NCBI RefSeq assembly: GCF_028769735.1
Contig: NC_088171.1
Location: 91,124,912 to 91,188,911, forward strand
Direction: 5' to 3'
Length of the DNA: 64,000 bases
From: Zonotrichia leucophrys gambelii
Taxonomy: Eukaryota > Chordata > Aves > Passeriformes > Passerellidae
Shown here: positions 1 through 64,000 of the stretch, one piece after another
Layout of the letters: each line of letters starts with the position of its first letter
How positions within the stretch are numbered: the stretch's first letter is position 1
Notes under the pieces: model-generated
Told to the model about the DNA's origin: nothing
What the model saw: the letters and a program-made list of their open reading frames with translations, nothing else
The model's database searches: none
Position numbers and translations under genes: made by a program

Positions 1-1573
1 ATTCACACAATTTACTTTTGTTGTTGATGAGATTTTTTGTTTTTTGCATATGGCAAATGTAAAAGTAGTGCAACCTACATTGTAGGAACAGATCTTAGCA
101 ATAGGTTTCAAGGGAAAATCATGGTCTCTGAGGCCTTATGTCAGCAGGGAGACTTCAAACCTGATGTGGCTTTCTCAAAAACACTCATTTCCCTTTGTGG
201 CTTACCACAAATGAATGGTGGCAAATAGGTGAATTCTGGGGGGCGGGGGGGAGGGCAGGGGTCAGTCACTTGCATCATGGCTGGGAAAAAACCCCCATGA
301 GACTCCACAGGGTGATGCAGTGGGCAGCATTGGTCAGTGTATGGGTGTGACGGCCACCTTGACAGAGAAATTCCTGATTGTGATAATAGGAGGGGCAGAT
401 TTCATGAAACAACTATTATCAGTGTAGTCCAGATCAGAGCTCTTACACTTGGAAACGGATGGCTGAAGATTTTGTAATAGCACAGTCCTGTTTATACTGA
501 AACTCCACTTCCAACTCCTCATCAAGGTTATTAGCCCTGGTGGTTGTTAAGGATGTTTTTGTGGTAAGTTCAAGTATGAACATTTCTGAATTAGTACAGC
601 CCCCTTCACAAAGCCTTACAGTCTCCAGAGGGGAAACAAAACAAAAGAGGATTCCTTCTCTCCCTCATCCTTTTATTGGTCTCTGCTAATGCAGCTGTAC
701 TATAGGTAATAAGCAATTTTCTGATGTTTATACAACTCTCCTGTACTTTATTGAGTGTAATGTAAATCAGATCTAAACACACATCCGTGCACTATAGTCA
801 TCTAAATTTTTTATAAGCTTGCTAAATAAAAACAGCTGTCCAAATCTGCCACTCTTTAATGAAGTCCAAAAGTTGGCAAATATTCATGATAAGTATACAA
901 TTTTAAAGAAGTCTTCAACCATAACTGCTACAGAAGCCAGGAGTTTCAGAGCATGTTCATAGCATTTCTGTAGAATATCGTGCAACAAGACAGTAAATTG
1001 TCTTTAAGGAAGTTTTTTCATGTTTAAAAGCAGCTGTACCTGTTTTGCTTCAAATAATATCTTAAAACTTTATAGAACAAAATGCTCATCACCATGCATC
1101 CCTAGTGGTGAAAATGGCCATTATAACTGGAAATGAACCTGGACCAAACTGCATTTGAACAATGCAGTGAGCAACTCCTTATTTAAAAGTGATATTACTT
1201 TGTGATGACTGAATTAAGAAGGCATAATGTCAGGCCAGAAACTGTTTTCTATCCAATTTTTAAGGGGGGCCTAGAATGTGAAAGTTAAATATTGCAGTCG
1301 AATTTTGGAAATTCTTTAATACTGGAATGCCTGTTTTCCAGGACACTTAAGTGCTACAAGAATAAAGCAGTGCTGTGATGAGATTGATTTTCTGTAAAAT
1401 AGTAAGCAGTAGAAGTTAAGGACTCTTGAATGTTTCTGACAAAATTTCCCTTCACAGCAGCAACTTTTATTCGTGAACCTAATTATAGTCTCTTAGTATA
1501 TGCTTCTTTCTAAACACTCTCTGTGTGCATGTGAAATGACTGCTGTCCTTTGTTTCTTCCCTTGGGTTTGTAG
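1..1573 (+). other. GALNT12: GALNT12 intron (3' part)
   Basis: This AT-rich stretch lies upstream of the penultimate GALNT12 coding exon. I looked for the preceding exon, which in the family encodes a cysteine-histidine-glycine segment of the lectin domain just before the Phe-Phe-Glu-Tyr start of the next exon, and did not find it. The final bases before 1574 form a pyrimidine-rich tract ending in tttgtag, a good splice acceptor. A G-rich run lies near 236-262. The open frames here (for example 37-228) start at non-ATG codons and resemble no protein I know. Confidence 0.7.
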
Positions 1574-1729
1574 TTTTTCGAGTACACATCCCACAATGAA
1601 ATACGTTACAACACACGGCAGCCGGAAGTCTGCGCAGCCGTTGATTCAGGAACTGACTACCTGACGATGTACTTGTGTCAAGAAAATGCCCACAGTGTTC
1701 CTGAAAACCAGAAGTTTATTTTCAGAGAG
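1574..1729 (+). CDS. GALNT12: GALNT12 penultimate coding exon (ricin-type lectin domain)
   Basis: This 156-base exon encodes 52 residues beginning Phe-Phe-Glu-Tyr-Thr-Ser and ending Phe-Arg-Glu. Both ends fall between codons. The acceptor is tttgtag and the donor is gtaagt at 1730. The translation, with its NEIRYN segment, two cysteines about 16 residues apart and a PENQKF segment, matches what I know of the C-terminal lectin domain of polypeptide N-acetylgalactosaminyltransferase 12. This Golgi type II membrane enzyme starts mucin-type O-glycosylation by moving GalNAc from UDP-GalNAc to Ser/Thr. The lectin domain binds already glycosylated substrate. The catalytic domain is encoded upstream, outside the window. 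The frame continues directly into the exon at 4208. Other GALNT paralogues are less likely because the NEIRYN and PENQKF segments fit GALNT12 best from memory; I could not run a search. Confidence 0.88.
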
Positions 1730-4207
1730 GTAAGTGTGCCTGCTTGGGTTCGGGTTTGGTCTTTTTTGCGAGTGGGTGGAAGGAGAATTGTTGAATTTTT
1801 CAGATTTTTATCTTACTGCATACACATGGTGCTACAACACTGGCGCAGGTCTCTGGGAGAAATAGGCTATCTTGGCTTTTAACATCTGAACACAGAAACG
1901 GGGTAGTGAGCAAAGAGCATTCCAGTCATAAAGAACAGGAAGATTATAGGAAGGAAAGCACCCTTGTTAGCATCAAGGAGGTTGGGAACATTCTCTCTTG
2001 CATGTCGCCCCTGCTGTTTTCTCCTGAGATTGAGGTGCTTCAATATAACCCTGTCCCAGCCAGTCATATGGCTGGTCTACTTCTCTCTTTTAATTGACTT
2101 ATTTCCCAATATTTATATTCTCATTTATCCCCAATACTTCACACATCACCATTACTTTGCACTCTTTCCTGCTTTTAAGCAGCTTCCTCTACATGATATT
2201 AGAAAAGTTTGTGTTTAGTAGTTTTGAATCCGTAAAGAAGCCCCTGGATGCCTGAGAGAAAATAAGCTGGGTGAAAAATGATGGCCTTGGTCAGGTTCTG
2301 GAGTGTTGTTATTTGGCTAATGGAAAAGGTCACATAATATATCAAAATGGTATATTTACATAATGTGTCTGCATAATGCATCGAATCCCTACAGGCTCCA
2401 TGGCTGACAAATGTCACACTTCGATACTACCAGCAGTGATAGGTAGCAGGGTAAACTCTAAAAAAATAAGATGGAAGTTACTGTCTGTTCCCTAAATCTA
2501 GTCCAGACTGAAGCTCATAGTGATATTACTAAATAAAAATGTTTAAAAGGTTGACTTTATAAATTATATTTCATTTTTAATGTCATCTTTTAACAAAATT
2601 GCTCAGTCATATTGCATGAATCCCTAAGATGGTGTATATTGAAGGATCTTCAGTCACTTCAAGAAGTAATCAAGAGAACTGAACTTTTCAAATTGAAAAA
2701 ATGAAAAAATTGAAAAAAATTATGGAATGTATCTGTTTCCACTGTTACCATAATTTCATCATCTGAGACTTTAGAAATTACTTTAAATGTTCTTTCTCAT
2801 GATCACTTTGTGTGTGTGTGTGATTTGAACGTACTGCTCTGCTCCAGTTCCTTTTCTGCTGCTGCACTAAATCAAAAGCACCAGTCTCCACCTTTCAAGG
2901 CGAGTGATGGGTGAGGTGTCAGCACCACATTTCTTTTGCTTTGTGCATAGTACTGTCAGGCAGCTGTCCTTATGGATGGAGCATAATCAAAGACTTGAAC
3001 AGCCTTCCCAGCAGCTTGGCAAGAATTGAGTTCTTGCGGACACTGAGTCCAAAATGAGTGAGATGGATACTGATTAATCCGCTCTAAAACTTGAATTATT
3101 GTGATGGAAGCAAGAAAGTAATTCTGCAGCTGAATCTGTCAGCAAGTCTGTGAGCAAGCGCATGCTGCTGGGCATCAAGAGCTGCAGCTCAGGATGCAGT
3201 TAAGTGCAACATTCCTGATGGGGGAAGGAGCAGACTTCCACAGGAGTCAAGGCTATGGACAGAAACAAGGCATTGGCATTTTTCTTTCAAAGCTGCCAGG
3301 GGCCTTGGGAATTGCTGCACCCAGGCCAAGGGGATGGCCTCAGAGCAGGGCAGTCCTCCACAGCTGCTACCCTGCCCTTTTGCGGCTCGCTGTCCTAGCT
3401 GACAGCACTCCTGGATTGGAAGGAGAGACTTGATCTAGAGATAAATGTAAAAAAAAGGGCCTGAGGTCTCAAAATGTGTTCTTTAGGGAATTTGACTGTG
3501 GAGGCCTGTCAGACCTTACACTTCTGAGGCAGCTTTCCTTTCAGCAAAGCAAGTGAACTCCATACACATCTGCAGAAAAGGGGCATACTTAGATACTTTT
3601 ACTTTTTCCATCAAAAATATACCCTATGAAGAGACAGGAAAATTTCTTGCTAAAATATTTCCAACATTTATGCTTAATGAGCAATATTTACCTTTTACTC
3701 ACAAGATGTGCAGTAAATTGATACATTTGGGGGTAATGCTTGTGCTTGGCTTAGTTCTTTTCTGCCATATTGTGGTCCAGTTACAAAAGGCAATGAAAGC
3801 AAATGTTAGCACATCCTTTACAGGCTGAGATGCCACTTCATGAGTCACTCTAAAGCAATGCTGATGTCAGGTTATGTAAGTTTAAAAGCAGAATATTTGG
3901 ATAAAGTTTCAGACATCCTCAAGTTAGGCTTTACTGCACAACCCCATTGGAAGAAAGAAGCTTCTCCTTCTCACAATCCCTCCTTCCAATCCCTTTTTCC
4001 CAGTTGCTGAACCCAAAAATGTTCAAGGTTGCTTTACTGCCCAAAATCCATTCCTTGCACAATCCCAAGGCATGCCACAAAATGGCCGCCACCGAAGAAT
4101 ATGTGGGATATTCATTTGTTGCAAATGATTTCTGTTATTTCAAAATACAGTGGTATGTCTGCAATTTTTGAGACCTGAAAAGCTAACTTTTTTTCTGTCT
4201 TTTGTAG
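1730..4207 (+). other. GALNT12: GALNT12 last intron
   Basis: This intron of about 2.5 kb has the donor gtaagt at 1730 and an acceptor tttttctgtcttttgtag ending at 4207. It holds a short (GT)n run near 2809-2822 and A-rich patches near 2690-2720. I see no exon, RNA gene or recognisable mobile element in it. The open frames at 1667-1882, 1964-2218, 3194-3433 and 3553-3828 look like chance frames; the first simply reads through the exon 1574-1729 into the intron. Confidence 0.8.
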
Positions 4208-4345
4208 GATGGTACCTTGTTTCACCCACAAACCCAGAGGTGCTTACAAGCCGAGGCAAACGCTTACAATGGGAACCCAGCACCATTGCTACGACCTTGC
4301 ACCAACTCGGACTATCAAAAATGGTTCTTCAAAGAAAGAAGTTGA
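4208..4345 (+). CDS. GALNT12: GALNT12 terminal coding exon
   Basis: This exon starts after the acceptor tttgtag and encodes 45 residues plus a TGA stop at 4343-4345. It begins Asp-Gly-Thr-Leu-Phe-His and ends QKWFFKERS. The CLQ...C...QKW pattern is the last (gamma) repeat of a ricin-B lectin fold, where the Gln-x-Trp motif forms part of the hydrophobic core. The penultimate exon ends on a complete Glu codon, so joining is in phase 0. Together the two exons give the last 97 residues of the enzyme. An ending at WFFKER plus one or two residues is what I recall for GALNT12. No stop, frameshift or missing motif residue is visible, so the gene looks functional here. Confidence 0.9.
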   Translation, partial: DGTLFHPQTQRCLQAEANAYNGNPAPLLRPCTNSDYQKWFFKERS

Positions 4346-5945
4346 TCCAGATGTTGTCTAGGATATAGCTGAATACAAAATAATGTGCTCTTTCTAGTCA
4401 GCAGTTAGTCAGCCTTTTGAAAAGCTCATAAGTGATATATTTTTGTATGGAAAGAACTGTAATTAGTTGACAAGCCTTGGATCTCGTTTCCTGGAGCTTT
4501 AGAAGGCACTAAGTACTGAGAGCTTCATAAAGTGCCACAGAATCTGCTCCTTTTTATTTGGCAGCTACATAACTGCTTCTGAAGTGTCTTAGGTTCTTTA
4601 CATGTGACATTTTTTTAATCTGCTGTGTGGAAGTAAGGCAGTCACAGAAATTGCACTAATGTTAATCTGCCAATAACTTAAAATGTTTATTTTTCTACTA
4701 AAACATTCTCAAGTTGGATTTTTTACAGATAGTAGTTAATAATTGTTCTTGTCTTTTAAATACCAAGAAGGTAAATGTAGGCCATATTCTGCCCTAAGTC
4801 ACTACCAGAAAGCCCATACTGAAGACAGTGTGGATTTACACATAAAGGCAGAGTATGACTGCATGGTTTTGCACAAATAACAATCTAGTTGCATACAAAT
4901 TGCACATGCTTGACAATACCATACCTTAACTGATCTGACAATTTTAGATGTTCATGGCACTTGAAAAGTTTCTAATCATGCTTAAGATGGTTTGGGAGTA
5001 AAATGGGGATTTTCTCATCTTTCTTAAAGGCAGAAGGCAACAATATTTAAAGGTGATGCTTTGGGAAAACCTGTTTTGATTCATATGGGCCCAGCTATGT
5101 GGCTGCGTCCTAGAATCCACAACCAACTTTAACGTTATGTGGATTTTCAATGTGCATAAAACTTTCAAAATAATAATATCGACAATTATTTTGTAAAAAT
5201 TTGAAAATTACAGTTAGAGAAAATGAGTCTTAACATTTAAGAGTTTAAATGATTCGTGGAAAAAATATTTTTAAAACAGTTTTACAACTGATTTCTGTGA
5301 AATTCAGCTAATATTAATACAAAAATTATTGTCTTTGAGGTGTAACTTGCATTTTGTCTGGGAGCTCCTTTTAGATGAGTTGACCCTGCATGTGGTCCTG
5401 CTGAAAACAGGGGGTGTATCTGCAGCAGTCCAGGATGGTTTGTGCCCTGGTGTGTGGGATCTGCCTTGCCCAGTCAGACAAGGAATGTGTAGCAACGTGT
5501 CTGGCCATCGACCATCAGCATTACCATGTTGATTAGAAGGGTTTCAGCTCATAAGAGGAGTTTCTTTCCCTGTCAGATGAAGGAATGCTTATGTGTAGAA
5601 GGATGAAAAAATGTCAACCTTTTTCCCCCCAGAACTCTGAGCATCTGTTTTGATTAGTTTGGTATGTGTTTTGTTCTTTGCTTTTGTTCATGTTTTCTAT
5701 AAAAAATGTACAGCCTTTCCTTTGAATCTGCATAAGCTCATGCCATTTTGGCATACCTATTTATATGATTGGGTGTGGGGGGAGGGTTTCTGCTTTTAGG
5801 AGATACATGTGTACATGTTCTTCCAAGGTCTTTCTTACCCATGTAGATAGAAGGTTTTTGTGAGCACCTTTGAAATTTTGTCTCTGTGGGCTAGACTGAT
5901 GAAACTGATGTTAGAATTAATAAAATATTTTGTGATTCAGTAGAG
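4346..5945 (+). other. GALNT12: GALNT12 3' UTR (probable extent)
   Basis: AT-rich non-coding sequence follows the GALNT12 stop. The first canonical polyadenylation hexamer I see downstream of the stop is AATAAA at 5919-5924, followed by T/G-rich sequence, so a 3' UTR of about 1.6 kb is inferred. Earlier non-canonical sites cannot be excluded. An open frame at 5329-5532 starts with a non-ATG codon and is not convincing. Confidence 0.6.
5919..5924 (+). terminator. GALNT12: polyadenylation signal, GALNT12
   Basis: Canonical AATAAA on the + strand, 1.57 kb after the GALNT12 stop codon. It is followed within about 40 bases by T/G-rich sequence (tattttgtgattc), as expected for a cleavage site. The assignment is inferred from position. 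Confidence 0.6.
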
Positions 5946-8900
5946 TGGGAAATGTCTTATCCACTATTTTTTTTTTCTTGTGGTCAGTGGTTTTCATTTC
6001 ATCATTTTGCTGATCTCTTAGGCCCAGATCCCTGCAGCACTTGGGAGAAGACAGCTTCATTTTATGGTGCCTCAAGTTCTGTTTCCTGAACTCAGTAGTT
6101 CTTCTGTTCACCTGGTAGCAGCAGTGGTTTATATTTTGTGGAGCCACAAATCAAAAGTGAGTGGCTGCATGAGAGCAAGGATTTTCTACCAATTTCTGCT
6201 TTGCCTTCTTGACTGCTGATTGAACCATGTTAGTTGCTGATAAAAGCCCAGCTACTAGAATCACAGCCAAAGCTCTCACTGACCTCCATTCTCAGTGAGG
6301 TTTTCTTAGTCTTGGGATTTCAAGATTTCATCATCAGATGGTGGTATGCAAGTGAAACTTAGTAAGTGGAAATTATTTCCTATACATCTTCTCACTTTGC
6401 CCTTGTTTAGAAGGAAGTATTGGTGTTTTTGGCTTCCTGCATCTAAGATGTTTTCACATATGCCAGCAAACCTGCCAGCCTGGCTTGCATATTTGCTAGA
6501 CAAACACAGTTGAGTTCAAAAGCAAACACCGAACATTAGCGATGCCACCAGCTTGCTCCCTCTGTGTTGGCCTTCTAGTCCCTCCACTTACCATTTTTTA
6601 TTCTTGACAGCCTTTTCTTCTTCTCAACTCACCAGAGTTGAGATGAATTAATGCCTGGCTTCAGGTTTGGAGGGTGAAGGACTCCATCAAGCATCTGAGT
6701 CATGAAGCACATCTTCAGACTTCCTTTAACATCTCCAGACTTCCTTTTGCAGGAGGTCAGGGTTACCTGCTGAGGAATGGACTGTGGGCTTCGGGCTTCT
6801 CCTGAGCACAGATGGGGCTGGATGTCTCATAGAAATGGAAAAACTGGAGGATTTCAGTCACAAATTAATGCTTATTTCTTAGTCTTTCTATTCCTGTATT
6901 TTTTTTTTTTATTTTTTTAGAAAGCCATCCAGACTACAGTCAGGTACCTAATTATCATATTTATTTGAAATGATCAGGTAGTGATTTTGACTTTTTTTTT
7001 CATTTACTTATTTACCAATTTCCTTTCATTTAAAAATTGTGGGTCTTCAACATGGGCTAAAACTTATTGGATTTTCAATTCAACAGAAGACAGTACATGA
7101 ACCTTCCTTCTAAGAAATAAACCACTAAAACCTCTCTATATGTGGCCTTTCTGAAACATTATGTTGGGGGATTGCTAGAGCTTGCAGAAACACCTGGGAA
7201 AAACAGTCATCATCGTACATGCATCATTCAACATGAATTGGAAATAGTATTTCTCGCTGGCTCTGCTGAAAACAGAGACTCAAAAGTGTGTTCAATTTTT
7301 GTTATATTTATAGGAAGTGGTAAGATGCACTGCAAGTGGAAATTCATGTTGGTTGATAAGAACTGATGAGATTGTGCTCCTATTTCCTATTTATGAAAAC
7401 ATGGGCACCTACACAGTGATAGTGCTTGGTTGGTAATTTAAAATCTGATGCTCTTTTAACTTCATTTGCCTTTCTTAAGGCCTTTAGATTTGGAGATTAC
7501 CTTGAAGTTAGCTGAGCTTTGTCCTGATACCCTGATAGAAAGACAGCAGTCAAGGTGTCTGGAGAGACTGTAGGGTTTGGATCATGCAGTTGTGTGTATA
7601 CCCTTGCAAATGTGCAGGTTTTTTGGCAGTGTTTGAGAATGCTGTATGCTTTTGTAACAAATATGGAACTTTGGTCCAGGAAGTTAGCTGAGGTAGGTAT
7701 GAAAGCCCTCGGGAGAGAGGGAAAAGATGAATAGGAGAGCTCCCCCCGGTTCTATTGAGGCGCAACAGCAATAGCTGAGTTCAAATTACAGAACTGCAGT
7801 ATTCCCACATTTCTCATTTGCAGAGGAAAAACATTATGCATGTACATGCAGTACTAAAATTACTATGCCTAGATTACCAGGTTTTTTTGGGTTTTTTTAA
7901 TCCACTGTTCACTGATATTTTAAGGAATAGACAAAGCCTGATTAGACCAGTCCCAGTCAGCACTGACAGGAATTGCATGGCTCCAGGATTTGCAAGGGTG
8001 GCTGGAGACAAAAAACAGGGCAGGACCTTCTCAGTGATGTCTCAAAAAGTATTAAGAAGATGAATATGCAGGAAAATACATACAGGAAGTGAGTTGCTGG
8101 CTTAAGGGGCTCCATAATATATTTTGTGTAGCATCAAACCATCTCCCAGAGGACTTGCAGCAGATGCAATTTATTTGTTGGTGCTAATGGAAAATCAGTT
8201 TTCTGAGTTTCTTGACTTTATCTGTGGTCTGAAGATACTTAACTTGCAACTGTAGAAAAAGTGGTCAAGGGAGTCATACTAGTACAGATGCTTAAATATG
8301 AAATTAATTAATTAGATACTCTGTGATAAGCAAATATAAATATATAAAGAAAAAAATTGTTAATTGTGCATACGCTGTGAGAAGACTTAGTAATAACTGA
8401 GAAATTGGAAGCGATCATTAGAGGGAAGATACTTGACAGTGTTTTTACAGAAATATGGTTGAAGGATTCACATGATTGAAGCACTGAAATGACTGGGTAA
8501 CATGCCAAGAAGAAAGTGACATTTGATTTTCGAGTTAAGAGAACAGGTTTTACAATTCTTGTGAACTGATATTTTAGCCAACAAGGAATAAACAGAGGGT
8601 GTCTGATGCGGACCACCAAATGAGAATATAATGCCTTTTTGCCTAACAGATAAAGGATGTGTGCTGCTTCAGAGGATTTCATCCTAGGGAATGCACTTTA
8701 CCAATCTGATGGTAGCAAAACCTTCTGGGGATTTCTAAGGGGAAGAAAAGGCAGCTGGGCCAGTGGCTGTGTCTGACACAATATTTAATAAGCAGTTTGG
8801 TGCAATTCTCCTTCAGGCCTTCTTTTATTTAAAATGAGCTGTTACCTGGGCATCTGTTATGCATAAACACAGTACAGTACCTAAGAAAAGAAATTTCTCT

Positions 8901-10547
8901 TCGCTGAGAACTGGAAAGAAGCAGGCTTTACAAGATATAACTGTAGCAGAGAATCATGTGCTGTACAACTGTAGCAGAAAACATATGTGGACAACGTGAA
9001 ACTTTCAATCAGTTTGCAAAGTAAATACTTAGGTGCGAGAAATAAAGGTTTTTGTGAAATCAAAAGTTGGCCTCAATGTGTGTATTACACTACGATTTTT
9101 AATTACATTATTTTCTTGCAATACATGCCCTGGTTTTGAGGGAGGAGTGAGGGGTGCTTGGGGTTTTTTGTTTGTTTTTATTGGGGATTTTTTGTTGTTT
9201 TTTACAAAAGGTGGAGAAACTGTCATTTTCATGCCTCACTGACACACAGGAAGAATTTTGAGAGGCTTATTTTAACTAATCCTTATTGTTCAATATATGG
9301 CCTTACTTGCATCCCCAGAACAAATCCCTAGACTGAAAAATAAAAATTATTTTCTTAGTGTGAGTTGTTTCCTTTTTTTTGTTTTTTTTTTTTTGTTGGT
9401 TGGTTGGTTGGTTGTTTTTATAGAACTTGAATGTTACAGTTTCTTGGTGTTTCCCAAATACTTATTAATCTGTCTTCACAGTACTGCCACGGAGGAAGAG
9501 CACCCTGTTTTACTGTCAGGGAGTGCAGCAAGAAACAGATTAAGGTCAGAAGCACCACATTGTTAAATACTGTAATTTGAAGTGCAGCCTTGCTTGGTTT
9601 AAATATCCAGCCACACTCCAGACCTCTGCAGACCTCTCCTGGATGCATTTCTTTGGCCTTCCCTGTGCACTGCAGGGACACCAGTGTCAGCTGGTCTCTG
9701 CCTCCCACATGAGGGCAAGCCTTGAACTTCACTCTGACTGGAACTGTCCAGTGACTCTTTCTGGCCTGTGCTGGGAAAGCAAGGAGATGCATTTCAATCT
9801 TCAGCTGACAAAGGGACATTTGCTGCTGCAGCAGTAGCAAAGAAGGATGTCAGGTAGTTGCTAATAATGTCCAAGATTCTAATTCTGTTGCAACACACAA
9901 CCTGGCCTCAAGCTTTCTTTCAGAAAACTGAGTTCTCAAAACCGTAGAAATTGCTTCCAAAAAAAACCCCAGATCTTGGAAAGATGATGACAGTCCAGAG
10001 ACAATGTGAGTGTGTGTGCTAATAAACTGCCAATGTTGTAAAAGGATCACCAAGTTGATCCAAGTAGCTGTAGTTCTGGTAGCCAAGTACTGGTGAAAAT
10101 CACAGAATGATACAGTATACAAGCAGTGAAGAAAGATTTTTCTGTGGAACTAATTTTGACAGACAAACTTGCATAGCAAGCTGAGAATGGCAAAACATCA
10201 TTTAGAATATGATATTCTGGTTAAAAATAGCATTACACAAAATCAATATGGCACCTATTCCTGCTGGCATCCTAGGAATGTTCTTGGTGTTATGATAATC
10301 AATTTTCTGGAAGAAAATGAATTGCTGGAAAGTTTGCAGGTGACAAACTGCTGGACAAGTCACTTGTACAAACAAAGGTCATGGTTTGATTTATTCCAGT
10401 GCAAGACCGAGCACACAGAAGTAAGGAGGTAGGTGATGCTTTTAGGCAGGAGTGGGGAGGGGTAAGAGCTGGATGCCCCTCTGGCTCTGATCCAGGGTGT
10501 TTTCCAGATGCCTTCTGCCCCACCTGGGTCACCAGAAACTGGAGTCT
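5946..10547. other. GALNT12-GABBR2 intergenic region, proximal part
   Basis: AT-rich DNA without a recognisable gene. The longest open frames (8308-8682 minus, 124 codons; 9418-9840 minus, 140 codons) show no domain or motif I recognise and no usable exon structure. Simple-sequence content includes T-rich runs near 6900-6920 and 9370-9394 and a (TTGG)n run at 9395-9413. No tRNA-like B box was seen. Confidence 0.6.
9395..9413. repeat. (TTGG)n microsatellite with flanking poly-T
   Basis: About four and a half TTGG units directly after a 9370-9394 T-rich tract interrupted by single G bases. It creates a spurious Leu/Phe/Val-rich open frame at 9297-9566. Confidence 0.85.
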
Positions 10548-11000
10548 TGTGAAGGCTGACCTAGAACAGAGCCTAGACAGAGTTAAAGAATAAAGAAGGT
10601 ATTTATTAAAAGGCTTCAGCCGATACACCTTGGGCAGTACAAGAGTCTGGCCAGGGCTACACCCAAGATGAACCCAAAATGGTCACAAAATAGATGACTG
10701 GTCATGAAGTCTCTCACTTTTATAAGTTCTGGTCCATTATCTTATTTGAGTTAATTGTCCTATTACAGCTTTATATTATGAAGACCCATCCTTCTTGTTT
10801 TTCTCTCTTCAGTCCACTGTTTATGCTCTTGGGCCTGAAATTTGGACCATTTGTCCTCGGTCCCCAGCTAGAGAAGGAATTGTTTTATCTCCTACTCTGT
10901 GAAGAGAGCTTACCAGCCCCTAATATGAAGCTCAGAACTACACACTAAGCAGTACAGAATTTGAAAAATATAAAAGCTATAACCCGAGGCATCAAAAACA
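10548..11000 (-). mobile_element. solo ERV LTR, reverse orientation (passerine-type)
   Basis: Read on the minus strand, this segment begins TG (at 11000) and ends CA (at 10548). It has a TATAAAAG box (complement of 10717-10724) and, about 110 bases further on, an AATAAA (complement of 10602-10607). That order matches U3-R-U5 of a retroviral LTR. The text around 'tttattaaaaggcttcagcc' and 'gggctacacccaagatg' looks to me like an LTR family widespread in songbird genomes; this is recognition from memory. No internal retroviral genes or second LTR flank it, so it is solo. I could not identify a clear target-site duplication, so the exact ends are approximate. Confidence 0.75.
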
Positions 11001-11968
11001 TGGCGTAGATGATTTCATAAAGAGACGTCCCCACAAGGACAACACTCTGTCTGGTCTGCCTGTAGGGATTAGGTTTCTCAACCTGCCAACCTGCCCAGCC
11101 TATGGAACTGGCTGGTACTGAGGGAGGCTGCAGCTTATGGCCCAGTGCAGGCATGTCACAGAAGGGCCAGTTCAACATCATGTGGAAAAAGGAGAGGTGC
11201 ATTGGAAGTGCCTCCAGGAATGATTCTTGAGGTGAGGGAAAGCTGGCCTTATTATTTTACACAAGCAAAATGTGATTAATCTTAGCCCCTGTGTGAGGGA
11301 GAAGATCACTGATACTGCGTCCCCTTAAGCTAATAAAGGTATGATGAGACCTGGGAAGCTGGAATAAGACAAATTGATATGGAATATGAAATGCACCTTT
11401 CAGCAAACTAATTAATAATTGAAATGATTTATCAAGAGATGTGATGGATTCTTCATTACTGATGCCTTAAAGTCAACACTGCTGGACGTCATTCTGAATG
11501 AAGGGCTGTAATGCAACAAATGTTATGAAATTACTGATTGAGGGCTTTTACCCCAAGGTCAGATCTTACAGTCTTAGAATGTATTAATCCATGAAAATTC
11601 TTTCCAGTTTATTGCAGACATGCTGCCATTGCTGTGCAATATAAATTAGATGTATTAGGTTGATCTTCAAAGGTTTGCTCGGAGTGACCTCAGGAAATTT
11701 ATGAATATGTATAAAAAGTGGGGTGCCTAAGGCAGGGTTAAGAAAAGTTTTGCATTTTGCCTGTATGGGATCTCTGTTTCACCAGAGATGAAACAGATCA
11801 GCCAACTGCTGCTCTGGGACTCTGCAGACTGGATCTGGGTGGGCAGTGTGAACGTGTTCCCTGGGGTGAGGGGACAGCCTGGGAGCAACGCAAAAAGCCT
11901 TGGGCTGTCCATGGGCCACAGAGATGTGGAGGCAATTATTTGGGAGAACAGGCTATTCATAGGGTTGC

Positions 11969-12063
11969 GACAGCCCTCGGGGAAGCTCAGAGTCCTGCCG
12001 CAGCCTTAATATTTTTCTTTCTTCTATTCTTTTTTTTTTTTTTTTGGTAACCCGAGGGCTGTC
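11969..12063. repeat. 13-bp perfect inverted repeat flanking a T16 tract
   Basis: The left arm gacagccctcggg (11969-11981) and the right arm cccgagggctgtc (12051-12063) are exact reverse complements separated by 69 bases. The spacer contains a pyrimidine run ending in 16 T (12030-12045). It lies at the upstream edge of the CpG island. Confidence 0.8.
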
Positions 12064-12108
12064 AGGCTCCCCAAAACCTCCAATTCTGCGGGAAAAAGAA
12101 ACCGGTTT

Positions 12109-12147
12109 AAAAAAACAAACAAACAAACAAACAAACAAAAAAAAACC
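12109..12147. repeat. (ACAA)n microsatellite
   Basis: Five to six ACAA units with A-rich ends, immediately upstream of the GC-rich island. It is followed by more A-runs interrupted by CC near 12148-12160. Confidence 0.85.
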
Positions 12148-13299
12148 AAGAAAAAAACCCCCAGAATTAAAAAACCCGAAACCCCACGACTTGAGCTGTA
12201 GGAGAGGCGCCGCTGCTGCTGCGTGCCGCAGAGCTGCCGTGGCCCGGACTGGCTGCGCGTGTGCGTGTGCGGGGCGCCGAGCCCGAGTGGGAGCGTGTCT
12301 GCGTGCCGCGTGTGAGGGCGGGAGCGTGCGCGGAGCCCGCCCGCGCCGGGCAGCGCTGCCGCGGGCGCCGCGCGTGTGCCAGCGGGTCGCGCGTGGGCAC
12401 AGCCCGCGGGCCGCGGCTGCCGCCGGCCTCCCCTGCCCGCCCATGGGCAGCGGCCGCCGCTCGCACCTCCCCGCGCCCGCCCTGGCAGCTCCACCTGGAG
12501 AAGGTGCCCGACCCGCCGGCAGCCAGCGCTGATGCCGTGAAGAGGGAGCTCGGTCCGGCCCCCGCCGCCGCGGCACACTTTGCTGTGCCCCCGGCCGCGC
12601 ATCCCGCCCGGCGGCGCTGCCCGAGCCGGAGGAAGGGCGCAGGCGGCACTCCGCGCCCGCGGCGGGGGCTGCCCCGGCTCCCGCGGAATGCGGCACTAGC
12701 ACCCCCGCCCCGGCTCCGCTCCGCTCCCCTCCTCCGCCTCCCCGGCTCCAGGGGGGGGCTTTTTCCTCATCGGCGTTTTCTGCCGGAGCATCCCTTTTTT
12801 TTTCCCCTTTTCACCCTTTTGGAGGAGGAGGAGGGGGAAGGAAGGAAGTGTTCAATGAGGGCTGCTCGGCTCCCCCCCCCGCGCCTGAGAGGTGCTGTCC
12901 CTCCCTGAGCGGAGAGGGGGGAGAGCTGCCGGGGAGGCAGAGGCAGGTCCCGCTCCCTTGCTGTGCCGCGGGGAGAGCGGAGGAGGGTGGTGGGGAGAGT
13001 GTCTGTGTGTGCGTGGTGGTGGTGGTTATTTATTTATTTATTGCTCCTGGTGGTTGCAGCTGGCAGACCTGGGAAGGAGTAGGCGCCATTGCCAGAAGGA
13101 TTATTGCCAGGGGAGGGGAGGGGGGGGAAGAGAGAGGAGACCCCGAGGCTCCCGAGGAAGCGGAGAGAGGCAGATCTTTCCCTCCCGCCTTGGCTTCTGC
13201 CGCCGGGGGATGCGCCCAGACTGAGAGGGGCTCGGCTCTCTTCCGCCGCTCAGCCCGTTCCTCCACCCTCAGTCCTCCTCCTCCTCCCCATCCAGCAGC

Positions 13300-13608
13300 A
13301 TGCATCCCTCTTCGCGGAGACCGGCCGCTGCCACCTCCAGCCCTGCCATGCTTCTGCTGCTCCTGTGCCTGGGCTGGGCGCCGCCGGGCTGGGGCTGGTC
13401 TCGGGGCAGCTCCCGGGGGGCGGCCGGGCTGCGCCCCAACGCCACCACGCCGATCTCCATCATGGGCTTGATGCCGGTCAACCAGTCCGAGGAGGAGAGC
13501 AGGATCACCCAGGGAGTGCTACCCGCCGTGTATCTGGCCATGGATCAGATCCGCAACGAGTCCCTGCTCAGCCCCTATTACCTGGACCTGCTGGTCTACG
13601 ACACGGAG
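13300..13608 (+). CDS. GABBR2: GABBR2 exon 1 (GABA-B receptor subunit 2, N-terminus)
   Basis: 103 codons from ATG to a phase-0 donor (gtaggg at 13609). GABA-B receptor subunit 2 is a class C GPCR that pairs with GABBR1. It carries the first to surface, couples to Gi/o and does not itself bind GABA. Residues 1-16 are Ser/Pro/Ala-rich; residues 17-33 are the hydrophobic signal-peptide core; the mature protein probably starts near residues 32-40. The Venus-flytrap domain begins at residue 52 (ISIMGLMP), followed by VLPAV (73-77), QIRNESLL (83-90) and the exon-ending YDTE. These segments match the known family start, and the exon break after DTE agrees with the mammalian gene as I recall it. N-glycosylation motifs are at 47, 61 and 86. 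A second in-frame ATG (codon 17, 13348) also has a purine at -3 and could be used. No exon 2 was found in the window. Confidence 0.93.
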
Positions 13609-14214
13609 GTAGGGACAGCCGAGGGCCCCAGCCCCGGGCGCAGGGGGAGGCGCCGCCGCCCAGTCCCGGGGCGCTGCGGGTGCAGGGGCGCAAGGGCAGC
13701 GCGGACGCCCGGGCCGGGCTGCGGCTGTCGGCGGGGCCGTGCGCGCCGCCTCCGAGCCGCCTTGCCCGCCCGGCCCCGCAGGCTGCCGGCAGATGTGCGG
13801 GCACCGGCGGCGGACGGGGGGGGACGCGGGGCCGGCGGGCCGTATCCTGCCCGCCCGGTGTTACCAGCAGCGGCTGCCCCGGCAGCTGGGGCTCGCCCCG
13901 CCGCGCCAGGAGCGCCCCTGTCCGGGAGCCGCCTGCAGCGCGGGGGTGGGCCCGGACGGTGCCCGGGTGATGGGGGGTTCTGGTGGCTGTGGCCGGGATC
14001 CGCTGCCCTTGGCACGCACGTACACCGGTGGGAGGAAAGCTGCCTCGCCCAGCGGAGCCGCGGCCGCATCCCGGTGCCAGCCGCCACCCGCTCAGCAACA
14101 GATGCACTCCGGGCGCTCCGCTCCCCCGCGCCGCCAACGGGCTCACGCTGCCAGCCCGGCTTATCCCATGCGGCGGCGGGACGCGAAGGGCAGCGATCGC
14201 AGCCGTAGCTTGAG

Positions 14215-14238
14215 AAGGAGGAGGAGGAGGAGGAGGGG
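14215..14238. repeat. (GGA)n microsatellite
   Basis: A run of about seven GGA/GAG units inside the CpG island, downstream of the GABBR2 exon 1 donor. Confidence 0.85.
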
Positions 14239-17200
14239 AGGCTATGTCAGGGGCTCGCTGAGATGCCCCCCGTGCCTGCCCCCGGAGGGAGCGGCTGGGC
14301 GCTCGCCCGGGGGTGCGCGGCGGGGCGCGGAGGCGCTCGCTTCTCGGGAAGAAGTAAATTTGCAGTGCCCGTCCCCGCGGAGCGCTGCCAGCGCGGCGGG
14401 ATGCCTGCCCCCGTTCCGGAGCGCTGCCAGCGGCCGGTTCAGGGCTGGGAGAGCGGGGAGCCCGGCTGAGCGAGGGAACACACTCCCTTTACCTGGGAGA
14501 GGGAGCAGGGAGCGAGGCGAGGGCTTTGTCGAGCTGGTTGCCACTACCAGCCGCCCACAACTGCCTTAGGTTTTTGTCACAACTTCAGTACCTGTGTGCT
14601 TGCGGAGGATACGCGCGGCTCCGGTACCGGGGCTCCCCTGAAGATGGCAGTCGCTTCTTGTGCAATGCTGGCGCCGGGGTTGGCTTCCAAGACAACCCCC
14701 GGTAAAGCAAGTGACTGCTGAAAATCTTGCCGGCTGTAATTTAAGGAAGCCCCCGTCTGCTCCCTTTGGGTTCTCAGGGTCCGGGGGGAACAAGCTGAGA
14801 GCAGCAATGACAGGCTGTACTGCTTCGTGACAGTGTTTGCGTCCCTGAAATGACTACCGAAGGCCTCTCCTTCCAGGGTGGCTGCTTTTTATTGACATAC
14901 ATTTGTCATAGTGTGTTTTTTTAAAGATATCTCTGAGCAGAAATGCATGGAGGGCAATACTGCTGAAGATGTCACTTAGGAAGGAGCAGGCTGCCATCCT
15001 GTTGTGTTGTGTGAACAAGACTAGATACTGACAGGGAGTACAGGCGAGATCAACCTAGAGTAGCTGCTTGTTTCCTTAAAAAAATGAATCTTAGGGAACT
15101 CTGCAATTGTAATGAAAAGAATTATGGGGATTTTCTGAATGGCATTACCTGTCTCATAAAGTGAGATGCATGTCAGGAAAAAATCACAGGTCTCCTAATC
15201 CTGTTTTCATTATGTTATTCTACATTAGTTTTTCCCTTGGATAGAATTATTACAAAATATGCATAGGAATTAGAGGAGCCTAGGCAGGATGTCCCTTCTT
15301 CATACAGTAATATTTTAATCAATCAGGTGCTGCGCTTTATTGCAGTCAAAATATTGTCGCGTTCTTCATAGAGATTTTGGGTTCTAGACTAGGGGGTTAT
15401 CATAAACATATTCAGGAAAAACATTACCGTGTGTATTCTGGAATGAGTATCAGTTTCTTAAAAATTGCGTTTTTACTGCTTGCACTCCAGGGGCATAAGA
15501 AATCAGGGTCATGTTGCCAGCTTGCTGTGTTGCTTTGGATGCTTTTAAGCAATTAATAAATGGATGGTTACGGGATGCTAAGTCAGGTGAACGTATGTGT
15601 TTGGAGTACAGTTGGGTCATTACTGTGTGCTTAATAGTGACAAGTAAATAAGTTAGTGTCCACAAGGAGTGCTAGATTGACTGCACCCAAACGGAATGGA
15701 CGAGTGGCCTGAAATAGCCATTAAATACCTAATGGCAGCACAAACTTTTCCCCTCAGTTCGGGCATTACCTTTTTTACTTCAGTGCACTTAGAGTAAGCA
15801 GGAAGGTAGCTGGCTCATCATGCCCACTTGATTCTCAGCCTATTTTCTGAGGCTGCCAATAAATAAGATATGCCTGAAGGGGCCTGGATCCTTATCATTG
15901 CATAATCAGAGGCCAGGGAGTAGCTCTCCCTCTCAGGGCTTCACAGGTGGTGCTTGTGACATTGTTGGCTCTTGAAAGAGAGAATGTAGAGCCTTGAACA
16001 CATGGGATTTTTTAATAGCTTGAGAAATAATTGCAGTATATTTATAATGCTTAGGAAATGTATGGCAGTGATTTAGTAACTCATGTATTCTCCCTTGTGT
16101 CTCTCCAAAATCCCTCATTGTTGCAGTCTGATCCTTGTATTGCAATTTTCTGTAATGGTTTAACTAAGTGCTTGTGAAAAACAATAATGAAAATAAACAG
16201 ACTAGATTGTTTTTTTATTTTTTATTATGCATTCAGGTTCGTTCTGTCAGGATTGAACTGAATATTCTATCTGGCTTGATAGTTCTGGTTTGGATAAGGA
16301 AGCATCATAATGCCTTTACTTTCTGACCAGCCATCTGAAGAACTGCAGTGTGCCTTCTAAGGTCAATTGTTGTTTGTCAGCACTTGAACTCGTTAACCTC
16401 TGAGGACATGAGCAGCAGCTCTAGTGTTTTTCAAAGCATTTAAATTGAATTAACCACTTAAGTATAATGTTTAGTTTATGACTCAGCTGAGATTGTGTGA
16501 ATTACATCTTTGTTATGAAATATGACCGCAGGTTACATCACATACAAAAATGCAGAGGCTTCTGTTCTGGGTATTTTTGATTTTTAAGTGTGCTCGGAGT
16601 GTGATCCTGATCCAGTCTATTTTGGTACTTCATGGGCATGTCTTTATCTATTTGGGCATTCCTATGCAGACTCAGCCAATAAAATGAAGCTCAAGTGTAG
16701 GCATTTGCAGAACTCTGGTCTAAGTGACTTTACTTTGTGCTGTTCATTTCAATGAGAGTGGGAGTCTCTCTCTAGATGAGACTCTTGGGCAAAATTTCAT
16801 AATTGTGTTATTTTAGAAACTCAAAAATTTATAAAGTGATCTCTAAAGAGTCTCATCCAAACCCCATTGAAATTAATGGCAGTAAATGCACCAATTCCAG
16901 CAGCCCTTGGACCAAGTCCTAGAAGTTAAGGGTGCTTGATAGCTTATGGCTTCAGATAACAACCATGATACAACATTTCTTTTCATTTTTTCCATCCCTG
17001 TGATTGTAGCTTTAGTTGGTTTAAAAAGAAAAAAAATAGTTTGCAAAATAATGAAAGAAAAACCTCTACAAGCACTAGATACAGCTGAAGATGCACATAA
17101 ATCAAGAACAATTATTCCAAAGTAAGCACCCTAACATACATCTGTTGAAGGAAAAAAGCAGAATAACCCTAAAATAAAAGGAATTAATCATTCTAGTGGA

Positions 17201-20200
17201 CCCTATTATAAATGTCAAAAGTATTTAATTTGCATCAGGCAAAAACTGACCATATGGTAACTGGAGGAAGAGGCATTCTGGAAGAAGGCAAGGGAAGTCA
17301 ATGGAAGTTGGATATCTGTCCTTCTACATCTGGACATCTTCCCTCAGATATGCATTGGATTTTCTTATTTCTTGTAGGAGCAGTGCTGCAAGTGGTGCAC
17401 AGACAGTATGAGTTGTTTTTTTTTAATCAAAACATGCATAGTCAAGAAAGCACTTGTTTCTGAAAATCAAAGTGAGTTTTGACAAGCTAAAAAAAATTTT
17501 CCTGAAGTAAGTGGGTATATTATCACAAAGAGAAAAGAATATTTGTACTGGGGAGATGAGATTATTTAATTTTCTCTAACTACAACAAGCACCTTGTGGT
17601 AAGCATCATATAGTCTCATTTTTGTGAAATAATACATTCTTATACCTTTAAATAGCGGGTTGGTATAGAGGGAGGAGCTCTGGAAAATGCACAGGATTCC
17701 ACAAAATCTGAAGGAACATGTGAGCTTATTGATATTTGAGACATATTTGCCTTTTTCTATTCTGTAACTACGTAGAAAGTGCCTTTCCTAATTTATGTGA
17801 CAAGAAATTACAGTTTAGGTGTAGTATGTGTAGACTTTATCTTTGTTTCCTTCTTCTTTTTTACTAAAAAAAGTGAATGTTTTCAGTAAAACTCTCAAGG
17901 CTTAAGAAGGACCATGCACCCATCTGAGTCATTCTTACCAGCTGTCCTAAGTTTTAAAGGACCCTGAGCCCCCAAATAAAGATGCCCCTTCCAGAAAATC
18001 CTATCATGAGTGGTGTCAACAGAACCCACTCATGTCTTGTTCTGCAAGTGGAAGTGGAAGTTCACTTTTGCTGAGAATGGGGAGCACATTCCAGAAACAG
18101 GAGAGCAGGTTTGTGTCAGTGGTACGGGATAAGGTGACTGTACACTGGAACTCCACAAGGTGGTTCTCGGAGAGGGACAAACAGCTGCTGGTTGCTGTCT
18201 GAAAAACTTCTCCATTACCATCACAGGGCTGAGCAGGGACACCTCTACCCCCCAAAGAAGTGCCTGTGATGTGTTGGTTAGGCCCTCTGTCTTGGGAGGC
18301 ATCGATCCAAGTCGCTCCCTGGATTTGCAAGAGGAAGCACGATGTACCACAGTCAAGTGGGGTCTCTGGGGTGGGCCCTGTGATGCTTGTGAGTGCTCTG
18401 AGCACTAAATTGTCTGGAGCCTTATTTTGATTTCTGGAGTGCTCACAGTGGGACAGGTGAGGCTGTGTTGTGCTCATCTGAGGGTAACAGCTGAATACAT
18501 GGGAGAAGTCAGGGTCTGAAAGGGGGTACAGTTAACAGCAGACAGAGCTGGCAGACATTTGTTCTTGTGTCATCAGGTGAGCATGTGTCTGGCACATGTT
18601 GAGGCAGTTGGGTAATTTCTTACCTTTAAATATTACTGAGTACTTGTGCTGTCTGATATTTGCAGAGAGGGAGGCATTAAAATGCACTACACTGCATGTA
18701 TGGTGCCAGTCACTGTCTGCTCTGCTGGTGACACTCTGCTTGGAAGGGACATCTTTAAATAGTCACTGTCCCCTCTGACTTCCGAGTAACATGACTCCAA
18801 CATAACCTCCTTTTGCTTCAGAGTTTTGTAAACTTGGAGGGAAGAATCTGAAAGTTAAGTGTTTATGTTAATTCCATGCTGGCTTCTCCGCTGATGTTAA
18901 GGTGTGGGTGGGGAGAGGAGAGAAATCATGTATTCACTGCACCCACTCCTCTGGGTGCGGATCCCAGACCTGCAGAATGTACATCCTCTAAATATCTCTG
19001 CAAAGAGATTAAAGCCAGTTTCTGGCATATGTCTTGCAATTTCTTGTATAACTTATCCTATGCATACTGCAAAACACACTCTTATGGAATCTTTAGATTC
19101 AAATGCCAAACGTGCTCCATCAGCACAGAAAAACTATTTTTTGGACTAAATCTAGGAAATAGTATTTATTTGCATTTGAAGAAAGAGTAGAAAGGCCCTG
19201 TCCTCTTACATCAGCCAGAGTTAATTACTCAAGTTTGTGGAAAGGATGGGATGTAACATCCTGGTGATAACTGTGAAGAAAATATTTGTAAGGGGAAAAC
19301 AGAGAGGAAGGAGCTAGATGAGAGAGATTTAATGGTAGCATTCACTAAGAAAGTTGTTGATATGCTGTTTATATTATTTTAATTAAATACACGTAACTAT
19401 TTAGAATTACACCATAGGCATGTCAAGGCTGCAAAACACCACCTTGCATTAATAATCTGAGTATGATGATACATGTGCGTATCAAGCTGTGTTCTCTGCT
19501 TTCAATTTCATTGCTTTATGGACATTTTCATGGCATAAGGCAGAAGTGTAATGCCTTTGAGCAAACTGTAGAATCTGGGAACCAAAAAAAACTCAAGTGG
19601 ATACCATTGCTATGATGGAAATGAGATACTTTTCCTTAGAAGTGTTGAACCATTGCATGCAGAGGTCTGGCTCAAGGAATCAAGTGGTGAAAGTTAACAG
19701 AGGAAAACCCCCCATTATTCCTTTTGACTTGGATAATTTTTGGAGCAGCTGGGGTTAGCAGAGATGTGTGCTGAGATCAGTGAGCACAGCTATGACTCAG
19801 TCTTGTGGAGATGTCTGTTAATACACAGCAGCCCCATATATCCCAGGAAGCCTATTTCAGACTGTGGGATTCCAAACTGAGATGGTGCAGTGCACATACA
19901 TCACATTTTTTCAAATTTATTTTTGTACTAGGAATCTTGGATCTAAATCAGTGACAGAGCCTCTAACTTTTCAGCAGCCAGATGCACTCTGATTTGTGGG
20001 TCTAGCTGAGCTAGAAATGAGATTTGCAGTGCCTTTGTAGTTCTTGGGCTCCCGTGTTAATGGCCCAGTGGCCTGACTCCTGAAGCGAGCTCCTTCAGCT
20101 ACACCCTGAGAACAATGGAATATGTTTTCAGTCACCCTCTGTCTCCCCTTGCCATGCCACGGACACTTAGGAGATGCCTTCGTTGCTAAGCAGGGATTTC

Positions 20201-23200
20201 TTTACTTGCAAAGGCTTTTGCTGTGGGTAAGGTCTGCTGGATTTGGGGACTGCTTGATACTGCCTGCTGAGTGGAAATGGGGCATATTGACTGGCAAACA
20301 CTTTTCTGAATTTTATTTTTTCCCCTTGTGATGGAATAGCCAAGTAATCTCATTGCTAAGTCAGTGATTGATGATCAATTTCTGTGCCATTAATTTTTCA
20401 TTATCATCTGCCTTTATTTCTGATGGTTTTATCTATAGTATTTTTCAAACGAGTTTTCTCAAATGTGAAGAGGAAAGCTAACAAATTAAAGACAAATATC
20501 CACCTTCTGCCTGAAACCTATACCCACAAAGAATGAAAAATATGGGCGCTAATTCAGCAGGGATGTCCAAATTGTTGTTACTGAGGCTTCTGAGAGATGA
20601 AGGCCCAGATAATGGACTAATTGCTTTAAAGTGAGCATCAGGACTTTGAGTGATAGGATTAGAAAACTTAGGTTTCCCTCTATGGCCGTGGTACTTTCCT
20701 TAAATAATTAATGAGTTCTAAGATCAGAGGACCATTAGGATTATCCACATTTTACCATACAGACCATGTATTTCAACTTGCAGTGCTGCAAGCTAGAATA
20801 TGTACTTCAGAAAACCTTTCTATCTTGTCTTAAGGATACCCTGAAATCGTTGTCCCTGGACAACTTTTTTCTGTGATTTGCTTGTTATCTCCAGCTTAAT
20901 CTTTGCTGACCCTGCAGCCACTGAAGCCACGAGAGGAGCAGCTCCAATTTTTTTTCACATACACCTCCGTCCCTGCAATACCTCAGCAGCTGCAGACTCA
21001 GGACATCACCAGCAGAAGAGGGGGATCAAGGCTTTCTGACTTCTATGGCTGTCTAGGGGATCCTTCCCTTTTCTGAAGGACTCTGGTGGATTGGATCCTG
21101 ATGGAATCAGAAAACTTCTTCGCTTTGTGAGACATAAAGTCACAGACGTTATGTGGAAACCTTGTATGCTTGTTTCTTTGCAAGCTGGGTCTGCCAGGTT
21201 CATGTGCTCTGTCACTGAGTAGATGGCTCTGCAGAACGTTTTTTGAATCCTTGGCTGAACTGATTTTCTTCTCCTTTACCCCCACCTTTTTTGTAAGACC
21301 CTTTTAGCCACAATCCCCATCAGAACAACTTACCGTGTCTGTCTGATTAAGTTATTTCCATAATGTCTTTTATTTTATTTATTTGAATAATCACCACCAT
21401 GTATCTCTAAAAGAATCTATTTGTTGAATCTTTTATGTCCTTAAAGTAGTTATGTATTTTAATTTTCCATTTACCTAGGGTAGGCCTCAGCTTCTGCTGC
21501 AGCTTCGTTGAACTGCAGAATTATGTGAAGATTCATACACACAATAGGTGTCTAAGTAACCATTTTACATCCAAAACCTCCAGGGAGAAGTAGTAAGAGG
21601 CCCCTTTTGGGATGCTAATTAACTTCCTTTCCACTGTTTACTGCTCCTGTTTTCACAGGGATTTAAGTGTTTTTCTAGCAAAGAATAATCTCTTTCTTTC
21701 ATACCTTTAACTCTATATGAAGGGACAATTTTTGACAGACACTTAATGCGGTATAAAATACAACATGCAAAAATTTTCAAGCATTGTCATTCAGATGTGC
21801 ACTCGTGTTTATTTTGTCAGCACCGTGTAGGTATATTTTGGTATACACATATGGTATAAAAATATTAAGCTCTGTGTTTTTGTGGGGTCTTCCATATAAC
21901 TTTAAAGTTCTGTAGAAGCACCATGGATTTTGCTTTCTATTTCCTTCTGTGAATTTGGCAAGACCGAAGTATTAATAATTTACAGGAGGTTGATCAAGAG
22001 AGAAAGCCAACTTCCTCTTTTTTCTCCCATCCACTTTTTCTAAAAATTATAAGCAGGACAAAATTCCCTGTTGTTGGTGAGAATCTAATCTGGAGGGATG
22101 TGCTAGTGGCAACAAGATTTTGTGTGATGTAGCAAAATAAATTAAGTTCCAGTAGCTGTCTGTGTATAAAGTGATACAAAAAGTTTTGCATTTTAAACTT
22201 AGTTAAGCTCCCCTCTGCTCCTCATTTTTTGCTGAGAGGCATGCTAATAGTATCAGCTCCACATCACTTTTTTCTTTGCTTTCTTTATTTTATTTTTTTT
22301 TTGTTTTAAAGGTTTCTAGTTAGGTCCCTGAACTAAAGATTTGCTTTCCAAAAAACACGGAGTGATTTGCATTTTCTGTCAACAACAGTGGGAATTGCTG
22401 AATGCTCAGCACTTTAGAAAGCCAGCCCACCTATGAAAATGCAGAGTTTCTATGAGGAGGAGACCTAGAATTGCCACTTTTAATTAAGAACAAAGGCACT
22501 CATCGTTACTTGCTTTACAGTTTCAAATTGCCTGGTGGAATAAAATGCTGATTTCATTCAGCCTTTGGGATAGAAATCCTTTCAGGATCAATGGCAGTAT
22601 TAAATATCTTTTTAAATTAGATTATCACATCTCAAGGATCTTGTAGTTGAGAAATAAGCAAAGTGCAGTATTTTTAAAAAAACCATCGATCAAAAAATAG
22701 ACATTTCTACAATTAACACATATTTGAAAATGGTGTTTGACCTTGGCAAAAATAACAGCTTGTATAAAATAAGCAAAAGGAGTGACATGGTGGGAGTACT
22801 ATGTCCCTAGGGCCTTGTTACTCAAGGCAGGTCTGTATGGCTGGCATGGGTATGTCACTGATGGGTATCAGGAGGTGTTATCTCAATGTCAGCAGAAGCC
22901 CTTACTGTAGTTGCAGCAGCAAACGTATTTTTTTTCTAACAAAGGTTATTTAGTTAAAAGGGGATAGTTTACTGAAGGACAGAAAGTGTGTTTTCCTTAG
23001 CTGCTCAAAAGTTTGGTATTATTAGAAATCATTTTTCCATCCACAATAGAGCAAGTTACAGAGTAAGCCACCTCTGAACGTTAAACTAGACAGAAAGAAT
23101 TGTTGATTTGGGTTTTTTTCCCTCAGCGTTTTATGCATTCTTGTGTCTTTCTTCTCAATCTTTTGCAGTTTGTCATCTTTATTCTCAAAGTGCTGCCACT

Positions 23201-23400
23201 AGAATTTCATCTATTACTTCAGGAATAATCTCACCATTGCTGTAAATACTAGTAATTTTATCTCTTTTCTTCAAGCCTTCTGTTCAGAATGGAGGAAATT
23301 AATTTGATCTCTGTGTTGCACTGCTGGGAAAAAAGGAAAGGAGGCGGAGAGATTTTCAGCCTACACACAAGGAGTCAGACACTGGGTTTTGAGGCAAAAA

Positions 23401-23427
23401 AAAATTTTCATTTCAAATGAAAATTTT
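23401..23427. repeat. short perfect palindrome (13-bp arms)
   Basis: aaaattttcattt (23401-23413) and its exact reverse complement (23415-23427) are separated by one base. It directly precedes a CR1 tail and may be part of its insertion site. Confidence 0.85.
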
Positions 23428-23431
23428 AATT

Positions 23432-23500
23432 TCAACATGATCTTGAAGGTCTCTTCCAACTTAGTCATTCTGTGAATTTTGTGAATTCTGTGATGTAGAT
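23432..23500 (+). mobile_element. CR1 LINE 3' tail fragment
   Basis: The wording 'gatcttgaaggtctcttcc' followed by 'attctgtgaa' and two further copies of an attctgtga-like octamer is the typical avian CR1 3' end in + orientation. Only the terminal part is present, as in most 5'-truncated CR1 copies. Confidence 0.75.
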
Positions 23501-25402
23501 AGCCTGCACATTTGGATGGTGCTGTGGGAGGTAAATAATTGTATCTGGATAGCAGTTACTTAAAAAGCTGGGACATGTTACAGCACATAGTAGTATCTTG
23601 ATAATGAAGTGCTCTTGGCAGAAGGTAGAGGCTTGGTCTCAATGTCAGAACAGGAGTTTCCTTCCACAAGAAATGTGTTGGTTTCCAATACATTACCAAG
23701 GTTTCTTAGGATGTGTGAGTGCTCTGTAGTCTAATTACACTGAGCGATTAAGCAACAAGAGCGGAGACACGTGGGACAAGAAGGGGTGAATGATAACCTG
23801 CTTTGAAAAAAACTAACATGTGAGCCTGGGATTAGAACATCCTATAAATGTTAATGGCTGTTGCTCAAGGGGGAGGAAGCTGTGTGTGGGAGGCATGAGG
23901 TGACATATAGCTTAAATATATAGCCAGTCTTTAATGCAGTTAATACAGTCTATAATCAAGCTTTTACATGAACTAATAACTGTTTAAGTGATTTACAGTT
24001 CAGAAATACTTATCAGGGGATTGAGAATTGAATTTTAAATGCTGTAAAATTTGAGGATAATGTGGCAAGGAGGACAACACTGAAAAGATTCCTCCTTTTG
24101 CCTTTGGAAAGTATTGGCTGTGGAGGACACATTTATGCCAGGTGTTTGGGGTTTTTTCTATTTTTAAGTTCTCAGGGATTGTGCTTCTACGAGGGAGCAC
24201 AATTTCCTCCTACAGTTTCCCTCTCTGAATATTACTCAGTTTGTGTGGAACTCACAAAGGAGATGCCAACAGTGAGTCATCTGGTCACCAGCTCTGTCCT
24301 AAGGTTTTTAGCTAAATCTTGTAAAAGCTCCTTTAATGTAATGAACAACAGTGATTGACCTTTGGTAAACCCCCCCCAAAACAGTGTGAAAGGCAGTGTT
24401 TAAAGTCAAATGGCCTTCTTTTCCTGACACTGAAATCAAGTTTCAAAGTCAGTGCTATTTCAAATGCTTCACATTTGAGAAGTGGATGTAAGATGCAATG
24501 AGTTGATTTATCATCTTAAAATTTCCCCATTGTTATATTTTAGTAGTAACTTTTGAGGGTGTTGGTCAAACTCACTTGAAAGACTCTATCTTCAAATGTG
24601 AAACAGAGGCTTAGTTATCTGCTTTTGTGGGTAATAAGCCTCAAGAGATGCTATTCTGAAAATGAAGATTATACCTGTATGATCAGTCATGAGCATGGCA
24701 AATATAGCTATTTTATTCATAAAAATGAAAATGCAGGGTCTTGTTTTGATGCAAGCTTTACAGGATTAGTTAGCAATAAAAATACTATATAAGAAACAAT
24801 TGTCTGGTTAGGTAGTTCAATGTTTCTGTCAGGAAGCAGATTTTCAGGACACAAGTGACAGGAGGCTGCTGTAATTCATAATCTTGTTTGCTCCTTTGCC
24901 AGGCATGGGTTAAATGCAGCAATGCTGAGGGCACCCAGCAGTAGCACCAGCAGAGAAAAAGACTGGTCTAGCTTGAAGCTGCTCATGGGTCTACAGAATA
25001 AGGTGATGCTCCCTTAAATGTGTGTCCATCCGTATGGTGCTGAAAATTACCTCATAGCCTCTGATTCGCCATTGCTCCCTTATAAACTTAAAGGCACTGG
25101 CTGAGCAACAGGGGTTCAGTGAGGTGTGCTGGCAGATTTGTGCCTTTTGAAGTGCTAAAGAGGGTATTGGATAGTCAAACCACATTTTTTTGCTACCTAC
25201 CTTTGAGCCAAAGCTATGACTCAGTGGAGGCCCGTTTCCTCACTTAGGTGGTGAGAAGATTTGGGGATAGGAAGAGCAGTTCAGAGCCCCTTATCTGCTG
25301 AGGTTTGGCAGCATGAATGCCTGCTTTCTTCCCCTCCTTCATTAGTGTAGTCAATGCTGAAATAATTTGTAAGGAAGGCTGGTCCAAGGACTGTTCACCA
25401 AT

Positions 25403-25446
25403 AAAATCCCATTTAAGCCTCTAAGGAAGGTATTAAATGGGATTTA
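25403..25446. repeat. inverted repeat, 13-bp arms
   Basis: Arms 25404-25416 and 25433-25445 are exact reverse complements (aaatcccatttaa / ttaaatgggattt) with a 16-base spacer. It could fold as a small hairpin; there is no evidence of expression. Confidence 0.7.
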
Positions 25447-25539
25447 AGCAACATCTTGGCCTATACTGGCTGTCTGCTCAGGGAAGAGGTTCATCTTAAG
25501 TTAAAAAAAATGTTTTAAAATATGTTTTCAGTGATCACA

Positions 25540-25600
25540 TTATAGAATCATAAGGCTGAGGAATGGAAAATACCTATTAAGTCATTGTGTTAAATTGTTG
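25540..25600 (-). mobile_element. possible old CR1 3' end
   Basis: 'tatagaatcataaggctgaggaatggaaaa' resembles a diverged reverse-oriented CR1 terminus (agaatcat...ggttggaaa), but divergence is high and the boundaries are unclear. Confidence 0.35.
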
Positions 25601-26645
25601 CTATGCAGACTGTGCTATGAGAGCGTGCTTCCTACTTTGTGTTGTGCCCAGACAATGCGTTAAATTTCTTGGTCTAGGAAATATCCATAAGAAATGTTGA
25701 TCTTACTGCATTTGATCTGGCCATGGCCTTGTACAGGAAGAAAGCCAATATCTCCTTCCCCACATGAAGGGCTCCATGCAGCCTTGCTGCTTTCTCACTA
25801 TGGGCAATGGTGATAAAAAAAAACAAAGGCTTTTTGCAAGGTTTTTTCTCCACCCTAAGCAAGGGCATTTCTATTTCACCTCATTTTTGTGTATAAGAAT
25901 GCATTTGACTCTTGTCTTGTCCATCCAATTGCACAGGTGTGTTGGCAGAAGGGTCACTGTGGACAGTTAGTGATTAATTGAGAGTATCTCCTGCTTGGTG
26001 CTATTTGCTGGGCCCCAGGTGGACATTTTTTGCTTATTTATACATTGCTATTTTGCTCATTTTAGTTTTATTTATCTATTTACTTCCATGCCCTTATGTC
26101 ATGTGACATATATATTGTAATTATAAATTAGAATGCTTATAACTAGAATTTTTGTGGAGATTTTCTGTAAAAACTTCTTAGTCGCATGTCAGTTTCAGAA
26201 TAATTTGTTGACCTGTAACGCCGTGTTTTTAAAATTAAAATTAGACAGACTACCTTTACTTTCTGCAGCAAACGAATGCTTCCTTTTTTTAAAAAATGTC
26301 AGCCATTCACAAAATAAATTGCCAAGCTCTGAACATATAATTTCAAATTTGATTTATACCAAATTAACCTTCTGCTTATGAGCCCTTCCATTTGTTTTCC
26401 TTTCAGATTATTGAGTCATGAAAACCTTTGAGGTTTTGGGTTTCCATCCCAGCTTGGCACAGGGAATTTTTTTGAAACCTTGAATTTCCACAAGGTGGTG
26501 AAGTAATTTGCTTTTCAGCTGCATATATAATGAGACTTGCTCAAAATCAGAGCTTTTTTTCTACTCGGAGAAGCAAACATCTCCCAGATTTCCTTCCTCT
26601 CCGTGCCACTAGGCTTGGCTTTTGTGTTTCCTTCCCTTGCCTATG

Positions 26646-26693
26646 ACTGCCTATGAATTCCACAGTGCCATTCCACACTGCCTATGAATTCCA
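26646..26693. repeat. 31-bp tandem duplication, 1.5 copies
   Basis: The 17 bases actgcctatgaattcca occur at 26646 and again at 26677, with a period of 31 bases. This looks like a local replication-slippage duplication. Confidence 0.8.
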
Positions 26694-27752
26694 GTAGATT
26701 TGGGGGCTTCCTGTGGATGGGGAGAGCTGACTGCTGGAATGGAGGAGAAGGATCAGCCATGGCAGGTGGCTGCTTCCATGAGAACAGCAGCATTCCTGTG
26801 CCAAAGGGGCAGGGAGGATGCTGCTTGTCTGAGGGGTGAGGTGGGCTGCAAGTCCTGGGGAGCAGAGGTGCAGGTTCTCCTCTGGTGTGGTGATCCTGTG
26901 TATAATCCCTTCTCACCCTGGCGGGTTTTGATTAGCAGCAGGGAAGATTTTCTCCACGTTACTATTTCCTCTGCATTTCTGCGTGTACGGCATCCGTTCC
27001 ATTTCATGCCCTGGCATATTACTTGGGAAACTGCAAATAGTGTGCTGAAATTACTTAGCTAGCTACAACAATATGTGAAATGCCTGTCAAATGCTGTGTG
27101 CCTGTAGATGGGAGGAGCAGGCCTGCATGCTGAATTTTCTCACAACTACCACTGATTTTAAGGAAAGCATGGGGTTTCTGACAAAAAGCAGAATCAGGAA
27201 AAGGATGTACAGCTTTGAGCTGCTGCAGCTTTTGCACTAGAAGTATATAAAATATTATGGATATGCAAGACTTCATATTCTCTGTTTGACATGTATGAAA
27301 CCAACAGAAAATGTGTTTGTGCAAGATAAAACAAACTGAAGCAATCTTCTAACCCAATGGCATACAGGTTGCTGTATGCAACTCAAATATTACTTCAGTG
27401 TACAACCACTTTGATCAACCCCTAGAATATCTATTTTCAAAGGAATCATATGAGTTCTTGTATTGATTTGTCACCTATGGTTGAATATTTCTCCTACAGA
27501 ATGTTTAAAATGACACATGTTTAAAATTAGACTTGGCAGAGTAATTTGCCTAGAGATTATTCTTGTGAAGTATTGATTCACAGCACTGCTGTGAGCTGGA
27601 TTACTGTCCAAATTGGAAAAGCCAGTCGTAGAGAGGTCTTTATCCTTTAATAACAATTAGCTGCTTTCTTAGAGGGACACAGCAGACTGAAGCAAAGGAA
27701 AGCTGTAAAATGTCAGGCAGCCAGGACATCTAAGGCCTGGTTCTCTTCAGGG

Positions 27753-27845
27753 ATGAGAAAGAAAAAGAAGAAAACCCCCAAAAAAGATGGTTTTCTGGAG
27801 CTGGAAACTAGACACTCTGATGCTGTTTGTGTTACTAATAATTAG
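27753..27845 (+). promoter_or_regulatory. upstream open frame overlapping the second GABBR-like start
   Basis: An ATG at 27753, in a different frame from the ATG at 27787, opens a 30-codon Lys-rich frame that ends at TAG 27843-27845, inside the downstream coding sequence. Both ATGs have a purine at -3 (G for the upstream one, A for the downstream one) and the downstream ATG also has G at +4. An acceptor-like ttctcttcag ends at 27750. If the transcript includes this ATG, it could restrain translation of the main frame. Function is inferred only. Confidence 0.4.
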
Positions 27846-28032
27846 GTGCTCTGAGGAGCTGAATCGGACTCGCCTCTCTCTTCTTGGGCTTTTACCCAGC
27901 AGCTGCCTGATTGACCAGAAAAACCTAACAGCAGATGTGCTGCCCGCGGTCCATTTAGCCTTGAAACATTTATACAAGCATAGATGGATGCTGAAGAACT
28001 ATGAGCTGCAGGTATCATTCCATGACACACAG
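27787..28032 (+). CDS. second GABA-B-receptor-like first coding exon (alternative GABBR2 exon 1 or diverged paralogue)
   Basis: 82 codons from ATG (aaaaagATGG, good Kozak context) to a donor gtaaat at 28033, phase 0. An in-frame TGA at 27754 supports this ATG as the start. Residues 8-19 are a hydrophobic core (LDTLMLFVLLII), giving a signal peptide with likely cleavage near residues 20-24. From residue 30, LSLLGLLP aligns with ISIMGLMP of GABBR2 exon 1. Then come exactly 13 residues in both, VLPAV in both, and a tail with YEL and HDTQ where GABBR2 has YDTE. About 17 of 53 aligned residues are identical, with a single one-residue gap. The YEL-HD tail also recalls the equivalent GABBR1 segment. 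N-glycosylation motifs are at 26 and 46; Cys40 has no partner in GABBR2 exon 1. It lies 14.2 kb downstream of GABBR2 exon 1 on the same strand, with no CpG island. It has no stop or frameshift despite the divergence. Whether it splices to GABBR2 exon 2 or to its own exons cannot be seen here. Confidence 0.8.
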
Positions 28033-28397
28033 GTAAATGGATGTAGGTGTAGAGTTGTGCAGTGCTTGAGCCTCCTCTGTGAGCACACTTCAGGATGCTT
28101 GTGACTGGAAAATCCTGGAAAATCCTGCTGAAATGGAGCAAATGTGGCTGCCCAGCAATGTTGGGGCTCTTGGGTGGATGCCTGACTGTGATGTGGATCT
28201 TGTAGCACAATCGTGTCCTGGTGGTGCTAGGAGCAGGAATAAAGAGTGTGTGAATTAGGGGGGTTGGTGAACACCGACAGCTCTTGAGGAGTGTTTGTAG
28301 CACCCAGGAAGTGATTCCCAAATCCATGGTTTGCCGAGTCACTCTACTCTTCTGCACTGTCCTTGCTCTTCCAGCTTTCCACGGTGACAGCTTTATC

Positions 28398-28435
28398 GAT
28401 CACTGCCTTTCTCTTCTGCTTCTGCATGAGCAGGA
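28398..28435 (+). repeat. dispersed direct repeat, copy 1
   Basis: 38 bases (gatcactgcctttctc...gagcagga) that recur at 29662-29700 with one substitution and one inserted base. The flanks are not similar, so this is a short duplicated or transposed segment rather than a long duplication. Confidence 0.8.
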
Positions 28436-29661
28436 GAGCAGCCTTGGCTGTGCTCTCAGAGCATGGTGGGGATGCACAGCTTTGCTTGCCAGTGTAAGGA
28501 AAAATTAAAGGCTGATATGAGAGATGAGGGCTCTGAGAAGCTGGCTATATTGAGATGATATCTGTTTTAGCAATAATTTCAAATTTGAGGGAAGCTTCTG
28601 CTAGATTTGAGATATCTCTTCATCTTCTGTACAGAAATCAATGCAGTCGGTTTCTAAAACCTGTCTTTTAGTCTGGTCAGAAGAATTATGACAAAATTAG
28701 GAGGAGGAGCTCACATACCAGTGTGACCTGGGAGCATAAACATATTCTTAAGGAAGGTGCTACTGATATGAGTTTCTGTTTCCCACATCAGAGGCATGTG
28801 GTGGGGCAGATTCCCTCAGACTCATTCACACTTACAGGCTGCTTAATATTTTGAATTTACAAAGCAGTGTGTCTCAATATGTTTGCTTATCTATAAATCT
28901 TAAAGCATGGAATGTACTGTTATGATGAAGTTATTAAAATTTGACATTATTACACCAATAATGGTTGTGCTGCATTATATAGTGGGGAGAAGGTATTATA
29001 CGACTTCTTTTGAAACTCTAGAAAATTAGCCAAGGGAGAAATTAGAGTGTAATTTTAATAGTGTATTTGGTTCAAAAACACTTTTGTATAATTTTTGAAG
29101 TGCTTAACGTATAACAAACATGATCCCATATGCTATAAGATTACTTGAAGATTGCCTCTCTGTTTAATAATGGAACACAAATGCATCAACTGCATGTTCT
29201 CATTTAGAAATCACCTGTCTTGTAAATTAGTTTTGATACCATTCACTGTTTTTTTTTGTCTGTATGTTCCTATTGGAAATATAGTTATGCAGTCCTGAAA
29301 AAAGTGTATTTCTTAGTTTCTCATGTAAAAAGAGTAACATTTCAATTACATTTCAGCTTAAATAGGTGGAAAGTGTAGATATGAATTTAAGTGGACAGCA
29401 ATTAAAACCTACTTTTATTTGCTCAGATTCAGTGTTTGGGTTGGGCTGTGGGCAGTTTTGTGGAGGTGGATGTTTATTTGCTAATTGTGTTTACCTAGTT
29501 TCCAGTTCTAGGAGCAGCTCTAAAATATTTTTCCCCACATAAATATTCAGTGGATTTGAATTGCAGAACCTCAGCTCTGTTGCACTGACCTCTCAATTTG
29601 AATTAAAATATTGAAGTAATCTATAATTATATTTTTAAAATAACCCTTGGCAAATGACATA

Positions 29662-29700
29662 GATCACTGCCTTTCTCTTCCTGCTTCTGCCTGAGCAGGA
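29662..29700 (+). repeat. dispersed direct repeat, copy 2
   Basis: Second copy of the 28398-28435 segment, 1.26 kb downstream in the same orientation. It differs by one substitution and one extra C. Confidence 0.8.
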
Positions 29701-32700
29701 AGACATGTCATGGTGACTTGGAAGAGATTAATAGAATGTGGATCCTTAAAATTTCTGGTTTTTCTTCCTGGTTCTGAGAGTAGAGTACACACTCTTGAGT
29801 TTTAAGTACTGATTACAGACACGCTGCAGAGGTCCTTGTCTTTAATTGTTTGTCAGGGACAGTATGAATGCAAGAGAGCTGATTCTGTTTTTTTAATGCT
29901 GTTAGCCTAGACTTGCCTGTGTGACTTTATACAACCTTTGGATTAGCTTCCTTTCAATTAGAAAATACGGATACTTGACTCTTTGGATGCAAGATCTGCC
30001 ATTAGAGGGACAGATAATTTACTTTTGGGCACTGTTCACTAGGAAGAGAGAAAAGTTACATCTAAAAGTACTTGAGTTGCTTTTGCTGAAATAAAAATTG
30101 GAAAGAAATCATGACTCCCAGTATATGCACAGGGCTTGAAAACAGTGTTGTTGCTTCATTCATGAGCCAGGGGAGGAGAATTGTGCTCTGCCATGAGCCC
30201 CTGAAGTTTTGAACATTCTCTGCTGCCCAGGAGGGATCACTAACGTGCCCAAAGGTGGGATGTTTTGTGCAGGGTGTTCAGTCTTTGGCTTTGCTACTGT
30301 TTTATTTCAACTAATTAAGCTGTCACTACTCCAGAATGAGAATGCTAATCAAGAGGCAAGGGGAGCGTTCTTGCAAGAGATGTCTGAATTCTTTGTATTA
30401 AATGAAGCTGTTTCAATCTGGAGCCTTTGGGAAACTTTCTTCAGCAGAGTACTTTATAACCTGGTGGCTTTGGCACTGAGCTGAGATTGGAATGCTCTTT
30501 TTGACTGATGTCTCTCAGGTCTCCCGTGATTAAATGTGCGTTTCCTAATTACTGTGTTGTCAATTCCTTTTAAGTGGGACTCCCTTGAAAACTCATGATG
30601 TAGCACTTTCACATTAAAAAAAATAAAGCTTAAATATTCACTAAGAATGAAAAGCAAGCAGATGAAAACGATCTTGTAGTTCGGTAAATGGCTGCTTATC
30701 CATCAAATGGTACATCTGTGTCTGCAATGTTTATTTATTTATATCAGAGGGACAGTGTTAACAGGACTGATAAATCTCTCTATGCCAGCCACCCCAAGCA
30801 GTGGCAGCCTGGGGAGGTTTCCTGCCTCTGACTGAGGGAGGGCTGAACCTGGGCTGTGTGGAGAGCTCAAATCCTTGAAATGTTGGACAAAGGATGTGGG
30901 AGGGCACCACAGCTGCCTGCTGCAGATTTGTGAATCCAGCCATGGAGCAGCTTTTTAGTGTAGTAGGGGAAATAATGCCCTTGAGATTTCCACCCATGGG
31001 GGTGGGCAGCCAGGTATAATTGAGCTGTCTGAGTATCACTTTATTCCTGTCTTTCACCGTATGGCTGACATCTGGAGTCTCTCCTTCTATGCTGTCCTCA
31101 GGGTGATCAGGCTGGTGGATTCTTACAGGCTTAAGCAAGACTAAAAATAGGTTTACTGCTGTGTAAAGAACAATATGTTGGTACTTCGAAGTTATTTTTC
31201 TGTTACCTAGTTTTCTGAGTTAGTGGCCAGTTAAAGGGATGAGAAGCCGGGGCTTTATTAGCAGAAAGGTTTATGTGCTGTAATTAGGGCATGGTCTGAG
31301 TAAACAAATAGACTTTACCACTGGGATTTTCTGAGTGGTGCTGATTTGCACTCAGATTGCTAGTTGACACTTGGCTGAGTCTATCCTAACATGTATCATT
31401 TCTGACAGCAATGCTACAACATATCCCAGTCTGACTTAAAAGCTGGTTGTCTTTTCTTTGTTAGTAAACTGATTCCTTTGTAATGGAATGACACAATAAC
31501 ATGATTGCTGTGTGTCTGCTGATTCAAAGATTTGTGTTCTTATTAAATAAATGCAAACCGCCCCCCTTCCTCCCCCCCAAACCCCCTAAAACCCAGCAGT
31601 GGAACAGTCACTGAAAGTGACATTGATAGGCAAATTATTTCTAAAGTGAAAATTTCAAGGCATGCTGATTTACTTGTCTTACCAAAATAAGAAAAAAAAA
31701 TCTGCTTCAGGTTTAAGATGCGACAAACAGAAGCACTACACTGGTTTTGGGTTGCACATGTATTTTAATCCCCTAAAAGCACAGACATTTTGCAATGATG
31801 TTAGGATACATTGCCAGTGTTGTTCCATAAATAAGACAAAACTTCTCCTGGTTTTTGTGTGTGCAGCTCATTGCATATGATGTGTAACTCCGCCTTGCAC
31901 ATTCCTGCATTCTGGGATGTTTCAAGGAACAGTTTGCCAAGACAGGCATAGGAAACAAAAGCATCCTGTTCTGTAGACTTGAGAGTTTGAAAGCTTTTGC
32001 AAATTGGTGACCTAGGAAGTTATTAAAAGACCATGTACTTGCTAAATCAATTCTTGACATCTAATTTCCACATGAACAAGATATTCTGTTTTGCCTCTCA
32101 GAGAATGCAGTTTCTAGGTACAGTATTTTAGGCATGAAAATTGTGAACAATAAAATACTTGTCAAAATGATAATTTTAGCATTCCTAAATTGTCATATCG
32201 CTATCCTTGTTATTGGAAAAGTCTAACTGAAAATGGGAAGAAAAGTGTTATGTTGTCTATATTTTTCAACCCCAAAACCTCTTAATTATGATTCCTGGCA
32301 ATATCTCTTTGTTTTCCATATATTACACTTAAGAAAAAATGATGATAATCTTGTCTAAATTCCTTATAGACAGTTGTTTTGAACTGTCATGAAAGGTATC
32401 CAGTTTCAGTATTATTCTGATGTTTCACATTCTAGTGCAGCAGGGTTCAGAGTTGTACAAAGGGTGCACAGTTGCCTTATATTAACACTTTTTAAATGTT
32501 ATTTGAGTTACTTCTCACAGAATGGGAAGACATGTAGCTTTTCTTAACTTTTGGCCCCAAAAGACTCAGCCTTTATTCACTGATGTAATTCTGCCTTCCT
32601 ACTCTATCTTCTTAGTGTCACCTTTCATTTATTTCAGGCCTTTGAAACTGCTGTGTTTAATGCACCTTCCCCATATGAGTGCTGTACATGCAGACATCTG

Positions 32701-33115
32701 GTGTGAGAAAAAATTACTTGGGCTTGGCATTTCTATTTTCCTGTTACTGCTTCTGAGCCATAAGGAATTTGAGCAGAGGAGCTGGTTGATGAATCCAATG
32801 AGGGTTGACAGCTCAGGAGAGCTATTTGGTGCTGTGAAGCTGGGGATGTTCCCAGGCATGTCCAGGGCAAAAGGGCTCTGGGCTTCATCTGACCTGGGTT
32901 TGGAAATGTGGGCTGGGGATATCTCCCTTGAGCTGGTGTGCCAGGGTTCTTGTGCCATCAAGGAGTAGGCACTTTTATGTGGAAAATTCATCTAACCTAT
33001 TTTAGGTGACTATTTTTAAGATAAAAAGAATTGTATACTAGAGAAAGCCTGATTTTTTTGGTGAAGCATAAAGGGAGCCTCAGCTGGCTGGTGTAGTTGC
33101 AGATGTCTGCTATGT

Positions 33116-33147
33116 GGAGGTCTCTATTACGTCAGCTAGAGACCTCC
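33116..33147. repeat. inverted repeat, 11-bp arms
   Basis: Arms 33116-33126 (ggaggtctcta) and 33137-33147 (tagagacctcc) are perfect complements around a 10-base loop. The feature lies 6 bases before a larger palindrome at 33154. Confidence 0.9.
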
Positions 33148-33153
33148 CTAGGT

Positions 33154-33197
33154 GTTTTACATTAAAATTCTCCCTAGGGGGAATTTTAATGTAAAAC
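33154..33197. repeat. 44-bp near-perfect palindrome
   Basis: A 17-base arm (gttttacattaaaattc, 33154-33170) is followed by tccc-ta-gggg and the exact complement of the arm (33181-33197). The inner bases also pair, with one T-G mismatch, so the two halves fold over a 2-base centre with 21 pairs. Such long palindromes are unusual in intronic DNA and resemble a small inverted-repeat transposon or its excision product. Confidence 0.9.
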
Positions 33198-36100
33198 CCT
33201 GTAGTAACAGTGCATTTCCATCACCTCTGGCTCTCCGAGGGTTCCAGAGAGCTCGCTTCCCGCCATCCCCACTTCGTCTTCACTGGTTACAAAATACTCT
33301 TCTTTGGTCTCTCACACCTCACCAGAAAGGCTGGAAAACAGGTCAGCAGTGTCTGTGGTGTGTGGGCAGCACAGTGGCCAGGAGTGCCCAGCAGGAATCT
33401 CTTCCATGCCAATCCTGTGGGCATGCAGGCTGTCCCTCACTGGAGCTGGGGATGGGCATCTGCGGCCTCTGCCTGTGGGGCTGGGCCTGGGGAGGGACTC
33501 ACCTGTAAGGGCTTTTTCATGGGTGAAATGTTAATGATGCTGGGGAAGCATGTCCTGCTCTCTGGTCTTGCTTTCAGCTCCTGTATAAGGAGAAAATTGT
33601 GAGGAGAACTGTTCATGCAGAGCACAGTTTCTTTCTAAATAAATAACACTGAGAAACCACATTATCATCACCGCTCCTCAAAAACCAAGGAAGGATAGTT
33701 TAGGTATTTTTGACATAATTTTTTAAATTGCATGCTCTTGTATTTTCTTTTCAAAATTAGATGCAATTTAGATGGCAGGTTTTTTTCTCTATATTCCACA
33801 TTAAATTCAAAATTAAAAAAAAAAGGAATTATTGTTTTTATGAAGATGAGATATTCCCATCAATGAAAAATTAATTATTTTCTGAATTCTCTTTCATGGC
33901 AAAATGCTACGTTTGGGATTTTCTGTTCCTAATAGTATGAAAACCACTTGCAAAACTTTACAAATCACTTGATCCGGTTCTGCACCTCTCTGCTCATGTC
34001 CCCTCATAGATGTTCTCCTTCTGTGAAATTCTACACATACATGTTTTCTGATCTGTATTGTGAAAGTTTCATAAAATGCCTCTTTTTCAATTTGAAAATA
34101 AAAAGGGAGATCCATCTGAACAATCAGATTGTAGAAAAGTTAGTGCATTTAAGTATGCTTTGTTTAGGTCAACTCCAAGGTTTTATGCTTGGTGTATCAT
34201 GTTGGAATGGATCCAAGTCTCTGGTGAATAGTGTTGCTTTTGGAGCAATTTGCTTGATCTTGATTTGTCACTTGTGCAGTCTCTAAAGAAATACCACCAG
34301 TGACATCTTCACTCTGCTGTCATTCTCAGACACATCTTGCAATTTCCTTAGCTCTCACTGTAAAGCAGTGATAAAGCAGTGCAGGGGCCTTGTGAAGGCA
34401 AAGAATTAAAAGACTCCAGAAGGGCTGTTGTTAAGTTCTGGATCGTTTGTAGCTTGGCTGAAGTGTGATAGCCTCACAAACTGCTCCGAGAATGGTGACC
34501 TGCTAGACAACTAGTACCGGAGAAGTAAACCAGGGTTTGTTTCAAAGTAGGAGGTGGTAAGACCACTTGATTGATTTGAGTACTTCCACCGAAGGATTAG
34601 AGATTTTGGCTTTGCATCACAATTAAATTTCCTTAATTTATTTTTTTTTTTTCATAGGCAATCTTTAAAACTAAAAATGTCTTTTACTTTCATCTATTTA
34701 GTGCTCTGATACCAGCTGATGCCATACCACTAGAAACATTTTCTTGTTTGATGGAGATGCACAGTAAATATTTTATACATAAAGAAATAATCTGGAATTA
34801 AAAAAAAAAAAGGAATTTAGCACTGTTTTCTGAGGGTGTTAATATCCAATTCTGTTATTCTCCAGGCCTTCTGTGTCCAACATGGTCAAAGAACTGAGTC
34901 CTGCTGCCCATCTTACCCTCATTTCCCACTGCTGGGCTCTTTTTGCTCTCAGTTAGCATATGCTCTGCCTTGGCTGACATCACTGCTGCTCCAGAGCTCC
35001 TGTCTCCTGCCATGACCACTGACTCCGGGTGCTCTGTGATTTCTCATCTGCCCACAGTGAGGAGAGAGGCAGGGATCCAAGAGAAAGGAGTCATCAGCAG
35101 GGGGCCGATGAAATGTTGTGAAGGGGAAGTAGGCGTTTCACAGGGTTTTGAAACAAGAAGGATCAGGAAAAATGTCACCCCGATGTCTTATGAGCAACTT
35201 CCAAGCACAGGAACCCTTTAGGAGCGCATGGCTTAGTACCAGCTAAGCCACCAGAAGTTGAGAGACACAAATGTGATCAGAGTGCTGTATTTAAAGAAGT
35301 GGGGCTTGAAGCTGTAGTGAGGAATGTTAACTCCAGAGGAATTTAGCAACAGGAAGAAGATAGAAATGAATTTTTATTCACATTTTTGTTAGGAATTTGT
35401 GTCTTATTACTGAGTGGGTCCAGTATTGCTCCCAATACCAAGTGTATTTAATAGATTTCAGGCTGGAATGGAAGATTTTCTGAAAACTATGTTAAACGCA
35501 TCATTGAAGGAAAACCATGAGGCTTTTCTGATTATTTTTTCAGTTTTGTGATTAAATTATCTTCCAATAAATGTTTCTTTATTTTTATTATGAAAGCAGG
35601 GACATTGAATTGCATTTACCATTTTGTTCCAAATGACGTCCTTATTCTGAAAAAGAAAACTAATAGAAACAAGAATTTCTTGATATATAAGAAAACTCAC
35701 ATTAAGATCTGTCAGACAGATGGAATGGATTTATAATATTTATGTGATATGTATTAAATTATTTAAACCTTATTGATCAAAGCAATAATGTAGGTACTTT
35801 TATAACAATGGGAAAATACTCTTGATCCAATTCTCATGTATGCAAAGCACATTTTTACTGAAACTGACAAGGTAAAGGTGCCTTGAAAACATCTGATTTT
35901 TACATCTGCTTGGACAAAAACCACAGCCACAGCCAAAGTAATTGACTTCAGTGTAAGCTTCTCTCCCCAAAACCCGATATCCAGTGTTAATAAAAACATA
36001 TAACTTGTGGGGTGTGTAGAAATGCAGTGGGAAGTTATAAAAGTCAATAGGGTTGTTTTTCTTAACTTTGGTGTGCTGGTAGCTGCAATCAAAGTGATGC

Positions 36101-37705
36101 TATAATACAGACATGCTTTAGAGCTGGGTGACATGCCAGGTTTTATCCCTGGGACTAAGATCTAGTTATTAAGAGGTCATGCACAGAACTTTCTGTATGG
36201 TAAATCATGGGAGGAACTGGTAGAAATACCAGAAAGCCTCTCCTTTTGTAGCACAACCTACAAAGAGCAGAGAAAACTATATGAATGAAACGCAAATAAA
36301 ATGCTTGCCTTGAAATGGATCCTTGCATGTAGATATTTTTGCATCAGCAATGGTTTTAAACTTGGCAGTGATCATCATGGTGGTAAAAGTCTTAGAAGAT
36401 GCTTCTAACAATAACTTCTTCTTGCCTAGTTTTTGTTGTTACTCTTGGCTGTCTTAACGGGGTCAAAAACCTGGCAGTAGATTAATTTACAAAATATGGT
36501 AATCTTGACTTCATTAGCCTTCCATGGACCAGTTACTCTATCCATCAAGAGATTCCTGCAGCAGGTTCACATGTCTCCCTCAAAATTGTAATTTATCTTT
36601 TTGAAAGATGTGCAGTTTTTATTCAGAGTCATCCAAGGGTGAAGAGAATTTACTGCATTTTTTTGCAAAGCTGTACCAATAGGCAATTTCACATGTTGTT
36701 TCTGGTTAAACCTTGCTGATTTTGTATTTCAGTTGTAATATATAATGGTCTCTGTTAGATTTAAGATCACAGTGTGATCTCTGTGTATTGATTGTGGATC
36801 ATGTTCATCTCACCACTTTCTATTGGCTGTGATAAACAAAGGAAGTGCTTTTATTTTCTTGCTGCAAGGCAGAATTTTCAGGACTTACAGCGCTCATCAA
36901 ATTAGCTTTCTGGAGAGAGAACAGAGGAGTGTCACCATTCTCCATTCCCCTACTTGACTACTACTTTAACCTCACATTGTAGAAGCATGGTTCCTGTAGC
37001 AATTGACTCTGCTGTTCCTACTGACTTGTGGAGGTCCAAAGAACAAGTGGGATACATATCTGGTACAGGAAGAGCCCTATTTATGTAAAAATCACATACA
37101 AAGATAGAAGTGTCTCTAGAAATTTTGCTGTGTCCTTGAGTTGTTAGCGCACAGTTACTCTTCTCTCTTCACATAATGCTGAGATACAGGCTATCTATCA
37201 TAAAAAAATGTACCCATAAAATATAAAGAGTTTAGACTGCAGTTGTCTCAGTTGAGTATTCTTGATAAACAAAACCACAGTATGACCTTTTCTGATTAAA
37301 ATAAGTTTGAAACCCATCCCCTTGAGGACAAAAACTCAGCATGAGAAAAGGAGGATATTTAAAGATTTTACTGTGTTTCACATATCATTGCAAGATGGTT
37401 TAATCTTTATTTACCGAACACTCTTTATATAAATATGCATTTTTCTCAGTAGAAGCAATATGACAGGTGTTTTGTTCTTTGACTTTGTTTACCTCGAAAG
37501 CTTGCATGTGTAAATATGTGTAGCTATGTAACACTAAAAGAGAAGGTGTGGGACTGTGGCTAGCTATGAATACAAAATCCGAATGACTATTTGATTGCTT
37601 TGTGTTTCAGCTGTCCTGTATGAGAGCTCTTTTGTTTTGTAGACATTTGTTTCAATCTCTGCAAGAAAACTGCTAATAATATTAGATATTGTGATATTTC
37701 TAAAG

Positions 37706-37990
37706 GAATCATAGACTCATAGAGTCACAGAATCATGGAATCATATAATTGTTTGGGTTGGAAGGGACCTTAAGATCATCTAGTTCTAACCTCCCTGCCA
37801 TGGGCAGGAACATCTTTCACTAGATTCAGAGCCCCATCCAACCTGGTCTCAAACAATTCCAGGAGTGGGGCATCCACAACCTCTCTAGCCAGCTTGTTCT
37901 GGTGGCTCACCACCCTTACAGTAAAGAATTTCTTCTTGCTATCTAATCTAAATCTACCCTCCTTTGGCTTAAGACTATTCTCCTAGTCCC
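37706..37990 (-). mobile_element. CR1 LINE 3' fragment, reverse orientation
   Basis: It starts with repeated 'aatcatag' octamers and 'gggttggaagggaccttaag', and continues with 'catccaacctgg' and 'cttacagtaaagaatttctt'. This is the reverse complement of a typical avian CR1 3' end. It is 5'-truncated. Confidence 0.88.
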
Positions 37991-38924
37991 CATTACTTTT
38001 TATTTGCACTTAACTTATGGAGTTTTCTGCCTTGATCGTTACTGAGAGTGCTTTCGTTCTTAGTTTAATATAAGTACCGCTAGTTTGGCCTTATAGAGTT
38101 CCCTGCTTAAAACCTGATCCATAACCAGGATGGACACGTATAGATAGAGCCCATCAAAGCTGAACTGAGCTGAGAAGTGAAGATGGATGCAAAGTTGATG
38201 TCTGATTCATCACACCTATTTTTAGGTATGTTTGTCTGAGTTGGTCAGCCTTTACAGTCAAGACATTTAGATGCATGCTTTAGGATGCAACGAATCCTGT
38301 ACTATAGCAGTCTGCTTCTTTCCACTGTCTATAATAACCCATAATATTTAGCATAACTCTAGGTTTGGTCAAATGAATCACACTATGCATCAGGCCATAG
38401 AGAAAGGAACTTTTTGTTTGTGCTGTTCAGGTACATGGTGATCACTACCTTGTTGATCAGCTGCATGGCAAAATTGGGCATTTATAGTTTTTTTCACTCC
38501 TTCATATTCATGAACCAATATCCTCTTAACCTAGGAAATACCTTCAAGTCTGTGTCCTAATGGAATGCCTGGATACTACCTAGGTTTTTACATGACAGAC
38601 CACCCATTTAGCATCTGAGAAGTAAACCCACTAATGGCAACCTATCTTTGTGCCTCAGGGACTGCTATCTCCCAGCAGCTGACTGTGTTGTTACCTAATA
38701 CATATTCTCTTTACTTCCACTGTAAAATTCACATTTATCTAATTTTTTGCTTCCAGTGCTTCTAGAACTGTGTTCAGATTGGTCTTGTTAGTTATATTTT
38801 AATTTTGCAGGATGCTTTTGCTACTAAATGCTTCTACATCTTTGAAAATTTATCTCTTTTGTTATTTTCCAAACACATTTCTAAACCAAGTTCCTTGCCT
38901 TCATTAGTATTCTCAGTAGCACCC

Positions 38925-39125
38925 AGCTTAATAGCATCAGGAAATTTTCAGCAAATTAACCAGTTGTTTAGGTCTTCAATATAAAAATTAAAATGTTGAA
39001 CAGAACTGTTCCAACACTGATCCTCTGGCTGTCTAATCATAGTCACTTTTCCCAAACTTAGCAATTTGTCATTTATCATCACTGTGGTACTTCAGCCATA
39101 GTTCAGACTGTCTTATCACACGTGT
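38925..39125 (-). mobile_element. old CR1/L3-like LINE fragment
   Basis: The phrases around 'ttcagcaaattaacca' and 'aaaatgttgaacagaactg' followed by 'aacactgatcctctgg' parallel the better preserved reverse-oriented CR1 at 43795-43860. They point to a diverged CR1-like reverse-transcriptase region on the minus strand. Boundaries are uncertain. Confidence 0.55.
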
Positions 39126-39940
39126 AATCATATGTAATTAATTTGGTAAGATAATATGAAATGATATGCTGAATTTCAAATATTCTAAGTGAGTTCAAGC
39201 TTAGTTTTCAATTAAAATTGCCACTTAGTGGGCAGATGTATCACAAAAGCAAATACATTAAAATCAAAGTGCAATGCATAACGAATGAAATGGAAAGTTG
39301 TGGATACAATACTATACACAGATATTAGATGAAATGGTGATACATCTACATTACATATGAGCTGTAGTCCATCATAAAAATGAGTACAGGTCTAATAGGA
39401 GGGATTTAGAGATGGGAGTTGAACCTAGTCCAAGGCCTGCAGGTGCCTTTGCACAGTTGGGAAACTGATTTGAAAGAGGGGGTCAATCCCAGAATCGCAT
39501 TTCATGACACTTACTCAGCTTAATTCCCCTAAAGAAAAAAAAACAGGCTTTCTTTTACTTTTGCATTTTACTTGAATTAAATATTTCTTGGCCCAGATAT
39601 GAGAAGTAGAAACTCAAAACAGTGGTTTCTGGCTTCACAGGGATATCCACATAGATTCTTGATGTTGCTTGTTGTACTTGAGCATCAGTCCACTTCCTGC
39701 CTTGCCCAATGCATAATGCACAGGTTGGTCACACCCAGGCAGTTCTTTCATGTACCAGTTCCTCTAATTTGTTTGAACTGATATATAAAATGTTTTTTTT
39801 CCATTAGTATTTCATGTAAAGGTTGCCCCAGATCATCCTTCACTCCTTTTGAATCTGGCTCTTTTGGTGCATAAGGAAATGTGGGAAGACACTGGGTCCT
39901 TGAAACGAAGCTGATGTCTTGGATGCTTTCCATAGCACAC

Positions 39941-39967
39941 AAAAAAAAAAAAAAAAAAAAAAAAAAA
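39941..39967. repeat. poly(A) tract of 27
   Basis: An uninterrupted run of 27 A. It is followed by ccaagtagaag; an 8-base 'aagtagaa' also occurs at 39604-39611. This is compatible with a short retro-inserted segment with an A tail, but no AATAAA precedes the tract. Confidence 0.9.
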
Positions 39968-40807
39968 CCAAGTAGAAGAGAGCTCTGAAGTGAGTACTGG
40001 GGGCGGTGAGGAATGGAGTGTGATGAATGGTCAGGAAGCCACTCTAATGCTTTCATATAAAAATAGACATGCAGTCTCTTGTGTGGTTACAGAGTAAAAC
40101 TTGAAAAGGTAATAGGAGTGCATTCTGAAATCCAAAGGTAAATAAGCAGTAAGAATTTATTGTGATCATAGGTTCAGTTTCATGGTATTTTTGAGCCTGA
40201 CTCATGACCTTTCAACATCTGTAATGGATGGTATTAGCACAATAGGGAAGAGATTCATAATGTATAGCACTCAAGTAAGGACCAAAGCGCCTGTCAGCCC
40301 TTTTGCAGTGAAATTTAATTTCCTGCCTTTTTGTCCTGTTCAGAGTAGAGATTTTCTTTTTATTGTTCCGTTTGACTTTGAAGAAATATACCTTGTTAAC
40401 AACTTCACACTTTTGAATGTGGTTTGTCTACCTGAATTTATTTTAGCTTTCTTTATGATGGTAAGACACTGAGCATGTATTTCTCAAGAAGCTTTTAAAT
40501 TTACCTAAAGTAACTACAAATCACGTTGGTCTGATTGTGCAAAACCAGAAATATTAGTTGAAATTGTGTGTAGGACAGAGCAAATAATTCTTAAAGAATG
40601 AAGTTGATCAGAGTCCTCAGAATTTCTGGAAACAGAAATATAGTGCAGCAATATATTTTAACTGAATTTTATGGGACAGTAAAAATACAGAGATAGATCT
40701 TTAAATAGAAAAAAATATATAAATACTCCTTTTCAATTCTAAAGCATGTCACTTGGAGCCTAGCTCTCTAACTAAATATATCCCTCCAAAATACTGAAAA
40801 AACTGGG

Positions 40808-41175
40808 CAGTGTCCTTCAGAGATCCATCAGCAGTAGAGCTGATTTTGTGTAATTCCTCTATTATATTATTGACCTGGAGGATGAGATGGAGTGCTCCCT
40901 TCCCAAGTTTGTAAATGACACTGAACTGGAGCAGTGGTTGATGACTGAAGGAAGAGGGAACTCAACAAGGTTGGGTTGAAAGGGCTTTTGGGGTACGAGA
41001 TATTGCCATAATGATGTGAGTCCAGCAGAAGACGTCCAAGATGGTTCAGTGGTTTGGAGCACATTACGTAGAAAATGTGTTTCAAAATTTAGTTTTGAGA
41101 TACTGTATGTGAGGGAAAGCAAAGCAGATGGTATTTGGTGACTCACTAGTATGAAGGTAAAGTGCAACTACCATA
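40808..41175 (+). mobile_element. CR1 LINE fragment, forward orientation
   Basis: 'attattgacctggaggatgag' followed by 'cccaagtttgtaaatgacac' corresponds to the reverse-transcriptase end region of CR1 (family motif Asp-Asp-Thr). Degenerate, with stops in all frames. Confidence 0.7.
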
Positions 41176-41189
41176 CTGAGCTATCATCT

Positions 41190-42357
41190 CTTCATCTCAT
41201 GGGCGGCTTGTCCCACTCTCCTGTCTGTTGGAGGGACAGCACAGAAGGGCACAAGCAGCTCAGGATGTTTCTGGAGGGCACTGGTGATAACTTCCAAAAA
41301 ACATAAGGGATCAAGGAGCTCACGAGCTGATGAAGTAGGGGCTTGAGGGGGAGGACTGACAGCTGTCTGAACTGGCAGGCTTGAAGTGTAGCGATCAGCA
41401 GCACGGAGACTAGCGGGAGATCAGACCCTGGTGGTGTACCCCAGGCAGCAATACAGGGTCCAGCACCGCTTAACATTTTAATTAATGATTGGGGCAGGCT
41501 GTACACTCAGCAGATTTGCAGAATGAGACAAATCTGGGGGGAATGGCTGGCAAACCTTACGTGTGTATGCCTTGATGTAGGGAGGGACTTGGATGGAGAA
41601 GCAAACCTTATGAAGTTCAGGAGGGGAAAGGGCAAAGTCCTTCCCACAGGGAGCACTAACACGTGGCATCAGTACACACTAGGGCTGTCCAGCTGGAAAA
41701 CAGCTTTTCAGAGGAGGCCTTAAAGGTCCTGGTGGACAGCAAGCTGACCAAGAGCCAGCAATGTGCCCCTGCAGCAAAGGAGGCCAACAGCCTCCTGGTC
41801 TGGCTGCATTAGGAAGAACGTTGCCAACAAGTCCAGGCAGGTGATCCTTCTTGTCTGCTCAGCATTTGTGAGGCCACATCTGCGGTGCCATTTCTGGGCA
41901 TCCTGATACAACAGAGATATGGACTTAGTGGAGCAATTCTACAAGGATTTCTCATATGTGGAGAGGCTGAGAAAGCTGTGATTATTTAGCCTGAAGAAGA
42001 GAAGAGTCAAGGGAAAGCTTATCAATATTTATAAATGAAAGGGTGTAAAGAGGAAACATTTAGACTCTTCCCATTCATGCTTATCGAGAAGACTACAGGC
42101 AATAGGCATAAAGTAAAACACAGAAAATTCTATCTGAATATAAGAATTTATTTTTTTCTTCACTGTGAGAGTGGTTGCACACTGGAACACTGTCTAGAGA
42201 TGTACAGTCTCCATCCTTGGACATTCTCAAAACACAATTGGACACAGTCCTGGACAATTTAATTTTTCTGACCGTGCTTTGAGCAAGGAGGCCAAACAAG
42301 ATGATTCCCCATACACCTCTTTCAGACTCATGCATTCTGTGGTCTGTGATTGTCTAG
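41190..42357 (+). mobile_element. CR1 LINE 3' half, forward orientation
   Basis: It contains the reverse-transcriptase end ('acaggg...cagcaccgcttaac', 'attaatgattggggcagg', 'cagcagatttgcagaatgag'). The standard non-coding CR1 3' part follows ('gcctgaagaagagaagagt', 'cactgtgagagtgg', 'ctccatccttggacattctc'), ending in 'atgcattctgtggtctgtgattgt'. The coding part is broken by many stops, so it is dead. It repeats the reverse-transcriptase region already present at 40808-41175, so two CR1 insertions or one duplication lie side by side. Confidence 0.85.
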
Positions 42358-42908
42358 CAAGATGACTTAACTTGAGCCTGAGATGGATTCACTGAATGAA
42401 TTTCAGGAATACCTGAAATACTGGCAGACTGATAATTTCCAGCTTTGTCTATGGTGAAAACCTTTGTGTAAGAACTAAGTATGAGGTTACTAGATTTACT
42501 ATTTGATAGAAATTCTCAAAGATAATTAAAATTGCTAAAGATTGAATATTTTACTTAACCGTGTTAAAGAGTCAAAATTACACATGTTACTCAACTCCCT
42601 TTTCAACTTGAAATTTGCAAAGTCTTAGTAGTGTGAAATAGTAGAGCTTAAAAAAACCCAACACCTAAACAGATGGCAAGACAAGGGAGAAAAGTGCATA
42701 GTGAAATGAAGACAAGGAGGGACATTACGCTCTTTTAATCAATAAATAACTTGAATTTTGTAAGAACAGTAGAAATTAAAATCGTTTGATGTTAATCAGT
42801 TATGAGCAAACATGCATTTTCTACCAATATTTCACAAAAGCATGAGGAAATAAATAAATTAATTTTTCATGACTCTTGCACTTGGCATAACAAGTCATTC
42901 AGCAGATA
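42358..42908. other. unique spacer between two tail-to-tail CR1 copies
   Basis: About 550 bases of AT-rich sequence without a gene or recognisable element, separating the 3' ends of a + strand and a - strand CR1. Confidence 0.6.
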
Positions 42909-44870
42909 AATCACAGAATCACATAATTGTTAGGGTTGGAAGAGACCTCTGGAGATCATCTAGTCTAGCTCCCCTACCAAGGCAGGGTCACCAGGAGCAG
43001 GTCACACCAGAATGGGTCAAGATGGGTTTTGAATGTCTCTGGAAAAGGAGGCTTCATGACCTCCCTGGGCAGCCTGTTCCAATGCTCTGCCACCTTTCCT
43101 TACTTTGAGGTGGAACTTCTTGTGGTTTAATTTATGGCTGTTGGTCCTCATTCTGTCGCTGAAAACAGTCTGGACCATTGCCTTTGAGATATTTACATGC
43201 ATTATGAGATGCCCTATTCAGTCTTTTCTCCTCTATACTAAACAGGCCCAGCTCCTATAGTCTGCTCTCACAACAGAGATGCTCAGACCCCTCATCAACT
43301 TTGTGACCTCTGCTGGACCCTCTTCAGTAGCTCCTTGTCTTTGTTGTATTGAGGAGTCCAGAACTGGTCATAGTATCCCAGTGGTCTCACTAGGGCCAAG
43401 TAGAGGGGCAGGATCACCTCCCTTTACCTGCTGGCCACACTCTTCCCAATGCACCCCAGGATACCATTGGCTCTCGTAGGCACAGGGTCACTGCCAGCTC
43501 ATGGTCAATCACACCGAGACACGTGGTCAATCACATGGTCATCCAACAAGACTGCCAAATCCTTCTTCAAAGAGCTGCTCTCCAGCAGTTCAGGCCCCAG
43601 GCTGTGCTAGTACTTGGGATTAGTCCTCCCCAGGTGCAGGACCCTACACCTGCTCTTGTTGAACCTTGTTGGGTTTCTTTCTGCCCAATTCTTAAGGTCA
43701 TCAAAATCCTGCCTAATGGCAGCACAGTCCTCAGGTATATCAGCTGCTCAGCACACTTGCTGATGGTCTCTTGCATTCTTTCCCTTTTTTCAGGTTGTTG
43801 ATAAACAAGTTGAATAGAACTGGACCCAGTAATGAACTTGGGGAACACCACGGACTACAGGCCTCCAGCTGGATTCTAATCCTCTGATAACAACCCTCTG
43901 AGCTCTGCCATTCAGTCAGTTCTTGATCCACTTCACTGTTCATTTATCAAACCCACATCTCCTGAGCTTGCCTATGAGGATTTTATGGGACAGTCTCAAA
44001 AGCCTTGCTGAAGTCTAGGTAGACAGCACCCACTGCTCTACTGTCATCACCCCATCCTGTTGTGTCATGATATAGGCTGTCAGATTTGTCGAGGATGATT
44101 TCTCCTTGGTGAATCCATGCTGACTGCTCCTGATTACCTTTTCTTCTACATGCTCACTGGTGACCTCCAGAATGACCTATTCCATCACCTTTCCAGGGAC
44201 GGAGGTCAGGTTGACTTGCTGATAGTTTCATGGGTTTTCCTTCTTGCCATGTTTAAAGATGGGAGTAACACTGACATTCCTCTAGTCATGAGGCATCTCT
44301 CCCATTCTCCATGATTTTTCAAAGGTGGCCAAGAACAGCAAGTAATGACATCCATCAGCTTCCCCAGCACTTGTGGGACATCCCATCAGGTTTTATGGAT
44401 TTCTGCATATGAAGTCTGCCTAGCTGATCTCTAATCCAACCGTCTATGACCTGGGGAAAGTCTTCCTTTCTCTGGCCTTCTCTTATCCCAGAGTTCTGGG
44501 ATTCCTGAGAGCCGTCTTCAGCAATGAAGACTGAGGCAAAGAAGGCATTCAGTGTTTCCTTCATCTCTGTGTCTTCCATTACCAGAACAACCATCTCAAT
44601 CAGCAGCAGCCCCACATTTCCCCTAATCTTCCTTTTTCTGCTGATTTATTTGTGAAGCCCTTCTTGATGTCCTTGATGTCCTCTGCCAGACTTAATTCCA
44701 AGCGGGCCTTGGTCTTTCTTGTCACATCCCTGCCTACTCTAATGATTTTCCTATAGTCCTCCCATATGGCCTGTTCCTTTCTCCACATCCCATAAATTCC
44801 TTTTTTGTATTGAGAACTGTTAATAACAGATGGATGAGAAGATCTCCCCAACAAAGAAAATGACATGAGA
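42909..44870 (-). mobile_element. CR1 LINE, ~2 kb, reverse orientation
   Basis: The 3' end is at 42909 (cacagaatcacataattg, ggttggaagagacc) and the body runs to about 44870. Minus-strand frames show reverse-transcriptase pieces: LNAFFASVF near 44540 and LLGPVLFNLFINN near 43805, the latter corresponding to the family's GPVLFNLFIND segment. Several stops and frameshifts separate these pieces, and the 5' end is missing. It is the longest mobile element in the window and is not active. Confidence 0.88.
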
Positions 44871-47800
44871 AGAGGTCTCTATTTCAGTATGGTGTTAATT
44901 CCTCAGCCTGCCAGAGAAGTAATTTTTTTGCTATTTTTACAAGTCACTGAACATCTTAACATAACTGGAACCAGTCAGCAGTTGGGTTCATCTGTTATAT
45001 TAAACCTGACTCAAATGTCAATCTATATGTAAGATTAGCAACAGTGGTAGAATCACAGTTATGAGTCTCCAAATGTTTTTAGGGCAGAATTTGTAAGTTA
45101 CATCAGAAAGAAAAGGTGAAAAAAGTCTGTATTATTTGAAAATCAGGGCAAGAAAAAAGAAAATAATTTTCTTTTTTTATTATGAAAGAGTCTCCAATCT
45201 GGAAGTCATGGTTGGTTTAAATCTGAAAGAATGACATTTCAGTATAAGGGAGATAATTATTACATAATTAATGTTTCTGGCAGTAATAGCAGTAGTAGGA
45301 GTAGTACTAGTAGTGCTACTTCTAGTAGTACTATCAGCAATAATATATTCTCAAACAACATGCAGTCCTGAGGAGAAGCAGGTGTCAAATTCCCCATGAT
45401 ACTGAATCCTTAAGATGGATACTGTTCACTTCTCCTGTACAGGGGAGCCCACAGTGCAGGTATGTGCCACTTTGCAAGGGATGGCCTGGGTAAATGGCCT
45501 TGGTGGCTTTCTCACAGGCCACAGATGTTGCATCTGGCACTGGTGATGCCATCATCTGGTAGCATCCGAGGTGGGTTCCTTGAAATAGTTCAGGATGAGA
45601 AGTTGGCAATGGCTTTGCACAACAGGCCTGGTTGGAACCTGTATGGGCAGTGTTTGGAGAGTGAGACAGGGATGTATCAGTGCGACAGAAAGGAAACACA
45701 AAGTCATGTCAAGGAAATTCTGACAGTGTGACCAGAGCCTGAAATGTGATAGATGTGTCCTGTCCAGTGAATGATTGGTCTGAAACAGTCTGTGGGAGCA
45801 ATGGCTGCTTAATTTGTTTGTTGAAGACTCCACATGGAATATGTCTGGTAGCTCACTCTTGATTGTATCCTGCAGCTTCAAGTTGCTTTTGCAGAAGGAC
45901 TTCCGTGGCTATTGAAGTGAATTGAGTAGTTTAAAGGAATACATTTTAAATCCTTCAGGAAGTCATTAACAGGCAAACTTGGGGTCATCATCTGTGAACA
46001 TTTCTGCCGGAACTTAAAACTAAAAATGTAACATGTTCTTCCTATGTGACATCTCCACAGCAGTTCAAAACACTATCTGTAAGTTTGGGTTGATATTTTT
46101 TCATTGGTGTTAGCTGTAGGATGGAACCAAAATTGAATGTGATCACAATGGGTTGGAGAAACAATCTGGAAGAAACATGTACAATTTAATGCAGACAAAT
46201 GCAGAGTTCCAGCTTGAGCAATAGACAAAATTAATAAATACCTTCCTTACTTGGCTATAGGTCTTTGATGTGTGTGACTTAATTTGACAGTTTTCCTCAC
46301 TTGTACATAAAGAGTTAAATGTCTTTGTTCATTACTGACACGGGAACATATATTTAAACAAAAAGATAATTAGGGAGGATTTAGGACCATCATTTCTTTC
46401 TTCACCAGCTGTCACGTGTTGGCTATAACATACCCCTAAATCTTCATTCATATATATTTTTATTTATTTTCTATAGGCACCTTAAATTCATCAAAATATT
46501 ACAAGAAGTTGTCATTGGATAAGAAAGAGCTATAACACATTCATTTAAATCAAAGCGTGCTTGAAAAATGGGGATATGAAGGACTTAATAGTTTTTTTCT
46601 TTGCGTTCTTTTCTGCTGCTTTTTCTCAGTTCTTCAATGTTGTACAGTTTGTTCACTGAAGATGTGTGATTTTTCCTGTCTTACTGTGCATGAATTCTCA
46701 TATTGACATCTGGCAAATTCTGCCAGATGTCACTGAAATAGTTTCTTAGTTTTGGTGCTGAAGCTGCTATCTCAGTTTAGATACACAGGAGGTTTGTGAT
46801 TGCTGTGCTGCTCTGTCCTGCTGCTTCTATATTCTCCATGCACAGGGTGATCTGTGGGGGAGCTGCCAAAGGAAGAGAAATGTCAGAAGTAGAAATGTAC
46901 TTGCTGCATCACACAGACCAAACAACCCCACCTCCCCTCCCCTTTCTTCTTGTGAAACAGCTAGGAAAAAGATCTAAACCTCTAGAACAGACCTTGCAAT
47001 GTGTAGAACTTAAAAGTATTAAATACTGTGGGATTTTTTTTGTTGTTGTTGTCAGGAGTACTGAAATGTAGAAAGCTCTCAAATTAGATAATTTCTAGAT
47101 CATTTAAAAACCCCTCCATATTAAGGAGCTACACTTTTACCTGCTTAGAGGGTGATCCTCCTTTCTGTACTTTCTCCTGTTCCTGTCCCCTCTGACAGTA
47201 AGCCCTGCTTTCTCACTCTGCTCATGACTTGTCATACTTACTTTTCACTGTTATCTGCCTAATATTTCTGTCTGGTTCTGCTTTCCTTCTCTACACCTTT
47301 TCTTTCACATACAGTACCTTTTCATCCTGGCCTTGTAATGATCAAAATGCTAATCAATAAGGTATTATATTCCGCGCATAAAAATAATATCCGGAAATTA
47401 GCTTGCTGCTTAAACAGCCCCACTTCCCTGCCACAGCCTGCTGAATCAGTCACTTCAAACATTACTGGAAACATTGATTGCTGCACTATTCCTAAATGAA
47501 ATACAAATTTACATACTTTATCTTCCCATGACAATGGTAGTCTGAAATTATACCTTTGAGCATACTTTATTTTATTGTAGTTTATTTTGGGTAAATGGCT
47601 TTCAGGCATAAATCCCATTGTTCCTTCAGCCAATCTTGCTGTAAGGTAGAGTTATAAGTATTAGAAGATGTGGCATCACTAAAATGATAGGTGGAAGGAA
47701 ACTGTTTTGGTGCAGGAGTGATCAGGTAGTGGTCTCCTAGCTGAGGATATTCTGACAATGCATTTTCATGCTTACCACTCAGAAATCTGGTTATTCAGAT

Positions 47801-48997
47801 CCTTACACTTAATTATCTGATTGAAAGTGCTTGCAGAAGTAGCCTGTTCCCTGTGTAACAGACTGTGAAATGTTACTTCTTTGCTGCTAAAAGGGGATCC
47901 AGAGTTAACATTTGGCATAAAATGCCAAAGGAAGTCGCTGATCTTTCAATCAAAGGACACAGATAATTTTTGGCAGCAGGGGGCTGATTCTGGATGATCA
48001 TATGTTATACTAGGAACTGACTTAGAAATTGCTAGTCAGCCAAATAAGCAAATAAATAAAGCAGATGTTGTTATGAAATCAACTTCAGGCACTTGATTTC
48101 AATTCTCTAAAGTATGAGATGGATTAAAAAAATAAACCAATGCCATTGTGAAAGGCTTATATGTGCCCTGGTGAAGAGAAGAAAATTGAGAAGGAATGTT
48201 TGTGCGTAATACCAGCAGAAACTAGAATTACCTCACAAATTTAATCCTAGGAGCTACTGCACACATTTTACACAGCAAGTAGCACCACTGCTTCTGTGGT
48301 AAGCTTTCACATCAAGAAAGATTTTTCTCAAGAAATTAAAGTGGCATCCTTATTGTTTAGAAGACTCTGTGACCTTTGACTGCGATAGTAATAAAGCAGG
48401 TAGTCTAGCCTCTGCAGATGTGATAAGAAAAAAGAAAAAGAGAATGGATGCTTTGATGAATGCAGCATGGTGTCAAGAAGGACATAAAATATATACAACC
48501 TTAGACTTTGCAACTTCCATTTCAGTCTTCTTGGCAGATTTGGAAGGCTTAAATATTTCCAAGCTCCCTGATTTGTGTATATTTAATAGCACACTACTAC
48601 CAGAAGGTTATCAAACCTAATGTTGTACTTATATTTGTCTTGCCTTTGGAGTGACAAACTGGGGACGGAGGAATGGGAAAGCAAATGAATTGGCCTTAGT
48701 GCAATCTGAAAGAATGTTGCCTTGTATCCACTTGAACCCTGCAAGGCAAAAACATTTTGTCACCAGACAGAATCTGATCTCCGTGGCCTATTAAGCAGAT
48801 AGATCCATCAAACAATTTTTCTTTATTTGTTTATTTGGGAAAGATACTAAATATTTGTGGTTTAAATCTGTGCTTTAAATCTGTATGCTGATTCTGGTAT
48901 GCCTAGAATAGGTGTTGTCCATGCAATACATTAGCACAAAGCAGGCAACATAGCTTGTCAATCACACTGATATGCATGTTAATCACTACTTTCCTAG
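44871..48997. other. non-genic interval
   Basis: About 4.1 kb with no gene I can support. It holds a TAG-type microsatellite at 45282-45344. Near 45385-45881 there are open frames on both strands without recognisable similarity. The rest is AT-rich sequence. Confidence 0.55.
45282..45344. repeat. (TAG)n/(CTA)n imperfect microsatellite
   Basis: Runs of agtagtag that switch to ctagtagtac and back, giving partial self-complementarity around 45300-45333. Confidence 0.8.
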
Positions 48998-49269
48998 ATT
49001 CCTTGTCATCCACAAGAAATGCCTTGATGGCATTGGGACCAGCGGCATCAACACCAGTACAACATCCAACTCAACATGCTGTCAAAAACCCTTCTCATCT
49101 TCCTGCAGCTCTTGCTCCAAACACTCCTTTCCCTTATCCCCCACAACAAGATCCTGATGTGAGATCACAGGACAAGACCAGGCATCTGCGCATCAGGTCA
49201 AGAGGAGATGTAGGAGAGGCATCAGGTATGAACAACCCTCCTGCAATGAATCCCCCTTTTAACAAATGA
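48998..49269 (+). CDS. putative last coding exon of an unidentified nested gene
   Basis: A pyrimidine tract and 'tttcctag' end at 48997, preceded by a branch-point-like ttaatc. The open frame that follows has about 90 codons and stops at TGA 49267-49269. If the acceptor is used, the exon starts at the second base of a codon. The product is Pro/Ala/His-rich (PAASTPVQHPTQHAV near the start, NNPPAMNPPFNK at the end) with no domain I recognise. The same frame also has an ATG upstream at 48976. CpG density is higher than in the flanks through about 49530, and AATAAA lies at 49674. An ORF of this length can arise by chance, and no upstream exon was found. It could be a terminal exon, a retrocopy or chance. 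Confidence 0.35.
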
Positions 49270-49673
49270 CATTTTCATGTGTCACGTTCATCACAGACGG
49301 ATTGGCTGCCGTGACTGAACAGACTCAAAGTGTTTCTGAACTGTGCCTGAGAGGTGGTCGGATCCACCGGGAAAGCAACTCCAGGCTACAGATCTTGTGC
49401 TTCATTCCTCTGAGTGGAGGCCAAATGCAGCACTGATGTGGTGAGACGGGATGCTCCTGTCCCGCTGGCACAGAGATGAACAGAGACTCCTTTGCTTCCA
49501 GAGACTGATGTGTCACAGTGGGGCGCAAGGCACAGTTGCCTTCTGCTACACAATTTCTGCTTCACAAGTTGCTCTACCTCACAATTGCTTGAATCACCCT
49601 CACAACCATCCACTCCTCAGGACTCTTTCACTTCTGTTGACATCTAGATTTCCTCACTTCTTTCTTTCTCCAG

Positions 49674-49679
49674 AATAAA
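49674..49679 (+). terminator. possible polyadenylation signal
   Basis: AATAAA about 400 bases after the stop of the putative exon at 48998-49269. No A tail follows in the genomic sequence, which argues against a recent processed pseudogene. Confidence 0.35.
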
Positions 49680-52111
49680 ACTTTGACTCCATCTGTAGGC
49701 TTGTGAACATCAATTTCACCCTTTTGGAAAAAAGTATCCAAGAGGCATTGCTTGAATATTTTTTTCTTATTTAATCAGATAGAGTAATGCAACAGCATTA
49801 ACTCGGTGAAACATAATTTAATAATAACTTACATTCTGTAGTGGGTTTGATCCATTTGTCTGAAAACACTTTAAGACATTAATGCATTAAATTTAACACT
49901 GTCCCTCTTGTGAAGTAGGTAGGTCTTATAGCCTTAATTTTACAGATGAGAAAACACAGGCACAGAGAATTGAAATGCCTTGCTGAAGGTCAAATGAGAG
50001 ACTCCTGCTAGAACTAAGAAACTGGGAAGAGGAAGGAACAGTGTGTTTCCACTAGCACTGCAGCAATGTGTCCAGCTCCTAGGTTTTTATGGAAGAAAAT
50101 ATGAAAAAATATATTGGTTTCTCTTTGTATGTGCAACTAGATATTAGTATAAATGCCTGCATAATCAATAACAGACTTTTAAATTGAGACAATGCATAGT
50201 GGGAGTAGTGGACCAAAGATAACATTTTGACCAGCAAATTTGTTCAATTTTTCATTATTATAAATTGAGCATCTCTAGCACTATTATTTTTTCTTGTTTC
50301 TTTAATGCAGTTGTTGGTTTTAAGAAATAAATGCACTAAATAAGTGAGTGTGTAACCCTTACCATGGCTGACATAGGTTAATAAGATTCTGGACTGCAGT
50401 CTCTGGAAATGGATACGAAGTCTGTTCTTGGTCATTCCTGCCATGGTTTTAAAAGAAAAAAAGAAGGTACAAAGTTAAGACAAAAACTTGATTACAGAAG
50501 GTTGTCATGACTTTGGGGTTTTGCCATGAGAAAGAAGAATGCCTGGAGCATTGTGAGGGACTGTTTTGCAAGGACAAGTCCTCTGAGACATGCCTGAGTT
50601 GGTCTGGAAATTTTAGCCAGAATAGATGTGTGAAATAATTTTTTTCTCCTTAATTTTCTGGTGTAGCATGCCAGTCAAGGTAGAGCCATGCCATGTGTCT
50701 AACAATTTTCTTTGTGGCTCTGGAAAATCACTTTCTTCTCTTCAGCTGCTCAGTCTTGTTACATGAATGCACATATTCTGGAAGTACTTGCATATTTCTG
50801 ATTTTCCTTCCCTCCTTTTCCTGTAATCAATTGCTTCCAGCCACTTCCAGAAGTGTTTATTGGCTTGTTGTCAATTTGCCCAGCCTAATCTATGTAAATA
50901 CATACAAATGCTTTTATTTCTACTCTCTTTCCCTCCCTACTTAACTCCTTTGAGGTTCTCTGCATCTGCTCTGATTTGTGTTGCATGCAGCTCTGTTCCT
51001 AAGTTTTGAACAGATACATGCACTTACCCTGTACATCTTTGCTGTTACCTGATACCTGCAAATTCCATGCTTTTCCAGCAGTGCCTGTTGAATTCACCCA
51101 TGTGGAGAGGTTTTTGATCTTTCTAGGGAGCATGAACAAAGCACTTTGCCAAGTAAAAACGTCCCACTAGATTGATTTTCCTTTATGGTCTCTGAAGAGG
51201 AGGTTCAGAACAACAAATAATAATGCAAAAAATATGGTCCCACTGCATGTTCAGCAGTCACAGTTCTTGCTTCCCAGCTGTAAGCACTAACTCCAGCTCC
51301 TCAAACAAAAAGACAGAGGTTTTGTTTCTGCCTGGAAAAGTCAAAGCTGTCTAGCAGAGGTGTGGGAGCTGGGAAGAATTGACAATCCCAAGTGAGAACC
51401 TAGGACAAATTTCTAGTTACAATTCACTCTTCTTTTGCATATTTTTTCATACCTGTTCCCATTTGCTACTCTATCATATGATGCTCCATGAATGTGATTT
51501 GTCATCTGTTCTTAAGCCATGCAAAAACATCAAAAGCTGGAGTGTCCTTCCCTGAACTTAGTTTCTTACTTCTCAACCCCTAAATCCTGGGGCAACAGGA
51601 GGCTTTCTTCTCTTTCCATGTATCTCATTATTTCTCTGTCCCAGACAAACCTTATTCAAGAGGTTGTTTTGTGTTGCTGCTCCTGAACAGCATTTCACAG
51701 TGTCTTGGACACTTGGCTTGTGTCCTCATGGTGTCATTGATGAATGGACAGCAAGAAACACTGGTTAAAACAAAGCTAAAGGAAAATCTCTCTCAAGTGG
51801 GAATGAAGAAAGAAGTCATCTGTGCCTTGTCTCTTCCCTCATTGAAAGAGGCAAGAGACAACTGCTGGCTTCCTGCTGAAGGTTTATGTTTTATAGACTA
51901 TGTGTAGACTGATGCATGACATCGCTGTAATTTGTTGTGCTAGTGGGTGATGGAGCTATTGGGTTCTTCTTTGGTGTGAAACAGCAAAGTATTTTTTATA
52001 ATCTGATCTTCTTAGATTGGCTTATCTGTATCAATATTTATGTTGATAGAGAATAAAAGGATGCTTCTTTTCCTTGAGGGCTAGCTTTATGTCACCTTTT
52101 TGAGTCCTGCA

Positions 52112-52360
52112 GAAGAACAGAATCAACTAGATTGGAAAAGAGCTTTGAGATTGAGTCCAACCTATGACCAACCCCACCTTGTACATGTCCATACATGGCT
52201 TTTATCACGGACAGTCATGGAAAGCATTTTCTAAATTAAAGATATAGAGGTTTGCCAAATAGCTGCTTAGAAGGACCAGGTGTTTCTTTGGCCATAATGG
52301 GCAGAGAGTAGATATGACAGCCAGAGAGGTCTTTGCAGAGGCATTTGCTACAGTGCTGTC
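52112..52360 (-). mobile_element. diverged CR1 3' fragment, reverse orientation
   Basis: 'agaacagaatcaactagatt' then 'ggaaaagagctttgagattg' and 'gagtccaacctatgaccaac' parallel the reverse complement of the CR1 3' end (agaatcat...ggttggaaaagacc...gagtccaacc). The right boundary is uncertain. Confidence 0.65.
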
Positions 52361-54787
52361 ATTAATTTTTCTTTGTAAAAAAGCTTACAACTTTTTTTAT
52401 AGTGCAGCTAATGGTCTCTTCTCTTTTTGCTAATATATTGATACAGCACAAGATATAATAACAGTATGGTATATATTTCATATATGGTGTTCAATATTGT
52501 AGTGTTTATTATAAAATTAAATAATAGTAATATAAAATTATAGTGTCAGAGGTGGCTTCAGACCTCTAAGAAGCTCGTTTAGAGTGGGGTTTCTTTTTGT
52601 ACAGAAGGATTGCTTAAAGGTGATTACAATTATTTTTTTGGCCAGAACTGGGCTTACTTATGTATGCAGTTGGACTGCTGCATTTTGAAACAGGTATGGT
52701 CTCCAAAACACTGTAATTTTAAAGACAGGTATTAGAAAGCCAAAATAGGAGGGTTTTTACCACTTAAGGTAAACTTCTAGTTTCTCAGGGGTGCACTGAT
52801 GATGGAAAAAGGATGGGAAGGACATGAATAACACACTGATTTTCAGGAAGGACTAATTCTTGAGGCCAAACCCTCAGGAAAACAGAGGTCTAACAGTACC
52901 GGCAGCATCCAAAAATGTCTGCATCATTGCGTCCTCCTATGAGTTAAAATCTTTGCAGGAACACTTTATACCTATTCCTGCCCTTGGGGGCAGTAGCCTT
53001 CTTCTTAGCAGTTTGCTTGCATGGCTTCCCCCAGGACTGCTTTAAGGGTTGAACCTGAGTTTTTGGCATCAGAAATACAAGTTCACTGGATTGCTAGAAG
53101 AACAATTACATCAGCAGGTTGCAGTGCTGGGTTCTTACAACAATTAATCTGTCAGCAGTAGAAAACTTGTCCATTTTCTTTTCTATTTTAGGTATGTCCA
53201 GGAAGTCTTTTTTGAGCATGTAGGTTTCTATTTTGATCTGAGAATATTCACTGAGTGGTTTTAAAATTGAGGTCTTTTCAGAGAAGCTCTGTGCCAAATG
53301 GAAATATTTTCCCCAGTTGTTCTCTGCTGCTATGGGAGCAAATTCAGTGCAAGTCAGGTATAATGTGGGCAGCAGTTGTCTTTTCCAGTAGCTTTCTGCT
53401 CCTGGCTGGATTGCAGAAATCTGAGCCCAGACACACGGATGTATATGGAACTAGAACTGGTCTTTTAATATTTTTCTCATCCTACTATTTTGTTTAATCC
53501 AACCCAGAAATACAAGTTATTTTATAAAGTCAAAATGTTATTAAAGCTTAGATCAAGAGTTTTGGTAGACGATGAAGGACTGGCTTGGGCAGGCATTGTA
53601 GCATAATGAAACCTCGCAGATTCATTATGCCATATGCTCTGTTCTCAAAGTGTAAGTTACTGAACAATAATAACAATCTTTGTGCTAGTTTTTTGCTTGT
53701 TTGGTTTTTGTTTGGGTTTTTTTTAGATCAAACTGCAAATGATAATTTTAATGTATGGTACCAGATTATGGCAGAATTTGTATTTGAATAGTCTGTTAAA
53801 GTCTATGTGCACATTTGAATTAAAAATCCAGGATTTAAACCATGAAATTTAGTGCATTTGCTCAGGAAATAAGAAGTATAAAATGATTTGCAATGTTTGA
53901 CAGTTAAGAGGGTGCTGTCAGAAAATTACACAATGATATTTTCAAAGGCAATAGGAAACATGATCCAAAACATTTTCTTCTTGTACAAAGACTGATCATC
54001 CTGGATAGGAAACCATGTAAAAAGAATCTTTTTTTGAAGGAATTTGTCCACATAACCATATTTTACTTTTCTCCTGACAAGTTATTTGAAGATGACTTTT
54101 AATGGCTGCTGAAAATCTATTGAAGATCTGGAAGATAATCAGCATTAACAAACTTGTCTACTATGTACTTTTGTACATTGTCAAATACAATTTTAATTTG
54201 CCAAGGGCATTGTATATTTATTAATAGTGACATTTTCCCATTTTCCTCCAAGCAGATGTCTCATATGTGCACAGAAAACTAAGTTAGAGAACAAAGACTG
54301 TGTATATTGCCTTAATGTTGCGCAATTGCACTATTTCCGAATTTTATGGAAGAGAAGACCTGAAATAGACTCTTCCAATTGCTACTTGTGTGGCAGGAGT
54401 TTTTACTTAAAGTAACATGAACTGCCTGCATAATTCTTGCATAATTTTCAGACTTAGTACTTAATCTCTTTGTGTATGTGTAAGCATATACATATATGTA
54501 TACTCACACATATATTCACATACAAATTTCCCATGTGCTTGACAATAATTTTTTCCCCAAAGCCACATTTGCTAATTATAGACTCGGTTAAGTGTATGTT
54601 GTAGCCTATTTCTGGTTTTATTATCAAGACCAGATGCAATGTAAATTAGGCTTGATCATTTTATCTTGGACCTTTACTTTATAAATTTAATTTAATACAG
54701 GTATGCTTTTTTGATCTACACTACATAAAGTCTTAGGCATGCACAAGAGGAATTAGTGAGATTAGAGTCTGTGAGCACTCTGCAGAG

Positions 54788-54875
54788 GCATCACAATGCC
54801 TTATAAAGTAAACAGTAGTGAGAATTAATAATTTGCATCACAATGCCTTATAAAGTAAATAGTAGTGAGAATTTC
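54788..54875. repeat. 47-bp tandem duplication
   Basis: gcatcacaatgccttataaa at 54788 is repeated at 54835. About 40 bases of the second copy match the first with one C/T difference, so this is a recent local duplication. Confidence 0.9.
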
Positions 54876-55979
54876 GGGCATTAATTTAAGATGATGCATC
54901 ATTCCAGCAAGCAAAACTTTTTTGGACTTTGACCCAGAAAGTATTGCCAGCAGATTATGAATGGGAGCAATTCCTTCTGGAAAATCCATTCATCCGCCAG
55001 GGAAGAGTTTGCCAAAAGTGTGTATAGTCAGATTAGCCTCTTACATGAATGATTAAGTGTAAACAAGGGACTTAATGCTAGTCTGTAGGTCATGCATCAG
55101 AGCTAAGCGGTTCAAATACAAGACCTTAATTTCTTTGCCTCTTTCCTTACTAATCTTATGTTGTGCTCACATCAGGTGTGTGTGTCCAAAGAATAACTAG
55201 GAATGCTGATCAATTTCTTATTTGGACATCTTCAAGTTAATAGCGTCAAAATTGATCAGAAATTTTAATTTCTTGGTAAAACTGTGGGTAGTGCATAAGC
55301 ACTTTGAAGAATGAAGAACTCATTCTTTTGGTTTTCATACATTCATTTGAAATGCTTTATTTGCTTCAAAAGGATTATTCTTTATAGCTTTAAAAATGGA
55401 AGCGCAAAACTAGCCAGAATTGTTGGCTTAGGACCTACAACAGGGAATTAGTGGCTTCCCACTCACCACTAATGAGTGGATTTTTTTTTAAGCTCTTTTT
55501 ATTTATGAGCACTGTTGAATACAAATTCTTGTTAAACAAGTCATTTTAGGGAGCCTGCTCTGCTTGACATCAAAATATGTTGAACAACCATATTAGCAAA
55601 ATGCTATTTGCCCAAGTGGCCACATAACTTCATCTAACATGAAAAAAAAGCAGCATGCTTAAAGAAGAAGAAAGTTTAGATTATTAGTAACCGTAGACTT
55701 CAGAAATGTTACCTCCTTTTCTTAGAATGGGGTACATTTGGGCAACCAAAACATGCAAGTATGTACTTACAAGGACATACAATCATGCATTTAAATTATG
55801 TATACAATATAATACATAAACATTCCAGATAATTCATATCTAAGGTATGTACAACCTTAGTAAAGTGATTTGCTCATATTGAAGACCACATGCCTTAAGA
55901 ATATTAGAAGGGAGAATAAGATACAGTTTTTGGGGTAGCATAAGTGCTCCTCTGCAAAATCTTCCTCTATTGCACACAT

Positions 55980-56363
55980 TGACCGTGTTCACAGGGGTCT
56001 TAGGATGAGGGAAGAGACGAGGATCTGATTCCATGTTTCAGAAGGCTTGATTTATTATTTTATGATATATATTATATTAAAACCATACTAAAAAAAATAG
56101 AAGAAAGGATTTCATCAGAAGTCTAGCTAAGAATAGAAAAAGAAAGAATGATAACAAAAGCTTGTGTCTCGGACAGAGAGCCCGAGCCAGCTGACTGTGA
56201 TTGGCCATTAATTAGAAACAACCACATGAGACCAATCACAGATGCACCTGTTGCATTCCACAGCAGCAGATAATCATTGTTTACGTTTTGTTCCTGAGGC
56301 CTCTCAGATTCTCAGGAGAAAAAATCCTAAGGAAAGGATTTTTCAGAAAATATCATGGCTACA
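55980..56363 (-). mobile_element. solo ERV LTR, reverse orientation (passerine-type)
   Basis: On the minus strand it starts TGTAG (56363) and ends GGTCA (55980), the TG...CA ends of an LTR. It carries CCAATCAC boxes (complement near 56201-56207 and 56233-56240) and an AATAAA (complement near 56050-56055). The 'gatttattattttatgatat' and 'gattggccattaattag' segments look like a very common songbird LTR, from memory. No internal genes are present. The flanks share 'attgcac' (55969-55975 and 56363-56369), but this does not sit exactly at the left edge, so the target duplication is unproven. Confidence 0.82.
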
Positions 56364-59214
56364 TTGCACCAGTGTTATTCCTTTTTCATGAATAAAAGAA
56401 ATTTGGGCAGATTAAAACCAACAGAGTCTGTATTTTGGTATATGAGGATAGAAGTAATTTTTTGTTGATGTTTCTTGACTTCTATTAACATTTTTACTGT
56501 AGGGTTTTCTTCCAGATCCCCTGTTTTGATTCTGTTTAGATTATGTGTAAGAGAAGACTGTTTAGCCAAGCTTAAAGATTTTTTTGTTGATCTTCTTCCG
56601 TGACCTCAGGTTTTGTTTTAAAAATTTCATTTGGTCATTGTTATAAAATGAATTTTACTTTTTTGTGTAATGTTTTCATCTTCTCAACCTAATGCTTTTT
56701 TGCCTTTTCATGTTTTCGTGCTTTTATGTTTTTGATCACGATGTTCTCTTCCACCATTTTTGCTCCTGCACTGTAACTCCGGGGTGTGCCGTTTCTGTGT
56801 GCCAAGAGGAGCATTCCTGTAGCTCCCTGGGCACGGATGCTCCAGGCTAAAGCTGGAGTTAAGCAGCTGCAGGTGACCTTGGAGCAGCTGCACATGACAT
56901 CAATGAAGCCCAGACACTTAAACCTTTTGCAGAAGTGCTTGGGTGCTGGGCTGGGATTCTTAAGTAAGGGTTTGCTTGTGTCTTCTTTCTTCACATATCT
57001 AATAACCCCCGAAAGCAAATCAGTTTTCACAAGGAAGCAGAACCACTCAGCTTTGGCCATCTGCTGCAGCTCAGCAGGGGAGCGATTCTGGTCATGGAAG
57101 AGGATACCAGAAAGGTCAACTACTTTTAGTTCCTCAAATTACTCCATTGACAGATTGACCTGTAATTGTCTTCTTCCACTGTGACAAATTAAAACTCACT
57201 TGCAGTGGGTAATGATTTGCTCCATTATATAAGATGGAGGTGGGATAATTTACTGCATTCCTCTTCTGTGCTGGAATTGCCCATCAGATTAATTTGGGGA
57301 AAAAAAATTACACTGTGATAAAATGTAGCTTTAAGTGGATTGTACTACAGGTCCTGCATCATCCAAGTGGATATCTCATTTTGCATTTCTGAAGCCATAT
57401 ATACAATATAAAAGTGTTCTCATTTTTGCTAAAATATGACTATATATGCACCCACAGAAGTGCTGATCCTTGTTTGTCTCTGACAGAGGTGTCTCTTGGG
57501 GACATAAAGTTCCAAATAATTATAAAAGATATTTTAAAAAATTATATATATAATTTAGTAGTAACATATTATATATAAACTTTCTAAAAGTTTTAGTTAG
57601 TGCATGCCATCAAAAGTATTGAAAGGTTGCTGCCTGGCAAGGAACATCAAGCTTCCTTGTGAAATAACATTGATTAAAATTATAGTGTTTGAATAATAAA
57701 TTATAGAAACACATGGAAAAGGAGATATTTACATGCACTTCTGTGAGTATCTGCAAATATAGCCCTGATTTTTTTTTTTTCCTTATTTGTTCATTGGCAG
57801 GGTCCAGCTAAACTGCTCTGCATCAGACTCCATCATTATGTCTGTCAGCTTCACTGCCACATGGTTTTAGAACTTTCTGTTATTTTAGCAGTGAAGCAGA
57901 GCAAGCACATTTACCAATCAGATAATAATTAAGAAACTCAAGACGAAAACCCCAAAGTTTTATCTATATATTTTCTGTAGCCATGGTAATGAAGCTCAGT
58001 GAGGCAGGAAGACTCTACTATATCATTATTACCTACAGCTTGTGGCTACATAACCAGTTGTGAGTTACCTGGTACACACAGCATCAGCTCCTTCTGCTAG
58101 CATCACTTTTTGATAAATTTTAATGTCCTTCTTAGACAACAGTCATCTCCCTCAAAATTTCTTTTCTGAATCTCAAGTGCAATGGTACCGGAAAGAAAAA
58201 AAAGAAGTACAGAAATTATAAAAAGTGTCTATCAAGTATGGAAATTATAGCTTCAGATCCTTTGAAATGGTGATGTTTCTGGATCTCCCTAGATAAGCAG
58301 GTTTCCTTCTCTCCCTCAAAAAAGTATTTTTATGTGTACTATTAACAGTCTTTTAAGTGCACTGCAACGTGAAAACCCCTGGATTGCCTGGATCATGAAG
58401 TAATTCCAACAGAGTCTCTGTGAACTGGAAAAAAGCAGGAATTTCAGGATGAGTGAGTGAGATGACAGGTATTAGCCAGAGACAGCTCTGAAATATACTT
58501 CCTTCCACCTTTAGTACGGATGGCATGAAGGAATTTTTTGTGTACTTATGCTTTGTATTGTTTGAGGGGGTAGTGCATTCATAATAAATGGGAAAATGAT
58601 GGACCTTTTCCTTGCTTATCCAGGGGCAGTGCACATGCTTATTATTTTTTTCTAGCCATTTTTTAAACAGCAAAGGTATACTGTTTGGATTTATGCCAGT
58701 GGGTTGTTCTGTTGTTTCAGTTTTAAAATCTGAACAGCATATAGATGGCAAAGCCATAATGCACCTGGAATGAAATACAATTCCTGTCTCCTTCACATGC
58801 ATGCACCTACCCTTAAAAAGAAGAATGAACATTAAAAAAGTTGAATGTAGAAGACACAAATGAGAACTGACTTTGTGTGAGTAGACCCACTTATGTAAAT
58901 CTCTGAATCAGTCTTCAGGGAAAGTACTACTATTGAAAGCTATAAATATTTTTTCAATTCTTTCTGAATGAATATCAGTGTGAGGAAGTGTCTCATCTCC
59001 AGTTTCAGTCAAGAAAGGCATTGTATACTCAAAATTAATCTATTTTAATTTTACACAGAGTTATTAAAGTTAAGTTATTAAAGTTAAATAGTGCTCACAT
59101 TTTGAAGTATATATGTAGGGTTGGTCAAAGGTAAGGATCATTTATATTTCAGGTGTAACTGTTAGCCAAGCTCTATCAGCGCCTCTTACGGATCCAGATA
59201 TTCAGATATTCTCT

Positions 59215-59625
59215 TGAGTGCCTTCCTACCTTTGTGCCATCAGATGACAAAGTCATCTAGGCCAACTTCCTGCTCCAAGCAGTGCTTCTGCCCATGCCAG
59301 AGAGGGTCTGTTCTTCTGCCCATGCTACAGAGGGTTTGTTCCATCTCAGTTGGCCAAACCTCAGACACCTCCAGGGTGCAAATTGAATCTTCCCTGGGCC
59401 ACCCGACCCAGTTCTGCTCTAGTGAGAAAGTTACTCCTGATGGCCTGATGTATTTCCCAGGCTGCAGTTTGCAGCTGTTTTACCTCCCACTGTTATGTTA
59501 TCCACCAGGACCTTCATCTCTGTAGCCTGTTTTCAAGTATTGCTATGTTGTCACTCAGCCAAGCTCAACAAGCCCAGCTCCCTCGGCCTCTCTGTGCTGG
59601 GTTGCATGCTCCAGGCTGGTGACCA
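59215..59625 (-). mobile_element. old CR1 fragment, reverse orientation, with internal duplication
   Basis: 'aagcccagctccctcggcct' followed by 'gcatgctccaggctggtgac' corresponds to the reverse complement of the CR1 3' region. The left part contains a 28-base tandem duplication (59285-59312 and 59313-59340, cttctgcccatgc...). Confidence 0.65.
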
Positions 59626-61390
59626 ACCTGGCAAATGGACTCTTGCTGGAGAGTCAGAGCTAGATGGAGTATGCTAGATATAGTGGCAAAAAGGATTGAA
59701 TATCTTCCCTCTTACTCTCTAATCACATCTGCTTATATTACAGGCTAATTGCATAGTGTTTGAGAAATGTTTGAGAAATATGGTAAGATAATTTTTCCAA
59801 AATAACGCTGTTCTTACAAGTTCTACAAAAAATAGGGTATGCTTCCAAGATGTCTTGCCAGCATAAACAGTACTACATGTATCTGAGAAATCAATGCATG
59901 AGTCTCCTTTATCCAAATCATAAGAATTGACTTTAAGATGTAAGGCCAGTTTTTCTCAAATTTAAGATGAAGTTCACTCTTGTTTAAGCTGGAGAAGCAA
60001 AGCAACATGGTAAATGACTCTGGGCTAGTTTCATCTTTGCTTTCTGGCAGAAAGACAAATATACACATCCTTTGCATTGCTTTTTGAAGGGAAAACAGCA
60101 CAGGGGAGATATGTGAGGGTGGAATGCCTCCCATGTCTCACAAAAAAATACTTGTTGGTAGTCTTCACAAAGATATTGAAGATGATATGAGGGACTTGCT
60201 TCACTTCTACTTTGGACATCCATTTTTAGTTCTCTAATTAAATTGGACTACTATTAAAAAATGTGTTTTTTATTACTCAAAATTACACAAAGAAATGGCA
60301 AATTAAGCTCACCTTCATTCCATACAGTTCATGTTATAATTTTTAAGAATATTAAGAAAACAGGTGCACCCAATTCCGAACTGTGTAAGTCATTTGCAAG
60401 CTTCTGTATATCATTTGTTTTGAAGCATAATCTCTTCTATAACTGCTTTTACCCTCTTATTTTCTTTGTAGTTCTTTGTCTAGTTTGACATTTGCAACAG
60501 CTCACATTTTAATAAAAATAAAATAAAAATAAAAATATGGAAATATATTTTCTGCTTTGATTGTCTTTTTCTTTCAATGCAAAGGATATTGGTTTCCTTT
60601 AGAAATGTATCTGTTGTGCACAGCCATATCAGAATTGGAGCTTGATGAAACACAGCTTGACATAAAGAGGCAGGCTCAAATATGCTTGTAATTAGAACAC
60701 AGTTTGGAATTTGCTGTCCAAAATGCTTTTTTGTTGTTTGTTTTTTTGCTGTTTTTTTCTCTTTTTTTTTTTTTTGTTCTTTGTTTTTGTTGGCCACACC
60801 AAGAGGCCTCCTGAAAAAAGTACCTTTTCATGTGATGTACCTTCAGTAACCAAAGAAATTCCATAAATCCTGTTCTCTTGGTACAAGATGTATGATAGCA
60901 GTGGCAGGCAGCCAATCTGGAAGAAAAGCACAAGCAATTAGCGTAAGGAAACAAGCTAAACAGATTGACAGGTGCATAAGGATTTGTAAGTGTCCTGTTG
61001 GGATGGATTCAAAGGATGTGCTTGAAAGAGGTATTTTTGTGCATAGATTTTTTTTGGGTAACATAATGTGTGGACATACAAGGAGTTTAGTAGGGAAAAT
61101 GACAACTGGGGATAAAAAAGCCTCTGTTGCTGACAGGGGGAACACAAGACTTGATGCATTAACTGTGTATTGAATTATTTAGGGAGTGATAAACAGGAGC
61201 TAGACATAATAGTCTAAAATATAATAACATACTTGATGAGAGGAGGGTGGAGGCAAAAACTCTACCTTACTCTTTTTTACTCTTCTGGATTTGAAGCAAA
61301 AAATGGAAAAAATTCCAGTTTTACGTGGGAAAAATTGCCCCCCATACTCATAAATCCCATAATTTTCTGCAAGGTTTGGAGGTTTTTCTG

Positions 61391-61515
61391 GGGTTTTTTT
61401 GTTTGTTTGTTTGTTTTTTGTTTTGTTTTTTGTTGGTTTTTTGGTTGGTTGGTTGGTTGGTTTTGGATTTTGGTTTTTTGTGGATTTGTTTTTGTTTGTT
61501 TGTTTGGGTTTTTTT
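61391..61515. repeat. T/G-rich low-complexity tract (TTTG)n, (TTGG)n
   Basis: Mixed GTTT, GTTTT and GGTT units. All three + frames are open here and give Phe/Val/Leu-rich translations that mimic membrane proteins; these are artefacts of the repeat. Confidence 0.9.
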
Positions 61516-62741
61516 ACATTACTGAATTTTTATTGTTTATTTGTCAGTCTCAATTCCTGCAAGAATTGTGACCAAAAAACCTTACATACAGAAAGAAATA
61601 TCTGAATTGGCAAGTATGATCAAGAGTTTGTTTAAAAAGAAGACTGAATTTAGAGTAATTCTGTGTAGAACAAACTGCAGGGCAAGGAAGCACCACAAAA
61701 GGAAAGAGTTGGGGGTTTAAGAGGTTTAAGAGGTTCTTCTCTAATTTAGGAGTTGGAGAAGAAGAGGTGAAGGGGTAAATTAAGATTGAATTTCTGGGTT
61801 GGGTGGATGAGGTGGAAGGTTCAGTAAAGAAAAATAACTGTCTCATTTGCATGGACAGACTAAAAAGTAGTTTGCAAGTCAGGGATGGGATAAATTGATT
61901 GAGAGGTATGGTTGATGGCATCGTTTGTTTGGAGTGATGTGAGGGTTATTTTAGGGGTTTTTGTTTATTTTTTTATATCCTTTAATTAGAAGGACTTGTT
62001 TGGGTGGGAGCTAGGAGGCAGTGGGAGGCTGCTCCTGCTGGGGAGGTGGGCAGAGATCTGCCCAGAGGGAAGGTGGCAGCAGGAGGCAGGGATCCCGTGG
62101 AACACCAGCATCATTGGGGAGGCAGTGGGAAAGAGCAGGGACCAATCTGCTAGTGACACAAATGACAGAAAAAATCCCCTACAGGCAGAGGAGGCTGGGC
62201 ACTGTTTGCTGCAACTCAGAAAGCCACTCAGTTGGCCAAAACTGGGCTGTGCAGCAAGGATCAGCCTACGTTTGTTGCTGTGAGAATGATAAATTTGAAG
62301 CAGACTCAGAAGTTGTCTCTCTCAATTATCTTGATGATTTCCAATGATTGAGGGCATCGGTGTCAAGCTGTTATTTCTTTCGAGAATGTAGCTCTAAAAT
62401 CAATATGTTGTACTAACACTTCCAACGCCAGTTGTGAAAATAAAATAATTTAAATATGCAGTCAGAAAATTGCATCCATCATCGCTTTGTCTGCCATATA
62501 AAATTACTCAAATTTTGAATGCTTGATATAGATTATACCTGAGATGTAGCACTCCCCGTAGCTTTCAGGCTTATCTTCCCCTTCTCCTGCCCAGGAGACA
62601 GACAATGCAGCTCAGCTGGATGAATTTGAATATATCAGCCAAAAAATTAATATTGGAAGAATATCTTCACTTTCAAACTTTGCATGCTTGCAATTCAATA
62701 CCACCTACTGATATTTAAAAACATTTTATTTTTGTGTTTTA

Positions 62742-62766
62742 GTTTTGTTTTGTTTTGTTTTTTGGG
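62742..62766. repeat. (GTTTT)n microsatellite
   Basis: About four GTTTT units followed by G-rich sequence. Confidence 0.85.
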
Positions 62767-64000
62767 AAGGGGGAATATTGCTTTTTCAATTTATTCCATG
62801 AATTCTCCATTCAAGCCTTCTGTTTTTTGATTGACTGTTTTTAGAGGCCATGAAAAGTGCTGAAAAGTGCAGTTAACTCTAGATGCTGGAGAAAAACAAG
62901 TGACAGAGTAGCACAGCTTTTCTTTTAAGAAGCAGCTCACCCCTCTTGGAAAGGACCCACATGACAGTAACGTGCTCCAGGCTGTGTGCTGGCCAGGGAG
63001 GGTGTTTGCCTTGGGCTCAAGCACTGGCACTGCACTTGCACAGATGGGATGGCCTGGTAAAGCACACAGAGCCATTTGCCCAGCTCTCCTCCCACCAGAA
63101 CCCACAGCACATGAGGATTGAGGAGTTAATGCACCCTGAGCCCCACCCCACCTTAAAATGACATGGTTTCAGTGCTTCTTCATGTGCAGAAATATGTTTT
63201 ACTACACAGATTCAGCCAACCTAACTTTGGCCTTCTAAAATTTTTCTGCTGACGAGATTGAAAGCTCAGTAAGATCTTGCTTGGTTTTGAAACTCATGGA
63301 AAATTGTCACCTTCCAGCTGGAAATGAGCCAAAGGCAAGCTGCCTTTGTCATGCTAAGTTGTCATGGCCAGTGCCTAATAAAGGTTATAGACCTGAGCAG
63401 GATGGCTCTGTTCTTAGCAAGCTGCTGGTGGGAGGGACAGATAAACCAAGTTTACCAAGGCAGGCGTGGGAGTTTTTATGTTGTGATTTTGGTCTGAGAT
63501 TTTTTTGTTGATTTTTTCTTTTTCCCCAAAGGAAAGCAAGGGTTTATTTGTAAATGTTTATCGTCTAGGATAATGTGATGTTTACATTCTTGGAATGCAA
63601 AACAGTGCTATGCTGCCTGTTGTTTGCCTCCTTATCATTTCAGCATCTTTTGGAAAATATATGAATATACATGCCATGCAAATGAGGGTTTATAAGTCAA
63701 TAAATAATTGTGTTTGCATTAGTGTGGATGCAAATTTTGAGGTCAAGTTACAGTCATTAAAATAGTTTTATAAGCATTTCTTTTTACCTTGACAAAAATA
63801 ACTCATCTTTGAAGCAATTAACTGTCATGCAAGCCACTCAACTATTTTGGACAACTTGTTTTTGCTTTGCCATGCTATTTGCTCTATCCAACATGGCTAA
63901 TCTGTTCAAATGCAATAGGAAAACAATTTGCTTGCTGGTAATCCTATTGTTCAGCAGGCCAGACTTTGCATGACATCTCTGTAACTCTGCTTGTGCAGGG

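Follow-up and report, generated by a model that had tools for sequence, protein, structure and literature searches.

A candidate alternative first coding exon within GABBR2 intron 1, conserved in birds and anoles

A 64,000-nucleotide stretch of Zonotrichia leucophrys gambelii DNA (here called the window) contains the canonical first exon of GABBR2 and, 14 kb downstream of it, a second open frame at positions 27787 to 28032 that is homologous to that exon and conserved in both birds and anoles. In database proteins, its peptide runs in frame into GABBR2 exon 2. We consider it probable (roughly 0.83) that this segment serves GABBR2 as a functional alternative first exon, which would be transcribed from intron 1 and spliced to the common exon 2. 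All coordinates refer to the forward strand of the window.

Position, structure, and homology of the proposed alternative exon

The canonical exon 1 was placed by sequence comparison at 13300 to 13608, where 103 codons end in phase 0 at a GAG/GTAGGG donor. The alternative exon (27787 to 28032), assigned from its open reading frame (ORF), homology, and conservation, begins with an ATG at 27787 in a good context (AAG-ATG-G), and its 82 codons are free of stops up to a CAG/GTAAAT donor (GTAAAT at 28033 to 28038) whose phase 0 matches that of exon 1 and whose position is where exon 2 is joined on in four protein records. An in-frame TGA lies upstream of the ATG at 27754 to 27756. An acceptor-like site ends at 27750; canonical exon 1 spliced there would read GGA-TGA, an immediate stop, so the alternative exon would work where a transcript begins but hardly between two other exons. 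About 22 residues at the N-terminus (residues 1 to 22; 27787 to 27852) form a putative signal peptide on the basis of hydropathy, with a hydrophobic run, TLMLFVLLII, at residues 10 to 19 and with the cleavage site placed tentatively. Residues 29 to 82 (27871 to 28032) align with the start of the Venus-flytrap lobe in GABBR2 chains of solved structures, and an N-L-T glycosylation sequon at N46 (codons at 27922 to 27930) precedes the first helix in all eight distinct alternative-exon peptides. The alternative exon also has a sequon at N26; those of the canonical exon are N47, N61, and N86, and the last of these, an NES sequon, has no counterpart in the alternative exon.

The canonical start lies in a CpG-rich region recognized by its base composition (12200 to 13600; GC content, 0.71). 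The CpG observed/expected ratio was 0.75 at this start versus 0.17 at the alternative exon, where no CpG island was found by this measure. The alternative exon should start from an intronic promoter of its own, for which a TATA-like string, TATATAAAATA, at 27244 to 27254 and ~540 bases upstream of the alternative ATG is a candidate that may also be a chance occurrence in AT-rich DNA. A short upstream reading frame of 30 codons (27753 to 27845), defined by an upstream ATG, overlaps the alternative start codon in another frame. Its effect on translation is hypothetical, and it would suit a mainly regulatory role for a transcribed alternative first exon, in which transcripts are of low level, the upstream frame limits their translation, and no distinct subunit is made. 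We regard such a role as improbable, as the amino acids of the flytrap core are conserved and the NLT sequon is present in 8/8 peptides, which argues that the protein itself matters. Elsewhere in the window, a sharp skew of G over C (0.447) was seen at 61001 to 62000, together with an imperfect GTTT array at 61393 to 61506. An Rfam search returned no match.

Using BLASTP, the alternative and canonical peptides were found to be identical at 18 of 55 positions (33%) and positive at 35 of 55 (E = 6e-9), with both donors at the same alignment column, after ...HDTQ in the alternative peptide and ...YDTE in the canonical one. The initial annotation had described a second intact GABA-B-type first exon in GABBR2 intron 1, sharing the design of exon 1, a phase-0 donor at the same column, and about 32% of aligned residues; the ORF, start, and donor are confirmed here, and the BLASTP alignment agrees with the rest. 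When the canonical core was compared with positions 13701 to 64000 using tblastn, the alternative exon scored 36.2 bits; with this exon masked, the best score was 18.5 bits, and none of 60 first-order Markov resamples reached 36.2 bits (maximum, 23.1 bits). The homology to GABA-B receptor exon 1 is beyond chance.

A tblastn search of the window with a human GABBR2 sequence identified the canonical exon 1 (E = 5e-24) and the alternative exon (E = 7e-4); the match ranked after these (E = 0.008) is in simple sequence and contains a stop. This search found neither exon 2 nor any later exon of GABBR2 in the window, so that the splice partner of the alternative exon would lie outside it. Among sequences of solved structures, the eight best matches of the alternative exon were all GABA-B subunit 2 chains, although weak (E = 0.049 to 0.25) and with an unrelated kinase close behind (E = 0.31); the exon alone gave a sub-threshold Pfam match to ANF_receptor (E = 0.096). 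Four alternative-exon peptides searched against the window (tblastn) revealed the two known exons and no further exon 1 copies, all other matches having E values of at least 0.16. In Pfam searches of ten other ORFs, none exceeded the cut-off. The one sub-threshold match (E = 0.012) was on an ORF antisense to the alternative exon.

Junction with GABBR2 exon 2 in database proteins

The 82-residue peptide was used as a query against 5.8 billion proteins, at sizes of about 45 to 143 amino acids, and all four candidates returned were matches. These ORFs (P0003, 96%; P0004, 87%; P0005, 85%; and P0006, 76%; E = 6e-46 to 2e-34) each span the whole exon without an indel or stop and then continue with VNG or VKG, a read-through that fits a GTNAA donor. 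As they run on into the intron, they have the look of ORFs called from genomic DNA, unlike the products of splicing; among proteins of this size, read-through ORFs were the only matches and no spliced fragment was found. In the most distant of them, P0006, 62 of 82 exon residues were identical, compared with 4 of 31 in the intron read-through.

A full-length query in which GABBR2 sequence was appended to the exon, scored on residues 1 to 82, gave two matches among 22 candidates: the GABBR2 proteins of Zonotrichia albicollis (100%) and an owl, Otus sunia (89%), both of 872 amino acids. The owl protein was used as the query for a third search, scored on residues 1 to 112, in which 44 of 185 candidates were listed; these are representatives of 90% clusters of predicted proteins, and the representative sequences alone were compared. 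The alternative exon was present in four of the 44 listed proteins: both bird proteins and the isoform X2 models from Anolis carolinensis and Anolis sagrei ordinatus. Another 36 had a canonical-type exon 1, complete or partial, while three (P0047, P0048, and P0050) had starts resembling neither exon 1, and in one (P0049) exon 2 was preceded by a single residue. The alternative exon was missing from every mammal, turtle, and amphibian protein listed, and crocodiles and bony fish were absent from the list; as the entries are predicted proteins, each representing a cluster, this pattern is weak evidence against the exon. Within this set, birds and anoles were the only groups with the alternative exon.

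In all four GABBR2 gene models the alternative peptide is joined in frame to the start of exon 2, with the C of CDNAKGL as the next residue, which is the same handover point as that of the canonical exon 1. Of the later residues in the A. sagrei ordinatus alternative-exon record, 833 of 834 are common to the canonical-exon A. sagrei record. The only domains that Pfam recognized in the two joined bird proteins (P0007 and P0008) were ANF_receptor, 7tm_3, and GBR2_CC, the coiled coil of GABBR2; sushi domains, whose gain or loss would mark a GABBR1-type a/b switch, were found in neither.

The initial annotation had also raised a third GABA-B-like receptor. The deep divergence from canonical exon 1 (18/55 identical) would be expected of a separate gene nested in GABBR2, and its own later exons could lie further downstream, as the window ends at 64000 and intron 1 extends beyond it. 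We nevertheless consider a nested gene very unlikely, and a third receptor disfavored, because the search with human GABBR2 found nothing more of a receptor over the following 36 kb and the remainder of all four alternative-exon records is GABBR2.

Against the reading of the segment as a GABBR2 first exon stands the fact that the supporting records are gene models, which can carry spurious starts. Both alternative-exon bird models lack a transmembrane segment that is present in the anole models, and thus the models are not clean. This segment, which starts IIKDQKL, is present in 38 of the 44 listed proteins and missing from six GABBR2 records (P0007, P0008, P0011, P0013, P0014, and P0019) from five birds and one tegu lizard, in which KMKKK is joined directly to PDPAG. 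Its absence points either to an exon that is often skipped or to an artifact common to these models.

Constraint and age of the proposed alternative exon

Comparison of the alternative exon in the window with that of A. sagrei ordinatus revealed identity at 39 of 55 positions (71%) in the flytrap core, 10 of 27 in the signal/linker region, and 50 of 82 overall. The canonical core compared with that of A. sagrei was identical at 34 of 52 positions in cowbird, a songbird, and at 40 of 50 in parrot. These bird-lizard core identities are comparable, so that within the receptor lobe the alternative exon evolves at about the same slow pace as its canonical counterpart; its signal/linker region changes faster, as expected for a signal peptide. 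The alternative exon is conserved at the protein level across distant species. The common ancestor of birds and lizards lived roughly 280 million years ago, a time far past the survival of a neutral exon. The earlier argument for long selection over a recent dead copy is upheld by the core identity with the anole and by the in-frame join in two birds and two anoles. That the segment is a relic, an old duplicated exon that is unused and open by chance and whose receptor-like start was taken up by the models, is hardly credible: the lack of a CpG island and the odd starts of some gene models would fit, but from anoles to songbirds the frame has stayed open and both the exon end and the flytrap core are kept, the intron flank is already lost at a much smaller distance (4/31), and an unused exon should lose alignability over such time. 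Most likely, the alternative exon has been kept since the bird-lizard ancestor.

The songbird canonical exon 1 core (13435 to 13608) has itself changed fast, being identical to that of parrot at 39 of 50 positions, with parrot and anole identical at 40 of 50. Most of the songbird changes in canonical exon 1 are common to the zebra finch, cowbird, and wagtail records, and the last 58 residues of cowbird canonical exon 1 are identical to those in the window.

A tree was built from 53 columns and 25 rows, comprising 23 of 50 proteins and two outgroup segments. The alternative exons formed one clade (92/90), and the canonical exons, including those of mammals, amphibians, and hagfish, formed a second (70/88), with the bootstrap unsettled for both and two rows on long branches. 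An origin within sauropsids, amniotes, or tetrapods was not rejected by AU tests (P = 0.45, 0.37, and 0.45, respectively); as these tests reject no later origin, the tree gives no dating past the bird-lizard ancestor. After the first helix, the alternative exon has an extra residue that is missing from the 13 tetrapod canonical rows but occurs in hagfish, in the GB2 chain of PDB 9jqx, which we take to be that of an insect, and in a GABBR1 segment. This residue hints at an origin before tetrapods, on a short segment with an unsettled bootstrap and AU tests that reject no later origin.

Predicted product and relation to known GABA-B receptor isoforms

In the mechanism that we propose, transcription would begin within intron 1 at a promoter that is no CpG island, translation would start at the ATG of the alternative exon, and position 28032 would be spliced to the shared exon 2. 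The product would be a GB2 subunit in which the signal peptide, the mature N-terminus, and the first two strands of lobe 1 with the helix between them are exchanged, an N-glycan site is moved, and all else in the receptor is unchanged. It should keep its pairing with GB1, as shared exons encode the lobe-1 helix that bears the interface tyrosine, the seven-transmembrane domain, and the coiled coil. The GB2 interface tyrosine, which we take to be human Tyr118, is within CDNAKGLKAFY, a shared exon 2 sequence that does not vary among the 22 proteins, out of the 44 listed, that were aligned. The GB1 and GB2 flytraps are described as pairing via lobe 1 through three stacked tyrosines (PMC7411975, excerpt). 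The alternative GB2 would differ in the site and time of its production and in the glycosylation and recognition of lobe 1. An AlphaFold model of P0007 based on 22 sequences had a mean pLDDT of 35, too poor for use.

According to excerpts of two papers, GABBR1a and GABBR1b (GB1a and GB1b) derive from one gene with two starts, giving two N-termini on the same receptor body (PMC12314290, PMC13242166); by the former, two sushi domains are gained or lost and the binding site is unaltered. In the excerpts of PMC12314290, PMC13242166, and PMC7411975, N-terminal isoforms are named for the GABBR1 subunit alone. The GABBR2 arrangement is similar in that two N-termini are joined to one receptor body in a GABA-B subunit gene, but the exchange would affect, in place of sushi domains, the signal peptide and the opening strand, helix, and strand of the flytrap lobe itself. 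The alternative exon shares the design, exon end, phase, and downstream protein of the canonical GABBR2 exon 1 and differs from it in sequence (33% identity), in its extra residue after the first helix, in its sequons, and in having no CpG island.

The isoform X2 models of A. carolinensis and A. sagrei ordinatus have the same exon joined to exon 2; the anole exon is two residues longer before the core and is without the N26 sequon. The alternative exon is therefore already in gene models, uncommented. No mention of a second GABBR2 first exon was found in the titles and abstract openings searched, nor in the excerpts of GABBR2 papers PMC3228559, PMC8700296, PMC10454129, and PMC9495000, of which the last two report, in those excerpts, gene-level GABBR2 expression changes in bird and turtle. 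What would be new is a GABBR1-like first-exon switch in the other subunit, one that replaces part of the flytrap lobe itself.

A broader scenario, which we offer tentatively and hold to be rather unlikely, is that the two first exons predate tetrapods, that birds and lizards keep a GB2a/GB2b switch with cell-type-specific promoters, and that mammals lost GB2b. GB2b resembles the GB2 chain of PDB 9jqx in the residue after the first helix and in the NY-x-L...DTQ ending. If the scenario is true, a GB2b receptor with an older-looking lobe-1 edge and a moved glycan would imply other extracellular partners, surface delivery, or activation. Within the GABA-B receptor, GB2 is the half that signals. 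A second, conserved front end for this subunit in birds and lizards would double the possible extracellular make-up on the GB2 side and would affect the interpretation of GABA-B data from songbird and reptile brains, and the alternative exon would provide a natural test of the role of the first segment of the GB2 lobe.
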